Assembly (NCBI RefSeq): GCF_032118995.1
Contig: NC_092666.1
Coordinates: 12,288,501 to 12,352,500 of the forward strand
DNA length: 64,000 bases
From: Asterias amurensis
Taxonomy: Eukaryota > Echinodermata > Asteroidea > Forcipulatida > Asteriidae
Direction of reading: 5' to 3'
The notes under the pieces were generated by a model. The model was not told the DNA's origin. It saw only the letters and a list, made by a program, of their open reading frames with translations, and did no database searches. Below, in pieces: positions 1-64,000 of this stretch. Within the stretch, counting starts at the first letter, position 1. Every line of letters begins with the position of its first letter. Both the position numbers and the translations under genes were made by a program.

Positions 1-345
1 TAATTGGGTGTAGTGTCCGAGCACCAGACTCGAGCTCTGGTGTTTCTGTTCAGCAGAGTGTTGGTTTGAGTCCTTGTCGTGACACTTGTGTCCTTTAACA
101 AGACACTGGGTGGAGAGAAGCAATTATAGTTAAAACTATAGTTGCTTCTCTCCACCCAGGAGTAAATGGGTACCTGTGAGGGCAGTGATGGTTCCTGATT
201 TAACATAGTGCACTAGTTCGTGCCAGCACAGGCCGTTTACTCTCCTGGGAGCTGAAATCGTTTAAGGAATGAAAAAATAAACTGGGGTGATAATGTACGA
301 GCCCCATGAGTGCACTGAGTGACGGATTTGAGCGCTATATACCAA
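1..345 (+). repeat. tRNA-derived SINE copy, rearranged
   Basis: The head (about 10-95) resembles a tRNA-Leu-like promoter region with a degenerate B box (GGTTTGAGTCC), followed by the GTCGTGACACTTGTGTCC block seen in the other SINE copies. The 3' part carries the CTGGGAGCTGA block and ends in an ATAATAATAATAG tail. Positions 109-160 form a near-perfect hairpin (GGGTGGAGAGAAGCAATTAT and its complement) where two copies of the internal block meet head to head. This suggests a rearranged or composite copy. Confidence 0.6.
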
Positions 346-510
346 TGATAATAATAATAGTATCAAAGTCTTATATAGCGCACGTATCTACCAAACAAGG
401 AACCTTTGGCGCTGAGATATAAACTTTCAGAAAGATAAGTTATTGTAGTGATAAGTTCTAAGACCCAATTATTTAGCACCATATAAGGGTTTACAAGGTC
501 CTACGGGGCA
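340..510 (+). repeat. (ATA)n-linked dispersed repeat
   Basis: An ATAATAATAATAG tract is followed by a conserved block (CTTATATAGCGCACGTAT, CCAAACAAGG, AGACCCAATTATTTAGCACC). The same block recurs at 5985-6135 and, inverted, at 33945-34105. It is probably a SINE tail family. Confidence 0.55.
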
Positions 511-690
511 TACAGCCGACACAGTCAGTAACACCGGGGAAAACCCCTTCTTTTCGATAAGTGCTCTGGGTTCTTTAACAGTCATAACACAACACTTGCA
601 TTGCGTGTCTCTATTATTATCGTTTCTTTTGTATCTTGTTTAAATTCAGGATGTGATGTCACTTAGGCTTGACGACGATGAGCGTTCAGG

Positions 691-1019
691 TGAAATGATA
701 CGATTGGGACACGTGAAAAACAGAATTGTCTGCACGCCAAACTTTGAGAGTCTTTTACAACTATCGACGTAGAAGGTAGAAAACGACACAGACAAGAGAC
801 TAACCGAACCATTGGTCCAAACAGCACATACGCTATTAAGACACGATGAGAAATAGTGAAATGATTCGACTGGGACACGTGAAAAACAGAATTGTCTGCA
901 CGCCAAACTTTGAGAGTCTTTTACAACTATCGACTAAGAAGGTAGAAAACGACAAAAGACTACCCGTACCACTGGTCCAAACAGCACATACGCTATTAAG
1001 ACACAATGAGAAACAGTGA
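691..1019. repeat. Two-copy tandem repeat, period about 166 bp
   Basis: 691-856 is followed directly by a closely similar copy at 857-1019. Both contain GGGACACGTGAAAAACAGAA and CCAAACAGCACATACGCTAT. The short open frames on the minus strand are translations of this repeat and resemble no known family. The stretch 1030-1320 shows nothing I recognise. Confidence 0.8.
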
Positions 1020-1324
1020 ATAAGTGGCAGCAGGGTACTTGGGTAAAATGCAGGTTTTGAAATCTGGCAAAACAAGGCTTGTCCTTGGAAACGTGACTCT
1101 TGATGTTACCGCGGGAACACAGTGTGGATAATTACAGGTGCGTTGCTATGAAGTTCAAGTATCTATAATATTAATAGTACTAGGTGCACATTTCCCATAG
1201 AATGCGAATTGTTGTTGTTTGTGGTTTAGCTTCATACATCATGAAAGGTAATGTACGCTGGGATACATCACCTTGGTCGTGCCCACCGTTGGTCGTTTCC
1301 AGCAACATGTATGATAATATTATA

Positions 1325-1400
1325 AAAAGGTTAAGAGCACCGGACTAGCCACTTGTGCCCTTGAGCAAGATACCATAGTTGTTTTGTTTTCTTTGGATAA
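1325..1400 (+). repeat. SINE head fragment
   Basis: TTAAGAGCACCGGACTAG and the following GAGCAAGATAC match the head and mid-part of the tRNA-Leu-like SINE. The rest is missing. Confidence 0.4.
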
Positions 1401-1585
1401 GACACTGAGCCTTAGGTCTCCTCTACTTAGAAGGTAGTTTCGTGGCCAGCGAATTACTTAATAAGGGAGAACACTGGTGTATTCTGCTCTACCTCTCTGA
1501 GCGGAATACAAATGGAGCACAGTGTTCAAAACTTCAAACACTATTTTTCAATTCCGGTTCTTCTTAGAAGAAACCACTCAGTTTA

Positions 1586-1798
1586 GAGCACCGAATTCAA
1601 CTCTGGTGTTTCTGATCAGCAGAGTGTCGGTTCAAGTCCCATTTGTGACACTTGTGTTATTAAGCAAGCCACTTAACAATGATGCTTCGTCCTTCAGATG
1701 GGACACAAAAAGCCGTTGGTCGAGTGTGTTGGGCATCGCACAAAAAAGAACCCAGTGCACTTATCTATAAAGAGAAGGGGTTTGCCCACGTGTGAAAG
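1586..1798 (+). repeat. tRNA-Leu-like SINE, 5' part
   Basis: It has TAGAGCACCGAATTCAACTC, GATCAGCAGAGTGTCGGTTC, the CTTCGTCCTTCAGATGGGAC block and AGAACCCAGTGCACTTATC, in the same order as in the longer copy at 24480-24895. It is cut off by the family A/C half-element that starts near 1785. Confidence 0.7.
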
Positions 1799-1968
1799 CA
1801 CATCAATTTTGTGCAACAAGGGTGTTTTTTCTTTCATTATTCTCTTGCAACTTCAATGACCAATCTATTCCAAGTTTGCACAGATTTGTTACTTTATGCA
1901 TATGTTGGGATACACCATGTGAGAATACTGGTCTTTGTCAAAGGTGTCCAGTGCCTTTAAAGGGTGTA
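1785..1968 (+). repeat. Family A/C foldback element, right half
   Basis: Consensus blocks GTGCAACAAGGGTGTTTTTT, ATGCATATGTTGGGATACAC and GGTGTCCAGTGCCTTTAA are present. The left half is missing. The terminal TTAA is shared with the family D element that follows. Confidence 0.65.
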
Positions 1969-2331
1969 TGTAACTTTTGTAGGACAAAAAACACAATGTC
2001 CACAGATTTACACTAAACTTACACAGTTTGAAGATAATGATAGTAGAAAGCTTCCCTGAAAACATTACGTACTGAGGTGCTGTAGTTTTTGGGAAATGAG
2101 TAAAACAATGTCATGAAAATAATTTTCGTCTCATGAGACGAAAATTATTTTAAGCATTTACAAACAAACTTTCATGACATTGTATTACTCATTTCTCAAA
2201 AACTACAGCACCTACAGTACTTACATCAGTAAGTAATACTTGAAGGGAAGCTTTCCACTATCATTATCTTTAAACCCTGTAAGTTTAATGTAAATCTGTG
2301 GACATTTTGAAAAGGTACCCAAATCCTTTAA
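1958..2331. repeat. Family D TTAA-bounded palindromic element
   Basis: Arms contain ACAATGTCCACAGATTTACA and its complement near the right end (GTAAATCTGTGGACATTTTG). The centre is a perfect palindrome (AATTTTCGTCTCATGAGACG, about 2120-2150). It ends AAATCCTTTAA. Related copies are at 20846-21270 and 23583-23865. It is non-coding and probably a MITE. Confidence 0.75.
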
Positions 2332-2645
2332 AGATCATGATGGTGGAAAGCTTTCCTTATAATATTACTGGCTGAGGTGCTGTATTTGTTGAGAAATTAT
2401 TAATAAAGTTTCATGAAAAGAATTTTCGTCTTTTGTGAGACAAAAATTATTTTAGGGTATGAACAGCGGAATTACTCAACCCTCCTGAAAACATTGCTCT
2501 GTGATTTTCAATTGTTTTTTTAACCACCTGTTGATTAATAACACTGAAACTTCTACAGGTAAATTGTTTTACAACATCTTCATTCAGAGTGAGTAGGGAT
2601 TCATGAATCGCCAAACACTTGATCTGCAAAATGTATCAAAACCTG
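2331..2645. repeat. Partial family D copy plus dispersed unit L
   Basis: 2331-2460 repeats the left arm of family D (GGAAAGCTTTCC, GAGGTGCTGTA). 2521-2645 is a roughly 125-bp unit containing CTTCATTCAGAGTGAGTAGG and GAATCGCCAAACACTTGATC. That unit occurs again, nearly identical, at 26110-26230. Confidence 0.6.
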
Positions 2646-2664
2646 AAATTTAAGACTTCATTTT

Positions 2665-3047
2665 TTAAAGGCACTGGACACTATTGGTAATTGTCAAAGA
2701 CTAGCCTTCACAGTTGGTGTATCTCAAAATATGCATAAAATAACTAACCTGTGAAAATTTGAGCTCAATCGGTCATCAAAGTTGCGAGATAATAATGAAA
2801 GAAAACACCCTTGTCACACGAAGTTGTGTGCGTTTAGATGGTTGATTTCGAGACCTCAAGTTCTAAATCTGAGGTCTCGAAATCAAATTCGTGGAAAATT
2901 ACTTCTTTCTCGAAAACTATGGCACTTCAGAGGGAGCTGTTTCTCACAATGTTTTATACCATCATCCTCTCCCATAACTCGTCACCAAGAAAGGTTTTAT
3001 GCTAATAATTATTTTGAGTAATTACCAATAGTGTCCACTGATTTTAA
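2665..3047. repeat. Family A TTAA-bounded foldback element
   Basis: Left end TTAAAGGCACTGGACAC and right end GTGTCCACTGATTTTAA. The centre is a hairpin built from ATTTCGAGACCTCAAG and its complement. This is the commonest repeat in the window, with about 25 copies or pieces. Any long frame through it is a by-product of the palindrome and is not a gene. Confidence 0.85.
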
Positions 3048-3059
3048 GGATAGGTTTTT

Positions 3060-4600
3060 CCTCGAGAATAAACATGAAATGACGATCAGAGCATACTGAT
3101 CGAAACGTCGAGTTAATCCAACGGTTCTTTTCAGAACCACCCCAACTCATTTAGAGATTGTTATTACATGGTGTTACCGCAAACTCTTCTATATCTTATT
3201 TCCACCATGCAAAGTTTCAAATCCTACTTATGAAATGATGCAGAATTTTTTTTTTTTTTTTTGCCAAGTTAAAAATAATGGCATCCCTTATTTTTTTAAG
3301 GTTTGGGGGGAGGTTTACATTTTGTAATCACTCTAACAATTAATGGCAATACAAACTTACTTGGTAAAAAAGACATCACCTTTCGCTAGTAGGCTGTAAC
3401 GCGTTTTGTGAATTGCACTTTGAAGTTACATTGTTGTATATGGTTATAAAAAAATGTGTCAGTTTTTATTTCACAAACATTTTAATTTCCATTATATTCA
3501 ACAGGACATATCGCAAAATGCACAGAAATAATTATAAAGAAGGTCTACCGAACAAAGATAGTACATGTATATAACTAGACATAATTGCATTTGTGCACAA
3601 ATCCAGAGCTGTTTCGTTAATAACATTTTCAAATGTCTCAACTGAAATTGACATTTTAATTGTTTTCAAAGCAGTTATAACAAATTCTGGCTATTTAAAA
3701 AAATAATTTAGATTATACCATGTACAGTTAGCAATTAAAGAGATAAAGGTGCAAAAAATGAAAGAAATCATAGAAAATCATGTGATGATGTCATTATGAC
3801 GTCATTTCATAAGAACTTGTCAATATCCAACAACCTACCAAGTTTCAACTTGATCGCATAATTACTTCGGGAGTTATACTAGTTCAAAAAGTGCACCTTT
3901 AAGGCCGCGTCACGTGACCCCCGATGACGTCATTGATAATTATAAAGAAGGTCTACCGAACAAAGATAGTATATAATAAAGATACTAGACCTATCATTAT
4001 ATGAGACACAATGAAATAGGGGCAAAATAATGGAGGCATATTCAAAAGACTTGTATTTAAAAACAAAAACAATTACACATTTTTTGTATACAACATACGG
4101 TCTTCTGAGCAGAACTTCAGTTGCAATAGATCGTACAGAGCAAAGAAAAGTTACTAGACCTAGGACAAACAGGAAAGTTAATAAGGCCCATACAAAATAT
4201 ACCAGTTAATCGTCCCCTCCCTCGTCCTTTTTTTGAAGCCGCATCCTTTTTTTTTTTTTTTTTTTACATTTTCTTGTATTACAAATTTTACAAATTTTAC
4301 AAAATTTTTACAAATTTTATGTGTATTTCTCATTAAACTTATTATCTTTAAAGAACTTGTAACTACTTTAAGTAAGTGGTGACTTTTATTTCACACTGCT
4401 GTCTACAAATAAGATTAAAAACGTTCATTTATTTTATGTAAATAAATTTAAGTCCCATGCAGAGCATCTGGCGGCAAATTGTCTTACTAAAAATACAAAT
4501 AATATACAGTATCATCGATTAGTAGGTAGAGGCCGATGATCCAGGCAAATCAAGCCAGGCCGTCTAAAAGAAAGTGTAGGGGTTTGCCAGGGCCCAACTT
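3060..4600. other. No gene seen; AT-rich, two dispersed direct repeats
   Basis: A hammerhead-like motif lies at 3077-3112 (see its own entry). The segment TAAAGAAGGTCTACCGAACA occurs at about 3533 and again at about 3941, each followed by a related AT-rich stretch. Poly-T tracts lie at 3247-3262 and 4249-4264. No coding signal is visible. Confidence 0.5.
3077..3112 (+). ncRNA. Hammerhead-ribozyme-like motif (degenerate)
   Basis: AAATGAC is followed by a perfect 6-bp stem (GATCAG, loop AGCATA, CTGATC) and GAAACGTCGAG. The order ATGA, stem II, GAAAC is that of a hammerhead core, with the leading CUG changed. Such cores lie in the terminal repeats of Penelope-like elements and retrozymes. I infer a decayed element end. 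No reverse transcriptase is visible nearby. Confidence 0.4.
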
Positions 4601-5354
4601 CATAGAGCTGCTTAAAGACATTGGCCACTATTGGTAATTGTCAAAGACTAGCCTTCTCACTTGCTGTATCTCAACATATGCATAAAGTAACAAGCCTGTG
4701 AAAATTTGAGCTCAATTGGTCGTCGAAGTTGCGAGATAATAATGAAAGAAAAAACACCCTTGTCGCACAAAATTGTGTGCTTTCAGATGCTTGATTTCGA
4801 GACCTCAAATTCTAAACTTGAGGTCTTGAAATCAAATTCGTGGAAAATTACTTCTTTCTCGAAAACTACGTCACTTCAGAAGGAGCCGTTTCGCACAATG
4901 TTTTATACTATCAACCTCTCCCCACTACTCATTACCAAGTGAGGTTTTCTGCTGATAATTATTTTGAGTAATTACCAATAGTGTCCACTATTAAGGGAAG
5001 GTACACGTTTGGTAATTACTCAAAACAAATATTAACTTAAAAACTGACTTGGTAACGAACATTGGAGAGCTGTTGATAGTATAACAAATTGTGAGGTACG
5101 GCTCCCTCTAATGTAGCAAAGATTTTGAGAAAGAGGTAATTTCTCACTAAAATAATGAAAGACTTCTAGCAAGAAGTATTTTATTCCTGTCTGAAAGCTG
5201 CAACCAGGGTGTTTTATCTCTTATCATTTTCTCGCAATTTCGATGACCAATTTAGATCAAATTTTCACAGGCTTGTTACTTTATGATTATGTTGGGATAC
5301 ACCAAGTGAGAAGACTGGTCTTTGACAATTACCAAACGTCTACCTTCCGTTTAA
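4589..5354. repeat. Family F end, family A and family C elements abutting
   Basis: 4589-4615 is a family F terminus (GGGCCCAACTTCATAGAGCT) broken at its TTAA by a family A copy (4612-4994). The right-hand TTAA of A is also the left end of a family C copy (4991-5354; TTAAGGGAAGGTACACGTTT to the mirrored TACCTTCCGTTTAA). Neighbouring elements therefore share single TTAA sites. Confidence 0.75.
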
Positions 5355-5984
5355 GCATACAGTACTGTGATAGATGTTAAATTTACATAATTGCTTAACA
5401 GCTTTCTGCTTAACAGAAATGAGCAAGACACCAGTCACGAAGTTTACATGTGATAGTTTGGCTGGTATCCTTATACACTGTACTGGCAAGCAACACTTTG
5501 TTGCACTAAGCTACCTTTTCTGCAAGCAACTCTATATAAAAATGGGCCCTGCATCAATAAATGGACCTGATTCCTCCACGCCCCACCCCCTATGTGGGGG
5601 TCTAGAATATGTGTCAACAGAGGGATTGTACATGACGTCATTGGCCACCATCTTTGAAGAAATGTACTATCATTGGCTGAGAGATAAGATGTGCACAGCC
5701 CGTACAAGTGTGCACTTTTCAATTGTTATCAGATCCATGTTTGAAACTAGTCCTTTTCGAAACCACGCTCCGGCTTTGGATTCGGCTTCAGGCTCCGTCC
5801 TCTCGTTAGACTTGACTCAAGTCCCAATCCCATACCATCGCCAGAAAACTATTATTTTGTGATGCTCTGCATTCCCCAACCTGTTCCGCACGCGGGACCA
5901 CGATAGCTACACATTAGGGATCTCTCGCACGAGAACGGGGCTTGAGTCAAGTCTATCCTCTCGTCTGACGCCCTGATCGCGTAC
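5355..5984. other. No convincing gene
   Basis: A 162-codon open frame runs 5374-5862 on the plus strand but has low-complexity, family-less content. Part of it (ATCATTGGCTGAGAG at about 5669) recurs at 7899, and GACTTGACTCAAGTCCC at about 5810 is answered by an inverted match near 5940. I read it as repeat-derived and non-coding. Confidence 0.45.
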
Positions 5985-6135
5985 GCAATAATAATAATAA
6001 TAATATCGAAGTCTTATATAGCGCACGTATATACCAAACAAGGTACTACCCAAGTATTTACAAACGTTCAGAAAGATAGGTATAATTGCAGTGATGAATT
6101 TTGAGACCCAATTATTTAGCACCTTATAATTGGCA
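5985..6135 (+). repeat. (ATA)n-linked dispersed repeat
   Basis: Same block as 340-510: an ATAATAATAATAAT tract, then CTTATATAGCGCACGTATAT, ACCAAACAAGG and AGACCCAATTATTTAGCACC. Confidence 0.6.
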
Positions 6136-6220
6136 AAACATCCGCAGGGTCAAGCAGGCCTGAGCCGAATCTGAAGCCGCAGTTTCGAAAAGGGCCACAC
6201 ACAGTAGTCGGTGCATTCAT

Positions 6221-9200
6221 TTAGCACATTTTAACCCCATGACCATCATTTCTCGACCGTTTTATTTCAATCACCGTGTCATACTGCTTGGTGTGGTGAT
6301 TATCTTCAGTCCACTCATTTCTCATGTTCTTATATATAACTATAGCCGCCAGAGACTGGTCATAGTGGTGATTATTCCTCCTAGAACCCTCCGGTGCAAT
6401 GCACTGTGGCTTTAACGCACATTCTAAGACAGGGTCGAGCAACTTCTCCCACAACACGGTACTGTTCGCGAGTAGGAGCCGCCCAAAGCTGAAATAAGGC
6501 GCATCGGACTTTGTGACATTGTAGAAGTCGTTTTTATCCAGACCCATTTCTTTGAACATCCCTTCGTGTGTCATGTAGTAGTAGTGTGGAATTTCCCCAG
6601 TGATTTTCGGGTCGAAGCCGAGCAGATGTGCCATAAAGCCGTGATGGAGATAAAGGTACGGCATGATTTTACTCAATGGTCCCTTAAAGCGGACGGATGC
6701 ATCGCCGTAGAAGATAGTACCAAACTCGGCCAATGTCTCCTGTAAGTTTGAAAAGAAGAAAGCAAAGGAAAAATAAATAGTTAGCAGATGGAACGAGGAG
6801 AGATGAGTGGAATGATCAGGTGGATGTGTGGTGGTTTTTTTTTGCCTGGCTGACGTGCTGTCGGTGAGAAGGAGGAGAGGAGGGGATCGGCACCGTATTA
6901 AGGAGGCACAGGCTGACGGTGGTTTGGCCATGTGGGGGAGAAAGAAGGATTAAAACTGGGTCAAGAGGTGTAACCAGCGTGAGGGCGGGCCCGCACCTGT
7001 TGGCCAACCGCGCAAGTCGTGACAGAGCTCTACTGTGTCAAATGGCTTTGAACTGCCTGAAGTCATTGCAAGGAACTCTAAGGACAGGGGGTCAAAGTGG
7101 AGAAGAGCCATGGGGAGAATACAGCCACAGTCAGTGCGCACCGTGCGGAAAAGTCCTATAATGAGCTTGGAGGGCACATTTTCAAAAAGTCATATCGTGA
7201 AAACCCAGCCATGTAAAAATACAACAACGTGACAGTATGAACGAGGAATGCTTAATTGTAATGACAAAAACCATAGGTGAATTTTTAATTGTTCAGAAAT
7301 AAGGAATTTCGGACTATAAAAATGATCATCGTTGTACAAAAATAACGGTCTCCGAAAAAGTCCCTTTTGTAGCATTTAACGAAATCGTGCAGACAAACCT
7401 TAATCATGATTATCTCAAAATGGCTTATTGGTATCCGTCCTGAAAGTTGTTTATATTAGTATGTGCTCCGGCCGCTCTACCATTCTGGCCCCAGTGGATG
7501 ACACCCCCTTGCCGATCCTAACTGACTGTCAAAAGGGGAACCCTGTTCCAGCCCCGTAGATGGCAGCGTTCTCCTTGGGTTGACGGCCCAAATCAGTTAT
7601 AGGTAAAGCCCCCACCTTGAAGCGACCGTTGCCTTGCCGTGATAGGTGATTTTTCATGAAACAAATATAATGGGTTTTTTTTATTTGCAGAAACAAGCGG
7701 ATCTATTTTATACTTACGCGCATTATAACAACCTTCCACACCATCGTATACAGAATCCTGGCGTGAGGCGGGTACTTGGAGAAGTCGAACCCACGCACGT
7801 GTACGTTGCAAACGGAGTTCAACTACAGTATAAGGAAACAGAAACTTAAATGTTACCATTGGCATCGCTAATGAAATGGTTGCACGTGTGAAGAGCTATC
7901 ATTGGCTGAGAGTGCATTGTGCGCAGCACTCGGACACGTTTCCATTGTGCGTCATCAAAGATAGCAGCATGTGTCTATACTCTTACGAAAAAAAAAAAAT
8001 ATATATATATATATAATTTTCACTGTTTTGTGATGCCAGTTTCGCTCTTTTGAGATTGAACGTCACGTATCACTCTTTTTTAGTGAAATTGTAAAGAACT
8101 TTACTCTATGACTCGTTGAAAGTACCCGTCTTTCCTCTAAAAAGAGCTGTCCACCATAACTATGACTCTTTGCAAGAGTGGTATGACGGACAACACTAGC
8201 GGGTTTTTTTTTTCGTGCTTTTTTTTCCTTTTTCTTTTTCTCTTCACCATTTTACCGTTCGCCGTTTGTGGAACAGACTCCCCTGCCACAACGGCGTCAA
8301 AGGGAATTCCTTCTGCTGGAGAACTTCTGTCCCCCTCATGGGAAAGGCGTGCTCTATTATTATAGGATGATGCTTCAAAAGAGGGCGCTATCAGAAGAAG
8401 TTTGTACATGTACACAGTTTGTCATTATGTGTGACCAAATTTCTCCGGGGCGGGGAATCTCCTGAACGACCTCTCGCCTCCCCAAAACGAAACAGAAACA
8501 CCAAGAACAAAATGGCAAACTCTCGATTGTCACCTTTTTGATGTTTTTCTTGTTAACTCTCAGGCAGTAGACTTACCAATATTGTTTTCAGTAATGCGCC
8601 ACCAATGAAAAGTTTAATACCAGGGGTCGATTAACTCTTTGTGTAATCCACCCCTGGTAAGTCTGCTGCCACCTAGCGTTCCAAAGTCTCTCATTAAAAA
8701 TGTCACTTGTAATTTATTACCTTTTTGATGTTTTCCTTGTTGAGTCCCAAGTTATAAACATAAATTTGTTTATGGGGCATGTGAGTCTGTGCCGATTTGA
8801 TCATTCCCATTGATTCGACTATATGGTTGTCGGATATTGCCGTCACTATCACAAGCCGATCGTAGAGGGCGTTCACATTCGTGTCCACATCCACGTTGAT
8901 CAGCGTTGGCTTTGTAATATCTGTGATTTGCAGGGGCAATACTACCGTTGTCTCATTGTGACCCCTGGAAGCGTTTGCTGCAGTAGTAGGCCTGTAGATG
9001 CTCTGGGGTGCAAGTTGTATTGTTTTGGACCTTCCGGACACATCTTGTTGCTGAAGGAACGTTCTGCTTGTTCTCATCACTGATGGCTTGTTATCCAACA
9101 AAACTACGCACATGTAAGAATAAAAACAAATGTTTGGTTATGCAGGTCTTCTGAACAGATCTGACGTCACAGGAGTATAGAAACAAAGCTTTGGTTTTGC

Positions 9201-12200
9201 AGGTTGGGCAACTGTCCAACCTTAGCAATAAAAAATATGCATGTGGAACTAAGCGTCTTGCATTTAAAAAAAGAGGCGGATCTTTTCAAAATTGCCCGCT
9301 GACATATTTTTAAAGACTGAGCCTTTTTTCGTATGAGATCGGTAAAATGTACCATAATTTTTCACAAAAAAGAAAAAGTATGTCTTACGCTGCCCTGCTA
9401 CCAAGCTTGTGCCTCGACGCTGTCCACTTCTATTGTCGTGATATTGGGCCGGATAAATAAAAACTAGCAATTACTTATCCAGTTAAAGGTTCAGCATTAG
9501 CAAGAAGACTGAAAAGTAAAAGATCAGGCATGAACATTTTGCTTGCGGGATTACCTTTCACTTATAGACATATAAATAAAAACGACATTTTACTAACATA
9601 CTGTAGCAATTACTAGTATTTTTACAAGCTACTGCATGAGGAGCTTGAGATTTTACTTGAACAACAGTGTTGCATATATGGCTCGGTATCGGGTCAGTAT
9701 TAAAGTGTTATTTTTCCCTTGGTCTAATGATCCAACGATAAATGTTACTTATAAATTTGTTGTGTACTTTAATTGCTCTAAAAGAACCAATCTCTGGAGC
9801 GCTGGCGTGGAGAGGCTGGCTGTTTCCTCATCATAGCCACTGCCGCCATCAAAAACTTGACTAAGTGGAAACTGCCCCGCCTGCATTTCAGTTAATCACT
9901 ATTGATCAGCGAGTCCATGCCTCTATTGTTATACTCCTGAATACCCCGCTATTGTGCTTTTCTCCGACCACTTACTAATCCGTTCAAGTAAATGGTGTTT
10001 TTCCAGTAAAAGGTTATTTATAGAGATTTTAGCAAATTCTCATGCCTGATCTTAAACTTGTCGACATTTTGTTAATGCTGGCCTGTACACGGCCCAGTAT
10101 CTTGTGAAACTATCAGATAATAGTAAAATGTCGGTTTTATTTACATCTCAATAAGAAGAGTCCCTCAAGCATTGATTTTACTTACTAGTTCGACCAATTA
10201 CTAGCAATATTAAGGCTTACTTTTATTTATAAGGATTTAAGTAAAAGACTAGTAAAAGCAAATGCTAGTTTTTATTTATCTGGCCCATTGTCTGTTCAGG
10301 TAAATCGAGTTTTACCCTAATCTTCTCCCTACATCCTTCCCAGCCCAGGCACATGCTATTAGCTAGTCTTGGTGCAAGACGTTTCTCGTTTCCTTTTCAC
10401 GCACACCGCGGCCAATAGACTGTGCAAGTCTCGCGCGCACCGGAGCGAGAAAACACGACAACTGAAGAAGTTAATTTTGTTATGAATCAAATCTTCGCTT
10501 AAATTTTTTCTTAATGCCGAATCTGAACAACAAAAATACCCGTTAGAGCTTGTTTAAATTATATTTAGCTTTTAAAACAAATACACAATTATCGGTTAAA
10601 GTCTATGTATAGACAAAAGTAAAACTCTGGGACAAGGATGTTGGTTTGATCTTAAATGTTTTGAAACCACTTTTGTAAATCTACGCCCGAATGTGAAACT
10701 ACTGAAAGCTGGTTTATACGCGGACGCACGATGGTCGCAAGGGCGTTAGATAAACGCGTGACGCATTTTAAAGAGGAAGCCGACGCCTAAGCGACCAATG
10801 AAAAGGCTTTCCACCCCGCGCGGCCAAAACAAGCGTCTGCGTAAGTTTCGTGATCAGAGATGGGCACAAATTCTTAAATTTTTACAAGTAACCTGACCTG
10901 AGGTCAAGTTCAATTATCGGTTTTTCTTCGTTATTATGTTGACTTTATTTTTTCTTTTATATATGTTGTTAATTAGTACTACATTTTTAACAACATATGT
11001 CATTTTTATGGTCATAAACTATATTAAACTAAAGTAATGGACGAAACAAAATCTCCCCAACGTAAAACTCCATAAGGTTGGGACCACAATGGTCCCGGAA
11101 GTTCAAATCTGCGCGAGACTTGCACAGTCTATTCACCGACAGCGCGCATCGGTGCGGGTTGAGTCGGTGCGGGCGCTGTTGGTGAATTGGCCGCGGTGTG
11201 CGTGAAAAGGAAACGAGAAACGTCTTGCACCAAGACTAGCTATTAGCCCCTCTCCCAAACCATTTGTATGTAAACTTAAATGAACACCAGGCCTGTATGC
11301 TTAAGTTTTTAAAGACAGTTGACACTATTGGTAATTGTCAAAGACTACTCTTCACAGTTGGTGTATCTCAACATATGCATAAATTAACAAACCTGTGAAA
11401 ATTTGAGCTCAATCGGTCGTCGAAGTTGTGAGATAATAATGAAAGAAAAAACACCTTGTCACACGAAGTTGTGTGCTTTCAAATGCTTGATTTCGAGACC
11501 CCAAATTCTAATTCTGAGGTCTTGAAATCAAATTCGTGAAAAATGACTTCTGTCTCGAAAACTACAGCACTGTTTCTCACAATGCTTTATACTATCAACA
11601 GCTCTCCATTGCTCATTACCAAGTAAGGTTTTATGCTAATAATTATTTTGAGTAATTACCAACAGTGTCCACTGCCTTTTGAGGGCAATGACGCTATCAA
11701 TGGCATTTTTTCCCCTTGGAAAAGGGCACCCTCATAATGGAATTGTAAATGTCTACCGAGCATTTTAAGGGCATCAATTCAAGGCAATGACCAAGGGGCA
11801 TGGGGGCAAACGTCCTCGTTGCCTCCGTGAAGTTTCAGGCATGGAACATAATATGTTTGCTAACAAAACAGTTGCTGGAGTTATAGGCACATTCCTCCAT
11901 GATCTGACACACCTGTAGAAGTTTGAGATCGATCGGCCATCAGCAGGGTCCCAACAGATTTACAAATAATTTACAGGGTTTACAGAAGGTAATGGTGAAA
12001 GACTTCTCTTGTGGAATATTATTCCATGAAATGCTTTACTTTTTGAGAAAACGTTAAAACAATATCAATTCTCGATAATTTATTATCGAGAATTTACGAA
12101 AGGTAATGGTGAAAGACTTCTCCTGAAATATTAGTCCATGAAATGCTTTACTTTTTGAGAAAACATTAAAACATTATCAATTCTCGATAGCGAGAATTAG

Positions 12201-12620
12201 GGATTTATTTTAAACACGTCATGACACGGCGAAACGTGCGAAAACAAGGGTGGGTTTTCCCGTTATTTTCTCCCGACTCCGATGACCAATTGTGCCTAAA
12301 TTTCCACAGGTTTGTTATTTTATATAATAAGTTGTGATACACGAAGTGTGGGCCTTGGACAATACTGTTTACCGAAATTTTCCATCTTTAAGATAAAACT
12401 CAGTTTTATTTGTAATAGGTATGGCCTACGTTTAGTTATCGCTCTTAAAGGAACATTACGGAATTGACTTTTGCTCACAAACAGTTGATGTAAGTATAAA
12501 TAAGCACTTTCTGTACTTCAAAATGGCCCCTATAAGAAGCCACAATAAACGGTACTCACAGTAACAGACAACGAGTGAAGCGGTTGACAATAATATGACC
12601 AGAAAAACCCTCTTGAGCAT
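6221..12620 (-). CDS. DUF1647/glycosyltransferase-like type II membrane protein, 4 exons
   Basis: Exons on the minus strand are 12620-12560, 9103-8721, 7822-7718 and 6739-6221, with GT-AG borders. Lengths of 61, 383, 105 and 519 nt keep one frame and give 355 residues. Residues 1-21 start MLKRVFLVILLSTASLVVCY, a short basic N-terminus and a single membrane anchor, so a Golgi-type type II topology is likely. A Ser/Thr/Asn-rich stem follows to about 110. Then come VIVTAISDNHIVESMGMIKS, VYNLGL, FDFSKYPPH, a WKVVIM stretch and ETLAEFGTIFYGDASVRF, the order seen in invertebrate DUF1647-type proteins thought to be glycosyltransferase-like. GDAS could be the metal or nucleotide-sugar site, but that is inference. 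HHYDQS near 315 is also typical. An in-frame ATG at 12704 would add 28 residues. Substrate unknown. The introns hold several transposons. Confidence 0.72.
8495..8540 (-). repeat. Partial copy of exon 2 3' end with donor-like site
   Basis: In the intron just downstream of exon 2 of the DUF1647-like gene, the minus strand reads ACAAGAAAAACATCAAAAAG then GTGACA. The real exon end reads ACAAGGAAAACATCAAAAAG then GTAATA. It may be a duplicated alternative 5' splice site. Confidence 0.4.
8563..8670. mobile_element. 108-bp MITE with 16-bp inverted ends
   Basis: Left end GGCAGTAGACTTACCA, right end TGGTAAGTCTGCTGCC, perfect over most of the arm apart from one position. It lies between the real donor of exon 2 and its partial copy. 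It is too short to code. Confidence 0.6.
9110..10362. other. Intron 1 sequence, no exon seen
   Basis: This is intronic to the DUF1647-like gene. A 40-nt stretch at 9393-9432 is flanked by AG and GTAAGA on the minus strand, but including it would create a stop in the frame set by exon 1, so I leave it out. Several AT-rich motifs (TTACTAGTATTTTTAC, TAGTTTTTATTTA) repeat weakly. Confidence 0.4.
10363..11239. mobile_element. 877-bp long-TIR DNA transposon, non-autonomous
   Basis: Ends read CTAGTCTTGGTGCAAGACGT and its complement, continuing as inverted repeats for about 54 bp. They are flanked by the 7-bp direct repeat CTATTAG (10356-10362 and 11240-11246). After a further 53-bp palindrome present only in the right arm (near 11124-11178), the arms match again at GACTGTGCAAGTCTCGCG. 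No transposase frame is visible. The superfamily is uncertain. Confidence 0.7.
11288..11840. mobile_element. Family G element carrying a family A insertion
   Basis: Begins CAGGCCTGTATGCTTAAG. A family A copy occupies 11309-11680. After it G-type sequence resumes (AAAGGGCACCCTCATAATGG, CAAGGCAATGACCAAGGGGC) and ends GCCTCCGTGAAGTTTCAGGC. This is a nested insertion. Confidence 0.6.
11945..12392. mobile_element. Family E foldback element with internal duplication
   Basis: It contains TTTACAGGGTTTACAGAAGG, a centre of ATTCTCGATAATTTATTATC, then GTTGTGATACACGAAGTGTG. The left-arm block GGTAATGGTGAAAGACTTCT occurs twice (about 11990 and 12101), so part of the arm is tandemly duplicated. Other copies are at 14262-14600, 16235-16590 (inverted) and 23508-23586 (end only). 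Confidence 0.6.
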
Positions 12621-13104
12621 CTTGAATGGAACTGTCTGTCCGAGGAGCTGACGAGGTCTTGAATATCCCTGTTTTGTGCTGCTATGGTTCACCCTGTCGT
12701 CCATTAATGCCCCGCCCGGTCCTCCTTTTCCAACTTGGTCAAGAGTTTAAAAACTTCGGCAACAACGAAGGCACATGTACATTAGTCCGTTTTCAGAGGG
12801 TATTGTCCGTAGTATAGCTTCCTGGGAGGATCTCAATGTCAACGTAGTCGTTGCTGAACTGTCGGAAAGGTGTACCCACTGATCTCTTTTACCGGTATTT
12901 TGAGTTCCATTCAGCCGCCCCGCGAAGATCGAAAATGGATCAACTTGTACATGAGTCAACTCGTCCCGGAGACACCTCGTTCCTATGTTAACTCGTCCCC
13001 CCACAAGTCAACTCGTCCCCAAAGCCGACGTGTTTCACACGTCGACTTTGTGTAGTGACGAAGGTGCTAAGCCCGATACTCCACAGGGAGGCAACCAAAG
13101 GCGA
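12621..13104. other. 5' flank of the DUF1647-like gene; no separate gene
   Basis: Open frames on both strands here resemble no family. TCAACTCGTCCC-type boxes begin at 12954. Promoter elements cannot be fixed by eye. Confidence 0.4.
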
Positions 13105-13680
13105 CTGTCTCCAACATGCCACCTCGGCATTGCCTTGGTGCCCTTGAAATGCCCTAGTAGAAATGTAATTCAATTTCCTCATAGGGTACCCTTTCGCAGG
13201 GAGACGATGCCTTTGTGCCCCTGCCCTTTCAAAAACGAAGCATACAGGACTGACACTTATAAGTTTGCATGTAAATGATTTTCTTATTTGCAAGGTCATA
13301 CTTATTGCATGCTTATTGTTTGCGTCCAAGAAATCTATAGACGTCAAGGACCATCTTAATTGTTGTACTTGACAACGTTTCCCTTTTCTCACAAAATGAA
13401 TTTCCTCTCTTGTTTGAATGAGTATCTTGCAGAATATCAATGATTCAGAGCAATGAACTCAGACTTTTGCAAAGTTTAATGTTTTTTAAATTATGTTTTT
13501 CTTTCAGCAAATAATGCTAAGGCTCTTATTTTTTTTTTTTTCTTAATAAACCAAACCCAGAGTTTGAAAAAAATGTTTAAAAAATGGAGTAAAGTTTAAT
13601 ATTGTTACAAGTGAGTTTGCACTCGGGTTTATTAGGGTCCGAGTTTACCTGGGTCCGAGTTGACTTGGGTCCGAGTTGTG
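12948..13680. repeat. Region bounded by repeated AACTCG boxes in opposite orientation
   Basis: The left side has GTCAACTCGTCCC at about 12954, 13006 and, as GTTAACTCGTCCC, about 12987. The right side has GGGTCCGAGTTTACCTGGGT and GACTTGGGTCCGAGTTGTGA near 13637-13680. These read as inverted subterminal repeats of a roughly 730-bp element. A family G segment (13105-13255; GCATTGCCTTGGTGCCCTTG) lies inside. Also inside is a small palindrome, GACGTGTTTCACACGTC, at about 13025. Confidence 0.45.
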
Positions 13681-13699
13681 ACATACTGTTTTCCACGAA

Positions 13700-14261
13700 G
13701 GTGGGGCTTAAGTCGCGATTGTCATGGAAGCATTGATGAGCGTATGGAATCAATACTATTATCTATTATGCCTGCCCACTACCTTTGCAAGGACGCGTTA
13801 CGCGGCAGTGAGCATTAAGAATAACACTGTACGACAGCTAGTGGTTTCTTAACTCAATTCTATTCGATTCAACAATGTGTCACTCCATCTTAAAAAAAAT
13901 GGCGATGTTAAGCATGGCGTCTATCCACCATGATTGTAGCATGGAGGAATGAATTGTAAAAAAGGACATTGTCTGCGGACCCGATATAGGCCTGGAAACA
14001 TTGTCTGCGGACACGATTTTATAGGTGCATCCATCTTGTGCTGTTGTAAAGTACATTGTACATTGTATAGGGTGCACCCCATAGCAGAAAACGGAGCGTG
14101 AGGATTGTTATTATTGTATACCCTAAAAATCTATAACTTACAATTTTGGAGAGCCCCAACGGCGGTTCCGTGAAGAAGACAAAATTGCCAATTTGTGACC
14201 CTGGGTTGTTGACTTCCAATTTTCTGTATTTCGGATGACACGTCGGACACTTTCGGAACAT
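13700..14261. other. No gene seen
   Basis: A local duplication of GACATTGTCTGCGGAC at about 13966 and GAAACATTGTCTGCGGACAC at about 13995 is the only structure I see. The minus-strand frames are short and without family resemblance. Confidence 0.4.
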
Positions 14262-14600
14262 ATTTTTTCCCACAGATTTACAAATAGCTTACAGGGTTTA
14301 CAGGAAGGTAACGGTGAAAGACTTATCTTGAAATATTATTTCATGAAATGATGTACTTTTTGAGAAAACATTAAAACAATATCAATTCTCGATATCGAGA
14401 ATTACGGATTTATTTTAAACACATGTCATAACACGGCGAAACGTGCGTAAACATGGTTGTTGTTTTTTTCTCCCGACTTCGATGACCAACAAATTGAGCC
14501 TAAATTTTCTCAGGTTACTTATTTTTATATAAAAGTTGTGATACACGAAGTATGGGCCTTGGACAACACTGTTAACCGAAAGTGTCCAATGGCTTTTAAA
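14262..14600. mobile_element. Family E foldback element
   Basis: Same layout as 11945-12392 without the internal duplication: ACAGGGTTTACAGGAAGG, palindromic centre ATTCTCGATATCGAGAAT, then GTTGTGATACACGAAGTATG. Confidence 0.65.
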
Positions 14601-14705
14601 CCTATTTGCTGCGAGGTGTAGACATCTTTCAAGATCTTTCAGATTAAATTACGTTCAAGATTGATGCTCTGACGGTTGGAAAAATAATATTACACTGATT
14701 GGGTA

Positions 14706-15082
14706 TTAAAGGAACACATTGCCTTGGATCGGTCGAGTTGGTCTTTGAAAAGCGTTCTGTATCGTTTTTTTTATAAAATCGGTATGGTCAGAAAGATGTT
14801 GTAAAAGTGGAATACAATGATCTACACAAACATGCCTCGAAATTGCGTGGTTTTCGTTTTGCCTCGTCGACAAACACGGTCAAAAATTTGACTCCCATAA
14901 ATGGCCGACCGTTTTAGTTCGCGACGTAAAATGAAAACCGTGCAATTTGGAGTGATACTTGTGTGGATCATTATATTCTACTTTTAACACATCTTTCTAT
15001 AACCATATGCATTTCATAACAAACGGTTTCAAACGCTTTTTATAGACCAACTCGTCCGATCCAAGGCAACGTGTTCCTTTAA
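14706..15082. mobile_element. Family B TTAA-bounded foldback element
   Basis: Left end TTAAAGGAACACATTGCCTT, right end AAGGCAACGTGTTCCTTTAA. The centre holds AACACGGTCAAAAATTTGAC and AAATGGCCGACCGTTTTAGT. Other copies are at 45356-45725, 55231-55611 and 55971-56363. Confidence 0.8.
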
Positions 15083-15481
15083 TTTGGCTTCGGGGTGAGT
15101 TCAAGAGTCAATAAATAAAAGGCCCTTTAAATTAATGTTAACAATTTTGTATTTTCCGTGTGTTTTTAGTGAATATTTTGCACTGCACTGCTAGTTTGTC
15201 GGTGGGGGGGGACTCCAATCACGCTGAGATTTTACTCCAGCAACTTCAGGAAATCCTTGTTCCCTATTAGTACAGAGTTAGTCGCAGAGCAATCTGAATG
15301 TCTTGAAGAAGAAAATAATTTTTTTTACATATCACAGTGAGATTTTACCAGCAGTTTCGAAGCCCACATTTTTTTTAGAACAGATTTAACCTCAGAGCAA
15401 TTTGAGCGGTTTGATGACTGTTCGTCTCGAGTCCGATCACCGACGTCGACGGTAGGAGGGGCGAGGGGTCGAACTCAATTT

Positions 15482-15884
15482 CAAAGGCACTGTACACTAT
15501 TGGTAATTGCTCATCAAAATAATTGTTAGCATAACAACTTGTTAGCGATCATTGGAGAGATGTTGGTAGTATAAACATTGTAAGAAACGGCTCCCTACTT
15601 AATGTCTTCGAGGTAATTTCTCAATAAAAAAAATTAATTTGAATTTTGATTTCGAGACCTCAGTATTTGAAATTTGAGGTCTCGAATTCAAGCATCTGAA
15701 AACACACAACTTCGTATAACAAGTTTTTTTTTCTTCCATTATTATCTCCCAACTTCGACGACCATGACACATGGCCTAGAGTTAAAATTTGTACAGGTTT
15801 GTGATTGTGTGCATAATAACAGTTGAGCTCTGAGATCCAGCGAGAAGACTGCATGGTCTAAATTACCAATGACAGTGTCTTTAA
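15482..15884. mobile_element. Family A element, diverged
   Basis: AAAGGCACTGTACACTATTG at the left and CAGTGTCTTTAA at the right, with the central ATTTCGAGACCTCAG hairpin. The flanks 15090-15480 and 15885-16234 hold no recognisable feature. Confidence 0.7.
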
Positions 15885-16234
15885 GTTTTTATATAACCCC
15901 CAAAGTTTGGACCATCTAAATGAATTTAGACTTTATTAATATATTTATTTCCTCAAAACCTCCAAAATGAGAAGATGAAATATTTTTTAAAATGAAAATC
16001 ACATCATATAATACAGTAAAAAGGATATTAACACGTAAACAAATTAATAAAGAAACAGGATAACCCCCGACACTCTCGGACGACCCCCAGACCATCTTGA
16101 CAAAGTTATGTATTAAAGGGATTGTCAGAACAATCTGAGCAGCCGACCGAGAGTATCGAGGTCATCACATTCAAGAAACTAAAAAAACTGTTTTTACACT
16201 CGGCAAGAAGGATCAATAATGCAGTTAAAGCCAT

Positions 16235-16590
16235 TATACGCTTTCGGTAAACAGTATTGTCCAAGTCCCACACTTTGTGTATCACAACTTATATATAAAA
16301 TAACAATCCTGTAGAAATTTAGGCTCAATCGGACATCGGAGTCGGGAGAAAATAACGGGAAAAGCCACTCCTGTTTTCGCGCGTTTCGCCGTGTCATGAC
16401 ATGTGTTTATAACAAATCCGTAATTCTCGCTAACGAGAATTTATATTGTTTTACCGTTTTCTCAAAAAGTAAAGCATTTCATGGACTACTATTTCAAGAG
16501 AAGTCTTTCACCATTACCTTCTGTAAACCCTGTAAATTGTTTGTAAATCTGTGAACTTTTTTTTTTCTGTACCGAAAGGGTCCAATGGCT
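16235..16590. mobile_element. Family E element, inverted orientation
   Basis: TTCGGTAAACAGTATTGTCC at the left, ATTCTCGCTAACGAGAAT at the centre, CCTTCTGTAAACCCTGTAAA at the right, running opposite to the 14262 copy. A 112-codon minus-strand frame at 16514-16852 starts beyond this element and has no family resemblance. Confidence 0.6.
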
Positions 16591-17672
16591 TTAGCAGCGA
16601 ACAATCTTTGTGCAAGCTAAAACTGTTTTTAACTCTATCAAATAATGTATTCTTCGAATAAGTAAAATTGTCGCTTGCCTCGCAATTTAAAAGGTGGGCA
16701 TCATAAAAAATACCTATCCCGTTAGGAGAAGTGTTAAAAATATGCATACAATTGATTAGAAAAGCTGAAAATGTCCACAAAATATCGTTGATCTTGCATA
16801 AATTCAAACCACGTAAAAGAGGCGTGGTTTTACAGTACTTATGAAGACCCATGGCAGATTTAACAAGCCTGTGTTTATTTAAAGATTTTTGAAAGAGTTT
16901 GTGGAATTGAAATTAACACACCACTGCATAGGGGGTCAGAGCACAGGTTGAACTGCCGTTCCTACACATGTCAATACCTTGCAACGACTAAAAAAAAGCC
17001 TTTTGACATTTACGAATTCTTTCCTCATAATGCAAATTAGGTTTCATAAAATTATTATTTGACATAATAACAACATCTAGGTAGGTGTGAGAAATCATAG
17101 AGCAAGGAAATCGACCCAATGCCGTCAAGCATCCTGGAGATTTCACGTGGAGTATTCGCGAGCGAGGGCGCCCTATCCCATACACACGATAGACTTAATT
17201 TCAAGTCTGAGATTGTGGTTCGATTAATAGCTATCATTTGAACGCCGGCAGACGTGGGAAGAGGGCGCTAAATCACAGACTTTCTGTGTGAGTGAATATC
17301 AACAAAAACACATGTTGTTTCATTCTAATTACATTAATTGTTCCAGTTCAATCAGTGGTGTTGTGCTGTGGTGGTGTGTGACGTGTGATTTCAGGAATGG
17401 ACACTGTATGGGTAACTTATCGATCTGTTAATATAAGAGATCAGATGTAAAACCACGATTTAAAATGAGACTGAGAGTAGTTTAGTTTAGTTTAGTTACA
17501 CTGAACTGACTGAATGGTGATTTTACACTACAGTGACGTTTATTCCGAACCAGACCAACACTTAACAGACACGCAAAAACTCTCTCTCTCCATTTTGACT
17601 CGCCAAATGTCCTGCAATCGTCTCCATTTGTAATTAGAAAGAATTCATTTTGTGTACGACTACGAATAAACA

Positions 17673-20600
17673 ATGGAACTCCATGTGTTGGAACTGCTCC
17701 TTCCAGTGTTTGTGATTCTATCATTCGTCTACTACGATGTAGTGTGTGGGATTGAATTTCCAAAAGACCAACGAGAAATTGAGTTCCCTCCGAATGTTCC
17801 CAAGCAACGAGCCAGCTCGACTGTACCTATTGGACATCTCAGACCCTTTGGTGAGGACATAAATCATTTTAATAAATAAAACCAGCTAGGCCTATTTTAT
17901 AGACCATTTCAAAAACAAATTATCAATGCATTTTATTACGCAAAAAAAACAACAATAGCAATTATTAATACTCTATAAATAGAATATAAATAGTTTTGAG
18001 GTTGCGTTTGGAAGCTACTGTTGGTTGGAGAGTAGGTTGCGATAACGTAACCCTCCTCCCGACAGCCGCCTGGTGGCCGTCGGGAGGAGGGTTACGTTAT
18101 CGCAACTAGTTGGATGGAGAGTACTTCTAGAAACTATAAGTATAAGGCTCCCCTGGGGGAGCCTTATTATAGTTTAGCCTTATAGTTTCTAGAAGTAGTT
18201 TCTAGGTGATGATGTTGCCGGGGAGTGAGTTCCACCAGATGACAGTTCTTGGGAAAAAATTTGTTTGAGAATGACTGTATCCTACATGTCCTACCTGGAA
18301 TGATCTGATATATATATTTGGGAACTTTCCCGGTTTCTGTGAAAAAAAAATGTAGGTATACTCTAGCTTAAGACACTGAGAATTGCGAAGGTTGTGGGTT
18401 CGAATCTCACCCAAGTTGCTTGCTTGTGGTTTTTCCTTTACCCTTTCACCGTGAAATAATTAAGTTCACAGCAATTTCAGAACAAAAAATCCTACCTGAG
18501 TTGAATATTTGCTCTTACTTAGGCCAAATAAAAAAAAATTACCTGTTGATCGTCCGCATTTTTCTAAAAAGAGGAGGATGAGGGCATTTTTTTTTTTTTC
18601 GACGAGGGCCGCAAAGTATTTCAAATCAAACAGGCCACCAATTCTTTGGTTTGAACCCACCGCAAACTTACTTTATATCTATTTGTTGCATGAGGACCTA
18701 GGTTAACAGGGTCGGATTATGACACTAAACATATTCGCTGGTAGGCATTCACTATGTTTGTTTTTGAAACAGACGGTTACATGTGTTTGAGAGCATCACG
18801 TTAGATTCAGGAAAAGCCCCTAGGCCAGTTCTTTTGAAAGGATGGATTAAAAAATAACAAAAATATCAAAAAATAAAAAATGGATGCGGCCCCAAAAAAG
18901 GATGCAGGCTGAGATGATCAACAGTTTTTTTTTTTTTTTTTTTTTTTTTTGTGGCCTTACTACATGTAGCACCCGGCTCAAATATTAAAAAAAAAAATAA
19001 TGTTTGATCTTTTATTTATTTTGTACTCAGGTTATCAGAGAAAGCCAGAGGGAAGAGTCTTCGAATACAATGAATTCCTTCATCCAGCGCAGTTTCACGA
19101 ATCCCACGTCAGCAAAAAGAAACCAGTCGTCTTTCGCAAGGCAGTTCTAGAGTCCCCTGCTCTAAGAAAGTGGACCGACGACTATTTACTAGAGAAGTAC
19201 GTCAGTGAGCTGTTAAACTATAATTGTACTTCTCAACTTGTCCTGGTCTAGCATTTTGCCCCTGTCAAGACAAACTTTTCCTGTAGACTTAAATGCAGTG
19301 GACACTATTAGTAATTGTCTAAGACCAGTCTTCTCACTTGGTGTATCTCAATATATGCATAAAATAACAAACCTGTGAAATTTTGAGCTCAATTGGTCGT
19401 CGAAGTTGCGAGATAGTAATGGAAGAAAAAACACCCTTGTCACACGAAGTTGTGTGCATTCAGATGCTTGATTTCGAGTCCTCAAAATTACAAATCTGAG
19501 GTCTTTAAATAAAATTCGTGGAAAATTACTTCTTTCTCCAAAATTACTCCACTTCACATGCTTCAGAGGGAGCTGCTGCTCACAATGTTTTATACTACCA
19601 ACCTCTCCCCATTACTCGTTACCAAGTAAGGTTTTATGCTATTAAATATTTTGAGTAATTACAAATAGGGTCCACTGCCTTTAAAGATTTTTCAATGGAA
19701 GGGCACTTTGCAAAAATTAAAATGTCCTTGCAGACCTGATACTTCATTGGGGCAATGGAGGTGATGCCCCCAGGGCCCAATTTCATAGAGCTGCTTAAGC
19801 ACAAAATTTTGCTTAAGCAACAAAATCCTTGCTTAGTAAAATCAGATTACCAGCCAAGACTCAACTCAGTTGTTAGGCTAAGTAAACAACAGCTAAATAC
19901 CAGTCAAAGCAATGTTTATGGCATGAATTTTTGGCCAGTAACTTCCGAAAAGAAGCAAGCTATTTTCGTGCTTAAGCAAATTTTTTGCTTAAGCAGCTCT
20001 ATGAAATTGGCCCCTGGTCATTGCCTTGGTGCCCTTGACATCCTCCAGTTGAAATTTATAATTTTCTCATAGAGTGCATTTACCAATGACCAAGGAAAAA
20101 ATTCTTTGGTGCCGTTGCCCTTTCCAAATTGAAGCATGAAGGCCTGTTATTTTAATAGTAATATTAGCCTTAAAAAAAAAACCTCTAAAGGGTCGAAATG
20201 TCCGGCCATTAACTATTTCTTTTGCTTCAATAACAAAGATCCTTTCGGTTGGTAAGCAGTTTGCAACAGCTAATTCTAATTTCTGAATAATAATAACAGC
20301 ATTTCAGGGGCTTGAATTTTATCTATGAGAGGGCAAGGCCATTTTCATTTAAAAAAGGGCACTTCCATTGGAAAATCTATGTAAGACTGTTGGAATCCTT
20401 TGAAGGGGCACAAAGGCCAAGACCAGGGCAACAGATGCCATTGCCTCCATGGCCTTTGTGAAATTCTGGGCCTTGCATGTTTAGGGCACACTTTATCTCT
20501 TAAATATTCAAACATTTTTTCCATACGGAGTCCTCATTAGACATGAAAGTGGGAAAGCAAATGCCTAAGTCTCAGAGCCTAATTTGGGGTTGAAAAAAGA

Positions 20601-23600
20601 AAAATTGGCTGGTGTGGGAATTGAACCTCATTGGACCTCCAGATTAAGTCTTTAGTTTTTCTTCTTGTTTAACATTTTTTTTTAAGCTATGGAGATTTGG
20701 ATGTTATCGTTGAGAGAAAGAAAGAGAACAGAGAGGTGCGACCGAAGCGAATGAAGTTTGCTGAGTTCTTGAAGCGCTATCAGACGGAGAGTTTCTACAT
20801 TGTGTCTCTGATTCCACAGGAGATGTCCCATGAAGTCAAGGTACATTAAAGGATTTGGGTACTTTTTCAAAATGTCCACTGATTTACATTAAACTTACAG
20901 GGTTTGAAGATAATGATAGTGGAAAGCTTCCCTTCAAATATTACTAACTAAGGTTGTGTAGTATGAGAAAAATAAGTCACAAAATAATTTTGGTCTCATG
21001 AGACCAAAATTATTTTAGCATGTAAAATCCTCTTAACCAGTTATGATATTATACCAAAACCATAACATAACTGGTTAATACGTTTTTACATGCTAAAACT
21101 GAGACGAAAATTATTAATTTTACTCATTTCTCAAAAACTACAGCACCTCAGTAAGTAAACTTTCAAGGGAAGCTTTCTACTATCATAATCTTCAAACTGT
21201 GTAAGTTTAATGTAAATCTGTGGACATTGTGTTTTTTTTGTTAGGAAAAAGTACATATTATACCCTTTAATACAAATCAATTAGGCGTACATGGACACGT
21301 ACACGTGTAGTACATGTTTGGAAGTGATGTGTCCGAGTGGTTAAGAGCCCCAAATTCAACTCTGTGTTTCTGATCAGCAGATTGTAGGTTCGAGTCCCAG
21401 TCCGGACACTCGTGTCCTTTTAAAAGCAAGACAATAAAGAGTCAGTTCATGGTCAAAACATGTTTTTTTTTTTTATAATACTTTGTGGGTGGAAGGGCTT
21501 TGGGGTGCAAGTAAACAAAATTGCATTTTCAATTTAATATAGCCCATTGCCATGGTTGGGCCTACAGCTCATATTGTTTTATAGCAATTTTAGACCAATG
21601 TGTGGGTTTGAACTCCAACCCACCAAAAGGCCTTTTTAAGAGTCATTTCACAGAGAAATTTACTTGTGTCCATGGTAAAGAAAACAAGTATTTTTTGTAT
21701 GCTTTGTGGATCGTAGGGACTTGGGGCATCAAATAGTTCATTTTGTGTTTTGACCGTTTAAACCAAAAAATGTTTCAATAAAATTTATTTATTTTGGGTT
21801 GAACAGAGACAACATTACTTAAGATAACCTTGTTTGGGGGAAATTGAATTAGAATTTAAATACAAGAACACCCATTGAAAAGTTATAAATTGTTGTAATA
21901 ATATAACAGAGAATTTAATTAATTAACTCAATTGGTAGTGTATAAATCTGTGTGTGCCACGTGTACTTCCACACCTGTTGTCAACCGTTGCCATAGAATA
22001 AATCAATAAACTTTATGCATACAAGGCAGATTTTTCCTTGAACAGCTGTTACATGTTTACTCACCCAATACTAAAAACAGCAAACAAACACGTGTACAAA
22101 ATATGACTGGCATTTTTGCAAACAGGTTTTATCAAACGGTTGTATGGCTTTTGACTGGCACCCCCGAACAAAGGTATCTGACAAAATAGGGAGACCACCA
22201 ACATAGGGCTAAATAATTTAGTTGGTAGAATACGGCACATTTTATCTAGAGGTCATCGGTTCAAGTCTCACACTAGTACAAGGTCGAGCAGATTTAAAAA
22301 AAGAAAATAATGTTTTAGATATGTGGCCATAATATATGTGGCCATCATTGCTGAAGCGCAATCTTGGGGAAGTCTGTATTTTGCTCAAGGAGTGCTTGGC
22401 AGGCCCACCCAGCACCGCCCACTGTGGCTTCAATGCTGGTTCAAACACAAATTCTTTTACAGGCCACAAGGCCTGGTCCCACTGCAGCGATAACGAGAAC
22501 GATAATGATAAGGACGCAAAGAAAACGCATTCTTATGGTTGAATGAGCGTGTGCGTATTCTGCGTGGAGCAATTTTACCAATAGAATGCGTTCTCTTTAC
22601 GTCGTTGTCGTTATCGTTATCGTTATCGCTGCAGTGGGAAGGAGTCTAAATAATGATAATGGACACTTTTATAGCGCCGGTATCCGCTGCAAGTGGGGCT
22701 CATGGCAATGTTCTGGAAAAGAACAGCCAACAAGCAATAAAAGTAGCATAACATAATAAGAAAAATAAACTTAACTTAAAGGCACTGGACACTGTTGGTA
22801 ATTGTTGAAGACCAGTCTTCTCACTTGGTGTATCTCAACATATATGCATAAAATAACAAACCTGTGAAAATTTGAGCTCCATTGGTCATCGAAGTTGCGA
22901 TATAATGATGGAAGAAAAAACACCCTTGTCACACGAGGTTGTGTGCTTTCAGATGCTTGATTTTGAGACCTCAAATTCTAAACTTGAGGTCTCAAAATCA
23001 ACTTCGTGGAAAATTACTTCTTTCTCAAAAACTACGTCACTTCAGAGGGAGCCATTTCTTGAAGTGTGTTATACTATCAACCTCTCCCCATTACTCGTTA
23101 CCAAGAAAGGTTTTATGATAATAATTATTTTGAGTAATTACCAATAGTGTCCACTGTCTTTAAATGCTTCTCTATGTGAATGAGTTTTTAAACTGTTCTT
23201 GAATGATGTAAAGAGAGTTGGAAAGTTTCAAGGTTTCACAGTTTCAGTTTTAACTTTCCCCAACAGGTGCATGAAAGCCTTCTGTGTGGGACGTTCAAAC
23301 AACGTCTGCTGGAAACCAATTTGTGGATGAGTAGCGGCGGAACTGCCTCCCTCATCCATTATGATGCTGATCATAACATACACTGCCTCCTAGCTGGAAG
23401 AAAAGACTTCATAATGATTGATCCAAAATACTCACATGAACTCCGCATTGACGATCCGGTAAGATCAAATTATTTCGGAAGTAATTTGGTATATTTTTTC
23501 CATAACCATATACAAACCCTGCAAGTTATTTGTAAATCTGTGAACTTTTATTTTTTTTCTGTACCGAAAGTGTCCGATGGCTTTAAAGGATTTGGGTACT

Positions 23601-26600
23601 TTTTGTAACACAAAACACAATGTCCACAGATTTACATTAAACTTACACCGTTTGAAGATAATGATAGTAGAAAGCTCACCCTAAAGTATTACTAGCTGAG
23701 GTGCTGCAGTTTTTTAGAAAACGAGTAAAACAATGTCACGAAAATACGTTTTACATGCAAAAATAACAAGTCACACAACTTGTTTTACTCATTTTTCAAA
23801 AACTACAGCACCTCAGCAAGTAATATTGTGCTTTGTGTCCAACAAAAAGTACTCAGACCCTTTAAATCGATCATTGATGTCACAAATTCGCAACGAATAA
23901 TTATTCGTATTGAAAACAAAGATGTGACATCAATATTGGCTTCGCATTTGCATTTGCAGGAAGTATGAACCAGGCTTAAAGCCCAAATCTTCACAGATTT
24001 GTTATTTTATGCATTTTATGTTTGGATACCAGAGTGAGAATACTGGCCTTTTGACAATTACCGAAGGTGTCCAGTGCCTTTAAGTTCTTAATTTGGTTCT
24101 AATCTTTAACAGCATCTGATGACCGGCTCAGGGTTCTCTAAGCTGGATGTCGACCAAATCAACTTGTTCCAAAACCGTGATGTAGCTAATGTACCGTGGC
24201 GCTGGACAACACTAAAACCCGGCGATTGCATTTTTATTCCAGGAGGTGAGATGTCTACCTTTATTTTTTTTAAACCAATTAATTGTTTTAATCCTTTATA
24301 AATGCGAAAATAGAATTAGCTGCTGCAAACAACTTACCAACCAAATGGACTGATGGTATAAATGCAAAAAATAGTTTTGACCCTATCAGAGTCTTTCTCA
24401 AAACCTTGGAGAAAGACTCTGCTAGGGTTGAAACGTCAGGCCGTTAACTATTTTTTGCCTTTATAAATGCAACTCATGGCATGTCATGGCCAAGGGGATA
24501 AGAATACCGGACTCAAGCTCTTGTGTTTCTGATCAGCAGAGTGTGGGTTCGAGTCCTGGTAGTGACACTTGTATCATTTTAAAGGAAGCCACTTTACCAT
24601 TATTGCTGTCTTTCAGATGGGACATGAAGTCGTAGGTCCTGTGTGTTGTGAACATGTAAAAGAACGCAGTGCAATTATCGTAAAGAAAAGCGGTTCACCC
24701 TGGTGTTTCTCCTGGTTTGATTGGCTGCATATTGCTCCACAGCACTTTGTAGACCATTCCTGTCATAGTGCTAGTTTATTTTTAAAAAGAAGTAGGTCTC
24801 ATACTTCAACGCGTAGCTCTACACATGTAGGAAATTACAAACAGCGCATAGGGACAATACGTTAATATGCGCTGTATAAAATAATAATAATAAGCAGTTT
24901 TTATATAGTGCTTTTCACACCCGAAGCCCGTCTTAAAGCGCTCCAACATTATTACTCATGGGGCCGATTTCATAAAGAGTTAATACTATTTATAACTTAA
25001 GACTAGTCCTAGGAGATATTAAAAACTTAAGGCTAGTCCTAATATTAGGGCGAGTAACTCGTCCTAACTCCAGATAAGATGAGTCTTAAGTTTTGTGAAA
25101 TCCATCTCTGGTCACTGGGCCTTTATTCATTCCTTAAATCATCTCAGCTCCCTGGAGAGTATACAGCCTGTGAGTACCAGAGCTCGAGTTTTGTTTGTAA
25201 TTGAGATTTTGAAATAATTGTTTCTTCACACTAGGTTATCTCCACCAGGTGCGGTCCTACTCGCGTAGTATTTCAGCCACCATTCTGTTTGCATCAGCCC
25301 CTACGTTCGACAAATCAGATTGTGAGAATGCGACCTTTGAGTACACTGACCTGACCCAGGTCAGGGTCATGTGGACTTATAAGAAGGGGGATAAGGTAAT
25401 TAAAGAAGTTATAGTGTTTTAAAAGGCTGTGAACACTATTGGTAATTACTCAAAATTATTATTTGCATAAAACCTTTCTTGGTAATGAGAGCTGTTGATT
25501 CATGTAGTTTAAAACATTGTGATAAACGGCTCCCTCTGAAGTGACATGGTTTTCGGGAAAGAAGTAATTTTCCACGAACTTGATTTCAAGACCTTACAAT
25601 TAGATTTTAGGTCTCGAAATCAAGCATCTGGAAGCAGACAACTTTGTGTGACAATGGTGTTTTTTCTTTCATTATTATTATGCATATTTTGAGATACACC
25701 AAATGAGAAGACTGGTGTTTGACAATTACTGATAGTGTCCAGTGTCTTTAAAGGTAACAAAGATTATCATTTGGATTCGAACCCACACCCAACGGACAGA
25801 AAACCTTACTTGGTAACAAGTAATGGGGAGAGGTTGATAGTTTAAAACATTGTGAGAAATGGCTCCCTCTGAAGTGACATATAGTTTTTGAGAAAGAGGT
25901 ACGTTTCCATAAATTTGATTTTGAGACCTCAGAAATAGATTTTGAGGACTCGAAATCAAACAACTTCGTGTGACTTCTTTCATAGTTATCTGACAACTTC
26001 GACCACCAATTGAGCTCAAATTTTCTCAGGTTTGTTATTTTATGCATATGTTGAGATAGACCAAATGAGAAGACGGGTCTTTGATAACTACCAATAGTGT
26101 CCAGTCTTCAACCACTTATTGATTAATGCAACTGAAACTTCTACAGGTAAATTGTTTGACAACATCTTCATTCAGAGTGAGTAGGGATTCATGAATCGCC
26201 AAACACTTGATCCGCAAAATGTATCAAAACCCATGTTGAGATAGACCAAATGAGAAGACTGGTCTTTGACAACTACCAGTAGTGTCCAGTGTCTTTAAAG
26301 ACAGTGGACACTATTGATAATTGTCAAAGACCAGTCTTCTCACTTGGTGTATCTCAACATGTGCATAAAATAACAAACCTGTGAAAATTTGAGGTCGATT
26401 GGTTGCCGGAGTTGCGAGATAACTATGAAAGAAAAAAACACACTTGTCACACGAAGTTGTGTGCTTTCAGATGCTTGATTTCGAGACCTCAAGTTCTAAA
26501 CTTGAGGTCTTGAAACCAAATTCGTGGAAAATTACTTCTTTTCGAAAACTATGTTACTTTAGAGGGAGCCTTTTCTCACGATGTTTTATACCATCAACTT

Positions 26601-27579
26601 CTCCCCATTACTCGTCACCAAAAAAGGTTTTATGCCAATAATTATTTTAAGTAATAACCAATAGTGCTTACTGCCTTTAAGCAGCCGTATGAAATTGGCC
26701 CCTGATATTTACTTTTGATTTTCTCCTCTAGCTGATTGAGGTCGGCTACATGGATGCAGAAAGAATTCGAGACGATCTAATATCTCTCCTGAGGGAGACA
26801 GACAAGCTATCGGCCCATCAGTTTGGCTTATTCTTCAAAGGAATTACTCACGAAGACGACGAGGAAGTAGCCGCTGAGATGGAAAATATACCAATAGAAG
26901 CGTACGAGGTAATAATAATAATAATAACAACTGCATTTCTATAGCGCCTAACACCTCCAAAAGAAAGTCTCTAAGCACTCAGAGTTATGTATATTGTATA
27001 ATGAACTGACAGATATGTTTTGAGAAGAATCTTGAAACTTGAGATACATGTAGTGGTGGCTTGTTTAAAGTGTTGAGGTAGATTGATAATACTAGTTTGT
27101 TAGGTTTGTTTCATATGTAGTTTTTTGTATTTAAGTTGCCAGACACACAAGTCCTGAAGGCCATAAAAAGGTGTGGGATACATTCAACTATAAGCAAAAG
27201 TAGCAGTTCCAGCCGATTTTCAACCTTACGCCCGGGTAGTAGTTAAAAAAGCAGGACAGTTGCTTCTTTTCAGAATTGAGAAGTCTTCCAAAAAACTCTA
27301 CTCCTCGGTAGTGGAATGTATAGCAATACAGTTCTCTTAAGAACAAACTCTACCTGGCAAGTAGATATACACATGGTGTTATACCGCAAACCAAATAAAA
27401 TTGTATATTCTTTATTCCCTTTTCAGATATTTGCACTCTTCGACACCCAATCAAAAGGATTCATAACTCGGAAAGAAATTGAAGATATGGACATCGAGAC
27501 GCTGAAAGATTTTGCTCGAATTCTAGACCAACCAACCGTACCATATGAACCGACTGATGTAGAGCATGACGAACTTTAA
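17673..27579 (+). CDS. ER-lumenal JmjC (cupin-8) 2-oxoglutarate oxygenase with EF-hand and HDEL, 8 exons
   Basis: Exons are 17673-17850, 19031-19196, 20687-20840, 23267-23458, 24113-24245, 25235-25395, 26732-26908 and 27427-27579. All have GT-AG introns and matching phases, giving 437 residues. Residues 1-26 are a signal peptide (ELHVLELLLPVFVILSFVYY core). The JmjC domain spans about 75-300: NYGDL, then H197-Y-D199 as the iron HxD, K212 in GRKDFIMIDP as the likely 2-oxoglutarate lysine, and H278 in PGGYLHQV as the distal iron ligand. The catalytic site therefore looks intact. An EF-hand loop lies at 393-404 (DTQSKGFITRKE). The protein ends HDEL, a KDEL-receptor retrieval signal. Together these predict an ER-lumenal Fe(II)/2OG hydroxylase, possibly calcium-sensitive. 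The substrate is unknown. It resembles JmjC hydroxylases (JMJD5/JMJD8/FIH group) more than chromatin demethylases. Confidence 0.88.
18036..18106. repeat. Perfect 28-bp-stem hairpin
   Basis: 18036-18063 (begins GTTGCGATAACGTAACCC) pairs without mismatch with 18079-18106 across a 15-nt loop that itself pairs partly. It lies in intron 1 of the JmjC gene. A perfect long stem implies recent origin or conversion. Confidence 0.8.
18123..18196. repeat. Nested hairpin, 18-bp perfect outer stem
   Basis: ACTTCTAGAAACTATAAG at 18123-18140 pairs with 18179-18196. Inside is a second hairpin (AAGGCTCCCCTGGGGGAGCC). It sits 17 bp after the previous hairpin, and together they look like one foldback element. 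Confidence 0.75.
18521..18722 (+). repeat. Dispersed repeat family M
   Basis: GGCCAAATAAAAAAAAATTA, GTTGATCGTCCGCATTTTTC, AAGAGGAGGATGAGGGC, CAAATCAAACAGGCCACCAA, TTGCATGAGGACCT and AACAGGGTCGGATTA occur in the same order at 33236-33440. The ORF-like stretches inside are by-products. Diverged pieces with poly-T are at about 4206-4265 and 18870-18960. Confidence 0.6.
19289..19684. mobile_element. Family A element in JmjC intron 2
   Basis: TTAAATGCAGTGGACACTAT at the left, GGGTCCACTGCCTTTAA at the right, with the central hairpin. It begins 92 bp downstream of the exon 2 donor. Confidence 0.8.
19736..20148. mobile_element. Family G element interrupted by family F
   Basis: G-type flanks are ACCTGATACTTCATTGGGGC on the left and TCATTGCCTTGGTGCCCTTG to GAAGCATGAAGGCCTG on the right. 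The family F copy between them (19768-20017) has ends AGGGCCCAATTTCATAGAGC and GCTCTATGAAATTGGCCCCT. This is a nested insertion. Confidence 0.65.
20174..20480. repeat. Hammerhead-like element end and degenerate family G piece
   Basis: 20174-20290 contains GGGTCGAAATGTCCGGCCAT and GTTTGCAACAGCTAATTCTA, related to 24310-24470. 20298-20480 has G-like blocks (GAGGGCAAGGCCATTTTCAT, TGCCATTGCCTCCATGGCC). Confidence 0.45.
20846..21270. mobile_element. Family D element next to a splice donor
   Basis: TTAAAGGATTTGGGTACTTT to ATACCCTTTAA, with centre TTTTGGTCTCATGAGACCAA. The second palindrome (GTTATGATATTATACCAAAA) is specific to this copy. The element begins at the sixth base of JmjC intron 3 (donor AAG/GTACA then TTAA). 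Confidence 0.8.
21329..21450 (+). repeat. tRNA-Leu-like SINE head
   Basis: GTGTCCGAGTGGTTAAGAGC is an A-box region and GTAGGTTCGAGTCCC a B box. The head then runs into GACACTCGTGTCC and is truncated. I do not call it a tRNA gene, because the anticodon arm and 3' acceptor do not fold and the SINE body follows. The stretch 21450-22200 has nothing recognisable. Confidence 0.7.
22195..22275 (+). repeat. Second tRNA-like SINE head fragment
   Basis: TTTAGTTGGTAGAATACGGC (A-box-like) and CATCGGTTCAAGTCTCAC (B-box-like) are spaced as in a tRNA. Related fragments are at 18370-18420, 43085-43140, 56575-56640 (inverted), 57829-57890 and 62700-62775 (inverted). Confidence 0.45.
22477..22639. mobile_element. 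163-bp MITE with long inverted ends
   Basis: Left TCCCACTGCAGCGATAACGA, right TTATCGCTGCAGTGGGA. The inner arms are made of GATAAC/GTTATC steps. No clear target duplication is seen. It lies in JmjC intron 3. Confidence 0.7.
22776..23162. mobile_element. Family A element in JmjC intron 3
   Basis: TTAAAGGCACTGGACACTGT to GTGTCCACTGTCTTTAA, with the central hairpin complete. It ends about 105 bp before exon 4. Confidence 0.8.
23508..23865. mobile_element. Family E end abutting a family D element
   Basis: 23508-23586 is the E terminus (TTTGTAAATCTGTGAACTTT, ACCGAAAGTGTCCGATGGCT). Its TTTAA is also the start of a shortened family D copy (23583-23865, TTAAAGGATTTGGGTACTTT). The adjoining 23871-24083 contains an A-type right end (GGTGTCCAGTGCCTTTAAG) and a small palindrome. 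Confidence 0.6.
24310..24470. repeat. Palindromic repeat with hammerhead-like core
   Basis: ATAGTTTTGACCCTATCAGA and GTCTTTCTCAAAACCTTGGA are mirrored by GAGAAAGACTCTGCTAGGGT then TGAAACGTCAGGCCGTTAAC. The second arm has a GAAAC box after a short GAC/GTT stem, as in hammerhead-bearing element ends. Related pieces are at 20174-20290 and 38655-38720. Confidence 0.4.
24480..24895 (+). repeat. Near full-length tRNA-Leu-like SINE
   Basis: A-box-like TGGCCAAGGGGATAAGA and B box GTGGGTTCGAGTCCTGG come first. The body then has CTTTCAGATGGGACATGAAG, GAACGCAGTGCAATTATCG, GAAAAGCGGTTCACCCTGG, GTTTGATTGGCTGCATATTG and GTAGACCATTCCTGTCATAG. It ends in AAATAATAATAATAAG, which continues into a TTTATATAGTGCTTTTCACA tail block to 24960. 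This is the best reference copy of the family here. Confidence 0.8.
24962..25105. repeat. Short inverted-repeat element
   Basis: It has GGCCGATTTCATAAAGAGTT, the palindromic internal block ACTTAAGACTAGTCCTAGGA, the repeat ACTTAAGGCTAGTCCTAATA, then GCGAGTAACTCGTCCTAACT and AAGTTTTGTGAAATCCATCT. A related end (GCCGATTTCACGAAACGC) lies at 61513. Confidence 0.5.
25419..26680. mobile_element. Three consecutive family A copies plus unit L
   Basis: Copies are at 25419-25751, 25748-26110 and 26295-26680. The first two share a TTAA. Between the second and third lies unit L (26110-26230), as at 2521-2645. The third ends CTGCCTTTAAGCAGC, at the TTAA of a family F terminus (to 26706). All are inside JmjC intron 6. 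Confidence 0.7.
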
Positions 27580-27673
27580 CCTTTGACCTCAACTTATATC
27601 AGTGATTTATACCAGTCTCCTTTGGAAGGGTCGCATGGTTTCTGTGCCTTATAAATAATATATTTACCAGTAC

Positions 27674-28030
27674 TTAATGGAATATTACAGAATTGGTAAG
27701 AAAGAAAATCGTCAAGAACACAGAATTGCATAAAACGATGATAGTAGAAAACATCCCTTGAAATTATTCTGTCTGAAATGTCAAAATTTATGAGAAATAA
27801 ATAAACTTTCTTTCCTGCCGGGAGTTTATCGCTCAGTGAGCGTTTTGTTCATTGTGTTCAAATTGTGTGAATTGGTTTTTCACTTTTTTCTCGCAACCCA
27901 TGATGGACAATCAATCTCAAACTTCTACAGGTTTGTCAATTTATGTATATGGTGGATTACATAAAGTGCTTTTGTTTTGTTAGCAAAGTGCTTTTGTTTT
28001 GTTAGCAAAAACCAATTCTGTAATATTCCT
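27674..28030. mobile_element. Inverted-repeat element in the JmjC 3' region
   Basis: Ends GGAATATTACAGAATTGGT and ACCAATTCTGTAATATTCC. Near the right end a 23-bp unit (AAAGTGCTTTTGTTTTGTTA) is tandemly doubled at 27967-28012. It is preceded by TTAA. A related fragment starts near 12449. Confidence 0.65.
27796..27801 (+). other. Candidate polyadenylation signal of the JmjC gene
   Basis: AATAAA lies 217 bp after the stop codon, inside the inverted-repeat element 27674-28030. This is a sequence match only. A later AATAAA near 29024 is an alternative. Confidence 0.3.
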
Positions 28031-28135
28031 GTAATATTTATCTTACTCAGATTGGATTTTTATTGGAACTTTTTCCCTACTTACATCCCTAGTACTACTT
28101 AAATTTTTAAATTTTATAGAGTTTTTAGACAGTGT

Positions 28136-28508
28136 TTAAAGGGAAGGTACACGTTTTGTAATTACTCAAAACAAATATTAACTTAAAAACTGACTTGGTA
28201 ACGAGCATTGGAGAGCTGTTGATAGTATAAAACATTGTGGGAAACGACTCCCTCTGAAGTAACGTAGTTTTTGAGAAAGAGGTTTTGCTCACTAAAATAA
28301 TAAAAGACTTCTAGCTAGAACTCTTTTATTCCTATCTTAAAGCACACAAAGTCGTCCAACAAGGGTTTTTTTTCTTTCATTATTTCTCACAACTTCGATG
28401 ACCATTTGAGCCCAAATTTTCACAGGCTAATTATTTATGCTTATGATGGGATACACCAAGTGTGAACACTGGTATTTGACAATTACCAAACGTGAACAGG
28501 GCCTTTAA
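28136..28508. mobile_element. Family C TTAA-bounded foldback element
   Basis: TTAAAGGGAAGGTACACGTT to ACCAAACGTGAACAGGGCCT with a TTTAA end. Internally, GACTTCTAGCTAGAACTCTT forms the centre. The stretch 28509-29063 has nothing recognisable. Confidence 0.75.
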
Positions 28509-29069
28509 AACGTACAGAAATGCATTGTGTTCTTATTTTAGTTTAAATTGTTTACATATCTTTTCAGTGTATTTAGATTGTATTTTTTCAAGTTTTTATT
28601 TATTTTCATGGTGTTTGAAAAGCACGTTTTCATTTGACAGTTGGATTTCAGCTCATGTTTACATATTTAGAAGGTATGGTTTAAAACCAACAATATAAGA
28701 TAATAGTTAAACACAAATTGGTGAAAGTATAATGAAATATTAATATGAAAAGGGGAATTGCTTAACGCCTTTCTTTCTTTTTTTAAACGAAAGGGAAAAG
28801 TTAGCCACGCATACAAGAATCACATTTGAGTGAACCAAGGTGCAAGAATACATGCTTTATGGAAACATAATATACTCGTTATAGATAAGCCTAACTTGGG
28901 CCTATGGCTTCAACTCTTTGGTTTTGAATTCAATTGAAATAATATTTACAAAAAACAATGTGCCTTTTAAAAATTGTTTAGTAAATGGATGATCATATTT
29001 ATACATGTGTATGTTGGTGTATGGGATAAATAAACTCACTAAAGCTATGAAAATGAGTTAGTTTTTCAG

Positions 29070-29809
29070 CAGAGATGCCAAGTCCAGAGGCCAGCTATGC
29101 GTGAGATTTTTCAAAGCTCAACCCCCCCCCCTCGATTTTTTTTTCCCGTTTTAGAAGGCCTTTCGAAATCGCCGCCCAACTTTTATTTTATTTTATAAAA
29201 TAACAAAAAAAATCAGACATTTAATTGTGGACAAAAAGGTGTTCCAAACTGCATCAAAAACCTCTTTAGAATAATTAAAACTCACATGAGGTTCACATGA
29301 GATGTTGATGGTTAATGTGGAGGTACGATTGTGTCAGATTATTTCCTTCCAAACTAAAAAAAAAAATCGACTAAAAATGATGTCCAAAATCCTCCGCTCA
29401 CTTCTTCTGCCTGTTGTGTCTTCGTTAGTGGAGCGCATTTAACGAATTTGCTAAACGAATCGGGAAAAACTTGTGCGCAATAAGCGTTTTGCACTCTGCC
29501 GAATTTTAGCTGAACCTGCTGGAAGAGCAAAAGCGTGCGCAATCTGCAAATGTGTGCTCTGTTTGTACAAAGTTTGTACAAAATAATGATGATTCTGATA
29601 AAGTGCGTGCAATCTGAAGATTGTGCAAACATTGTAGATTGCGGGTTTTTTTGTACACATGAGCGCGATTTGGCAATGCATGTCGTTAATTTTTATTTTT
29701 TTCCCGGTCTGGCCCCAACGCGTGAGAAAATGGTTGCTGTGCGTGTGAGCGTGAGACAGAGCCCAAATGCGTGAGTCTCACGCCTAATGCGTGAGACTTG
29801 GTAGGTCTG
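29070..29809. mobile_element. hAT-like non-autonomous element, 740 bp
   Basis: Ends CAGAGATGCCAAGTC and GACTTGGTAGGTCTG are imperfect inverted repeats of 15 bp, flanked by TTTCAG on both sides (29064-29069, 29810-29815). Subterminal GCGTGAGA boxes occur at both ends. The CAGNGNTGCCAA start is hAT-like, but the visible target repeat is only 6 bp. No transposase is seen; open frames within are short. Confidence 0.55.
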
Positions 29810-29827
29810 TTTCAGGTGTTTGGGATT

Positions 29828-30112
29828 TTTGATAATTATTACTCAAAATAATTTTTAGCATAAAAGTCTACTCGGTTACAAGTAATGGAGAGCTGTTGAT
29901 TATAAAACATTGTGAGAAACGGCTCCCTCTGAAGTAACGTAGTTTTCGAGAAAGAAGTAATTTTCCACGAATTTGATTTCGAGACCTGGGGATTTAGAAT
30001 TTGAGGTCTCCAAATCAAGCATCTGAAAGCACAGAAATTTTCACAGGTTTGTTATTTTATGCATATGTTGAGATACAGCAAGTGAGAATACTGGTCTTTG
30101 ACAATAACCAAT
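29828..30112. mobile_element. Family A element, degraded
   Basis: ATTATTACTCAAAATAATTT, GAGAAACGGCTCCCTCTGAA, ATTTCGAGACCTGGGGATTT and a weakened right end (TTGACAATAACCAATAACCC). Confidence 0.6.
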
Positions 30113-30194
30113 AACCCAAGGAATATTGAAGTAAATTTCTATTGTAACCGTATTGTGTTACCTTGAGGTTGTGTACGGTGAGGATGCCCTGCCC

Positions 30195-30537
30195 TGGCCC
30201 CTTTTCATAAAGCCTGTATAAGCACAAACAACTGGCTATCATCCGAAAGGCCATAAAGTTTACATTGTTGTGACTGTTGCCCACCCATTGTTTGCTTAGT
30301 TGGCATAGAACAATTTGCAAGCACTATTTTCTGCTTAACACTCGGTGCGCTTTAAAGTTTGGCCCAGTTGGTCAGGAAGTTTCCCCCAGGGTAAGCACAA
30401 ACAAACTGGCTATCATCCGAAAGTCCATAAAGCTTTAGGCCTACATTGTTGTGACCGTTGCCCACCCATTGTTTGCTTAGCATAGACAAATTTGCTAAGT
30501 ACTATTTTCTGCTTAACACTCGATGCGCTTTAAAAAT
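30195..30537. repeat. Tandem pair of family F-related units, period about 181 bp
   Basis: CTGGCTATCATCCGAAAG, TTGCCCACCCATTGTTTGCT and CTATTTTCTGCTTAACACTC appear in both 30210-30350 and 30391-30537. 30700-30745 is a poly-C/poly-A low-complexity tract. 30750-31200 shows no other feature. Confidence 0.65.
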
Positions 30538-30712
30538 TTTCCCATTTTTTTTTTTTCAGGAAGTTTCCACAGGCATTTATTTATTTTATTATGGATTATT
30601 TGTATTTTAAATGACACCCTCCTTTGCGTTTTCAAGTAAGCTGTGACAATGTTTCTGCTGCAAGTAAGATGACCATCCAGGCCTGTAAATATTGAAGCCC
30701 CCCCCCCCCCAA

Positions 30713-30744
<32 letters not shown>

Positions 30745-31207
30745 ACTAGAAAACTTCTGTTTGTATGAGGTTTTTTATAGGGAAAAACGACAATTTGTAC
30801 AAATAATGGTCAAATAAGTTTTTTATAACATTTTATATTTGATATTAAGTTTCTTGGCTGGAATGTGATTGCTTGGTAATTTTACCCCACGCCAAACCGC
30901 TTACCCCCCGCCCCCTCCACTTAAAGTAAAACCTCCCCTATTCTCAGCTCCATCTTGCACGTTATCCAGGGGCGAGCTATTTATGTTGTACCCTTGGCAT
31001 TTGTATTACTCTTTTTTCGTCTGGTATCCTGTGTCATCCTATACTGAGTATCATGACGTATGGTAGGATCCCAGATGGAGACCAGTCTAATAAACTTACC
31101 CGCGGATTTTAACCCACGTGTGTGCATAAACCGCGAAGGCTACATACACGACGTTCGTCCGTAACGATTTGTGCACAACACAGGACTTCCAAGACAGCTC
31201 TTTAAAA

Positions 31208-34200
31208 ATGGCTACTTTACGAAAGGTACGAATAACAAATAATACTCTTTTTTTATACTGTGACATCCTACATGTCTTTGCGTTAACTGAGTGTTTAGAC
31301 ACGTAATCCATTTGTTTTATAACCCTTTGTGAAAATTGTGGCGAAAATGTGGGCAAAATCATGAAAATGTGTATTGAAATGTTGGCCGTCCGCCGTTTCA
31401 ATTGAAATCATTCAATTTCAAGCAGAACGAATTTCTAACCGTGCAGTGAACACAACCATTGATACAATGGTTGTTGGTTCGCGCCTTCGGCGCTCTTTTA
31501 ATCTTTGGCCCTACCTACATGAACTAGCCTATATAATATAACATGGGGGTTGATATTGTTGTTTGGGGGCGGGAGAGTGGGGTGCTGTCATGGCTGTGTT
31601 GTGGTGTAAAATATTTCGCAGGGCCTGAGATTTCGTATCCTGCCACCACCATGACATGACCACTGTGAGTGACTTAGTTTACAAGTTGTAACAAGTGTTA
31701 ATTTTCCATGCTAACCAAGACGAGAGTAAACTAAATTAGTTTCCTACAAAACTATAGGCCTCCTTGTCCTACCTTAAAAGTAACCTAGACCCAAGGGAAG
31801 GCTATGCAAAATGTAATTATTAATTTATTGAATATTGTTAATATTATTATTAAGTTATCACACAAGCGCGAGTGGAATACGGAAAAATATAGCGCGGATA
31901 ACTTTCCGTATGGCGCCACCACTTTTTCACTCATTTTTACAAAAAGGGATATCTCATTGAGGTAAATTAGATACTATATTATATCATATCGAATGAAAAA
32001 GTGGTGGCACCATACGGAAACTTTTCCTATAGCGCTTCTGCGTCCCATATCCAACGAGGCCGAAGACCGAGTTGGATATGGGACGCAGACGCGCTATATT
32101 TTCTGTATTTCCACGAGCGCGCGTGTGATAATGTATTTAACACACAAGACGCATGGTAGTGATATTAGCCGTGCAATATAGGTTTTTATCACCACTCCAT
32201 TCTGCCAATCTGATTGGAGGATTGGCGCGTACTTGAAGATAATAAACTTTTAAAGAAGACAGACATTTTCCTCATTACTGTAGCTGGCTACACAATGAAA
32301 CTGTCGTCCCCCCTGGAATTATTTAAAAATAAAATGTATCCAGCTGCAATACAAAGTTTCTGATTCAGATTTTTTACATTTTTTTTTCTGTGTTTGACAA
32401 TTAAGCTTTCTCAGGTGGAGACAGAAGGCGAAGATGTTGCTTACGAGTTACGGCGACAAAAAAACATCGAGGAAAACAAGGCTATGGTAATTAAGAGAAT
32501 TAAATTTGACAAGCAAAACGATCTCAATCAAATTCAAACACTTGAAAACAACTCAGTCATCAATGCTTGTCAAAAACACAGCAGGGTGTCTCACAATTTG
32601 CCGAGAGATTGTTAATAGGAGCTGTCAATCTACTAATTGACAATTTGAATTAAAGGGCTGGTTTTTTTTTGTATGACACAAAACACAAACGTCTAGTTGG
32701 GCCTACTGTCAAATCATAATTTTCTAAATTTGGCCAATTTTTAATCATAGGGTGTGTTCGTTTAGCTTCCCTGGGTCGACCCCGTCGTGTGGCGTTTTTT
32801 CTTTCCTGGACGAACGTGTGCAGATAATTACCCACGTTCGTCCTGGCAAACAAAATCGTCACACACCGGGGTAGACCCAGGGCAGCTAAACGAACGCACC
32901 CCATAGATGTTGAACCAATGGTTGTGTGAAGATTGGCTGGTGCCAGCGTGGTTTTTATATCCCCTATGGGTGATACTTAGCAGGATTGGGGTGGGGGGGG
33001 GAGTATACCTCCTCTCTCTACGTAACAGGCATGGTATAAAGTTTTCCCTCGATGTATTCAACCCCAAATTAAATTTGAATTTCCCAGACTATAAAGACAG
33101 TTGCCATGTCTTAGATTTGGGGAAATGTTTTTGCATTATAACATAAGAAACGGCAGACATCAATCCCATAAGCAGTTTTGACTAAGGGGTTAACACCACA
33201 GTAGGGCCAGGGTTTGTTCATCTGGAGGTTAGGCCAAATAACAAAAAATACCAGTTGATCGTCCGGATTTTTCAAAAAAGAGGAGGATGAGGGTCTTACT
33301 ATTTACTATTAACTATTTTTTTTCCAAGATGGCCGCTAAGTATTTCAAATCAAACAGGCTACCAATTCTTCAGTTTGAATCAACCGCAAACTTATTTAAA
33401 CCTACTAGTTGCATGAGGACCTGTGTTAACACTAACAGGGTCGGATAACACTAAAAAATTGGGCCAGGGTTTGTTCATCTGTAGGTAATACAAACTTATA
33501 TAAAGGCTTGCCTTGAACCATTTGGACCAACTTTAGAAATCTGTGGAGTTCAAAATGAAGTCGTTACTTATAATTTATGGATGTCTATTGTTCAATGAGT
33601 GTACTCCATTAGTTTGAACTATGACCTGTACACTCCTTGTACTGACTCTTTCTTCCGTTTGGTTACAGCTCGATCAGTTACTTGCAGACCTGAAGGGAAT
33701 GCCAGGGTTACCACGGCGACGCTCCAATTCACCAAAGGTACACTCCTTTTAGGCACTTGGCACCAGGATTTCCAAATTGTTTATATTTTCAGGGGCTGCA
33801 TAATTTGATTTTGTGAATGTTGACGCCACATTTGGAACCTTGCCTATACTAAGTAAAGACAATGAACGTTTTATAAAATACGTGGCGTGTAATGGCCGAG
33901 CAGATAAGCAGACCAGGGTGAGGTCTGGTGGGTCTGTAAACCCTTAAAGGTGCTTAATAATTGGGTCTCGGAATTCATCACTGCAATAAAACATCTCTTT
34001 CTGAAAGTTTGTATATATACTCGGCGCCTTGAGTACCTTGTTTGGTAGATACTTTGTGTGCACTATATAAGACTTTGATCTTATTATTATTATTAGATAA
34101 ATGTATGTCAGCAGGCTTCGCTTGGAAGCTTTTACGCTCGCAAGCTTTTGCGCTCGCAAGCTTTCACGCTTTTTTTTACAGCCAATCACATCCCTGGCAA

Positions 34201-37200
34201 TCACACCCAATGCTTCTTACCTCCTCAGAGATCACCTAAGACCAGGAAAACTCTCGACTGCAGTTTCATCTCAAGACGTAGGAACCCGTCACGCAAGGCA
34301 CGCCTCAGTTCGCCACTCTTTGCCTGCGCCTCAAGAATCCGCACTCGGGGGCAGAAGAGGAGGGCGGAGGCCATCGAAGACGAGAATGTGAAGGTGTATC
34401 TTGATGACGAAGATGTGTTCCCAGTCAAGGAAGGACAGGTGAGTTGCTAGCCCAAAGAAAAACAAAGTCGCCCAAATTTTCTTACAATTTCAGCCCAACA
34501 AAGGCGATTGCCTTGGTGCCCTTGAAATGCTTACAGTAGAAATTGTAAGGTGCCCTTTCCCACAAGGAGAAAATGCCTTGGTGCCCTTGCCCTTCAAAAA
34601 TGAAGCATAAACATGCCTGCAATTGGTTTTTATTTAAAGGCAGTGGACACTATTGGTAATTACTCAAAATAATTATTACCATAATACTTTTCTTGGTGAC
34701 TAGTAATGGGGAGGGGTTGATGGTATAAAACATTGTGAGAAATGGCTCCCTCTGAAGTGCCATAGTTTTTGAGAAAGAAGTATTTTTCCATGAATTTGAT
34801 TTCGAGACCTCAGATTAAGAACTTGAGGTCTCGAAATCAACCATCTAAACGCACAACGCACACAACTTCGTGTGACAAGGGTGTTTTTTTCTTTCATTAT
34901 TATCTCGCAAGTTCGATGACCGATTGAGCTCAAATTTTCTCAGGTTCTGTTATTTTTATGCATATATGTTGAGATACACCAACTGTGAAGGCCAGTCTTT
35001 CACAATTACCAATAGTGTCCACTGCCTTTAATTGTATTTCAGGCCAGCAATTTTTCCTCTGGTAAAAGGCACTTTTATGAGGAAAATGTCAATTTGTATT
35101 GAAACCTTACAAAGGGCACCGCCATAAAGCAGATGGCATCGCGGCATTTCAAGGCCTGGTTAAAATGTGAACAGGTTTTTTGTTCTCTCTTTGATTTGTA
35201 CATGATGTGTTTCGAAATGTTGTGTTTGTTTTTTCACTTCTGGTAGAAATAAATTTATCACGTTTTGCCCTTTCTCTGGAACGAAATTCCAATGTGAACG
35301 GGGTTTTTTTCTTCTCCTTTTGATTCTGGTCAATTAATGTATTTAGAAATGACGTATACAAATTTGTTTGTTCTATTTTGGTAGAAATTAATAATCAAGT
35401 TTGGCCCGACGTTCAAGAAAGCGCCTGCCTCCGATGGCGATTCAGATCCAGAGTTTGAAATCTTTGAGGACGAAGAAGAAGATTGTCTGCCGACACCGAC
35501 AAAGCGACGCAAGGCACAGCGCCCCCTTGCGGTCATCAGACAACCGGAAGATATCACAGAGGAAGAACTGAATATGGTTGCCGAGTGCGTGAAGGAGAAG
35601 AAATACAATGCTGAAGTGGTAGGTCAAAGGTCATTTACTGTATAAACTATATCTGATTGTCGCCAGTCTTTGATTTTTCTTTTATGTTGTTTATGAGATA
35701 TCGCCCAACTCACACGGCTGGATGCGCACTTTAAGGTGAGGGCTACACTTAACGATTTTGGCTTTCGACCCAATTCAACTGTCACCAGGGGCATGTTGCC
35801 ACCTACATCTGGGGCTGAAACATGGTTCCCACTATGCAGGCATGTGTATAATCTACTACGAGCATGGTTGGTAGAGCAGAATGCACTACCTCCCCAACTT
35901 TTTACGAAACAGTTATGGATTTAATTGATTAATTGCCTCGCTCAAGGGCAAAAGTGTCATGACCGGGATACGCACCCGCACTCTGCTGCTGATAAGAGCG
36001 TGGAGTTCGATGAACTATAGACTAAAAGAGTGCGTTTATATTTGAAATTAAAATCCTGATTTTACATGTAAGTGTCTTTGTATTCCTATTTTGACAGGGC
36101 ACAACCTGCCACCAGTGCCGACAGAAAACACTTGATATGAAGACTATCTGTCGCTTCAGTGGCTGTACCGGGGTCAAGGGTCAATTCTGCGGGCCATGCC
36201 TTCGGAATCGCTATGGTGAGGACGCAAAAACAGCGCTGATTACACCGGTAAGCTACCTATCTGAATCTGATTTTGAATCTGAACTATAAACATCACACCA
36301 ACTTTTTGTAGAGGAGACAATAGATCTTATGCATATGACGTCATTTCAGTAGGGCGCCCTCACCCTGGTCAAAAGGAGATTGTTCATCGGCCAATACCGT
36401 GCGCCGCGCGTACAAATCTGTGCGTCTCGATTGTTTCGTCACCGTTTTTCCTCTAAGATGGCGGTAGGATGACATCAATGCATAAAGTTAGGCCTGGGCA
36501 AATTATTCGAATATCCGGTTAATGGCAAATAGGTTTTCCTATCCGTAACTGCGAATGCCTTTTTTTTCTTAACCAGATATCCGCATAGGGCGCGAATACC
36601 TATTTACAAACCGGATAATTCTGTAATTAAAACCGAGTAACCGGATATTCTTTAATATCTGAATATCCGCGGACGTCGGGCGACAACTGATATGAATGTT
36701 TTGTCTGAATCCTTATGAAACTTCTATTAAGACAGCATAAAACAGCATATATTAAGTATTTAACTATGCTCACCTCCGTGAAGAGTTAAAACAATGACAT
36801 TTCTAATGTAATTTGTTCAAAGATTACAAAAGTTTTCCTTCACGTAGAGTCAATCACGATCAAAAGAAAAAGCAAATCGCCATCTTTAAATTAGATCTGG
36901 TCATTTTATGAATGAACCGAGTGACACTGTCTAAAACTAATATTAAAAAAAAATATGATATTAAAAAAAAATATTTAAAACAAAAATTTTTTAATTTTTT
37001 TTTTTAAATAGCGCCCTCTAGCGGCGAAAAGACTATTCGAATATCCGGTTAATTTCGGATAACTGGCCAGCGGTATCCGAATAACAAAATTTCACTATTC
37101 GCCCAGCACTACATAAGGTCTATGAAGAAGTTCCATTATTTTAGGTTAGTTAACACCATAATGTGTGTCTACTTGTCAGGTTGACTTTGTTGTTTAGAGA

Positions 37201-40200
37201 TAGAGAATTGTCTTGCTATAATTCTACTACCGCGGAATAGATTTTTCGTAATTCAGAGACTTCTCAGTTCTGAAATGAACTGTCCTGCTTTTTAACTACA
37301 GTACTACCTTCTCTTGCAAGTGTCACGACAGGGACTTGAACCCACACTCTGCTGAACAGAAACACCAGAGTTTGAATTTGGTGCGCTCAATCGCTAGGGT
37401 ACGACGCTTACACAGTGCACTTAACACAGTTCACAAACTAAAAAGTGCAGCACTTCATGAAAGGTTGGCAAAGGTTATTTGTCTTTCCACTTTGGCGAGA
37501 CACGTGGGATTGTCTGAGAATCCTGCAATTTTTTTTCTTTTTGTAAATAAAACTGAACAAAACACATTTGTTCTTTGACTTGAAATCTTTCTATTCTGAA
37601 AATTACAGACTTGAGCAATTTAAGTGCTGGCAGCCCCGAGGGCTTACATGTAATGTATGTAGTCTGTCAAACCTGAGTGTTAGTTAAAGGGTTCAGGTAC
37701 TTTTTGTATGACACAAAATACAAACTTTGATAAATTTAAGTTAAACTTAAAAATTCTGGACACCTTTGGTAATTGTCAAAGATCAGTCTTCTCACTTGGT
37801 GTTTCTCAACATAATATGCACAAAAATAACTAACCTGTGACAATTTGAACTCAATTGGTCGTCAAAGTTGCGAGATAGTAATGCAAGAAAAAACTCCCGT
37901 GAAGTTGTGTGTTGTTAGATGTTTGATTTCGGGATCTCAAAATCTTATTCTGAGGTTAGGTCTCGAAAATCAAATTCGCTGAAAATGTCTGCATTCTTGA
38001 AAAATGCGTTACTTCTAGTGCTGGGCGAATAGTAAACCGCTGGCCAACTATACGAAATTAACCGGACATTTGAATACCTTTTTCCCGCCGCTAGAGGGCG
38101 CTGTAAAATATTGTCGTTGTTTTTTTAGTTTTTGGTTGTTTTTTTTTCGCTAGAGGGCGCTGTTCGTTTGTGAATGACATCTTATATGGGCAGATGATTG
38201 ATAATAGTTTAAGACGGTGTCACTCGGTGTCACGACTATGAAGATTTATATATCATACATCTTCATTCACAGTGAGTAGGGTTTAATGTTATGAACAAAA
38301 CCTACAAAAGTTTTCGTTGGAAATGGATATTATTCAACAAAGGAAACACTGGTACACTGTACTTCTGTGTCAGGGCTGGCTATAAATCCCAGAGGGCACT
38401 TTTACTAGCATCTGTTGTACTGAATCAATAACAAAAACTCCCTCCTATTAGAAACTTCATCTTGTGGCTTTCTCTTGGGGGTTTAGTTAAAACAAACTAA
38501 GTGCACTTGTTAATACCCTTTGCTCTCCTGGTACGCTCTCGGGTTATAACTTGGTACTCAAGCCAGAGCATTAAAGGCAGTGGACACTGTTGGTAAATAC
38601 TCAAAGTAATTCTCAGCACAAAACAAGTAACAAGCAATGGAGAGCTGTTGTCAAAGCAAGAAAATAGAATTAGCTGTCGCAAAATGCTCACCAACCAAAA
38701 GGACCTAAATAAATGCAAACAAATAATTAATAGCCCAGGCCTGATACTTCACGGAGGCAGCGAAGGCGATTGCCTCCGTTGCCCCTGGTCATTGCCTTGG
38801 TGCCCTTGAAATGCTACAGTACAAATTTACAATTTCCTCATAGGGTGCCCTTTACCAAGGAGAAAATGCCTTGGTGCCCTTGTCCTTTCAAAAACGAAGC
38901 ATACAGGCCTGATAGCCTGATGTTTCTTCACTATGAGCAGAGTCTTTCTTGAAGGCTAAATAAAAACACAACACACATAAACAAAATCTTTAAAGGCACT
39001 GGACAGTAGACACTCTTGGTAATTACTCAAAGTAATTGTTGGCACTGGAGAGCTGTTGATAGTAAAACACACTGGAGAAACGGCTCCCTCTGAATTAATG
39101 TAGTTTTTGAGGAAGAAGTAATTTCTCACTTAAATATTCGAGCTGAGGCCTCAAATTCAAGCATCTGAAAGCACACTTGTGCGACAAGGGTGTTTTTTTT
39201 TTCCATTATTCTCTCGCAACTTCAACGACCAATATTGAGTTCAAATGTTCACAGATTTGTACTTTTATGCATACATGTATGTTGGAATTCACCAGGTGAG
39301 AAAACTGGTCTTCGACAATTATTACCGAAGGTGTCCAGTGCCTTTAAGCATTACCAGACAATCAATTAGTCTGGTTGTTGGTACATACTGTGAGACCCAA
39401 GCATATGTACCTCCCAGCATGCTAGTCGCCTTGGCAACATGAATTTTGAATGATGAATGAGTCAAAAGTACAGCTTCAGTTGGAAAGCTTTTAGGTACCA
39501 CTCAGTCGGAAAGGTCGTCAAGTTTTTTTTCTTCTTTTTGAAGAGTACTTTGGCAGCTTGAGATGCTCGTCATCAAATGCTTCTCAAACTCACTCTACAT
39601 GTATGTTGCTAAGAAACTAAAACGTCTTAGGACTTACACACTTACAGAATCTTAAATGTTGAAATCACCTTTCGGCTGTTATTTTTTTTATTTGGTTAAA
39701 GGGAAGGTACACGGTTGGTAATTACTCAAAACAAATATTAACTTAAAAACTGACTTGGTAACGAGCATTGTACAGCTGTTGATAGTATAACACATTATGG
39801 GAAACGACTCCCTCTGAAGTAACGTAGTTTTTGAGAAAGAGGTAATTTCTCACTGAAATTATAAGAGAATTCTAGCTAGAAGTCTTTTATCTGAAAGCAC
39901 ACAAATTCGTCCAACAAGGGTATTTTTTCTTTCATCATTTTCTCGTAACTTCGATGACCAATTAATCGAGCCCAACTTTTAACAGGCTTGTTAGCCTATT
40001 TTATGCTTTATTTTTTTTTTTTTTTTTGTTGACATCCAACAGCGGAAAGCCGCCACTTACAGGAATCGTTAAAAACTATATGTATAAATATAAATATAAA
40101 TATGAATATAAATATAACAATATGTAATGTCACTAAAAATGACACAATTGCTTATGATGGGATATACATTTGTACCAAGTGAGAACACTGCCCCCGATTT

Positions 40201-43200
40201 CACGAAATTCATCGCAAATAGCGACGCATCGTAGAGTTTGCGAACTCCCCGCCAGACCTATAAGACACGTTGCGGCTGCGACGAGTTCGCAACTTACGAC
40301 GTGTAATCGGTCGCAACTTGCACTTGCAACGCGTCGCAGCGCTGGTCTTTGACAACTACTAAACGTGTACAGTATTTGTAATTACTCAAAATAATTGTTA
40401 GCATAAAAACAGTCCAGCAGTCTTAAATGAGTCCGTGCTGTAGTGAGACAAAAAGCCCAAGTCTCTATTGAGTCCACTATCGACACAGTCCAGTGATAAA
40501 CGCACTTGGACACTACAGGGCCCAATTTCATAGAGCTGCTAAGCACAAAAATTTGCTAAGCATGAAAATTCTTCCAAGATAAAAACAGGACTACCAGCCA
40601 AATTTCAATTTGTTGCATAGTGCTTGTTACTGGTTTTCAGCTTTTGTTTGCTTATAAATCCTGAAAATCACATGGAAACTTGGTTGGTAATCCTGTTTTT
40701 ATCAAGGAAGAAATTTCATGCTAAGCAAATTTTTGTGCTTAGCAGCTCTATGAAATTGGGCCCTGGTAATCACTCGAAATAATTGTTAGCATAAACAATA
40801 CTTGGTAACGAGCATTAGAGAGCTGGTAATAGTATAATAATAATAATAATAATAACAAGTTCTTATATAGCGCATTTCACAATAAACCGTATCAATGCGC
40901 TTTACATTAGTCCCCTGGTCATTGGGCCAATAAACATCCCTTTAATCTTTCTCAGCTCCCATTAGGGAGTATACAGCCCCGAGCTGCCGTGGCGCTCTGA
41001 AAGCTTTTCATTCACAATATCAACCTCTACCCTCGCAGGTACCCATTTATACCCCTGGGTGAAGAGAAGCAATTATAGTAAAGTATCTTGCTCAAGGACA
41101 CAAGTGTCACGACCGGGATTCGAACCCACACTCCGGTGAATTAGCACCAGAACTTGAATTCGATGCTCTTAACCACTCGGCCGCGACACTTTACAGTATA
41201 ACGCATTGTTAGAACTGGCTTCCTCTGAAGTAATGTTGTGTTTTCGAGAAAGAGGTCATTTCTCGCCCAAATGAGAAACACTTCAGGCCCGAAACCTTTT
41301 TAATGCATCTGAAAGTACACAAATTTGTGCAACAAGGGCGTTTTTTTTCTTTCGTTGTTCTCTTGGAAATTCCATGTCCAATTGAGTCGTAATTTTCTAC
41401 GATTTTTTTGTTACGCTTATGTTTTCATATTCACTGCCATATGGAGACCAAGAGGAAAACGGAAAATGGAACACACTTGGTCTCTTTACCATGTTTACAG
41501 GAATTCTAAAGACTGGTATTCCACAAGGAATTGTGTGTACAAAGATGAAAGGTTCTTAACTACAGCAGGCCTCAACCTTTAGCTTTAGAGGGGCAAGGCC
41601 ACTTGGCCTCAAAAGGCCAACTGTAAGGGCCCCAAGGCCATTTTCAAACCTTTATTTGTTGATGATTATGTTAATATACTTTCCACTGATTTCAAGATGG
41701 TGGTCAACTTTCCAACCCATATTTATTTGCAGCACTCGAATTACAAACTATTACCCCAGTAATTAACTTACCCGTTTTACCCCCCTCCCCATATTCATCG
41801 ACTTAATTAAACTCCCTTCTGCTCATCTGAAAACAAATAATTGCTCGAGAATAAAGAATTGTTGAAAAAATCATACAGAAAAAAATATTAAGAAAATTAA
41901 TTCCCTGCGTGCTAATCTGAAGAAAAAAGATCAATTAGTCTCTGGCTCACCACTACCCCAACTCTGCGAGACAAACGAGCCCCACCCACCCCGCGCCAAC
42001 AACCCACCAACAACCCGGAGGCTCAGCTAAATCCGATGATTTGGAAAAATATATATATATATATTTGTTTCCTTCTTTTTTTATATTTATAATGATTATG
42101 AGAATTAAAAACGAACCCCCAACCCCTTAGCACAAAATAATTTGCCTAGCATTTAGCTAAAGTTGTAAGTTGTATTGTGCATGCCGACGTTTATGCCACG
42201 CTAGACTGCGCTAAATAAATACTATACAAATGTAAACAAACGCACCTAATTAAAAAATGCTTCTAAAGTTGGCACTTTGCTGCCACTCTAGCCCTTTCGC
42301 CTTCCTGCTTATTTTTGCATCTTTTGTGAGATGGCATGCTGATTCATCAATAATGAACTTGATGGAGTATGATGATTTCCAAAATTAGGGCTCTGCCGTT
42401 ACCTCCATATAATCCGATATTGATGTTTTACAATTCCACGCTTAATGTGTGTACACAAACGAACATGTGTTTAGCAATGAAAACAAAGTCGCAAGGCAGG
42501 CAGATCACTGGTAGTGGTGGGTCACAAACATTAATCCAGTACAAGCCTTGGACACCAGCGAAATAGCCAGGGGAAAAACATAGACTGTATCCAGCCTCCG
42601 GCCGCGCGCGTCCCCCGCCCCATCCGCTACAAATACAGATCTCAATAGACAAAAATGCGTAATTTAGTGTAGGGACTTGTAGCGAGTTTATACATTGGAG
42701 TAGTCTGGTGCTGCGTTTTTAGTAGTAAACAGCTCAACTACGTTTGATATGGTTACCATGCCACGTTCTTGACACATTTTTTGTTGCACAGAATTAGAAG
42801 CATCATTGTGAAAACTAGTGTGCGGGATCGTAGGTTCCGAATTTTACCTCCATATAAATTAAATGGGTCACAATGTTAACACTAAATAACATTTTCGAAT
42901 AAATAATGTTATGGAATCAATGGAAAAGGGCACGACGGCCAAGTGGCCGTAAGGTACGTGATTTTTAAAAGGGCTTCACGGCAATTCGCTGGGGCATCGC
43001 GACAATCGCCGCTGGTGGCCGCTGTAGAGGTCGAGGCCTGCTACAGGGACAATGGAAAGACCACAAAGGATGCATCCGCAGGGATTATGTAGGTCCAGTG
43101 GTTAGACTGCAGGACTTGTAATTACAAGGTTGTGGGCTTGAAGACATAAAATTTAGATAAATTTCATCAAGAGTTTAAAAATATACTATTGTTGTGTGTA

Positions 43201-44061
43201 GCCTTGATTTCTTTTGTTATCGTGTATACTACCAGCTGTAACAATCAGAAAAAAATACCTACCTACCCTATTTTGGGGGGCCCGTTACGCCAACATATAT
43301 TTTTTATGCCTGAGTATTGATTTGTGCAATTCATAAGATAAAACAATTGTCCGCATGAGGGGAGATTGGCTGTTCCCAGCTTTGTGTTTATATTCCCTTT
43401 AATTGTGGGAGTTTGCCGAGTTCCCTCTGACAGGAAGAGCATCTTAAGAAACAAACAAAGAAATCCATTTGTTGACCCAATTAAATTTGTTGTTTTGATT
43501 TTTCAGGATTGGGTGTGTCCGCCATGCCGCGGGATATGCAACTGTAGTTTCTGCCGTAAGAAACAAGGACGCCACGCCACCGGGATCCTTATTCATCTAG
43601 CCAGGGAGAGTGGCTATACAAGTGTCAAGGACTATCTAGAAAAGTAAGAAAAGGAATTTCTGTCGCGAACATGTATGCCTCCTCCCCCATGCCTCCTTCC
43701 ATTTCCCGACCCCTTAACTCTAGGCCCCCCCCCCACTGTAGTTTCTGTCGTAAGAAACGAGGATGCCATGCCACCGACTAGTGGTTTTACAACTTTAAGT
43801 GTCAAGACTATCTAGAAAAGTAAACAATTAATTTCTGTCAAGTATACCCCCTTCTATGCCCTCCCCTACCCCACAACTCTATCCCCCTCCCCAACAACGC
43901 CAATTACTCCAACCTTATTTCATCCCCAAGGACCCATGACCCCCATAATGGCATGTCAGGGCCAGGGATGGTTTTAGGAATGAAATAACTGGCCCAGTGA
44001 CAAGGGGTAATAATGTATGATTGTCACCGAGTTACTGATTTGAGCGCGTCACAAGAGCCAA

Positions 44062-44100
<39 letters not shown>

Positions 44101-44462
44101 ACTTTTTGTTGAGAAGGGGGGGGGGACCACAAGATCGCAGGGCTTACTACTGGACCAGACTAATTTTCATCAGCCCAGAATCAAAACAAGAAACTTACAT
44201 GTCGTCTGTTTTTACATGAACAAGCCCCCCCCCCCCCCCACACACACACTCCAAACACAAGGGAAGATTGATGTTACTCATCTTAGGAGTAGTACACTTT
44301 GATAATCAACAGAACTGAAAAAAAAATAATAATTCTGGCAAGCTCACCCCATCCCATGGATGAGACTGGCATACTGGTGGGGGCGAGTGTTAGGCTTTAA
44401 AGTGTATACTAATAAGTATTAATGTTTGTTTTTCATTCGTCCTCAGGTTTTCAAAGAAGTAG
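31208..44462 (+). CDS. CDCA7: CDCA7 zinc-finger chromatin factor, 8 exons
   Basis: Exons are 31208-31225, 32415-32486, 33669-33737, 34229-34438, 35385-35618, 36098-36247, 43507-43643 and 44447-44462. All have GT-AG introns and keep frame, giving 301 residues. Residues 10-45 match the vertebrate helical segment ([16 protein letters not shown]). [13 protein letters not shown] near 67 matches the conserved RRNP-R-AR block. Acidic and basic linkers follow, then DITEEEL. The C-terminal zinc finger has 11 cysteines (205, 208, 219, 224, 232, 235, 255, 258, 262, 264, 267), including [23 protein letters not shown] and [17 protein letters not shown]7 recruits the remodeller HELLS and is needed to keep DNA methylation; this region is mutated in human ICF syndrome. 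The six-codon first exon (MATLRK) is less certain than the rest. Intron 6 is over 7 kb and full of transposons. Confidence 0.93.
31855..32140. mobile_element. Element with outer inverted ends and two inner hairpins
   Basis: Outer ends are TTATCACACAAGCGCGAGTG and CGAGCGCGCGTGTGATAA. One inner pair is TATGGCGCCACCACTTTTTC with AAAAAGTGGTGGCACCATAC. A second hairpin is GCGTCCCATATCCAACGAGG with TTGGATATGGGACGC. Non-coding, in CDCA7 intron 1. Confidence 0.65.
32750..32901. mobile_element. 152-bp MITE
   Basis: Left GGGTGTGTTCGTTTAGCTTC, right AGCTAAACGAACGCACCC. The inner arms CGACCCCG and CACGTTCGTCC are also paired. CATA occurs directly on both sides (32746-32749, 32902-32905) as a possible target repeat. 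Confidence 0.7.
33236..33440 (+). repeat. Dispersed repeat family M, second copy
   Basis: Same block order as 18521-18722. It lies in CDCA7 intron 2. The two copies share about 200 bp with small length differences in the poly-T tract. Confidence 0.6.
33945..34105 (-). repeat. (ATA)n-linked dispersed repeat, inverted
   Basis: GGTGCTTAATAATTGGGTCT, ACCTTGTTTGGTAGATACTT, ACTATATAAGACTTTGAT, then TTATTATTATTATTAG. It is the reverse of 340-510 and 5985-6135, and ends about 125 bp before CDCA7 exon 4. Confidence 0.6.
34488..35162. mobile_element. Family G element split by a family A insertion
   Basis: The left part has GGCGATTGCCTTGGTGCCCT to GAAGCATAAACATGCCTGC. Family A follows (34634-35031; TTAAAGGCAGTGGACACTAT to GTGTCCACTGCCTTTAA). 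The right part has GGTAAAAGGCACTTTTATGA to CATTTCAAGGCCTGG. CDCA7 intron 4. Confidence 0.65.
35940..36020 (-). repeat. SINE head fragment, inverted
   Basis: TCAAGGGCAAAAGTGTCATG, ACCGGGATACGCACCCGCAC and CTGATAAGAGCGTGGAGTTC match the reverse of the tRNA-Leu-like SINE head. Confidence 0.5.
36489..37111. mobile_element. hAT-like element with 8-bp target duplication
   Basis: Ends TAGGCCTGGGCAAATTATTC and ACTATTCGCCCAGCACTA are hAT-type. They are flanked by CATAAAGT (36481-36488) and CATAAGGT (37112-37119), 7 of 8 identical. Inner ATTCGAATATCCGGTTAAT motifs repeat in both arms. It is 623 bp with no transposase. CDCA7 intron 6. Confidence 0.8.
37318..37408 (-). repeat. SINE head, inverted
   Basis: AGTGTCACGACAGGGACTTG, AACCCACACTCTGCTGAACA and CAGAGTTTGAATTTGGTGCG are the reverse of the tRNA-Leu-like head with B box and A-box region. 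Confidence 0.6.
37745..38230. mobile_element. Family A left part cut by a second hAT-like end
   Basis: AAACTTAAAAATTCTGGACA starts an A copy that breaks off after AAAATGCGTTACTTC. There TAGTGCTGGGCGAATAGTAA begins a hAT end similar to the right end of 36489-37111, followed by CCGCTAGAGGGCGCTG twice. Confidence 0.55.
38573..39347. mobile_element. Family A fragment, hammerhead-type piece, family G and family A copy
   Basis: 38573-38655 is an A left arm. 38655-38720 is the AGAATTAGCTGTCGCAAAAT block. 38739-38916 is family G (CAGGCCTGATACTTCACGGA to AAGCATACAGGCCTG). 38990-39347 is an A copy ending GGTGTCCAGTGCCTTTAA. All lie in CDCA7 intron 6. Confidence 0.6.
39696..40380. mobile_element. Family C element with two internal insertions
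   Basis: TTAAAGGGAAGGTACACGGT at the left and ACTACTAAACGTGTACAG at the right. Between are a poly-T and TATAAATATAAATATAAATA tract (40010-40150), and a block beginning CCCCCGATTTCACGAAATTC with CGCAACTTACGACGTG (40190-40345). The latter resembles the inverted-repeat element at 61513. Confidence 0.5.
40518..40767. mobile_element. Family F inverted-repeat element
   Basis: CAGGGCCCAATTTCATAGAG to CTCTATGAAATTGGGCCCTG, with inner arms AAACAGGACTACCAGCCAAA and GGTAATCCTGTTTTTATC. This is the cleanest F copy. Confidence 0.75.
40836..41196 (-). repeat. Full-length tRNA-Leu-like SINE inside a family A copy
   Basis: Read on the minus strand: GTGTCGCGGCCGAGTGGTTA (A box), GGGTTCGAATCCCGGTCGTG (B box), CAAGATACTTTACTATAATT, then CCCAGGGGTATAAATGGGTA, and finally the AGCGCATTG and GCGCTATATAAGAACTTG blocks with a TTATTATTATTATTATT tail. 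AGTATA flanks both sides. The interrupted A/C-like element runs from about 40769 to about 41440. Confidence 0.75.
41560..43042. mobile_element. About 1.5-kb inverted-repeat element in CDCA7 intron 6
   Basis: Left ACAGCAGGCCTCAACCTTTA and right GAGGTCGAGGCCTGCTACAG are inverted. Subterminal AAGGCCACTTGGCC on the left answers GGCCAAGTGGCC on the right. The interior 41700-42900 is AT-rich with (AT)n at about 42047 and no coding frame I can support. Confidence 0.45.
43735..43842 (+). pseudogene. Decayed partial duplicate of CDCA7 exon 7
   Basis: CACTGTAGTTTCTGTCGTAA, GAGGATGCCATGCCACCGAC and AAGTGTCAAGACTATCTAGA follow exon 7 (43541-43668) in order, about 195 bp downstream. A middle block of about 30 bp is missing, there are several substitutions, and the donor has become AAGTAAAC. 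The copy no longer keeps a frame. It is a tandem duplication within intron 7. Confidence 0.8.
44040..44245. repeat. SINE tail and simple repeats
   Basis: About 43960-44060 matches the SINE 3' block (GGAATGAAATAACTGGCCCA, GATTTGAGCGC). Then come (ATT)n at 44060-44098 and poly-C with CACACACACA at 44225-44248. Confidence 0.5.
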
Positions 44463-44598
44463 CTTTCTGATCCGTCCACCCAAGTGAACTGTAAAGGATC
44501 CTCTTAATAGTCGGAGGTAAATAATGTACAAATTTAAAGGTTTTTTTTTCTTCTAAATTGAACTTTTCATATTATTGCCATAATTGTACTTTTGTGTT

Positions 44599-44604
44599 AT
44601 TAAA
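44599..44604 (+). other. Candidate polyadenylation signal of CDCA7
   Basis: ATTAAA lies 137 bp after the CDCA7 stop codon. This is a sequence match only. AATAAA near 46423 is a more distal candidate. Confidence 0.35.
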
Positions 44605-44924
44605 AACTGTTTGTGTATCTTTAAGTTTGTCCTTTAGTGAATGGACAACTGAAGGTATACTTGATTTATTATTCTTTATTGTAAATGTATTCAGTGTTTT
44701 TTTAGGGGGCTATGCCTAGCTTGTTATTTCCAACAAGATGTTGAATTTGAATTTTGGAATTTGAATTTTGGAATGTTGGCAACTGCCGTTTTTAATTGGT
44801 GAATGGAGAAATTTATTGTACAGAAAGTTAATATTGAATTTAAAAAGCATGGTCTAAAAGTTTGTTCATCATATCATGTAGCTAGAACTTGCACCAATTT
44901 TGGCAAATCAACTCCATTGCATGC

Positions 44925-45092
44925 ATGATGCTTCACAGAATCAACAAAGACAATTGCCTCCATGCCCCCTGGTCATTGCCTTGGTGCCCTTGAAATGCTC
45001 CAGTAAAAATTTACAATTTCCTCATAGAGTGCCCTTTACCAAGGAGAAAATACCTCGGTGCCCTTGCCTGTCAATAACGAAGCAAACATGCC
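44925..45092. mobile_element. Family G element
   Basis: ATGCTTCACAGAATCAACAA, CATTGCCTTGGTGCCCTTGA, AGAGTGCCCTTTACCAAGGA, then ACGAAGCAAACATGCCTG. Confidence 0.6.
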
Positions 45093-45355
45093 TGCCTTTG
45101 TTTTCCCAATGGTGCTGAGTTTTAAGCCATGCACAGCTGTTTTTGAAACTCAAATTGTGCCTTTTCTTCATTCAGTCAGTTATAAAAAATGTTTGATATT
45201 ATGTAAGACTGTTGAAAGTGTTCTCTTATGCACTGTTATAAAATTTCATATCATAAATTGTTCAATGATTTTTTAACTGCACAATTTTCAAATAATGACA
45301 CGCTTACTGCTTAGTTTGGTTCAAGGGAATTCGCTTTTTGTCTTTTATCTTCAAC

Positions 45356-46053
45356 TTAAAGGGGCGTTGCCTTGGATTGGGCGAGTTGGTCTTTTGAAAA
45401 GCGTTTTAAACCATTGTTATGAAATGCATGGTTAATTTAAAAGTAGAATATTATGATCAACACACCCATGCCTCGAAATTGCATGTGTCATTTTACGCTG
45501 TAAACTAACATGTTCGGTCATTTTATGGAGTCAAAATTTTGACTCCACAAAATGGCCGACTGTGTTTGTTCGCGACGTAACATGAAAATTGTGCAAAGTC
45601 TAGGCATATTTGTGTGGGTTGTGTGGATCATCATATTCTACTTTGAAGTTATCTATCCAACCATTATGCATTTCATAACAACGGTTTCAAATGCTTTTCC
45701 AAGACAAACTCGACCGATCCCTTTGAGCATCACAAGCATCTTGAAAGACACCGGACACCTTTGGTAATTGTCAAAAGACCAGCCTTCTCACGTGGTGTAT
45801 CCCTTCATATGCAAAAGATAGCAAACCTGTAAAAATATTGACTCAAAATATTGACTCAAAATATTGACTCAATTGATCATCACAGTTGCAAGATCTTTTT
45901 TATATTAAAATATTTGAGTGAGAAATAAGCCTCTCTCTCAAAAACTCACAATGTTTTATACAATTGAACAGCTCTTCATTGCTCATTACCAAGTAAGTTT
46001 CTAGGCTAATTATATATTTTTTAGCAATTACCGAAAGTGTCCAGTGCCTTTAA
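45356..46053. mobile_element. Family B then family A element
   Basis: B: TTAAAGGGGCGTTGCCTTGG, centre TTTTGACTCCACAAAATGGC, ending near 45725. A: from about 45742 (AAAGACACCGGACACCTTTG) to AAAGTGTCCAGTGCCTTTAA at 46053, with a triplicated TATTGACTCAAAA unit near 45837-45870. The stretch 46060-46700 shows nothing further except a few ACATG/TCACATG repeats and a poly-A. Confidence 0.65.
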
Positions 46054-46837
46054 CACCTGATTTGAGTTACATGTTTATCAGGTGACATGGGTCACATGTA
46101 AGTCACATGATGTGAGCCACCTGTAAACACATGGTGCAAGCATGGAGGTAGAAATAGCGGTGCAAGTAACCCATCCAAAGTGTCACTGTCGTTTTGTTTA
46201 TCATGTTAAATGCACAATTCACACAAAAAGAAGGCACTCCAAAAGAAGGCATTTTGCATACCAAAAGTTAATTGTAAAAAAAAAAAAAAAAGCTGCATCA
46301 ATTTTTCATATTATTTTTATATATCCATTTTGCATGTTATAGATTTATAATTTGTTAATGTAATTGAAAACTCATTTGTGACATTAATTTGTTGTATTTT
46401 AACCACCTGTTAATTGTTAATAAATAAATTTAGAAACATAATAATACTTTGCACCTCTTTTTAAAGGAGCTTTATTTTATGAGTTTGATTACGTTTTCAA
46501 CCCCCCCCCCACCCACTCAAATTGTAAGCAATGATCGTTCCTGTATGTCGAATTTGTTGTGTTTTGTGTAATACATATTATTTATTTTGACATTTCCATT
46601 ATCTTCTCCAACATTCCCGCCGTGAGTTGGGTGTCTCGCTGAAAAGTTAAGATTTTTTAAGATTGAGCGTGCTGATGGTGGGAACGATTGGCTAGTAAAC
46701 TTTAAAGACACTGGACACTATTGGTAATTGTCTAAGACCAGTCTTCTCACTTGGTGTATCTCAACACATGCATAAAGTAACAAACCTGTGAAAACTTGAA
46801 CTCAATTGGTCGTCTAAGTTGCGAAATAATAATTTAA

Positions 46838-49800
46838 AAATTATATCAAAGAATGAAATATAATTGTAATTCTATGAATAATAATGAAATACAAGTCGAA
46901 GAGGGATTGCATTCCTTCCTACGTGATGGCATGCGGATCACACAATACATTCAAAGGTTGTATTGTTATTCAAATAAGTCCATGGGGGCGATGCCCGTAT
47001 ATAAAGGCCCGGACACAAGTCCTGAGCCATCTTTTCTGAGGTCATATAGTTTTTTGACCAAACAGTATTGGGAGGGTTCAAAACCCAGCAGCGGGCGGGA
47101 CCCTCTTCGACTTGTACTTCATTATTATTCATAGAATTACAATTCTATTTCATTCTTTCATATAATTTTTTAATTCTATTTCATAACATTCGTACAAGTC
47201 TTCAAAGGGATTGCATGTTCAAAGTAGATAAATAATCTGTGATGGTCAAAAAATGAAAAACCAGGTCAACAAACCGTATAAGGAACTCTTTATTTAACAT
47301 ATTACAAAGTATTACATACATGTACTAGAACTAAGCACTACTTTACCGAAGGATACTTCCTCGGTTGGCTTATTATAAAACTTGGCAAATGTACTTGCAT
47401 TTGACCAGTCGGCTGTTTTCAGAATTTCTTGGAGCTTTACCCCATGCGCAAAAGCTGCCGATGTAGCTGCACTGCGAAAACTATGAGCAGTGTAAACAGA
47501 GGGATCTATTCCCGCTGCACATAAAACGGCTTTCATCCATCGAGCCAACGTTCCAGTGGCTACTTTTTTATGTGGCTTCTTGGGTGATATGAACAGTTTA
47601 GTTTCCTCACTAACTGTTCTAAGCAACTCAGTACGATCCAAGTAATCGTTCAAAGTGCGGAGAACACATAACTTTGGGTTCTCATCAAATTTTGGTATAA
47701 CTATTTTGTTATGTCCCAATCCTCTTTTTGGGCAGTTCGTTTTCAATAAATCCAAAACGGAAATAACACAGGAATTAACTGATATATTCAAGTGACTAGT
47801 ATCTATACTAGCCAGCGTTTGGGTTCTTTGAGCTGATACAAGAGCTATTAGAGTTAAAAGTTTCTGACTTAAAACTAATAAAGAAAGTTCATTGTTAACT
47901 GGCAATGATTTTAAATAATCTAAAACAATTGAAACTTTCCATGTTTTTGAGTATCTCGGTTTCGTGGGTGTTGTATTAAATACTCCCCTCATTAAACGTA
48001 CTATTAGAGGGTGTTGTCCCGCTACATGTCCCTCAATTCTAGGTAGAGCTGAAGACAGAGCTGATCTGTAACTGTTTAACGTGGAATATGATTTTCCGTT
48101 TGAATGAGCCTTGGCTAAGAAATTTAGTAAGTCTGCTACAGTGGGAGATTTACTAAGTCTGCTACAGTGGGAGATAATGGATTAACTTGTTGTCCACTAC
48201 ACCAACTAGTCCAGCTTTCCCAAGCTGATTCATATTGCAGCTTTGTACTTGACCGCCATGAGTTTGCAAAGAGGTTGGAAGCTTCTGCCGAAATGCCTTT
48301 TGTTTTCCAACATTCCCTGATATGACCCATTCCAAGCGACCAGGTGCAGGTTTGGAACCGGCAGTAGTGGTTGATGCATCAGACAAAACTCTGGTAGTTT
48401 GATTGGGTTTGCAATTACCATCTGTAGCAACTGTGGAAACCACGGTTGGGCCTTCCATAGAGGGGCGATGAGAAGGCAAACAGGAGTTTGCTGTCGTGAT
48501 ATTTTGTCTAAAATTCTACAGAGCAAACAGAAAGGTGGAAAAATGTAAGGTGTTATACCAAACCACTGCATTGAGAAAGCGTCAATGGCCCATGCGTTAG
48601 AGTCTGATTTCCATGACACATAGCAATCTATCTTATTATTCATATAAGATGCAAACAAATCAACATGTATACAACATCCCAGAATATACGTGAGTTGAGA
48701 CCCAATTCTTTATTCAATTTCTTACGAGAAAGGTAATCTGCAGTGGTATTATCTACTCCTGCGATATGGGTTGCGGATAGAGTAATATTTCTTTCGATAC
48801 ACCAAAGGAATATTTTTGATGCGAGGTCATTTAAGCGACCAACAGTTCCCCCCCATTCTCGAAATATAAGACACCGCTGTGCTATGGTCTGATTTGATTA
48901 GAACATGAACATTATTGAGAGTTTCACAGAGAGTTAGCAATGCATTTTGAGCTGCCAATAACTCTAACATATTGATATGCAACTATTGTTGGGTTTTGGA
49001 CCACGTACCCTGTGTGTAAGAGTTGTCCGTTTCGGAGACTGCATCCCCAGCCGGTATTACTGGCATCTGTACAGATAACAATAGTAATGGGTGGTTTTTT
49101 AATTGACGATTTTACATCATCGCATGGAATATCCAACCACCATGTAGTCTCTTCTCTTATAGTTTGGTTTACTGCAATATTTGCATCATAATTGCCATAC
49201 TAATTTTTTAGGGTATTCGATTTGGCAGATTCGAGTTTTCGAAAATGCAATTTTCCTCTTGGAAAAGCATCAAATGTGGCAATAATCATGCCTATGAATT
49301 TTGCGAGATTCCGTAAAGTCAAGACTTTCTTTTCTAGAATTTGTGTTCCCTCCGATTTCAATTGTGTATTTTCGACTTTGGAACATTGATCGTCATTGGT
49401 TTGGATCCGATTTCAACGCCCAGGTACGTTGAATGGGTCTGCGGTATCAAGCAGGATTTTCCCTTGTTTATTTGGAATCCCAAATATTCCAATCACTGTA
49501 CCACAAAGGTTGTTTGTTCATTGCTTTCATTCTCCGATGAAGATGATCAGAATAAAATCGTCAATAAAAATTACCAACCTGCTGCAATGACTGGTTTCAT
49601 CACCTTTGTGAAAATTTGAGGGGCTGAGATCAGCCCGAAAGGTAAACAGGTTAATCTATAGAACTGATTCTCCCATGAAAAGCACAGATAAGATTGATCA
49701 ATCTCACTCATTGGAATTGCGAAGTACGCATCTTTCAGGTCAATGGAAGTAAGGAAGTCATTGGATTGAATAATTTCCTCAACTAGTTTTATATTTTCCA

Positions 49801-51400
49801 TTTTAAAATGTTCATATCTTACAAAAGTATTCAAATCTTTCAGATTTATAACCGGTCTCAGTCCACCAGATTTTTTAGGAATGAGGAAAATGTTCGATAT
49901 GAACCGACAGCTAGACCTTTTAGTGGGCTGAATTGCACCCTTTTGAAGGAGTTCTTTTATCTCCTGATTTACAGTCTGAATTTCCTCATCAGAAAACATT
50001 ATTCTTTTTGGTTTGACCGATTGTACAGGGCGTGCAATTAAATCATTTTTGCAGCCTGATATGGTGTTTAGAATCCACCCGTCGGAGGTAATCTGAGACC
50101 AATTATAATGGTGAAACTTTAACTGCCCGGCACAAGCCAAAATTGCAGTGGAGTCATGTTTTACATACCAGTTTTTTGTTTCAGTAAATTGCCCACTTGT
50201 AGCTGTTGCTGTAGGTTTATGGTGGGAAAACTTCCCACTATCACTTCTCCCGCCTCGGCGGTTGCCACTTAGGTAGTAGGGTTGCGTGTACAGCGGTTGA
50301 GTTATGTTTCCAGGGGTACGCCCTGTCGTGAAACCCTGGCGAAATCCACGGGTTCTTTGAGAGTAAGGCTCAAACCGACGGTTTTGAGTACTTTTGTTAT
50401 TTTCTGAATAAGTCAGCTTTCTACCGGCTTTAAAAGCCTCGGCAACCTGTTTCATTGATGAATTTAGATATCTTGTCCGAATAGTTTATCAGACACAGGT
50501 GTGCTCCTTGAGCACAAGCCCTTATACATAGGGTTTAGGCAGGGTTTCAAATCATCCCGTCGCTTCATACTCAATTCATATGATGCATTTCCCGACAGTG
50601 TAATGCCATCAAGGGCATACTGTTTGATTTTGTCGGTGTCTGCTACGGTACCCGCCTTGGCAGTGTCCCCCAGTTCACTCTGGGGGCAGATACAGCCGGC
50701 GCACTAGCCGGTGTCGCATATTTTTCTGCGATCTTTGTATATATCTCCTTTTTGATCGGTAGTGTTACCGCTTTGGTTGCTCTGTCGGCCAAATTTGAGA
50801 AAATTTCTGCGCCTTTGGCTTCAGAAGTCTTATAAATGTCTTCGCAAGACAATAAATCAAAATTATCATTCTGTTTGGGAGGAGAACTGGCTGCCACGTT
50901 ACTGGTCAGCTCAAAATTTTGGTTTGGGTCATAACAGTTACCCTGTTGCCCAACGAAATCATCAACGTCAAACATATTGTCGACTGGGATTGCAGCCGAC
51001 TGTTGGTCTTTTACCATGTTCGTCAGCATGTTTTGCATGCTGGCGATGGAGAGGGAAAGCTTATGTATTTCCGTTTAATTTGCCTGAAGCTTCACTTCTA
51101 AGCTTACATTTGGTGTAGTATCTTCATCACCAGCGGCTTGGCCGCACTGAAACTCAGACTCAATGTCTGACGGGAGCTCTAAATCATTCGATTTTCCATT
51201 TCGATGTCCGCAGTGCTGTTACACACGAAGAAAAGATGGCTCAGGACTTGTGTCCGGGCCTTTATATACGGGCATCGCCCCATGGACTTATTTGAATAAC
51301 AATACAACCTTTGAATGTATTGTGTGATCCGCATGCCATCACGTAGGAAGGAATGCAATCCCTCTGAAGACTTGTACGAATGTTATGAAATAGAATTGGA
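46838..51400 (-). mobile_element. DIRS-family tyrosine-recombinase retroelement, broken fossil
   Basis: Parts in minus-strand order are a gag-like region (about 50.5-51.1 kb), reverse transcriptase with RNase H (about 48.9-50.4 kb; IFLIPKKSGGLRPVINLKDL and CTDASNTGWG are visible), and a tyrosine recombinase (about 47.3-48.4 kb; AHSFRSAATSAAFAHG and YNKP near the active site). The ends are inverted: 46850-47045 against 51227-51398 (both carry GGGATTGCATTCCTTCCTAC). An internal complementary region (about 47098-47220) matches both outer tips, as expected of DIRS. It is broken, with roughly half a dozen disruptions. The arms are still very similar, so insertion was fairly recent. Confidence 0.85.
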
Positions 51401-51479
51401 GAAATAACACCCTTGTCACACGAAGTTGTAAGCATTCAGATGCTTGATTTCGGAGGGAGCCGTTTCTCATAATATGTTA

Positions 51480-51897
51480 TATTATATAACTGACATACAG
51501 ATCCTTGTCATTTGTGGAACTTACTTCACGTGACATTCACTATTACTCCCATCCGCACCGGCGATCAAAAAGACCTATTCGCCCATGGGGAATAGCATTT
51601 CCCATTCAACAGTTAGGATCATCCTTGTTCTTAATGTTTTCGAGCAGTACAGCGCCGCCGCGCCGCTGCGCCGCTAATGTTATACTTGTCAGTTATATGT
51701 CAGTTATATGTCAGTTAAATGTCAGTTATATAAAACAATTAATATTGAGTGGCTTTAATTCGTGGAATGGAAGGAATATTATCGCTCGGTAAAATTTGGA
51801 CTGTTCCATTTCACCCGGCTTCGCCTCTTGAAATGGAACAGTCCAAATTTTACCTTGCGATAATATTCCCCCTTCCACTCTGAGCCACTTGATATTT
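51480..51897. mobile_element. Foldback insertion with TGTCAGTTATA repeats
   Basis: ATATAACTGACATACAG at the left is answered by ATATGTCAGTTATATGTCAG and further TGTCAGTTA units at 51686-51730. A long hairpin follows: 51768-51812 (GAATATTATCGCTCGGTAAA) pairs with 51832-51868 (TTTTACCTTGCGATAATATT) around CCCGGCTTCGCCTC. It interrupts the right part of a family A copy. Confidence 0.55.
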
Positions 51898-51988
51898 GTA
51901 TGCTATCAACAGCTCCCTATTGCTTGTTGCCAAGTAAGTGTTTATGCTAACGTTTCTTTTGAGTGATTACCAGTAGTGTACACTGCCT

Positions 51989-52735
51989 TTAAAGTCACTT
52001 GTCACCTTTGGTAATTGTCAAACCAGTATTCTTTCTAGGTGTATCCCCCCCCCCAAAAAAAAAAAAAAAAAAAGAAAACCTAAAAATGTGTGTGCTTGAA
52101 AAAGCTTCATAGCTGAGCACTAGTGATATTTGAGTGAAAATTACCTCTTTCTCAAAAACTTGTCTTAGTTTAAGATATTGTCAGAAACGGCTCCCTCCGA
52201 AGTAACATATAGTTTTTGAAAAAGAGGTATGTCTTCGCTGAAAAATTTAAAAGACTACATACGTGAATTTTGTTAGGCATCTGCAGACCCACAAATTGTT
52301 TATTTGTTCTCCTTGCAGTTTTGATGACCAATTGAGTCAATGCACACATTTGTTATTTTATGCATATTGTGAATAATGGTCTTTAACAAAGTGTTATCAA
52401 AGATGTCCATGCCTTTATATACACGAACTGCTTATATTTAGGCAGTGGACACTATTGGTATTCAAAGTAATTATAAAATCGTTTCTTGGTAACGAGTATT
52501 GGGGAGAGGTTGATAGTATAAAACATTGTGAGAAACAGCTCCATTCGAAACCTCAGATTTAGAATTTGAGGTCTCGAAATCAAGCATCTGTTTTTTCCAT
52601 TATTATCTCGCAACTGCGATAACCAATAATTGAGCTCAAATTTTCACAGGTTTGTTATTTTATGCGTATATGTTGAGATACACCAAGTGAGAGGACTGTT
52701 CTTTGACATTTACCAAACGTGTCCTGGGTCTTTGA
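51989..52735. mobile_element. Two diverged A/C-type elements
   Basis: 51989-52425 has AACGGCTCCCTCCGAAGTAA and a degraded right end, with a poly-C/poly-A tract at 52047-52072. 52437-52735 has AGGCAGTGGACACTATTGG, the ATTTGAGGTCTCGAAATC hairpin arm and GTGTCCTGGGTCTTTGAAG. Confidence 0.55.
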
Positions 52736-52771
52736 AGAAGAACAGAAAAAGAAGTAGCTAAAAATGTCAGC

Positions 52772-53891
52772 TTAAAGACACTGGACACTATTGGTACTTG
52801 TCAAAGACAAGTGTTCCCACTTTGTGTATCTCAACATATTTTATGCATAAAATAACAAACCTGTGAAAATTTGAGCTCAATCGGTCATCGAAGTTGCGAG
52901 ATAATAATGAAAGAAAAAACACCATTGCCACACGAAGTTGTGTGCGTTTAGATGGTCGATTTCGAGACCTCAAGTTCTAAATCTGAGGTCTCGAAATCAA
53001 ATTCGTGGAAAATTACTTCTTTCTAGAAAACTATGGCACTTCAGAGGGAGCCGTTTCTCACAATGTTTTATACCATCAACCTCTCCCCATTACTCGTCAC
53101 CAAGAGTAGCCTTGCTCAAGGCAGTCGAATTATTCACTCCGAAAAAAGACCGCCGCTGTATAAAAACCCACCCGTATTCACTGTGCGTAAAACCCACCCG
53201 TATTCACTGTGCGTAACATCGCACGACACGATGCCCCCGTACACTATCCGCATGCGGAGGCCGTCAGGCCGACAGCCTTGTAGGGTCTGTGTTGAAGCCA
53301 CTGACCTCATTACTATAATAAGCGAATAGTTCCCACGGTCAGCTCATTACCATAATGCCCGCGAAAGACGAGACATGTTTACCTCACACACCACCACCAC
53401 GGACGCATGATAGGGTCCAAAGGTCGTGATAAGGGAAGTGCGTGATTGGACGTCAAAATGAATAATTCATTTGCCTCGCATCCTGTGTTGTCTGATAGGT
53501 CTGACGAACGATATACATATTCATGAGCTGCATACTAGCATATTCTCGAGCCCCCCCAATTTCGTCCACTATTGGAATTTTTTCAATACAACACATTAAA
53601 ACGGGAAGATACAGATCCGACAAGGCTGTCGGCCTGACGGCCTCCGCATGCGGTTAGTGGTGTACGAGTGCGATGACTTGTGTGAACAGTATTCGTGCGA
53701 TGTGACAGTGTGTATACGGGTGGGTCATTCGGTGTGATCGCACACACCATGCACAGGGTATACGGCGGGTGGGTTTACAGCTGCGTCTTTTCGGAGCGAA
53801 TAATGCGACTGCCTTGAGCAAGGCTACACCAAGAGAGGTTTTATGCTAATAATTATTTTGAGTAATTACCAATAGTGTCCACTGCCTTTAA
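52772..53891. mobile_element. Family A element interrupted by a 720-bp insertion
   Basis: TTAAAGACACTGGACACTAT at the left, GTGTCCACTGCCTTTAA at the right. The insertion at 53107-53826 separates CCATTACTCGTCACCAAGAG from CACCAAGAGAGGTTTTATGC. Confidence 0.85.
53107..53826. mobile_element. 720-bp long-TIR element with exact 9-bp target duplication
   Basis: Ends TAGCCTTGCTCAAGGCAGTC and its complement; inverted similarity continues for about 170 bp each side (CCGCATGCGGAGGCCGTCAG and CTGACGGCCTCCGCATGCGG). CACCAAGAG flanks both ends (53098-53106, 53827-53835). The left arm has a doubled unit of about 25 bp (ACCCACCCGTATTCACTGTG). No transposase. Long arms and a 9-bp duplication point to a Mutator-like MITE, an inference. 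Confidence 0.8.
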
Positions 53892-54379
53892 AGAGTTTGG
53901 AAATGGAAACCTGGAAACTATCCGTGTGACTCTATTCAGACATTTCAATATTTCTTTGTTTCTTTTTGTAACCCCAAGATAGCAAAACTACTCACGGAAT
54001 CAATCATTCATGGCCAATTTGAACCGCAGATAAGAGAACGAATCTCTCTTGGTGTTATCCAATCAATTTGAAGACACACACTGAAGACCTTGGTTTTGTC
54101 ATGTTTCTCGCATTGTGAACCAAAATATTTATAACGCCACTAATGTTGAACTGGATAAGATCGTGGTACAAAGTGGTGCACTGCTCTTACGCAATTTCCT
54201 GCTTTGGGAAGGTCATAAGAACGAGTTTCTAGTATTATTGTATTCAGCTCATTGACTGAAAGCATAGTGGTCGATGTTTCCCTTCTTTTATTAATATTTT
54301 GTCATTATTCTTTACGCCCACTGAATGGACGGTTATTTTCAGGACTGCCCGAATTCCGTAAATCTACTCCACGGTAGAA

Positions 54380-54738
54380 TTAAAGGCAGTGGACACTCTT
54401 GGTAATTTACTCAAAATAATTATAAGCATAAAACCTTTCTTGGTAACGAGAAATGGGGAGCTGTTGATAGTATACAATATTGTGAGCAACGCAGTTTTCG
54501 GGAAAGAAGTCATTTTCCACGAATTTGATTTCGAGACCTCGGAATTAGACTTTGAGGTCTCGAAATCAAGCATCTGAAAGCACACAACTTCGTGACAAGG
54601 GTTATCTCGCAACTTCGACGACCAATTGGGTTCAAATTTTCTCAGGTTTGGTTTTTTATGCATAAATATGTTGAGATAGTGAGAAGACTGGCTGTGTCCC
54701 GTCAGGGCCACCATAGTATAGTGTCCAGTGTCTCTAAA
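54380..54738. mobile_element. Family A element
   Basis: TTAAAGGCAGTGGACACTCT to AGTGTCCAGTGTCTCTAAAG, with a GATTTCGAGACCTCGGAATT hairpin arm. 53900-54370 and 54740-55230 show no gene. Confidence 0.75.
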
Positions 54739-55230
54739 GCAAAACAAGTTCTCAAACGAGATATTTATAATTAGATAAAGCACACTTGGTGTTATGACCG
54801 CAAACCAATTTGCAAAACGTGAACATTTTAATTCAAAACGGGTTGCGTTTTTGATGTATCGCCGAAAACCCGGATCGGTTATATGAATAAGTCCATGCAG
54901 AAATAATGATTCATAATTGTACTAGGCCTATCACAATCGTGAAACGTTTATGACAGAAACCTTTCTCAAATTCAAATTCAGGATAAAATTTTTAATTTTT
55001 TCATAACCACGTGACTTCGAAGTGAAATAATGGTTCCCAAAATGTTTTAATAGCTTTCAACACTACTGTACTTTTAACAAAGTAAGTGTTTAATGCCATG
55101 ATCCACTGAGTGCAATATTATCTGAGTGCAGTTAACGTTTCTTTCGGTTGAGCGAAATAATCCAATCAAAAAGGGTCAAGCCCGGCTCATATACTTCCCT
55201 GCGAATACGAAGTGAACTTTGACGCAGCAG

Positions 55231-56363
55231 TTAAAGGAACACGTTGCCTTGGATCGGTCGAGTTGGTCTTTGAAAAGCGTTTGTTATAATATGCATATGG
55301 GTAGAAAGATGCTGTAAAAGTAGAATACAATGATCCACACAAACATGCCTCGAGATTGCACGGTTTTCCTTAAACCTCGTCGACTAACACGGTCGGCCAT
55401 TTATGGGAGTCAAATTTTTGACTCCCATAAATGGCCGACCGTGTTAGTTCGCACAGTAAAAGGAAAACCACGCAATTTCGAGGCAAACTTGTGTGGATCA
55501 TTGTGTTCTACTTTTAAATTATCTTTCCAACCATATGCATTTTATAACAAACGGTTACAAACGCTTTTTTATAGACCAACTCGTCCGATCCAAGGCAACG
55601 TGTTCCTTTAAAGGCAGTGGACACTATTGGTATTTGCTCAAAATAATTATTATCATAAAACCTTACTTCGTAACGAGTAATGGGGGAGAGGTTGATAGTA
55701 TAAAACATTGTGAGAAACGGCTCCCTCTAAAGTCACATAGTTTTCGAGAAAGAAGTAATTTTCCGAGACCTCAGATTTAGAATTTGAGGTTTCGAAACCA
55801 ACCATTTGAAAGCACACAACTTTGTGTGACAAGGGACTGCTTTTTCTTTCATTAATCTCGCAACTTCGACGAATTTTACAGGCTTCCTATTTTACGAGTA
55901 TGTTGAGATACACCATGAAGTGAGAAGACTGGTCTTTGACAATTACTAATACAAATAGTCTCCAGCGTCTTTAAAGGAACACGTTGCCTTGGATCGGACG
56001 AGTTGGTCTATAACAAAGCGTTTGAAACCGTTTGTTATGAAATGTATATGGTTGGAAAGATGTTTTAAAAGTAGAATATAATGATCCACACAAGTATCAC
56101 TCAAAATTGCACGGTTTTCATTTTACGTCGCGAATTAACACGGTCGGCCATTTATGGGAGTCAACTTTTTGACTCCCATAAATGGCCGACCGTGTTAGTC
56201 GACGAGGTAAAACGAAAACCACACAATTTTGAGGCATGTTTGTGTGAATCACTGTATTCTACTTTTACAACATCTTTCTATAACCATATCAATTTTATAA
56301 CAAACGATTACAAACGGTTTTCAAAGACCAACTCGATCGATCCAAGGCAACGTGTTCCTTTAA
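55231..56363. mobile_element. Chain of B, A and B elements sharing TTAA junctions
   Basis: B 55231-55611, A 55608-55974, B 55971-56363. The junctions read GTGTTCCTTTAAAGGCAGTG and CAGCGTCTTTAAAGGAACAC, so each neighbour pair shares one TTTAAA. Both B copies have a centre (about 55387-55443, 56134-56202) where ACACGGTCGGCCATTTATGG pairs with its complement. Confidence 0.85.
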
Positions 56364-56574
56364 GCTGTGCCAAATTCCTGCGGATTAATCGCGTCGAAAA
56401 CAGCGCTGTGTGTGACGCCAAAATTTGCATCGCAATCGACACATCAAAGGAAGTATGAACAGGGCTTTGATTGTTATCATGTTTTCTTTACCCAATATTA
56501 TACACTTATGTGATAGTAGGCCTATACTCTGTATTTTGCCGAGTTCTGTGAACAAACCTCATAGGCATATTAGT

Positions 56575-56640
56575 CGGTTGGGATTCGAACCCACGACCTT
56601 TGTAGTTCTAGAGTAGTGTCTTACCAACTAAATTGTTATA
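56575..56640 (-). repeat. tRNA-like SINE head, inverted
   Basis: GGGATTCGAACCCACGACC is a reversed B box and GTCTTACCAACTAAATTG a reversed A-box region. A related copy is at 62700-62775. No full cloverleaf is seen. Confidence 0.5.
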
Positions 56641-57034
56641 ATATTCCATTGGTTTTACATACTGGACTGTATAGAGTCTCTGCATACGTATTAATAGATG
56701 TTGATTATAAAATCAGTAAAACTCTTGCCAACATAATGCGCACGTGATCAACTTGCCGCAATGTACACAATTTACGGCCGCGACGATTGGACGCTATGTG
56801 TTTGATGATCAGTTACACGTGACCACTCGACACCCTACAGGCGTATTGCCCGAAGCATACATGTATATAAGAAAAGGTCAATAATTATTATTTCGGGTAT
56901 CTGGGAACCACGACGCGCCTGCAACTAAATGTCCAATGGTGGAGTGTGATTGGAATGTATCCATACAGACACATGTATACAGATCGTGTAGAAACGTAGA
57001 GTCCATCTTGGCAAAATTGACAAAACGCAAGCAT

Positions 57035-57316
57035 TTGGCATGTGAACACCGCAACAAACGGACGCTTACAAATACGCCTGCAACCGTATATGGACATCCT
57101 ATCTTTCGTTTGTACTTATTTTAACAGCCCATTGGTTTTGTACACGTTTTTCCAACTGTGTACCTTTCCCGAACCGCGGACCATTATTGTACTCTTTTGT
57201 AATATAGGTCCCCGAATCGAATTTGTGTATCTACTCTTTATTAGCCACATCGACACCGCACACGCAGTTGGCACGTGAGCGCTGCAACACACGGACCCTT
57301 ACCACTACAGCCATGG
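57035..57316 (+). repeat. Duplicated 5'-flank segment of the GABA-B-like gene
   Basis: TTGGCATGTGAACACCGCAA and CAAACGGACGCTTACAAATA (about 57035-57078) resemble TTGGCACGTGAGCGCTGCAA and CACACGGACCCTTACCACTA (about 57269-57308), which runs into the start codon. The spacing is about 233 bp. Confidence 0.6.
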
Positions 57317-57558
57317 AGTTACCGTTTAGACCCGTATGGTCTTACCTCACCACGTTGACCTTACTGACTCTCACCACCACAGGGACCCTATCTCTCACCA
57401 ACATCACCTTGGGGGGTTTGTTTAGCCTGGGGGGCTCCGGCTCCGACTGGGATGGTACAGCTATTCTGAAAGCGGCTGAGATGGCCTTGATGCACGTGAA
57501 TAGCGATCCTGATGTACTGCCGGACTATTTCCTCAACATCGATACCAAAAACTCAAAG
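57313..57558 (+). CDS. GABA-B-type class C GPCR, first coding exon (partial gene)
   Basis: The exon has 82 codons and ends at a good donor (AAG/GTAAGATCC) in phase 0. Residues 1-29 form a signal peptide (SYLTTLTLLTLTTTGTLSL). Next come ITLGGLFSLGGSG, then AILKAAEMALMHVNSDPDVL and PDYFLNI. This is the start of lobe 1 of the Venus-flytrap ligand-binding domain in GABA-B-type and related receptors (compare LGGLFP...A-E-AL--VN--P-ILP-Y-L). The product would be a plasma-membrane receptor. The exact subtype cannot be fixed from one exon. An in-frame ATG at 57223 lies upstream, but the 57313 ATG puts the hydrophobic stretch in place. No further exons can be recognised to the window end, so intron 1 exceeds 6.4 kb. 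Confidence 0.75.
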
Positions 57559-57736
57559 GTAAGATCCATATTTTTTTGTTCGTAGTAAGATTACAAGTAG
57601 TTATTGTAGACAAAAACTCCATCTAAAGAACAATGAGCATTTCCAGCTAGTGTTGCGCACGGTGTACTGTGCTGTACGTGGCTACCAATCATCAACCCAT
57701 GTAGGGCCTACATGTACTCACATGTCATAACCACAG

Positions 57737-57946
57737 GGACTATTTCCTCAACACCGATACCAAAAACTTAAAGATAAGTTCCATATCAAATAGTAATTAT
57801 ATGGAAATTTATGATTTGAACTGCCCTGTCGAGCAATCTCGTCGGTCTAGTTGGCAAGACACTGCTCTAGAATGGGACAGGTCGTTGGTTTGAAACTACT
57901 TCCTCAGCATCGATACCAAAAACTCAATGGTATAATAAGATCCGTA
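57737..57946 (+). pseudogene. Two decayed copies of the GABA-B exon 3' end
   Basis: Copy 1 (57737-57787) reads GGGACTATTTCCTCAACACC then GATACCAAAAACTTAAAGAT. Copy 2 (57895-57946) reads ACTACTTCCTCAGCATCGAT then ACCAAAAACTCAATGGTATA. Both follow the real exon end (GACTATTTCCTCAACATCGA). Their donor sites are altered. They lie about 215 and 370 bp downstream. Confidence 0.75.
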
Positions 57947-57969
57947 GTTATAGTAAAAATGGAATCCAT

Positions 57970-59074
57970 TTAGAGACACTGGCCACTATTGGTACGTGTC
58001 AAAGACCAGTCTTCTCACTTGTTGTGTCTCAACATATGCATAAAATAACAAACCCGTGAAAATTTGAGCTCATTTGGTCGTCGAAGTTGCGAGATAATGA
58101 AAGAAAAAAACACCCTTGTCACACGAAGTTGTGTGCCTTCAGATGCTGGATTTCGAGACCTCAAATTCTAAACTTGAGGTCTCGAAATCAAATTCGTGGA
58201 AAAGTACTTCTTTCTCGAAAACTACATTTCTACAGAGGGAGTTGTTTCTCACAATGTTTTATACTATCAACCTCTCACTATTACTATAGTTACCAAGTAA
58301 GGTTTTATGCTAACAATTATTTTTAGTAATTACCAATAGTGTCCACTGCCTTTAAAGGGAAGGTACATGTTTGGTAAACGAGCAAAGGAGAGCTGTTGAT
58401 TGTATAACACAAAGAGAAAAAGCTCCCTCCAAAGTAACGTAGTTTTTGAGAAAGAGATCATTTCTCACTTAAATATTTGAATATTAAAAAAACCTTATAG
58501 GTCTGAGGCCTTCAGGCATCTGAAAGCACACAATATTGTGCAACAAGGGTGTTTTCGTCTTGTATTCTTTCTTGCAACTTCGATGGCCAATTGAGCCAAA
58601 TTTTCACAGGTTTGATATTGTATGCATATTATGTTGTTGAGACACACCAAGTGAGAATACTGCTCTTTGACAAACGCAACGTGTCCAGTGCCTTTAAAGG
58701 CAGTGGACACTATTGGTAATTGTCAAAGACTAGCCTTCAAAGTTGGTGTATCTCAACATATGCATAAAATAACAAACCTGTGAAAAATTGAGCTCTATCG
58801 GTCGTCGAAGTTGCAAGATAATAATGAAAGAAGAAAAAAAACCACCCTTGTCACACGAAGTTGTGTGCGTTTAGATAGTTGATTTCGAGACCTCGAGTTC
58901 TAAACTTGAGGTATCGAAATCAAATTACTTCTTTCTCGAAAACTACGTCACTTCAGAGGGAGCTGTTTCTCACAATGTTTTGTACTATCAACCACTCCCC
59001 ATTACTCGCCACCAAGAAAGGTTTTACGCTAAGTATTATTTTGAGTAATTACCAATAGTGTCCACTGCCTTTAA
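57970..59074. mobile_element. Chain of A, C and A elements sharing TTAA junctions
   Basis: A 57970-58355, C 58352-58697, A 58694-59074. The junctions read CCACTGCCTTTAAAGGGAAG and CAGTGCCTTTAAAGGCAGTG. All are in intron 1 of the GABA-B-like gene. Confidence 0.85.
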
Positions 59075-59143
59075 TGATAATAAAAACAGAGTATAGAGAG
59101 ATTGTAAGACATTTTGTCTTACACCATGTGCCGTCATTGAACT

Positions 59144-59375
59144 TTATTGTACACTCAGTTTAAAACAATCATCTCGGCATCCATCATGTACAACCAACTG
59201 AAATTGATTTCTATTTACGCCCTGTGGAGGGGATTTCATCAGTTCTTGTAGTTCAGTATTTAATGAATTTATCGAAGATTCATTTGCAGGTTGCTTCTCC
59301 ATCCGCGATAATTCAGATCGTGCTTTTCGTGTGATTTTTGGTCGACTAAAATCAAATGAAAGCACGATTTTTACA
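59144..59375 (-). CDS. Possible terminal exon of an unidentified gene
   Basis: A minus-strand frame follows an acceptor-like TTTCATTTGATTTTAG (about 59350-59365) and runs SRPKITRKARSELSRMEKQP, then ending CRDDCFKLSVQ. The stop overlaps AATAAA (GTACAATAAAGTTC), a plausible polyadenylation signal. Composition is protein-like (basic then amphipathic, NSLNTELQELMKSPPQGV). I do not recognise the family. No upstream partner exon is visible. It sits within the GABA-B-like intron between two transposon blocks and could be a nested gene end or a processed fragment. Confidence 0.3.
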
Positions 59376-59490
59376 TCCAGCTTCCTTTATTGAGTATTTG
59401 GAAGGGTGCAAACAGTTTACCTGGCCCACGCAAATCCACAATGCAATTAGTGTATCTCTGATGAGGTTGACTGGTACAGTTTGGCAATAA

Positions 59491-59829
59491 CTAAAGGCAG
59501 TGGACACTATTGGTAATTACTCAAAATAATTATTAGCATAAAATCTTTCTTGGTGACGGGTAATGGGGAGAGGTTACAGGTATAAAACATTGTGAGAAAC
59601 GGCTCCCTCTGAAGTGCCATAGTTTTCGAGAAAGAAGTAATTTTCCACGAATTTAATTTCGAGACCTCAGATTTAGAATTTGAGGTCTCGAAATCAACCA
59701 TCTTTCTTTCATTATTATCTCGCAAGTTCGATGACCGATTGAGGTTAAATTATATGCATATGTTGAGATACACCAACTTACTGTGAAGGCTGGTCTTTGG
59801 CAATTACCAATAGTGTCCACTGCCTTTAA
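59491..59829. mobile_element. Family A element
   Basis: CTAAAGGCAGTGGACACTAT to GTGTCCACTGCCTTTAA, with an intact ATTTCGAGACCTCAGATTTA hairpin arm. Confidence 0.8.
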
Positions 59830-60004
59830 GGAAAGGGACTGATGTATCTTCTGTACGCCATGTAGTCATTGATGAAGTTTGATTTGAAACTGAAAATTGA
59901 AGTTTTGCATTGTGTGAATAATAAGAATAATAGTAAAAATGCGGGTATAATCATTGAATAATCTCCTTTGAGGAAGTTTTGGCTCTAAAAAGATCCGATT
60001 TTAG

Positions 60005-60044
60005 CTCGACGTTTCAAATAGGATACTCTGCCCGTCTTCATGAG
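60005..60044 (-). ncRNA. Hammerhead-ribozyme-like motif, degenerate
   Basis: The minus strand reads CTCATGAAGACGGGCAGAGT, then ATCCTATTTGAAACGTCGAG. ATGA and GAAACGTCGAG match the motif at 3077-3112, but stem II is weak. A decayed Penelope-like or retrozyme end is inferred. Confidence 0.35.
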
Positions 60045-60212
60045 AAAATAACTTTAGTAATTGGGCATTTCTTGCGCTTTCTCCAATTCCGTAAATAGTT
60101 TATTTTATTTCATTTATTTATTTTAAACCTTTAAACAATAAACACAATGATAATATGCCTACAAGTTAGACAGGGAATGCCAAGGTTATATGAAAGTATA
60201 AAAACTGTCATC

Positions 60213-60551
60213 TTAAAGGCGAAACACTATTGGTAATTACTCAAAATAATTATTAGCATAAAACCTTTCTTGGTAATGAGTAATGGGGAGAGGTTGATGG
60301 TATAAAACATTGTGAGTAACGATTCAACGAATTTGTTTTCGAGACATCAAGCTTAGAATAGTCTCGAAATCAATCATCTGAAAGCACACAACTTCGTGTG
60401 ATCAGGGTGTTTTTCTTTCATTATTATCTCGCAACTTCGATGACCATTTGAGCTCAAATTTTCACAGGTTTGTTATTTTATGCATATGTTGAGATACACA
60501 AAGTGAGAAGACTTGTCTTTGACAATTACCAATAGTGTCCACTGTCTTTAA
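60213..60551. mobile_element. Family A element
   Basis: TTAAAGGCGAAACACTATTG to GTGTCCACTGTCTTTAA. The central hairpin arm is shortened. 60560-61200 has no recognisable feature. Confidence 0.75.
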
Positions 60552-61206
60552 TGAGATGCGTAAAACCAGGCCCCTGCCAACGATTAAAATAGTAAGAGTT
60601 GTATAATTATAAAAAAGAGATTGCACTCAAACGCTATTTTCTGTTTTAGCACAAATCGTACATTTGTTTTTGTAATTCAACAAGTGTCTTATGTATCTTA
60701 TATATAATAAAGATGCTTGCCTCCCCTCTCAACATCAGAAGGTTATACATCTCATCACATTAGTAGTTAGAAATCATTCTGCACAGTTTGTAACCTGCCT
60801 GTAAACAACGTGTAAACCCCTGCTCTATTCCACGAGCGTTCTCATGTTTTTTGTACCTGCAGGGGCCATAATATGTATATTAACCGGCTTAATGTCAGGA
60901 CAGATCAAGCACTAATGGTAAAGTAGCCTACCCAGGGGACACCTTATAGTGAAATTACCTGCGTGGACTGGGACTCGCACTCTGAATTTAAATGTGGATT
61001 TTATAAACATTTACAAATTTCGTGATCCGGAGGTCACATTATTACAGAGTCATTACAATAGTTTAAAAAAATGACAGGTAAACAAATTAAAGACACACCT
61101 AATCAAAATATAAATTATATAAATGAAACAGATTGCAACCTCGCCTATAAAACAAACAATATCAGAATTCACATTACTAAAGAAACACAAAGGGAAATGG
61201 AATGAC

Positions 61207-61430
61207 CTGGGGCAAATTTCATAGAGCTGAACCACGAAAATAGCTCGCTTATTTTACACATGTTAGTGGCCAAAATTTCATGCCATATACATTGCTTGCG
61301 ACTGGTAAGCAGTTGTTTACTTAGCATAACAACTGACTGGAGTCTTGGCCAGTAGTCTGATTTTGAAGCAATGTTTTGTTTTGCTTAAGCACAACTTTGT
61401 GCTTAAGCAGCTCTAGGAAATTGGGCCCAG
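61207..61430. mobile_element. Family F element
   Basis: GGGGCAAATTTCATAGAGCT to AGCTCTAGGAAATTGGGCCC, with GCATAACAACTGACTGG and related arms. 61437-61930 adds further F-like and short hairpin pieces (ATTCCCGGGTCACAAAATGA; ACTGTAGCATAACAAAATAT). Confidence 0.6.
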
Positions 61431-62158
61431 AAATACAAGAACTTGAATCTAGTACTACACTCTAAAAATTCCCGGGTCACAAAATGACCCGGATTCCGGA
61501 TCCTGTGGGACCTGCAGCCGATTTCACGAAACGCTAGGATTAATGCTATCTCGAGGGACGAGTAACCCGTTCTAACTTTCGGGTTCAATTTTTGGGCTTT
61601 AACTGTAGCAGAAAAATGTGCGTACCGGGAAGCAATTGTTTGTGCTTTTTACTGTAGCATAACAAAATATGCGTGTTAGCGATTTTTTTTCTGCTACAGT
61701 GAGCACAAAAATGTGCTTACCGGTAAACAGCTTTATGTTGCATAAGCATATTTCACCATTACCTCTCAAGTAAGCATAACATTTCTCAACGCGCATGCAC
61801 GTTCACCATATAATTGCATTGCCTGCATTTCCGCTTGCTTACGGTACACAGCTTTATGAAACAGAAATTCTGCTAAGCACAAAGCGGCTGCGTACATGTT
61901 TTATGAAATTCAGTTGAGCTGTGCTCTGCGGAACATTCTCAGGAAGTATGAACCGCGGGCTTTATTTTACACGTACCGTCTCGATTAAATTTGCAGAGTT
62001 TGCTGTAGGGTATGTACACATTAATTTTGACTATAAGTACAATCGATTTCAACCCCTGCCCCAACTGGTTATAGGATCATGAATCAAGATGAATTAATTA
62101 TGAGTTTTTTTTATTGAATACGATCGCTTATTATTATGCGGCAGTTGGTCATCAGAAC

Positions 62159-62398
62159 AGGGCCCATTTTCATAGAGCTGCCAAGCACAAAATTTGCTTA
62201 GCATGAAATGTTTGCCTTCTTTAAAACAGGATTACAACAAAAAAACTCCACGTGAGTTTTAGGAGAAGCAAACAACAGCTGAATACCAGTAACAAGCAAT
62301 AGCAACAAATGGAAATTTGTTGGTAATCCTGTTTTTATCAAGGACGAAATTTCATGCTAAGCAATTTTTTTGTGTTACCAACTTTGAATTGGGCCCTG
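62159..62398. mobile_element. Family F element
   Basis: AGGGCCCATTTTCATAGAGC to TTTGAATTGGGCCCTG, with inner arms TTTAAAACAGGATTACAACA and GGTAATCCTGTTTTTATCAA. Confidence 0.65.
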
Positions 62399-62699
62399 AT
62401 GTTGTTGACTTTGCAGGTTAATTATTATATGGCTTGTCTTATGTGAACAGCTTAATGCCTCTTTTTTCAGTTTTCTAAATTCCGGCGGACCTCCCTAAAA
62501 TAGATTGAGTTGCATAGTTTATAGGAGCCGCGATATCCCTAATTTAATTTGTTAATCAAACAGTAATACTCGTAAAATAGATCTTAAATTCTCATCGGGG
62601 ATAAAGAATATTAATTTTGGTTTTTACCCATACACCGATGTGTGTTAGCACTGTATACTCAGTACTTTCCCGAGTCCTGTGAAATAAAATATCACAGGC

Positions 62700-62775
62700 A
62701 TATTACTCGAGTGGTATTCGAACCCACGGCTCTTGCAATTCTAGAGCAGCGTCTTACCAACTACCTAGGTTGCCC
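62700..62775 (-). repeat. tRNA-like SINE head, inverted
   Basis: GTGGTATTCGAACCCACGGC and AGCGTCTTACCAACTACCTA are a reversed B box and A-box region, as at 56575. No complete tRNA fold is seen. 62780-63410 shows nothing recognisable. Confidence 0.45.
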
Positions 62776-63422
62776 GGTAGCTAGAGGCAGTTCGAATTAT
62801 ATGCTTTGGCAGCGGGTACCACAACGATATATATAATAGATGTTAAATTTGCATCGGGATAAAGAATATTAATATTGGTTAGTAATAATGATCTTACCAA
62901 TCGAAAGATTAAAGCACTTTATACATTATGCTATTTGCTAACAGCATGTCTCATTTGCTGTTTTGTTCCTTTTGAAAAGGTAATTGGTATCCAGCCTTAC
63001 AGAATTTTAAAATCTGAATTTATCCATTAGTCGGATAGCAATGGGATTTTTTTTCTTCATGAATTTTCAATGAATTTTCAATGTGTGTAAAGAGTTTTTC
63101 TTTTTTAAGTATAGACCTACCCCCCAAAGAAACATACGCTGGAAAACTCAACCAGAACTAATCGTTTCCATTTCTGAAAGGCCGACGTTCAATCTCATTC
63201 CGGATAGTCCAAGAGTCAGCCTAATTACAGCAGGCAATATGGTCAGGAAGTAAATTTATGCATCATTATTTTCCAAATTGTGGAGGCCACCTTGGCCGCA
63301 GGGGCTCAATTATTTTATTCACCAATCTTTCAAACATTATACATCGTATAAAGATGTATAAACCTTCCTCAATCCTCAATAGTATAATTATGACCATCCT
63401 TCACTCCTCCAACTGGTAACAC

Positions 63423-63531
63423 TCAGCAATCCATGAGGTTCCCATGGTTGCAATCCGCCGCCCTACGAACCTTGGTGATGACGTCCCAGTCTTCCCCAGG
63501 TACAGTCCGAACAGAACCCTCAACAGATATA
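63423..63531 (-). CDS. Exon-like open frame of unknown family
   Basis: After an acceptor-like GTGACAGCCCAG the minus strand reads ISVEGSVRTVPGEDWDVITK, then VRRAADCNHGNLMDC and a stop. The frame continues beyond that stop with protein-like VLPVGGVKDGHNYTIED. It may be the end of a coding exon or a decayed one. I do not recognise the protein and no partner exon is visible. Confidence 0.25.
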
Positions 63532-63592
63532 CTGGGCTGTCACAAAATGTACCCGTTTGAAATGTAGAATGTGTCGTACATTAAGCCATCAC

Positions 63593-63965
63593 TTAAAGAC
63601 AGTGGACACTATTGGTAGTTACTTGGTGTATCTCAACATAATTATGCATAAAATAACGAACCTGTGAAAATTTGAGCTCAATTGGTCGTCGGAGTTGCGA
63701 GATAACTATGAAAGAAAAAACACCCTTGTCACACAAAGTTGTGTGCTTTCAGATGCTTGATTTTTCGTGACCTCAAATTCTAAACTTTAGGTCTCGAAAT
63801 CAAATTTGTGGAAAATTACTTCTTTCTTGAAAACTCCGTCACTTCAGAGCGAGCCGTTTCTGACAATGTTTTTTACTATCAACCTCTCCCCATTACTCGT
63901 TACCAAGTGAGGTTTTATGCTGATAATTATTTTGAGTAATTACCAATAGTGTCCACTGCCTTTAA
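63593..63965. mobile_element. Family A element
   Basis: TTAAAGACAGTGGACACTAT to GTGTCCACTGCCTTTAA, central hairpin intact. Confidence 0.8.
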
Positions 63966-64000
63966 GGTGAAGAGTCATACCACTGGCTCTTCATACAACA

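Follow-up and report, generated by a model that had tools for sequence, protein, structure and literature searches.

Hydroxylation of proteins in the endoplasmic reticulum (ER) is known from the collagen prolyl and lysyl hydroxylases, and also from AspH and P4H-TM. Among the JmjC oxygenases, JMJD7 is a (3S)-lysyl hydroxylase, and we know of no ER signals in this protein. JMJD8 has been described as the first JmjC protein to be located in the ER lumen; it has a signal peptide and N-glycosylation and clusters with JMJD7, HSPBAP1, JMJD5, TYW5, and HIF1AN (PMC5684140). According to that report, JMJD8 consists of a JmjC domain only and has a His in place of the Fe-binding Asp, and the authors suspect that it may be neither a hydroxylase nor a demethylase. 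Its activity is disputed, being suspected absent in one account (PMC5684140) and later reported as demethylation in another (PMC9820096). JMJD5 (KDM8) is an arginyl C-3 hydroxylase acting on RPS6 and RCCD1 peptides, with H321, D323, and H400 as Fe ligands and Y272, W310, S318, N327, and K336 as contacts to 2-oxoglutarate (2OG; PMC5862942). P4H-TM is an ER 2OG oxygenase in which an EF domain beside the active site binds Ca2+ in the ER range, and its authors state that, among the characterised enzymes of the superfamily, such EF motifs were found in this one alone (PMC7948501).

We analysed an 8-exon gene of the sea star Asterias amurensis (17673-27579, forward strand) and its 437-amino-acid product, referred to as the focal gene and the focal protein; positions are those of the 64-kb window, that is, the whole stretch of DNA analysed. 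The original prediction for this gene had placed most of the characterised JmjC enzymes in the nucleus or cytosol, which is fair, although the ER-luminal JMJD8 had already been published (PMC5684140). The gene structure, a complete metal/2OG site, a hydrophobic N-terminus, four Cys, an EF-derived tail, and HDEL can be read in the focal sequence, and the same plan recurs in the predicted products of diverged paralogues. The explanation that fits best overall is that the focal gene probably encodes a soluble ER-luminal Fe(II)/2OG oxygenase of the JmjC-hydroxylase type (Cupin_8, JMJD5/JMJD7-like).

Gene structure and active site

The 8 exons of the focal gene are joined in compatible phases, all 7 introns have GT-AG ends, and the spliced product of 437 amino acids has EHDEL as its last residues, as had been predicted for the exon structure and for the terminal HDEL. 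The start codon is flanked by A at -3 and G at +4, and an in-frame TAA is the second codon upstream. A splice-aware aligner of our own writing returned the identical 8 exons with the spliced protein as query, so that this agreement tests the tool and not the gene model. The features are as follows, all on the forward strand.

17673..17850, exon 1: start codon, signal-peptide-like N-terminus, and beginning of the mature protein
17673-17750, signal-peptide-like N-terminus (residues 1 to about 26): hydrophobic stretch, its end placed by eye
19031..19196, exon 2: N-terminal part of the Cupin_8/JmjC region (PVVFRKAV..WTDDYL)
20687..20840, exon 3: Y152, equivalent to JMJD5 Y272 (2OG C5-carboxylate)
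23267..23458, exon 4: Fe ligands H197 (23357-23359) and D199 (23363-23365); 2OG residues W186, S194, N203, and K212 (23402-23404); conserved C173 (23285-23287) and C206 (23384-23386)
24113..24245, exon 5: conserved C269 (24227-24229) in the GDCIFIP strand
25235..25395, exon 6: third Fe ligand H278 (25243-25245) and conserved C304 (25321-25323)
25327-25335, in exon 6: N-glycosylation sequon N306-A-T
26732..26908, exon 7: linker, which may hold a loop-less first EF-hand partner
27427..27579, exon 8: preceded by a phase-0 intron; stop codon at 27577-27579
27442-27477, in exon 8: EF-hand-like loop DTQSKGFITRKE, residues 393-404
27565-27576, in exon 8: HDEL, residues 434-437
27796..27801: AATAAA, a possible polyadenylation signal 217 bases past the stop codon

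Several other elements were observed in the window. A dispersed repeat of about 390 bases occurs in both orientations in the introns of the focal gene and just downstream (19289-19684, 22778-23163, 25409-26115, 26233-26680, and 28125-28283), its direct part-copies being 62-91% alike and its inverted arms up to 91%. Retroelement remains lie on the reverse strand at 47315-51074, with a reverse transcriptase ORF (49574-50485; RVT_1, E = 8.9e-12) and a tyrosine-recombinase ORF (47315-48181; Phage_integrase, E = 5.8e-9), which we take to be a DIRS-type combination. Also on the reverse strand, an ORF at 8706-9137 matches DUF1647 (32.8 bits; cut-off 25.7) and is likely an exon of another gene, and a 242-residue open frame at 6224-6949, for which Pfam gave no match at E up to 0.1, possibly contains a coding exon. 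On the forward strand, the ORF at 57208-57582 has a Met followed by an internal hydrophobic stretch, matches ANF_receptor weakly (E = 0.04, under the cut-off), and is perhaps the first exon of a receptor. The ER-stress element CCAAT-N9-CCACG had no match in the 64-kb window with up to one mismatch.

Pfam places a Cupin_8 domain (PF13621) at residues 78-293 of the focal protein (E = 1.2e-34; 120.8 bits against a cut-off of 27.4), while PF02373 JmjC (16.9; cut-off 24) and PF08007 (19.7; cut-off 22) are both below their cut-offs, and an NCBIfam search of the focal protein gave zero matches. JmjC/Cupin_8 and EF-hand were the Pfam domains named in the original prediction; Cupin_8 is above its cut-off, and the EF-hand models stay below theirs. 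The best solved relative is JMJD5, with the focal sequence (E = 1.2e-15) as well as with a profile of five family members, namely the focal protein and four paralogues (E = 1.6e-32). By profile it is followed by fly GH14974p (E = 1.2e-23), JMJD7 (E = 1.1e-21), and then TYW5 and FIH. Such relatives are diverse, TYW5 being involved in tRNA modification (PMC5684140), and would be compatible with an ER oxygenase that acts on a glycan, a lipid, or a small molecule. However, JMJD5 and JMJD7 outrank TYW5 by the family profile and JMJD5 is a protein hydroxylase (PMC5862942), and we regard a non-protein target as unlikely.

All 8 metal/2OG residues of JMJD5 listed above are kept in the focal protein (H197, D199, H278, Y152, W186, S194, N203, and K212), including the iron triad that had been predicted to be intact, and a ninth contact, L329 of JMJD5, is His. 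Across the five family members, the H/D/H triad, the Tyr, and the Lys are found in 5/5, the Trp and Ser in 4/5, and the Asn in 3/5. The 8/8 match to JMJD5 together with this conservation is the pattern expected of an active enzyme. The focal protein might instead be a non-catalytic ER pseudo-enzyme that assists folding or complex assembly, as suspected for JMJD8, and the interactors of ER-luminal JMJD8 suggest folding roles (PMC5684140). Yet JMJD8 has a His for the Fe-binding Asp, whereas the H, D, and H and the 2OG-binding Lys are intact in all five members of the present family; moreover, JMJD8 is described as JmjC-only (PMC5684140), and even JMJD8 has been reported as a demethylase (PMC9820096). 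We consider the pseudo-enzyme quite unlikely; going by its active-site residues, the focal protein differs from JMJD8 and most likely works as a JmjC hydroxylase in the ER lumen.

Paralogues and other Cupin_8 genes of the genome

The A. amurensis assembly (491,506,623 bases, 23 contigs) was searched with three of the five family proteins, and these searches return one common set of loci consisting of the focal gene and four paralogues, which lie on chromosomes other than that of the focal gene:

about 7838457-7851854, reverse strand: C18 paralogue
6927196-6935028, reverse strand: C9a paralogue, on C9
9102247-9111538, forward strand: C14 paralogue
1622023-1628679, forward strand: C7a paralogue, on C7

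Weaker Cupin_8 genes were also matched on C16 and C22. The identity between members is 32-46% in the Cupin_8 region, suggesting that the duplications are old. The four paralogues were modelled by the splice-aware aligner and inspection. In the focal gene, C9a, and C14, every joint is in frame with GT-AG sites, and the products end in HDEL, HDEL, and NDEL, respectively. The HDEL exon of C7a can be reached through several frame-compatible acceptors (21388, 21412, 21436, and 21460), and its frame-compatible join 15364/15749 adds residues that are absent from the five-member alignment. For C18, a join was found at 19971/21320, and no canonical frame-compatible join was found from the 21320 exon to the 22462 exon or from the EF-like exon to the 25479 exon; its tail HEDL, the best of three compatible terminal exons, is therefore only a candidate. 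In the five-member alignment, the C18 and C7a rows have junction residues that are guessed or missing, and the last exon is absent from the row of C18; the "exons" of 1-2 bases given by the aligner (C7a 15509 and 20229; C18 20553, 22020, and 24725) are artefacts of the guessed residues. Overall, 3/4 paralogues reach a DEL tail in frame and 4/4 keep the hydrophobic N-terminus.

These models bear on whether the focal gene could be wrong at one end, with exon 1 or exon 8 foreign to it and the enzyme cytosolic. All four paralogues have the hydrophobic N-terminus and the JmjC sequence in a single open frame, EF-like exons come after a phase-0 intron, three paralogues join a DEL tail in frame, and the cysteine pattern fits the ER, all of which makes a wrong end very improbable. 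The focal gene model has independent support from its paralogues.

The same genome has a separate JMJD5 gene on C15, found as pieces of two exons (E = 8.3e-23). Relationships were examined in a tree of 13 rows and 70 columns, built from two hand-picked and hand-aligned blocks with one residue trimmed from one row; it omits FIH (C21) and the loci L033, L034, and L036, and has no JMJD8 row. The C15 gene pairs with human JMJD5 (98/98) apart from the family, and the possibility that the focal gene is the JMJD5 of this genome was rejected. The branch with the five members on one side has a support of 82/95, short of the tool's threshold for regarding it as shown, and a JMJD7-like row falls on the family's side of this crude tree with weak support. 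By their motifs, we take a gene on C9 to be a separate JMJD7-like gene, and some other Cupin_8 hits among 33 stretches are presumably HSPBAP1-, TYW5-, FIH-, JMJD7-, JMJD6-, and JMJD4-like genes; no gene was identified as a JMJD8 orthologue. Another Cupin_8 gene, L032 (C22:11614001-11617500, reverse strand), has a cysteine-rich stretch, CRRPKCESIIFSGQCHQSMEGCYC, ahead of the oxygenase domain, and its joined exon pieces match best fly GH14974p (E = 5.9e-18) and JMJD7 (E = 1.3e-17); L032 is possibly a second secretory JmjC type. Prokaryotic and viral relatives were sought with one profile scan each, which gave 14 and 53 pattern matches, respectively, none of them confirmed by tblastn, and a bacterial or viral origin is not supported at the sensitivity of those single scans.

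Predicted signals for the endoplasmic reticulum and the EF-hand-like tail

A hydrophobic N-terminus is present in all five members, and in the four paralogues it lies in the same open frame as the JmjC start with no intron between. By a hydrophobicity score that is our own measure and not a trained signal-peptide predictor, the focal N-terminus was equalled by 3 of 80 arbitrary ATG ORFs of the 64-kb window, and none of 1826 internal segments of the five proteins scored as high as the N-terminus of any member. The focal N-terminus contains a Glu and lacks Lys and Arg. At the other end, the tail is HDEL in the focal protein, C9a, and C7a, and NDEL in C14. Past C25, in the presumed signal peptide, the focal protein has exactly four Cys (C173, C206, C269, and C304), and Cys occupies these columns in 5, 5, 5, and 4 of the 5 members, respectively; conservation of these four cysteines fits what is expected in an oxidising lumen. 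Each of the five members has at least one N-glycosylation sequon. The ER residence put forward originally is supported by the hydrophobic N-terminus, the HDEL, the four conserved Cys, the sequon, and the same plan in the paralogues.

In a pairwise alignment, JMJD5 has Val and Ile at the columns of C206 and C269. Among the 13 rows of the tree alignment, the C206 column is also Cys in the JMJD7-like and C22 rows, and only the rows of the five family members have Cys in the C269 column. Since N327 and L329 of JMJD5 sit on strand III (PMC5862942), C206 can be placed on strand III. C269 is on the strand preceding that of H278. Strands III and VI are adjacent in the double-stranded beta-helix, making a C206-C269 disulfide plausible.

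The EF-hand-like exon comes straight after a phase-0 intron in 5/5 members, that of C18 being without an in-frame link to the JmjC exons. The C-terminal part is 19-37% identical between members, and this part of the five-member profile matches EF-hand proteins, the best being CDPK3 (E = 7.4e-4). In the focal protein, EF-hand_6 (18.6 bits; cut-off 25) and EF-hand_1 (14.3 bits; cut-off 25.4) are both below their cut-offs, so that the EF-hand call rests on position and homology. The focal loop DTQSKGFITRKE has D1, Q3, K5, T9, and E12. The loops of C9a and C14 have D1, D3, D5, T9, and E or D at 12, also under the Pfam cut-off; the match of C9a to EF-hand is weak, and C14 matches EF-hand_7 with E = 2.9e-5, under the cut-off. 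Two paralogue loops, DEDQDERVTLSE and DNDNDGLLTQED, are a better fit to calcium than the focal loop, yet are under the cut-offs. In the order focal, C18, C9a, C14, and C7a, the loop residues are D/D/D/D/D at position 1, Q/N/D/D/S at position 3, K/D/D/D/R at position 5, and E/E/E/D/E at position 12, the last letter for C18 being approximate because its loop has a one-residue insertion. Pfam gave no EF-hand match for C18 or C7a at E up to 1; for the second EF-like exon of C18, none was obtained at E up to 0.1. The EF-hand claimed at the outset is therefore EF-like by position and homology but, being below both Pfam cut-offs, appears degenerate.

A stronger form of the preferred explanation, and compatible with it, would be a calcium-gated ER oxygenase in which the EF-hand acts as a switch. 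P4H-TM provides a precedent as an ER 2OG oxygenase whose EF domain binds Ca2+ in the ER range (PMC7948501), and C9a and C14 have Asp at EF positions 1, 3, and 5. On the other hand, Gln3 and Lys5 occur in the focal loop, which is under the Pfam cut-offs, C7a has Arg at position 5, and the family is variable in its loop residues but invariant in the triad and the 2OG-binding Lys. We give calcium gating a small chance. The earlier idea that the focal enzyme is tuned by calcium is at best weakly supported, given Gln3, Lys5, and the scores below the Pfam cut-offs. C9a and C14 could plausibly bind calcium; for the focal protein, such binding is doubtful.

Proposed mechanism and comparison with known systems

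With the ER-luminal JmjC hydroxylase as the preferred explanation, the signal peptide would bring the chain into the ER, where two disulfides would form, one between C206 and C269 on the neighbouring strands III and VI and the other between C173 and C304. HDEL and the KDEL receptor would return escaped enzyme. The enzyme would hydroxylate side chains of secretory proteins using Fe(II), 2OG, and O2, and the likeliest chemistry would be a JMJD5-style C-3 hydroxylation of a basic residue, given that JMJD5 and JMJD7 rank among the closest solved proteins. The EF-derived tail may pack by the active site or make a dimer surface; in the focal protein its role is probably structural, with calcium bound weakly or not at all, and two paralogues may respond to calcium.

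We tentatively propose, as a possibility that we hold with less than even confidence, a family of animal JmjC hydroxylases, undescribed so far, that would be stabilised by disulfides, retained through HDEL, and equipped with an EF-hand tail, and that would hydroxylate, perhaps at C-3 of Arg or Lys, secreted or extracellular-matrix proteins, some members being calcium-gated. If true, this would be the first JmjC hydroxylation known in the secretory pathway, and the family would have expanded to five genes in a sea star. With its intact active site, ER signals, and EF-hand tail, such a family would open an unstudied modification of secreted proteins in animals whose connective tissue is unusual, and the five genes, with clear active-site controls and natural variation of the EF loop, make the question testable.

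Compared to the known systems, the focal protein is closest to JMJD5 among solved relatives, sharing all 8 checked metal/2OG residues, and differs from it in that the alignment match stops at the end of the JmjC domain and that Val and Ile stand in JMJD5 where the focal protein has C206 and C269. JMJD7 ranks below JMJD5 in the profile search (E = 1.1e-21). The possibility that the focal gene is JMJD8, compared here by its published description only (PMC5684140), was rejected on D199 and the added EF-like tail. Among open-access papers, we found no description of a JmjC protein with an EF-hand and an ER retrieval signal, and we expect that automatically annotated database entries probably exist. 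The likeness to P4H-TM lies in an ER 2OG oxygenase being combined with EF-hands; P4H-TM belongs to another oxygenase family, is anchored by a transmembrane segment, and has an EF domain with two Ca2+ sites inserted before the DSBH core (PMC7948501), whereas the focal protein has its EF-derived tail at the C-terminus and ends in HDEL. An identity with P4H-TM was rejected, the domain being Cupin_8 and the EF-like tail C-terminal. As predicted from its genes, the present family has an intact JmjC site together with ER signals and an EF-derived tail at the C-terminus.
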